A stretch of DNA of 10,742 bases, from NCBI GenBank assembly GCA_021204545.1, contig JAJPZF010000137.1:1-10742 (forward strand). The letters are read 5' to 3'. This DNA is from Prevotellaceae bacterium (GTDB lineage Bacteria; Bacteroidota; Bacteroidia; Bacteroidales; Bacteroidaceae). The notes beneath the pieces were generated by a model that did no database searches, had not been told where the DNA came from, and was given only the letters and a program-made list of their open reading frames with translations. How positions within the stretch are numbered: the first letter of the stretch is position 1; every line of letters starts with the position of its first letter. Positions 1 through 10,742 of this stretch are shown here, piece after piece. A program made the translations under genes and the position numbers.

Positions 1-415
1 GCACTTTGTATTGACCAAGCGTGTCCTTCTTATCAAGGTATACATTGTAGTGGTCGAGTGTGCTAATTTTGTGGTTAAGTAATTGGTATGCCGTTTTATA
101 GTAGAATTCGTCGTACCCTTCGCCATATTCGCCACATGGAATGCCGTTCTTCTCTACGCCAATAGCACGGAAACGCAGGTCCGTGTCAAAGAAATAATTC
201 ACCAAGTCTTGATAGAAGTCTATCTTTGACATCGAGACATGGCTCCATTTAATCTCGGCGAAGAAGTTGTGTGCTCGTTTTATTTCCTCAATTTGTCTGC
301 AATGTCGTCTCACTTGTGGATAGGCGCAACTTACAGAACCAATGAACATAAATCTTTTATGGTCGTGCCGCAAGTGGCAGCTCTCATCGCAATATATATT
401 GAAAGTCTTCTTCAT
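1..415 (-). CDS. DUF3800 domain protein, C-terminal part beyond window edge
   Basis: Reading leftward from an ATG at 413-415, 138 codons stay open to the window edge, so the 3' part is missing. The N-terminus (Tyr8, Asp10, Glu11, Ser12 in IYCDES) matches the acidic DES motif that opens DUF3800 proteins. The later EIKWSHVS (residues 54-61), a following FYxxLxxYFF-like stretch, and NVYLDKKD (124-131) are in the expected order for that family. DUF3800 is a family of uncertain function, thought to have an RNase H-like fold and often found in accessory or defence regions. The start is supported by a well-formed promoter just upstream and by an AAGGA about 13 bases before the ATG. The gene looks more A/T-rich than the operon at the other end of the window, which would fit acquisition. 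Family call is confident; function is unknown. Confidence 0.8.
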   Translation of the reverse strand, partial: MKKTFNIYCDESCHLRHDHKRFMFIGSVSCAYPQVRRHCRQIEEIKRAHNFFAEIKWSHVSMSKIDFYQDLVNYFFDTDLRFRAIGVEKNGIPCGEYGEGYDEFYYKTAYQLLNHKISTLDHYNVYLDKKDTLGQYKV

Positions 416-434
416 CCTATGTCTGCATTCCTTG

Positions 435-464
435 CAAAGCTACGAAAACTCCCAAGATTTTCAA
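435..464 (-). promoter_or_regulatory. Bacteroidetes-type promoter of the DUF3800 gene
   Basis: On the minus strand TTG (462-464) is followed after exactly 19 bp by TAGCTTTG (435-442), matching the Bacteroidetes consensus TTG-N19-TAnnTTTG. The -7 element lies about 20 bp before the ATG at 415, so the leader would be very short. The -33 element falls inside one copy of a 16-bp direct repeat. Confidence 0.75.
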
Positions 465-487
465 CGCCACGCTCCCAAGATTTTCAA
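449..487. repeat. 16-bp direct repeat, period 23 bp, overlapping a -33 box
   Basis: CTCCCAAGATTTTCAA occurs identically at 449-464 and 472-487, separated by 7 bp. The first copy contains the -33 TTG of the DUF3800 promoter (complement of 462-464). The 23-bp spacing is close to two helical turns, so a repressor or activator could bind both copies on one face. This is inference; it could also be a simple tandem slip. Confidence 0.7.
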
Positions 488-517
488 TCTCGCCCACGTT
501 GGAGGCGGGCGCGGCGA

Positions 518-814
518 CTATATCCGTATCCCCGTCCTGAGAATGTCGTAGTAGAGAGGGTTGTTGACGTCTTCCGTCAGCAGCACTGGCTCGATAAGAT
601 AGCTAACCTTGCGTCCAAGCCCCCACAACATAGAGGCATCCTTGAAGTTATTGTCGCCAAGCCGCTCAACCACCACGGCGATGTGAATGTCGCTCTCTTC
701 CGTGTACCCTCCCTTGCTGTACGAGCCGTAGAGGTAAAGCTCTTTGAGCGGCAGATGCTCGGCTACCAACGCCTTGTACTTCCTTGCTAATTCGATAGCT
801 TCTCCTTTGTCCAT
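518..814 (-). CDS. MNT-type nucleotidyltransferase domain protein with altered active site
   Basis: A 98-residue protein with the minimal nucleotidyltransferase signature: Gly30-Ser31 in YLYGSYSKGG, then SDIHIAVVV at 41-49, and a strand ending IEPVLL near residues 74-79. In active family members the motif reads GS-x10-DxD; here the first Asp is Asp42 but the second is His44 (codon CAC, one base from GAC). The length is normal for stand-alone MNT proteins, which often pair with HEPN partners as toxin-antitoxin or defence modules. No HEPN gene is visible; the next gene leftward is a DUF3800 protein under its own promoter. The ATG lies about 40 bp from a TACATTTG -7 box shared with the BspA-type genes. 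The family is clear; catalysis is doubtful because of His44. Confidence 0.8.
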   Translation of the reverse strand: MDKGEAIELARKYKALVAEHLPLKELYLYGSYSKGGYTEESDIHIAVVVERLGDNNFKDASMLWGLGRKVSYLIEPVLLTEDVNNPLYYDILRTGIRI

Positions 815-852
815 GCTCTAAACTTCATTTGCCTTTTCCAAAAGAGTGCTTG

Positions 853-893
853 CAAATGTAGGCATTATCAGCATTCTTGGCAGCGTTAACCAC
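853..893 (-). promoter_or_regulatory. Shared promoter motif, copy 1 (nucleotidyltransferase gene)
   Basis: Minus-strand TACATTTG (853-860) matches the Bacteroidetes -7 box TAnnTTTG. It is preceded by GATAATGCC and, at a fixed distance, by GTTAAC (885-890) within GTGGTTAACGC. The same arrangement recurs at 1646-1686 and 5504-5546 with 25 positions from box edge to GTTAAC in every copy. No TTG sits at the usual -33 spacing, so the conserved upstream element may do that job or bind a regulator. Confidence 0.65.
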
Positions 894-1023
894 TGGGAAA
901 TCTCGCTCACCCCCTCTCTTTCGCGCAGTTAGCGCCTTTGTCTCAAGTGCCTGTCACCGGCAGCGTGACGCCGCGGCGCTGCCCAGTCGCCGGCTCACAG
1001 CCTTTGGCGCAAGGCGCGCCGCA
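894..1023. other. GC-rich intergenic block with hairpins, no gene seen
   Basis: No credible gene. The block holds several inverted repeats: GGCAGCG/CGCTGCC (959-965/977-983), GTCAC/GTGAC (953-957/965-969), and GCCTT/AAGGC around 1000-1015. CTGTCACCGGCAGC at 951-964 recurs exactly at 5601-5614, about 60 bp upstream of GTTAAC in both places, so the shared promoter region extends further than the box itself. Confidence 0.5.
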
Positions 1024-1062
1024 AAGAAAGCCGCTCCCTATACGTCACGTACCGGGAGCGGC
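1024..1062 (-). terminator. Intrinsic terminator T1, after the BspA-type stub
   Basis: GCCGCTCCC (1030-1038) pairs with GGGAGCGGC (1054-1062), a 9-bp perfect stem, followed on the minus strand by TTTCTTT. It lies at the 3' side of the 1110-1340 reading frame. Stem and loop match the terminators at 1735-1771 and 2898-2936. An upstream small hairpin CATCAT/ATGATG is shared with T2. Confidence 0.8.
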
Positions 1063-1109
1063 CCCATCATAAACTGATATGATGAATAAAAACCTTTTGT
1101 ATCACTATT

Positions 1110-1340
1110 TCATAGTGCTACTCGTCTGTCGCCTTTCGGGCCATTGGCCCGGCGACTGTCTTGTCGGGCGGTCCGCGCGGCTTTCCTGGGCATTGCGCGT
1201 TGCCGGAAGGCCGCGTCGGCTATGCTCGCGGCGGGGCCACTGGCAGCGCAGTGGCAGCTGCCGCCCGCCTTGGCGTGGCGGGCCGGGCAGCGCGCTTCTG
1301 CTGAGAGTGCCGCGATGCACAGGGATAAGGTCTTCTTCAT
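1110..1340 (-). pseudogene. BspA-type surface protein stub: signal peptide kept, LRR body lost
   Basis: The 76-codon frame begins MKKTLSLCIAALSAEARC, closely matching the signal peptide of the intact BspA gene (MKKALFLCLAALTTQARC). DNA similarity continues in frame to the codons of DAK/HAK (residue 24, near 1269) and then stops. The remainder (Ala, Arg and Gly-rich, no LRR residues) is encoded by GC-rich stem-loops and resembles no protein I know. The promoter and ~300-nt leader in front, and the terminator behind, are the same types as those of the intact gene, so it is probably transcribed. I read it as a BspA family member whose body was deleted or replaced. A short secreted Arg-rich peptide cannot be excluded. 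Confidence 0.6.
1128..1283. repeat. Cluster of four GC-rich stem-loops inside the BspA stub
   Basis: Four separate inverted repeats follow each other. The first is GTCGCC/GGCGAC (1128-1133/1151-1156) enclosing GGGCC/GGCCC. The second is CCGCGCGGCTTTCC with an imperfect partner at 1173-1186/1205-1219. The third is GCCACTG/CAGTGGC (1236-1242/1249-1255). The fourth is GCCCGCC/GGCGGGC (1263-1269/1277-1283). The block begins where similarity to the intact BspA gene ends. Confidence 0.65.
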
Positions 1341-1452
1341 ATTCGCCCGGTATTAATTGCTTGTCAGTGTTTACTTCTTGTTTGGCTGCCAGGAGGCTCG
1401 GAGGGTGGACAACAAAAAAACGTGGACCAATAACTTCGTCTACGCTTTCAGA

Positions 1453-1551
1453 GGTATCGCCAAACACTATGTATCCCTTAACAAGTAAATCCCCACGCTG
1501 CGCGCGTGAGTATTAACTTTCACTCTTGGATACTTCGTGAATTGGAGATTT
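1453..1551 (-). promoter_or_regulatory. Structured 5' leader RNA candidate, copy A
   Basis: On the minus strand GTATCC (1528-1533) pairs with GGATAC (complement of 1471-1476), enclosing a CACGC/GCGTG hairpin with a 5-base loop (1494-1508) and a GAGT/ACTC pairing. An outer pairing seen in copy B (ATCTCCAA with TTGGAGAT) has one mismatch here because the site reads ATCGCCAA at 1456-1463. Seven A residues (1414-1420) next to CGTGG give a CCACG-U7 tract on the RNA further downstream. It sits in the leader of the BspA stub. Confidence 0.5.
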
Positions 1552-1645
1552 CAAGGAAGCAAGAATTAAGCTAACGCCTTCCGTTCAGATGTCCTTTTCG
1601 TGCTATGCTACATAGGCTTTCTGTGTTTTGCGGTCTTCGTCGTTG

Positions 1646-1686
1646 CAAATGTAGGCATTATCCGTGAACCATATTGCGTTAACCAC
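1646..1686 (-). promoter_or_regulatory. Shared promoter motif, copy 2 (BspA stub)
   Basis: Minus-strand TACATTTG at 1646-1653, GATAATGCC next to it, and GTTAAC at 1678-1683. Spacing equals that of the other two copies. A leader of about 300 nt separates it from the ATG at 1340. Confidence 0.65.
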
Positions 1687-1734
1687 AAAGAAATTCGCCC
1701 GAGGCTTCCCGCCCGCGAGGCCCGCGCTCAATGA

Positions 1735-1771
1735 AAAGGCCGCTCCCTATACGTCTCGTACCGGGAGCGGC
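1735..1771 (-). terminator. Intrinsic terminator T2, after the beta-barrel gene
   Basis: GCCGCTCCC (1739-1747) pairs with GGGAGCGGC (1763-1771); the minus strand continues with CCTTTTCATT. It is about 100 bp after the stop of the gene ending at 1875. The loop and the flanking 3' sequence (CATCAT/ATGATG hairpin, GTAT(T/C)ACTATT) match T1, although the genes in front are unrelated. Confidence 0.8.
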
Positions 1772-1874
1772 ATCATCATAAACTGGTATGATGCTAAAAT
1801 GTTGTATTACTATTCTATTGTGCTGTCCTTTCCGCGCCTTGCTTGTTCTGGCGGTAAGGCACGTGTGTCCTGAC

Positions 1875-2630
1875 TTAGAACCTGAAGGCGAGGTATATCC
1901 TGAAGCCGTTGGTGAGGGTCTTCATCTTCTTGCTCCAGTTCGAGCTGCTGACGCTATACCCTCCATAGCCATAGTCCTCGTCATCGTCATCGTCGTCTTC
2001 AATTATGTTGCCCACTTTTGTCCTGCCGAACTTCCCTTCAATGCCGAGGCCAATGAAACGGTAAGTCACAGACAAACCCGCAGTCCAGAATGAGCCATAA
2101 CCTCCGCGGAATATGCCGTCAGTGTAATAGAAGGCGGCGAACGTCGGAGCGTATCTCAAGTACGCGTGAATGTCGAGCTGCTTGACCGGGTTGATTGTTA
2201 TCGACGGTCCGAACTGCACGCCTATGCCCAACTCGTGAATGCTTAACTTCTCGTCGTCGTCATCTTCGTAGTAGTCCCCATAGTCCCAGTAGCTTCTGGT
2301 ATTGGAATAGTAGCGACCCAGGTAATCATAAGAATCATAAGGGTCATAGTACGGAGCGTCGTAGTTCCTGTAGCTCAGGTCTATCCACGTTGCGTCTATT
2401 CCCACCCGCAGTATGTTGAGCAGCGGCTTCGTCACGTAGAACGTCCTGCCCACCGAAAGGGAGAGGCCGTAGTTGCTCTTCACTGAAAGCAAGCCTTGCT
2501 CGAGTGTTGACTTGCTGAAGCTAATGTTCGCGTACCTCTTCTTGAAGTACCCGTTGTCCTCGTCATCTTGGCCGAGCGCGCTCACTGCGGGCAAGAGCAA
2601 GATCATCATTAAATAAGCGATTCGTTTCAT
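1875..2630 (-). CDS. Outer-membrane beta-barrel protein with Asp/Tyr-rich loops
   Basis: A 251-residue protein with a clear signal peptide (MKRIAYLMMILLLPAVSALG, cleavage near residue 20) and alternating amphipathic strands such as LSLSVGRTF, LRVGIDATW and GLSVTYRFIG. The C-terminus RIYLAFRF ends in the aromatic residue expected for insertion of barrels by the BAM machinery. Two predicted surface loops are unusual: residues 90-127 are packed with Tyr and Asp (YYDPYDSYDY..., then EDDDDE), and 210-225 contain EDDDDDDEDYGYGGY. Such loops could bind cations, but that is inference. The start is the only sensible one, given the signal peptide. It has its own leader and promoter-like sequence, and its terminator is of the BspA-locus type. 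No specific family name is claimed; substrate and role are unknown. Confidence 0.75.
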   Translation of the reverse strand: MKRIAYLMMILLLPAVSALGQDDEDNGYFKKRYANISFSKSTLEQGLLSVKSNYGLSLSVGRTFYVTKPLLNILRVGIDATWIDLSYRNYDAPYYDPYDSYDYLGRYYSNTRSYWDYGDYYEDDDDEKLSIHELGIGVQFGPSITINPVKQLDIHAYLRYAPTFAAFYYTDGIFRGGYGSFWTAGLSVTYRFIGLGIEGKFGRTKVGNIIEDDDDDDEDYGYGGYSVSSSNWSKKMKTLTNGFRIYLAFRF

Positions 2631-2665
2631 GTTTTTGTTGTTAGGGGTTTATTTCACAATGCTTC

Positions 2666-2683
2666 CCTTTCGTTCCCGAAAGG
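2666..2683 (-). other. GNRA-type hairpin in leader of the beta-barrel gene
   Basis: On the minus strand CCTTTCG-GGAA-CGAAAGG forms a perfect 7-bp stem closed by a GGAA tetraloop, 36-53 bp before the ATG. It lacks a following T-run, so it is more likely an mRNA stabilising or regulatory hairpin than a terminator. Confidence 0.5.
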
Positions 2684-2813
2684 TTTTGGTGTCCGTTTGC
2701 GTTGTCGTTAGTGCTTGCCAATCAAAGGGTTATGGCGCGGGCGGCTGAGAGCTGGGATGTCGCTTCCTTGCAATGCCGCGCCGGCAACCAAAGATTTTGC
2801 TTTCATTTCGGTG

Positions 2814-2840
2814 CAAAGGTAGCCTTTCTCTGCTTTCGTT
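2814..2840 (-). promoter_or_regulatory. Probable promoter of the beta-barrel gene
   Basis: Minus-strand TACCTTTG (2814-2821) is a perfect -7 box. The nearest upstream TTG (in TTTTGTGAG) is 23 bp away, slightly longer than the usual 19-20, and a run of T on the minus strand lies further upstream. It would give a leader of about 180 nt. Confidence 0.5.
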
Positions 2841-2897
2841 CTCACAAAAGCCATAAAAAAAAAAATACATTTCCTCTCGATGTCGCGGCCGCCCGCA

Positions 2898-2936
2898 ACG
2901 AAAGCCGCCCCCTATACTTCACGTACCGGGGGCGGC
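2898..2936 (-). terminator. Intrinsic terminator T3, after the intact BspA gene
   Basis: GCCGCCCCC (2904-2912) pairs with GGGGGCGGC (2928-2936), followed on the minus strand by TTTCGTT. Compared with T1 and T2, one T-A pair in the stem is replaced by C-G on both sides, a compensatory change that supports the RNA hairpin. The loop sequence is nearly the same in all three. Confidence 0.8.
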
Positions 2937-2994
2937 CCAATCAATGGTTTGTATTACTATTTATAGTCTTTCATATCGTCATCTCATTAGGGTC

Positions 2995-5193
2995 TCATCT
3001 CACCAGCACCTTCTTCACCGTGCCGTCGCTCTCTCGGATGATGTTCACGCCCCTTTGCGGTGCGCTCAACTGCTTGCCGTCGATAGAGTATCGGGTAGCG
3101 ATCTTCTCGCCGTCGGCCGCCGAGGCCGCAGTGATGCCCGTTGTTTCCTCCACGGTGAGGAACTCTTGCCACGTGTCCGCCTTGGCGTAGGCTTCGCGGG
3201 CGCCTTCAGGCACGATGAGCTTGCAGGCTTTCGTGTCGACATGCAGGAACACGTTGTCCTGGCACACGGGCGGAGCCGCGTTGAGCGAGGTCACGCTTGT
3301 CAGGTTCTGGCAATACTCAAAGGCGCTGGAGCCTATCGACGCAAGCCCGCTGCCCAGCGACACGCTGGTGAGGGAGTCGCAGTAATAGAACGCGGCCGCC
3401 CCGATACTCTGGACCGAGTTGGGGATGCTCACTGCCGGGAGGCTTGTGCAATACTCGAACGCCTGGTCGCCTATGCTCGTGACAGAGCCGGGGATGGTGA
3501 CGCTCGTCATGCCGCTACAATAGAGGAACGTGCGCGGCCCTATGCTCGTGACGGAGCCGGGAATCGCGATGGAGCCCAGGCCACTGCACATATAGAACGC
3601 CGCGTCGCCTATCTCCTCGACGGAGCTGGGCAGTGTCAACTCCGTGAGACCGCTGCATTCCTGGAACGCCGCCTCGCCGATGCTCTTCACGGAACTGGGG
3701 ATCGTGACCGAGGAAAGCTGCGTGCAGCCGCAGAAAGCGTTGCTCCCTATGCTCACGACAGCGTCGGGGATGTTGACGGTTGCGAGCGTGTCGCAGAAGT
3801 AGAACGCATAGTCGCCTATGCTGGTAACGGAGCTGGGGACCGTCACCTTCCCAAGGTCGCCGCAATAGGCAAAGGTGTAAGGCTCTATGCTCTCAATGGA
3901 GCTGGGGAGCGTCAACTCGGCGAGGCTCGTGCAGTAGCAGAACGCATACGCGCCCAGCTTCAAAAGCGAGTTGGGCAGCGACACTTCCTTCAGCGCGGAG
4001 CATTGCCTGAAGGCGGCGTCGCCTATGCTCAGGACTGAGCTGGGGACAGTCAGGGAGGTCAGGGCCTCGCAGCTGCGGAACGCCTCCTCGCCGATTGTCG
4101 TCACCGAGCCGGGGATGCTGACGGACGCGAGCTGGCAGCAGAAGTCGAACGCGCCGTGACCGATCTCCGTGACGGAGCTTGGGATGCTTATCTCCGTGAC
4201 ACTGCTACAGAGGTTGAGCAAGGAATCGGCGACAACTGTCACGCCCTCGGGGATGGCAAACGACTGCAGGCTGCCGCAGCCGCGGAAGGCGGCGGCCTCC
4301 AGGCTCGTGACGGTGCTGGGGATGCTCACCGTCTTCAGGCCCGTGCAGAAGCTGAAAGCGTAGCGGCCCACGGAGGTGACAGAGCCAGGGAGCGTCATCT
4401 TTGTAAGGCTGTCGCAATAGTCAAAGGCGTAAGGCGCTATGCTCTCGATGGTTTCGGGTATCTCGTACGTGCTGATGTCCGTCTTCGCCGAGGGCACCTT
4501 GATGAGCTCCGTCATCCCCAGGTTGTACAGCACGCTGTCCTCGCCCGAGTAATAGCATTCGTTCTCCTCGTCCACAGCGATCGTCTTCAGGCCGGTGCAC
4601 TTCCTGAAGGCGCCCACGCCGATGCTCGTCACCGAGGCCGGAATGAACAGCGAGTCGAGCTGCGCGCAGCTCTCGAAGGCGTAGTCCTTTATCTCCGTCA
4701 CTGTCGAGGCTACATGGTAGCTCCCCAGCGCGGTGATGGCGGAGGGCACCTTTATCAGCGTGGTCGTGTCAGCGTCGAAGAGTATGCCGTCGACAGCGCA
4801 GAAGTTCGTGTTTCCCTCCTCAACGCTGATGGTTTGCAACGCTGTGCAGAACCTGAACGCTTTGTCGCTGACGCTTCTCACCGTGCTTGGTATCGTCACG
4901 CTGGTAAGGTTCGTGCAGCGCAGGAAAGCGTACTCGCCGATGCCCGTCACCGTGTAAGTGATGCCATCGTAAGCCACCGACGAGGGGATGGTAAGGTTGC
5001 CGGAGTAAGCGTACTGGTTGGCAGTGGAGTTGAGGCTCTCAAACGCGAGGTAGGTCACCTCGGCTGTCCTGGCGTCCCTGTTGAGGTTGTAGCAGATACT
5101 GTCTTTACCTTCGACGCTGATCTTGGCGTCGTAGGCCAGGCAGCGTGCTTGCGTCGTGAGTGCCGCGAGGCACAGGAATAAGGCTTTCTTCAT
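2995..5193 (-). CDS. BspA-type leucine-rich-repeat surface protein
   Basis: A secreted protein of 732 residues when started at the Met of MKKALFLCLAALTTQARC (5191-5193), a good signal peptide. A longer in-frame opening from 5328 exists but would bury that peptide and is not preserved in the sister copy. A short N-terminal region is followed by about 21 LRR_5 (BspA-type) repeats, mostly 23 residues, of the form SIGDYAFYFCDTLATVNIP with a near-invariant AFxxC core. Early repeats are interrupted by DGILFDADTTTLIKVPS-like and similar segments. The tail (SIDGKQLSAPQRGVNII to KKVLVR) resembles C-terminal sequences of Prevotella surface proteins and may be a type IX secretion sorting signal; that is inference. 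BspA proteins are known for binding host matrix proteins or other bacteria. It is a monocistronic unit with its own promoter, long leader and terminator. Confidence 0.9.
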   Translation of the reverse strand: MKKALFLCLAALTTQARCLAYDAKISVEGKDSICYNLNRDARTAEVTYLAFESLNSTANQYAYSGNLTIPSSVAYDGITYTVTGIGEYAFLRCTNLTSVTIPSTVRSVSDKAFRFCTALQTISVEEGNTNFCAVDGILFDADTTTLIKVPSAITALGSYHVASTVTEIKDYAFESCAQLDSLFIPASVTSIGVGAFRKCTGLKTIAVDEENECYYSGEDSVLYNLGMTELIKVPSAKTDISTYEIPETIESIAPYAFDYCDSLTKMTLPGSVTSVGRYAFSFCTGLKTVSIPSTVTSLEAAAFRGCGSLQSFAIPEGVTVVADSLLNLCSSVTEISIPSSVTEIGHGAFDFCCQLASVSIPGSVTTIGEEAFRSCEALTSLTVPSSVLSIGDAAFRQCSALKEVSLPNSLLKLGAYAFCYCTSLAELTLPSSIESIEPYTFAYCGDLGKVTVPSSVTSIGDYAFYFCDTLATVNIPDAVVSIGSNAFCGCTQLSSVTIPSSVKSIGEAAFQECSGLTELTLPSSVEEIGDAAFYMCSGLGSIAIPGSVTSIGPRTFLYCSGMTSVTIPGSVTSIGDQAFEYCTSLPAVSIPNSVQSIGAAAFYYCDSLTSVSLGSGLASIGSSAFEYCQNLTSVTSLNAAPPVCQDNVFLHVDTKACKLIVPEGAREAYAKADTWQEFLTVEETTGITAASAADGEKIATRYSIDGKQLSAPQRGVNIIRESDGTVKKVLVR

Positions 5194-5310
5194 GATCTTG
5201 TTGTTAGGTGTTAATTGTTTATGAGTGTTTGCATCGTGCTGAGCAGCCCGGAGGCTCGGTTGTGGGACAATAAAAAAACGTGGACCAATAACTTCGTCTA
5301 CGCTTCCTTC

Positions 5311-5408
5311 GGTATCTCCAAACACCATGTATCCATAAACAAGTAAAAGCCCACGCTGCGCGCGTGAGTATTAACTTTCACTCTTGGATACTTCGAGAAT
5401 TGGAGATT
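5311..5408 (-). promoter_or_regulatory. Structured 5' leader RNA candidate, copy B
   Basis: On the minus strand three nested elements can be drawn. An outer stem is ATCTCCAA with TTGGAGAT (at 5400-5407 and 5314-5321). A middle stem is GTATCCA with TGGATAC (5385-5391 and 5329-5335). Inside are a CACGC-loop-GCGTG hairpin (5352-5366) and a GAGT/ACTC pairing. An alternative hairpin GGTGT-TTGGAG-ATACC competes with the outer stem. About 40 nt further the RNA has CCACG followed by seven U (complement of 5272-5283), which could pair with the CGTGG of the inner hairpin. This resembles an attenuator layout, but is unproven. I do not recognise it as a named riboswitch class. Confidence 0.5.
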
Positions 5409-5503
5409 TCAAGGAAGCAAGAACTAAGCTAACGCCTTCTTTTCAGATGTCCTTTCCGTGCTATTCTACATAGGCTTTCGGTTTTTCGCGTTTATCATCG
5501 CCG

Positions 5504-5546
5504 CAAATATAGGCATTATCCGTGAACCATAGCGCGTTAACCACAA
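5504..5546 (-). promoter_or_regulatory. Shared promoter motif, copy 3 (intact BspA gene)
   Basis: Minus-strand TATATTTG (5504-5511), GATAATGCC beside it, and GTTAAC (5536-5541) at the same offset as in copies 1 and 2. It predicts a leader of about 300 nt before the ATG at 5193. Confidence 0.65.
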
Positions 5547-5583
5547 ATAAATTCGCCCGCGGCTTCCTGCCTCAGGGCCCGGC

Positions 5584-5888
5584 GCCCGTGTCCCTTGCCT
5601 CTGTCACCGGCAGCCGTATGCCAACCTCGCGCGTGCGCGTGTACCTTATTATATTGTCGAGCCGCGGCTCCGTTTCCCTGCCGAATGCGAGACGCTCCGC
5701 GGCCTCCTCCCCTGTTCTCACGCGCAAGGACAGCGAAAAACATTGAGCCGCGGCGCGTCGGCCGCTGGCCGTCGCGGCTCGCCCTTCGGGCCGTCGCGTC
5801 ACGCTCATCGAGTTGTCGCCCGACGCGCCGTCGCGTTAAGGCCGACGACAAGCTTGCGCCAGGCCGGCGACAAGCGGCGAGCAGGGCA
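5584..5888. other. GC-rich stretch, no credible gene
   Basis: Open frames exist on both strands but have Arg/Ala-rich, low-plausibility translations and no family resemblance. Visible structure includes the palindrome GAGCCGCGGCTC (5659-5670), GAGCCGCG/CGCGGCTC (5745-5752/5773-5780), GCCC-TTC-GGGC (5781-5791), and three copies of GCCGTCGCG (5768, 5790, 5827). CTGTCACCGGCAGC (5601-5614) repeats the block at 951-964. It may be upstream regulatory DNA or decayed sequence. Confidence 0.5.
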
Positions 5889-5972
5889 AAAGCTAATTAG
5901 ATGTCGGCAAAAACCTAATTAGGTTTTGCCGGAAACCTAATTAGGTTTTGGTGAAAAGGTAGTTAGGTTTTT
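5889..5972. repeat. Four 22-bp units centred on AAACCTAATTAGGTTT
   Basis: Palindrome centres lie at 5896.5, 5918.5, 5940.5 and 5962.5, exactly 22 bp apart. The two middle units carry the perfect 16-bp palindrome AAACCTAATTAGGTTT (5911-5926 and 5933-5948). The first keeps CTAATTAG, and the last keeps only the right half. The period equals about two helical turns, which fits cooperative protein binding on one face of the DNA. It lies 140-220 bp upstream of the HU gene. Confidence 0.85.
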
Positions 5973-5993
5973 CGGTACTCCCTTGCTGTACCG
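5973..5993. repeat. Inverted repeat CGGTAC/GTACCG
   Basis: Perfect 6-bp arms with a 9-base spacer, directly abutting the 22-bp array. There is no T-run on either strand, so it is more likely an operator or small hairpin than a terminator. Confidence 0.45.
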
Positions 5994-6075
5994 TAATTCC
6001 TCTTCCGTGTCGTCGCGTTAACTTGCGGCTTTTCGCTAACTTTACGCTCGAGGAGAACACCCTGGAAGTACGTTG

Positions 6076-6106
6076 CAAAGATACGGAAATTCATTGATAA
6101 ATCAAA
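6076..6106 (-). promoter_or_regulatory. Strong leftward promoter with no gene after it
   Basis: On the minus strand TTTG (6103-6106), 19 bp, then TATCTTTG (6076-6083): a near-perfect Bacteroidetes promoter. It starts within the leader of the HU gene and points away from it, into the 22-bp array and the GC-rich stretch. No credible reading frame follows, so a small RNA is a possible product. Confidence 0.55.
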
Positions 6107-6112
6107 GCGAGC

Positions 6113-6727
6113 ATGAGCATCAATTACAGTTTGGGCTTCAAGACGGCGAACCCCGGCAAGAAGGGCCCGAAGAGGAAGGTGTATGCCACGGCGCAGTACA
6201 CAAGGGTCTGCGGCGCGGAGGCCATTATGGAGTACGTCGCGAGGCACACTTCGGTGCAGGACCGCGCTGAGGTGTATTCGGTGGTCTGCGCCGTTGTCGA
6301 CTGCATGAGGGAGCGTTTGCTCGACGGCGACCGCGTTGAGCTGGGCGACCTCGGCACGTTTTATTGCGTCATCAAGAGCAAGGGGGCGGAGTCGACGGAA
6401 AGCTTCGACCCGGGGAAGCACATACGGGGCGTGAGCGTCAACTGGCGTCCCGGCAAGCGCTTCCGCGACTTGGGCCGCGACGCCAAGTACAGGTTCGTGC
6501 CGCGACGCGCCACTGTCGCAGAGAGGCTGCGCCGCGAGACGGAGTATTTCAACTCGCAGCTGCCGCCCAAACGGCCATCAAGGCCGCAGCCCCTCACGCC
6601 TGCTGCCGGGCTCTCGCCCGAAGAGGCCCGCGGGCGGCAGGTAATCGACGCGGCGGAGGCTCTACTGCTGCGTTTGGCCTCTCGGGACGAGGCGCAAGCC
6701 TCGGAGACAACGGGCGAGAGCCGTTAG
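6113..6727 (+). CDS. HU-family DNA-binding protein, long Bacteroidales type
   Basis: A 204-residue protein. Residues 1-125 fit the Bacteroidales HU-like (HU-HIG) domain: an N-terminal SINYSLGFKTANPGKKGPKRKVYATAQY, a helix-rich dimerisation part, VELGDLGTFYCVIKSKG (75-91) where the beta arm begins, and VNWRPGKRFRDL (109-120). Canonical HU is about 90 residues, and this class adds an N-terminal strand and a C-terminal tail. Here the tail (about 150-204) is Pro-rich, then Ala/Glu-rich and probably partly helical. It is expected to bind and bend DNA. This is the only plus-strand gene of the window and is convergent with the symporter operon. A plus-strand TAACTTTA (near 6034) is a weak -7 candidate. 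The 22-bp palindromic array upstream may be its control region. Confidence 0.85.
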   Translation: MSINYSLGFKTANPGKKGPKRKVYATAQYTRVCGAEAIMEYVARHTSVQDRAEVYSVVCAVVDCMRERLLDGDRVELGDLGTFYCVIKSKGAESTESFDPGKHIRGVSVNWRPGKRFRDLGRDAKYRFVPRRATVAERLRRETEYFNSQLPPKRPSRPQPLTPAAGLSPEEARGRQVIDAAEALLLRLASRDEAQASETTGESR

Positions 6728-6735
6728 CCGGCAAG

Positions 6736-6807
6736 TGCCGGAGGCAAGCCCCGAATGTGGTTCACCCTCGCGCGCGCAATGCCGGAGGCAAGCCCCGAAG
6801 GTGGTTC
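6736..6807. repeat. 28-bp direct repeat, period 44 bp, after the HU gene
   Basis: TGCCGGAGGCAAGCCCCGAA followed by (T/G)GTGGTTC occurs at 6736-6763 and 6780-6807 with 27 of 28 positions identical. CCGGCAAGTGCCGG at the left edge can fold. It fills the gap between two convergent genes. No function is evident. Confidence 0.75.
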
Positions 6808-6842
6808 GACTATGATAGCCGCTTGCCTTTAGGCTGTCGGTA

Positions 6843-6856
6843 AAGGCGATGGCCTT
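6843..6856 (-). terminator. Weak hairpin after the symporter operon
   Basis: AAGGC-GATG-GCCTT, a 5-bp stem with a 4-base loop and only a short T-rich end on the minus strand, about 20 bp after the stop of the last gene. It is the only terminator candidate visible and is a poor one. Confidence 0.25.
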
Positions 6857-6877
6857 ATTGAGTGCCGAGGGTACTCT

Positions 6878-7486
6878 CTATAATAACCGGGGGTTGCGCC
6901 CGGCGGCATGTTGCGCCACGGAGCAGACATAGGTGCCGCTGACGGTGGTGTCGATGCGCGCGCCGCAATCGCTCAGCACGCCCGCGAGGTCGGCCGCGAT
7001 GCCGGTGCCGCGGAGCTTGAGAAGGGCCTCCTTCCGCGTCCAGAGGATGGTGAACTGGAGATTGGGCTGGGGGGCGGAGAGGATTGTGCGCGCCTCCTCC
7101 TCGTTCATTGTGTGGCTGACGAGAGCCGGTTTGGCGGTGCGGATGCTCTCGATGTCCACGCCGACTGGCTCACGGCTGAGGGCGCAGGCTACTGCGTCGC
7201 GGCAGTGGCTAAGGTTGAAGTGAATGTCGGGATAATTCGGGAAGAAGGGCTTGCCGTGCTCGTTGAAGGCGAAGTCTGGCGCTTCGAGGCCAAAGCGTTC
7301 GCGCAGTGCCTCGCGGAGCAGAAGATAGGCAAGCGCGCCCTGCCGACGGGCGGAGAGGTTGCGGTAGGCAAGCAGCCGTTCCCTGCGTTGCCTTGGAAAC
7401 TGGCTGATGAGGCTCGCGATCTCCTCGTCGCTGAGCCGCTGGAGGTCGTCGTCAACGTAAAGGGCGTAGGGCTCACTCCCTCTCAT
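6878..7486 (-). CDS. 4'-phosphopantetheinyl transferase, Sfp type
   Basis: A 202-residue enzyme expected to move phosphopantetheine from CoA to a Ser on acyl or peptidyl carrier proteins in the cytoplasm. All family motifs are present in order: GKPFF (78-82), HFNLSH (89-94), GVDIE (109-113, with the Mg-binding Asp111 and Glu113), and WTRKEALLK (149-157, with Glu153 and Lys157). The length is typical or slightly short for the Sfp group, and the C-terminal part is weakly conserved. The ATG lies inside the end of the hydrolase gene (14-bp overlap), so it is probably co-translated as the last gene of the operon. Its role in sugar use is not obvious, and it may serve carrier proteins elsewhere in the cell. 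Confidence 0.9.
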   Translation of the reverse strand: MRGSEPYALYVDDDLQRLSDEEIASLISQFPRQRRERLLAYRNLSARRQGALAYLLLREALRERFGLEAPDFAFNEHGKPFFPNYPDIHFNLSHCRDAVACALSREPVGVDIESIRTAKPALVSHTMNEEEARTILSAPQPNLQFTILWTRKEALLKLRGTGIAADLAGVLSDCGARIDTTVSGTYVCSVAQHAAGRNPRLL

Positions 7487-8273
7487 AGTCCACGTCCTTC
7501 ATCGCCGAGTAAGCTCGCTCAAGCATTTGCGCGGTGATCTCGAAGTCGCGGCACACGGCGCGGTCCTCATCCTGCGTGGAGTGGGAGAACAGCCAGTCGT
7601 AGGTCTCCGCTATGTAGAAGATGCGGGCGGGCCTGCCGTGGTCCACGCCCGCGAGCCGTGTGAAGATGAGCCGCGAGTCGTCGCCCGTGGCCTTGATGGC
7701 AGCCACCACGCGTTCGGATTCTTTGATGGGTACGGCACGGTCGGCAGTGCCGTGGAGTATCCACAAGGGCAGCTTCGAGAGGTTGCCAAGCTGTGAGACG
7801 CTGCCCCCGCCGCAGATGGCCATCGCGGCCGCAACGCGGTCGGGGTAGGTGGCCGCGAAGTCGATGGTGCCGTAGCCGCCGAGGCTCATGCCGTAGACAT
7901 AGACGCGTGTTGAGTCGACGTGGTAATGCTGCTGGGCCCACTCCACTGCCTTCCATATCTTCTCAGGCTTCCACGAGCCGCCCGGGTTCTGGGGCGCGAG
8001 CACATAGCAATCGATGTTGATGCCTTTCTGCATTGCGTCGAAGGGCCCGTAGCGCTTTACCTTGTTCAGGTTGTTGCCGCAGAGGCTCGCCCCGTGCAGG
8101 AAGATGAGCAGCGGAAAATGGGCGTCCGGCGGCGTGTCGCCCTCGGCGGGGTCGTAGAAGAGAAAGGGGTAGGCCCCCGCCACGTCGCCTTTGTGGGCGG
8201 AAGTGCTTTGTGCCCGCGCCCCCGATGGCAGGCAAAGCAAGAGCGTCAGGATGACGAGCCAGCGAGGCAGCAT
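7473..8273 (-). CDS. Secreted alpha/beta-hydrolase, esterase-like
   Basis: A 266-residue protein with a signal peptide (hydrophobic residues 5-16, cleavage near ARAQ at 19-22). The alpha/beta-hydrolase features are complete: oxyanion motif FLHG (58-61), nucleophile elbow GMSLGG with Ser130, Asp178 in HGTADRAVP, and His212 in GVDHGR. It resembles the phospholipase/carboxylesterase and PHB-depolymerase-like secreted esterases common in glycan-use loci of Bacteroidetes. A plausible job is removing acyl groups from a sugar outside the inner membrane before uptake, but the substrate cannot be read from the sequence. Its ATG overlaps the epimerase stop as TAATG, which suggests translational coupling. 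Confidence 0.8.
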   Translation of the reverse strand: MLPRWLVILTLLLCLPSGARAQSTSAHKGDVAGAYPFLFYDPAEGDTPPDAHFPLLIFLHGASLCGNNLNKVKRYGPFDAMQKGINIDCYVLAPQNPGGSWKPEKIWKAVEWAQQHYHVDSTRVYVYGMSLGGYGTIDFAATYPDRVAAAMAICGGGSVSQLGNLSKLPLWILHGTADRAVPIKESERVVAAIKATGDDSRLIFTRLAGVDHGRPARIFYIAETYDWLFSHSTQDEDRAVCRDFEITAQMLERAYSAMKDVDYERE

Positions 8274-9448
8274 TACCCGCGTGAGTTAATGCGCTCCAGT
8301 GTCTGCCACACCTCCAGCAAGCCGCGCGGCACGTGGAAGCAGCCTTTCCACTTGCCGCCCTTAAGCGTGAGAAGCGGCTCGCCGCGGCGGTTGAGGTAGC
8401 CGAACCATTCGGGGTAGAGAGGGTCGACAAAGTGCTGCCACACGTAGTCGTGCACACGCTCGAACCACTCGAGACATTCCGTGTTGCCCGTCAGCTCGTA
8501 GCCTTTTATCATCGCTATGAGAGCCTCGATGTGCACCCACCAAAGCTTCTGGTCGTACTCCAGCTGCTGCAAGGGCCGTCCGAGGCGGTCCATGAAGTAG
8601 AAGATGCCTCCCCATTGCCTGTCCCACCCGTAGTCAACCTCCCTCAGGGCGATGTGCACAGCCTTGTCGACAAGGTCTCGCCTGCCCAGTCGCCTGCCGA
8701 GATCCATCACGAACCACATTGCCTCGATGGCGTGCCCGGGGTTCTGCAAGCGCCCCTCGTGGCAGTCGACGAGGCTTCCGTCCGTGGCGACGCACTCCAC
8801 AATCATATCCAACTCGGGGCGGTAGAACACGTCCAGGACCTCGCGGAGACAAAGGTTGATGGTCTCCTGAAGGAAGGCGGGCTCGAGAAGCTCCTCAATC
8901 TCGAGCGCGACGTTGCAGAGGATCATCGGCAGGTCAAACGTCTTGAGCTGCCGTGTGCCGGGTACGGCCTTGCTCCACTGCCCTTTGGGGTTGGCGCGCT
9001 TCTCGAGAACGATGTCGAAAGTCCTCTTTGCGATGTCGGCGTAGGCTTTGTTGCCGGTGGCGCGCCATAGCTGGCCGAAGGCGATGACGGCAAAGGTGTA
9101 GGAGAAGATGTTATACGGCTGCACGAGCGGCTCGCCCTCACGGGTGAGCGAGAAGTACCAGTTGAGGTTGCCGTCGTGTCCGTGCCTCATGAGGAAGTCC
9201 GCACCTTGGATGGCGGCGTCGAGCCACTGCTTGCGACGTTCCACCCTATTGTACAAGGTGGCGAGCATCCAAACCTCGCGCCCTTGCAGCCAGATGAACT
9301 TGTCCGTGTCGTACACTTGCCCGTCGCGCTCGATACACGTGAAGAAGCCTCCGCACTCGCGGTCGATGCTCTTCTCTGTCCAAAAGGGCATCACCCTGTC
9401 CAGCAGCTCGCTCTTGTACTGCCGGGCTAACGCCTTGAAGTCAATCAT
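8273..9448 (-). CDS. N-acylglucosamine 2-epimerase (AGE / renin-binding-protein family)
   Basis: A 391-residue cytoplasmic (alpha/alpha)6-barrel enzyme of normal family length. In AGE enzymes it interconverts GlcNAc and ManNAc. Diagnostic segments are NPGHAIEAMWF (236-246, with His239), YDQKLWWVHIEAL (298-310) and GGKWKGCFHVPRGL (364-377, with His372). The two His correspond to the catalytic pair of mammalian renin-binding protein. The related cellobiose 2-epimerases usually have different residues around the first His and after WW, so I favour the N-acylhexosamine type, though a neutral-sugar substrate remains possible. TAATG overlaps link it to the symporter before it and the hydrolase after it. 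In sialic-acid pathways such an enzyme handles ManNAc released by the lyase, but no lyase gene is visible here. Confidence 0.88.
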   Translation of the reverse strand: MIDFKALARQYKSELLDRVMPFWTEKSIDRECGGFFTCIERDGQVYDTDKFIWLQGREVWMLATLYNRVERRKQWLDAAIQGADFLMRHGHDGNLNWYFSLTREGEPLVQPYNIFSYTFAVIAFGQLWRATGNKAYADIAKRTFDIVLEKRANPKGQWSKAVPGTRQLKTFDLPMILCNVALEIEELLEPAFLQETINLCLREVLDVFYRPELDMIVECVATDGSLVDCHEGRLQNPGHAIEAMWFVMDLGRRLGRRDLVDKAVHIALREVDYGWDRQWGGIFYFMDRLGRPLQQLEYDQKLWWVHIEALIAMIKGYELTGNTECLEWFERVHDYVWQHFVDPLYPEWFGYLNRRGEPLLTLKGGKWKGCFHVPRGLLEVWQTLERINSRG

Positions 9449-10742
9449 TATGTTTGGGGTTTTGCTTTACGAAAGAGGCTGAGGAGCCAACCCGTCAGCA
9501 CGCTCACCGCCATGCCTACAGCGCCGAAGAGGAACAGGGAGGCGTCGGTGCGGAACTGCATCCAGAAGACCACAAGCGTGCCTACGATGAAGCCGACGAG
9601 AGCTGAGCGTCCGTCGATGCGCTTGAGGAAGACGCCCATGAAGAACAGTCCGCCAAGCCCGCTCGTCAGCAGGCCGAGGATGGTGTTAAAGTAGTCGAGC
9701 AGCGAGAGGATGTCCCACGTTGCCATGAGCAAAGCGATGCCGACGCCCACCAGCCCGCAGGCGACGCACGTCGCGCGAGCCACGCGGAGCAGCGCGCGCT
9801 CGCTTATCGACGGGCGGAAACGCTTGACGAAGTCGATGCCGAAAGCCGTGGAGATGGAGTTGATGTTGCTGCTTATGGTGCTCATCGTAGCCGCGAAGAT
9901 GGCCGCGATAAGCAAGCCCGCGAGCCCCGCGGGCAGTTGGCTCATCATGAAGAACGGGAAGATGGCGTCGCCCTTCTGCATAGTGAAGTCGAGCTGCTCG
10001 GGGTTCGTCTTATAAAAGGTATAGAGCCCCGTGCCGATGAAATAGAAGACGATGGAGATGACGACGCACATCACCCCGTTGGTGAGTATGCTCTTGCGGG
10101 CGCTCGGCAAGTCTTTCGTGGTGAGATAGCGTTGTATCACAGTCTGGTCGCTCGTGTAGGAGATGAGGTTGTTCGCCAAGCCGCCTATGATGGCGACCCA
10201 AAAGGTGACGCTCCTATAATCAAGGCTCCACTCGAAGAGGCGCATTTTGTCTCCGTCGACAGCCAAGTGCATAGCGCCCGCGAAGCCGCCTTCGGTGTGC
10301 GCGAACAAATAGAAGGCTGCGAAGAAAGCTCCCCCGACGAGGATGATGCCCTGAATGACGTCGCCCCAGATGACAGCCTCCACGCCGCCCATCGTGCAGT
10401 AGACGATGGTGACGGCGCCCATTAGCATGATGCACGCGCGTATGTCGATGCCCGTCACCGCCGTCAACGCCAACGACGGGAGGTAAAGCACGAGGGCCAT
10501 GCGCGCCACCATGAAGACGATGAACAGCCCAGAGGCGAGCAGGCGGGTGGCCGCGTTGAAGCGCAGCTCAAGATATTCGTAGGCACTGGTGATGTTAAGC
10601 TTGCGGAAGTACGGCAGGTAGTAGCGTATGACGGGGAAGGAAACGAGCAGTATGGTGACGAGCATCGGGTAGTAGGTCCAGTTCGTGGCATACGCCTTGG
10701 CGGGGATAGCCATGTAAGTGATGGCGGACAGCATAGTGGCGT
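9448..10742 (-). CDS. Sodium/solute symporter (SSS family), start beyond window
   Basis: The frame is open to the right window edge. The first visible Met (10732-10734) is internal, because codons for Ala and Thr precede it in frame and LSAITYMAIPAKAY is typical of TM helix 1-2 in this family. About 12 membrane segments remain. Family hallmarks are TSDQTVIQRYLTTKD (194-208, counted from that Met) and the Ser/Asn-rich AATMSTISSNINSIS (281-295), which corresponds to the TM8 region holding Na+ ligands in characterised SSS transporters such as SiaT. It imports a small solute with sodium. The directly coupled AGE epimerase makes sialic acid, ManNAc or a related amino sugar the likeliest cargo, but this is inferred from context. 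One or more genes probably lie upstream outside the window. Confidence 0.88.
   Translation of the reverse strand, partial: ATMLSAITYMAIPAKAYATNWTYYPMLVTILLVSFPVIRYYLPYFRKLNITSAYEYLELRFNAATRLLASGLFIVFMVARMALVLYLPSLALTAVTGIDIRACIMLMGAVTIVYCTMGGVEAVIWGDVIQGIILVGGAFFAAFYLFAHTEGGFAGAMHLAVDGDKMRLFEWSLDYRSVTFWVAIIGGLANNLISYTSDQTVIQRYLTTKDLPSARKSILTNGVMCVVISIVFYFIGTGLYTFYKTNPEQLDFTMQKGDAIFPFFMMSQLPAGLAGLLIAAIFAATMSTISSNINSISTAFGIDFVKRFRPSISERALLRVARATCVACGLVGVGIALLMATWDILSLLDYFNTILGLLTSGLGGLFFMGVFLKRIDGRSALVGFIVGTLVVFWMQFRTDASLFLFGAVGMAVSVLTGWLLSLFRKAKPQT

Follow-up and report, generated by a model that had tools for sequence, protein, structure and literature searches.

A recurrent leader RNA of Bacteroidota with two mutually exclusive pairing states, probably a transcription attenuator

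The leader and its second copy in the window

The window, by which we mean the whole stretch of 10,742 nucleotides analysed here, carries on its minus strand a gene for a BspA-type leucine-rich repeat protein (2995..5193; LRR_5, E 3.8e-147). A leader of about 305 nt on the same strand runs from a promoter box TATATTTG at 5504..5511, which fits TAnnTTTG and which we take to be the Bacteroidota -7 box, to the ATG at 5193. This leader contains an RNA of about 190 nt that is recurrent and not unique to the window. The stretch 5258-5500 has a computed folding energy of -73.7 kcal/mol (z = -4.25), and 0 of 200 shuffled sequences were equally stable. The first-pass annotation of this DNA had described a long structured leader, and we confirm that the observation is real. 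Every stem and hairpin it named, and CCACG followed by seven T, was found on the minus strand, with the CACGC/GCGTG hairpin at 5349-5369 and GGTGT...ATACC at 5311-5326. To it we add how broadly the family is distributed, a pseudoknot, a second helix of the OFF state, a tiny 5'-terminal ORF and signs of decay in the second copy.

All parts of the leader lie on the minus strand. A tiny upstream ORF, AUG-UAG in a CCTATG context, occupies 5466..5471. Helix P1 joins GGACA (5448..5452) to TGTCC (5265-5269) and shows A-U/G-C exchanges among relatives. It is followed by the P2 hairpin AAGGC-GTTA-GCTT (5426..5438), whose loop GTTA (5430-5433) forms a predicted pseudoknot with the bulge TAAT of P6 (5370-5373). 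P3 has the 5' strand TTCTTGCTTCC (5413..5423) and two 3' partners, GGAAGC (5302-5307) and GAA (5293-5295). P4 pairs ATCTCCAA (5400..5407) with TTGGAGAT (5314-5321), P5 pairs GTATCC (5386..5391) with GGATAC (5329-5334), and P6a pairs GAGTGAAA (5376..5383) with TTTTACTT (5341-5348). Double-sided changes were found in 8/8 pairs of P4 and 6/6 pairs of P5, and P3 and P6a also covary. The top hairpin P6b consists of segment A, ACTCACGC (5362..5369), and segment B, GCGTGGGC (5349..5356), which form 7 of 8 pairs in the window.

Segment B is common to two exclusive pairings, since it is also complementary to segment C, GGTCCACG (5279..5286), with 10/10 pairs in an extended register. Segment C lies directly before a U7 tract at 5272..5278, the proposed point of termination. 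Two further elements belong to this alternative state. The hairpin P4b, GGTG-TTTGGAGA-TACC (5311..5326), holds the 3' strand of P4 inside its loop, and the T2 strand CGTAGACGAAGT (5291..5302) is complementary to ACTTGTTTATG (5334-5344) and would extend B:C in the OFF state. Past the U-tract lies segment D, GGGCTG (5244..5249), complementary to the GGTCC of C, with a C:D helix that we scored at the level of groups. A reading of GTGTTTGGCGATACC as conserved coding sequence (VFGDT in copy 1) was rejected since a one-base difference between the copies, in the 3' strand of P3, shifts the frame.

A second copy of the RNA lies at 1404..1597 on the minus strand, with its tiny ORF at 1608-1613 and its U7 tract at 1414-1420. 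Nearly all elements were said to be kept in 1340-1653. Identity to copy 1 is indeed 87%, but P3, P4 and B each carry an uncompensated change (P4 ATCTCC against GGCGAT, P3 GCTTCC against GAAAGC, B = GCGTGGGG). B:C retains 8/10 pairs in copy 2 compared with 10/10 in copy 1, and copy 2 is the sole sequence of 90 in which the best partner of B outside the hairpin is other than C. The ORF behind it is a remnant of 76 aa, for which Pfam gave no match. Since P3, P4 and B changed without compensation and no recognisable gene follows, copy 2 looks degenerate and appears to be a decaying copy. Its decay is a small natural experiment that agrees with a two-state model.

Other repeats occur in the window. 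A 33-nt palindrome, GCCGC[CT]CCC...GGG[AG]GCGGC, is present three times (1030-1062, 1739-1771 and 2904-2936), and the repeat is reminiscent of an intergenic terminator or an extragenic palindrome. Two of the three copies are followed by CATCATA..TATGATG. The palindrome hairpin is also seen upstream of the leader in locus L003. Two CCTAATTAGG palindromes (5914-5923 and 5936-5945) are intergenic between the leader and an HU-HIG gene.

Covariation of the fold and the shared strand

We aligned 34 leaders with MAFFT, without fitting them to the structure, and scored nine helices in that alignment, the pseudoknot included. Base pairs were found in 93.0% of cells compared with 34-48% when the helices were slid, a gap that is partly by construction since the structure was drawn from the same 34 sequences. 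Double-sided changes occurred in 18/52 pairs, and 0/500 shuffles reached the observed values on four measures, while 1/500 did so on a fifth. In 91 diverse sequences, aligned with covariance model R1 and hence biased towards the structure, 93.5% of cells were paired compared with 34-40% when slid, and 46/48 pairs showed double-sided changes. P4 is nearly constant in the family of the window and freely rewritten elsewhere, and P3 and P5 are likewise rewritten. P1 is not universal since about 81-85% of its cells are paired. In the 34-leader alignment the pseudoknot was paired in 94.9% of cells, with a double-sided change in 1/4 pairs and one-sided changes in 3/4. Covariation across homologous leaders had been proposed by the first-pass annotation as a check, and strong covariation in both the 34 leaders and the 91 sequences backs the fold.

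The columns of C were never modelled as pairing with B. We scored every stretch outside the top hairpin as a partner for B in three sets of RNAs (A5, A6 and the distant set A7; A5 excludes locus L047, set aside beforehand). C was the best outside partner in 89/90, 71/76 and 26/31 sequences, or 89/90, 66/71 and 23/28 distinct RNAs; it was not the best in 11 of 189 distinct RNAs. In two alignments the B:C helix was paired in 91.5% and 94.9% of cells, compared with 36-57% and 21-70% when slid. The margin over column shuffles was modest (91.5% against 90.4% and 94.9% against 93.1%). Shuffles matched the number of double-change pairs in 6/500 and 88/500 cases and, for further pair types, in 69/500 and 18/500; this modest margin reflects how constant the letters of B:C are. 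The pair at the last base of B was unpaired in 42/87 rows of A5.

More distant relatives spell the switch in other letters. A, B and C are jointly rewritten, with the U-tract retained, in L079, L226, L227, L230 and L237, and the order around genome G700 spells all three differently yet mutually fitting. L079 has B ACGGGGUGUUCC and C GGAACACCC-U5, and L226 has B GGGGGCGUUUUC and C GGAAAUGCCC-U8. We also exchanged B and C between 14 divergent RNAs and 76 common sequences. The own partner was clearly preferred in four (L077, L079, L098 and L103), with no equal partner found for L079, L098 and L103 and hardly ever one for L077; the other 10 showed little or no clear difference. An attenuator-like switch between CGTGG and CCACG had been suggested earlier, and the survival of B:C complementarity through this rewriting supports it. 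Conservation of both pairing sets is the signature that a bistable RNA would be expected to leave.

The remaining elements of the alternative state were scored separately. T2 strands paired with their own partners at energies of -4.58, -5.28 and -4.62 in three sets, compared with -3.18, -3.74 and -3.17 for swapped and -2.96, -3.20 and -2.56 for shuffled partners. Among 91 rows the first two pairs of P4b are G-C in 84 and 85, and the third is U-A in 65 and C-G in 5, the rest being gapped or unpaired. P4b sits within the loop of B:C, a stem that encloses 62 nt in copy 1. A U-tract directly follows the stem in 86/90 sequences by a U-count rule, 3 more are weak (L077, L078 and L087) and 1 does not qualify; some tracts are interrupted (TTCTTTT). 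The C:D helix shows up as a trend at group level in A5 and A6 and is absent in A7. P2 might form a third alternative helix with A: the best complement of A fell within P2 in 47/90, 45/65 and 11/31 sequences where about 9-14% was expected, a result confounded by the neighbouring pseudoknot.

For copy 1 the computed energy of the ON fold is -63.5 compared with -45.2 for nested B:C, or about -56.7 if B:C is kept together with P3-P6a and the loop cost is ignored. Since these energies favour A:B in isolation, the OFF state would need a signal or other help, or the kinetics of folding.

Promoters, downstream genes and distribution

A TAnnTTTG box lies no more than 110 nt upstream in 110/164 leaders. 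The corresponding controls were 9/156 in an interval 300 nt further upstream and 16 on the opposite strand over the same span. Where enough DNA was available (A5 and A6), an ORF of at least 80 aa starts within 450 nt in 146/161 leaders, at a median distance of 53 nt (A5) and 48 nt (A6); in 63/146 the distance is 40-59 nt. Signal-peptide-like starts were found in 112/146 downstream ORFs and 45/227 upstream-side ORFs. The call is a home-made rule, the control is crude (the longest upstream-side ORFs, some of them not genes), and a few loci count twice. In a distant group (L080, L081, L083, L085, L086, L088, L094, L099 and L105) the ORF lies about 190-370 nt downstream, which favours transcriptional over translational control. 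In L080, L081, L085, L086, L088, L094 and L105 this ORF is TonB-dependent-receptor-like and the RNA core is directly adjoined by a TTTGCG box, which leaves the group little room for a tiny ORF.

Pfam comparison of 104 of the 173 listed ORFs gave 63 families, with LRR_5 foremost (19/104), and that of 44 other ORFs gave 31 families, with TonB plug domains in 11/44 and one ECF sigma factor. A common pathway, a trait typical of genes under a riboswitch, was not found by Pfam among these 104 and 44 proteins.

The genome to which the window belongs (1.6 Mb, 292 contigs, 65% complete) holds eight strong copies and one weak copy. By translation, the strong copies precede four LRR-type genes, two of which were confirmed by Pfam, a lipoprotein, another secreted protein, a remnant and a contig end. 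With one of these leaders as query, blastn gave matches in 93/301 genomes of the family, scoring two candidates in each. Model R1, which derives from 34 leaders, matched 107/295 genomes of the order and 30/296 of the phylum (eight candidates per genome). A second model, R2, built from 91 sequences, matched 29/123 genomes from a different order within the phylum (20 candidates per genome) and 24/39 relatives, with a maximum of 13 copies per genome. These draws share a few genomes, and the own genome is in all of them except the 123-genome draw. A pattern scan of named genomes gave at least 118 stretches, and of 80 loci tested from it 76 contained the RNA according to R2. Among the matches listed are Paraprevotella clara, Bacteroides timonensis, Butyricimonas synergistica, Parabacteroides distasonis, Flavobacterium segetis and Winogradskyella haliclonae; many named carriers are gut or rumen genomes. 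Cultured carriers in which R2 confirmed the RNA include Hoylesella loescheii (L131) besides Paraprevotella clara (L109), Parabacteroides distasonis An863 (L176), Butyricimonas synergistica (L120) and Flavobacterium segetis (L143). The RNA family extends to other orders and classes of Bacteroidota.

Some matches stand apart from these. Locus L157, on a contig labelled as a Planctomycetota MAG, has a copy by the search pattern, but is without an R2 listing at E<=1e-6. Eleven viral contigs matched a sequence pattern, at the level of the pattern only, and one leader gave no phage or plasmid match at E<=1e-5. L047 (1501-1723; C6:1738-1960 of the own genome) is a weak homologue, with 40 bits under R1, and its top hairpin carries a large insertion. 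By eye it precedes a 72-aa HTH-like ORF; an ORF of 68 aa with a similar look follows the RNA in L052, which belongs to another family.

The RNA had been said to fit no recognised riboswitch class. This was borne out, as Rfam 15 gave no match overlapping the RNA at E<=1 in the window and 60 related loci, with a few matches elsewhere in the loci. Two of these are DUF805 RNA (RF03081) in L066, at 1716-1781 and 2680-2748. This is the one locus in which that RNA stands beside ours, as a separate 68-nt element with no overlap, the first of the two matches being 30 nt downstream. No description of the RNA was found in the passages of the literature searched; a piece of it could be among the 3161 candidates of PMC8040213 or the motifs without an Rfam number in PMC2864571. 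The GUCCY-hairpin motif, reported in Bacteroidetes and Proteobacteria and without an Rfam number in the table of PMC2864571, recalls by its name the conserved GUCC here, a comparison of name and table entry only.

The tiny ORF and a two-state model

At the level of sequence comparison, both pairing sets, their mutual exclusion, their position before genes and their breadth are established. We propose, with a probability of roughly 0.78, that the leader works in cis as a two-state RNA, a transcription attenuator for the downstream gene. In the ON state P1-P6 would form one long arm, the P2 loop would dock onto the P6 bulge, and A would hold B in the top hairpin so that RNA polymerase crosses the U-tract; in Bacteroidales-type leaders D could then capture C. 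In the OFF state B:C with its T2 extension, and with P4b in the loop, would form a terminator-like stem directly before U7, and transcription would end ahead of the coding region. We infer that the OFF state is termination and that a cellular signal, be it a ligand, a protein or the state of a ribosome, sets the balance.

As in transcription attenuators and transcriptional riboswitches, two exclusive helices have one arm in common, and one of the two is a terminator-like stem with a U-tract directly behind it, between promoter and gene. Unlike in those systems, arm B here is part of the folded domain itself, in its apical hairpin, with the 62 nt of copy 1 enclosed, so that B:C would be a pseudoknot to the rest or the whole arm must open. 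The ordered segments A, B, C and D, with A:B and B:C pairing, C:D pairing in Bacteroidales-type leaders and a small ORF ahead, resemble trp-type attenuation. The U-tract follows C here and not D.

The small ORF is itself unusual. The motif CC[TA]ATG lies upstream of the core in 66/162 distinct leaders, and in 66/66 of these an in-frame stop follows within three codons. The bare AUG-UAA/UAG accounts for 28, one codon intervenes in 29 and two in 9, and UAA, UAG and UGA are all represented. Out-of-frame stop counts for the same leaders are 5 and 23. Early in-frame stops follow 83/775 control ATGs elsewhere in the same loci and 42/395 first ATGs after other TAnnTTTG boxes. The pattern was noticed in the first set of leaders; in the second set alone it holds in 36/36, with five of the 76 cores of that set repeating earlier ones. 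A constant frame despite varying spacing and a varying stop codon is hard to explain unless the ORF is translated. With 0 to 2 sense codons of varied identity after the AUG, the 66 ORFs do not have the regulatory codons of a leader-peptide attenuator and, unlike those of trp-type attenuation, are unable to count amino acids.

These ORFs make it possible, though uncertain, that ribosomes on the 5' AUG-stop ORF set the choice between ON and OFF, with translation status (initiation, termination or recycling capacity) as the signal. Consistent with this, the start of the model is preceded at 10-24 nt by the start codon in 101 of 115 such short ORFs, a gap from the tiny ORF to P1 that is about one ribosome footprint. 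Against it, CC[TA]ATG is missing from 96/162 leaders. Of those 96, 34 have some ATG at -32..-8, with an in-frame stop in 29 of the 34, and 62, many from distant groups, have none. In A7 short ORFs are at chance (3/29 leaders; 0.27 per ATG compared with 0.26 in shuffled sequence) while the switch is kept, which argues that the tiny ORF is not the sole input. The tiny ORF might equally serve to protect a long 5' end that is not translated. A bare AUG-stop in a 5' leader is also known from the minimal uORF of Arabidopsis NIP5;1, where AUGUAA is a ribosome stalling site (PMC11915504); that case concerns control of eukaryotic mRNA decay, whereas here the leader is bacterial and joined to a two-state, terminator-like RNA.

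An orphan class of small-molecule riboswitch is likewise possible, though uncertain. The size of the RNA, its pseudoknot, its nearly invariant stretches and its exclusive expression platform would suit one, and many copies before surface genes resemble riboswitches for signalling nucleotides. Unlike transcriptional riboswitches, this RNA has no known ligand, and 63 Pfam families among 104 downstream proteins, with no common pathway, suggest none. Control by a protein is unlikely. An RNA-binding protein or NusG-like antiterminator that reads the leader would fit many unrelated targets of one trans factor, and UpxY NusG paralogs control Bacteroides capsule operons via long leaders; the B:C switch, though, needs no protein. 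We consider it improbable that the terminated leader works in trans as a small RNA. A product of about 230 nt ending at U7 would resemble a 5'-derived sRNA, and PMC7366714 reports 21 UTR-derived sRNA candidates in B. thetaiotaomicron, but an ORF follows in 146/161 leaders and the switch elements are conserved. A dispersed DNA repeat, mobile or extragenic, rather than an RNA would account for several copies per genome adjoining unrelated genes, but is very improbable given the directional placement (promoter box, RNA, ORF), the tolerance of G-U, the compensatory pairs and, for the one leader compared, the lack of a plasmid or phage match.

Within the preferred reading, an attenuator for the downstream gene, we tentatively suggest that a ribosome that starts at the AUG of the start-stop ORF, and reaches its stop immediately or one or two codons later, decides beside the RNA core between A:B and B:C, so that a global translation signal steers a scattered regulon. 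As part of the same tentative proposal, this regulon would comprise surface and accessory genes of Bacteroidales, and the two-state RNA beneath it would be older and phylum-wide. A direct and cheap test of start-stop ribosomes as bacterial sensors is available in the AUG-stop ORFs. The RNA itself is large and strongly covarying, has as many as 13 copies in a single genome of Bacteroidota and is without an overlapping match in Rfam 15. If our reading is true, one kind of RNA switch would govern genes for BspA-like proteins, lipoproteins, outer-membrane proteins and TonB receptors.
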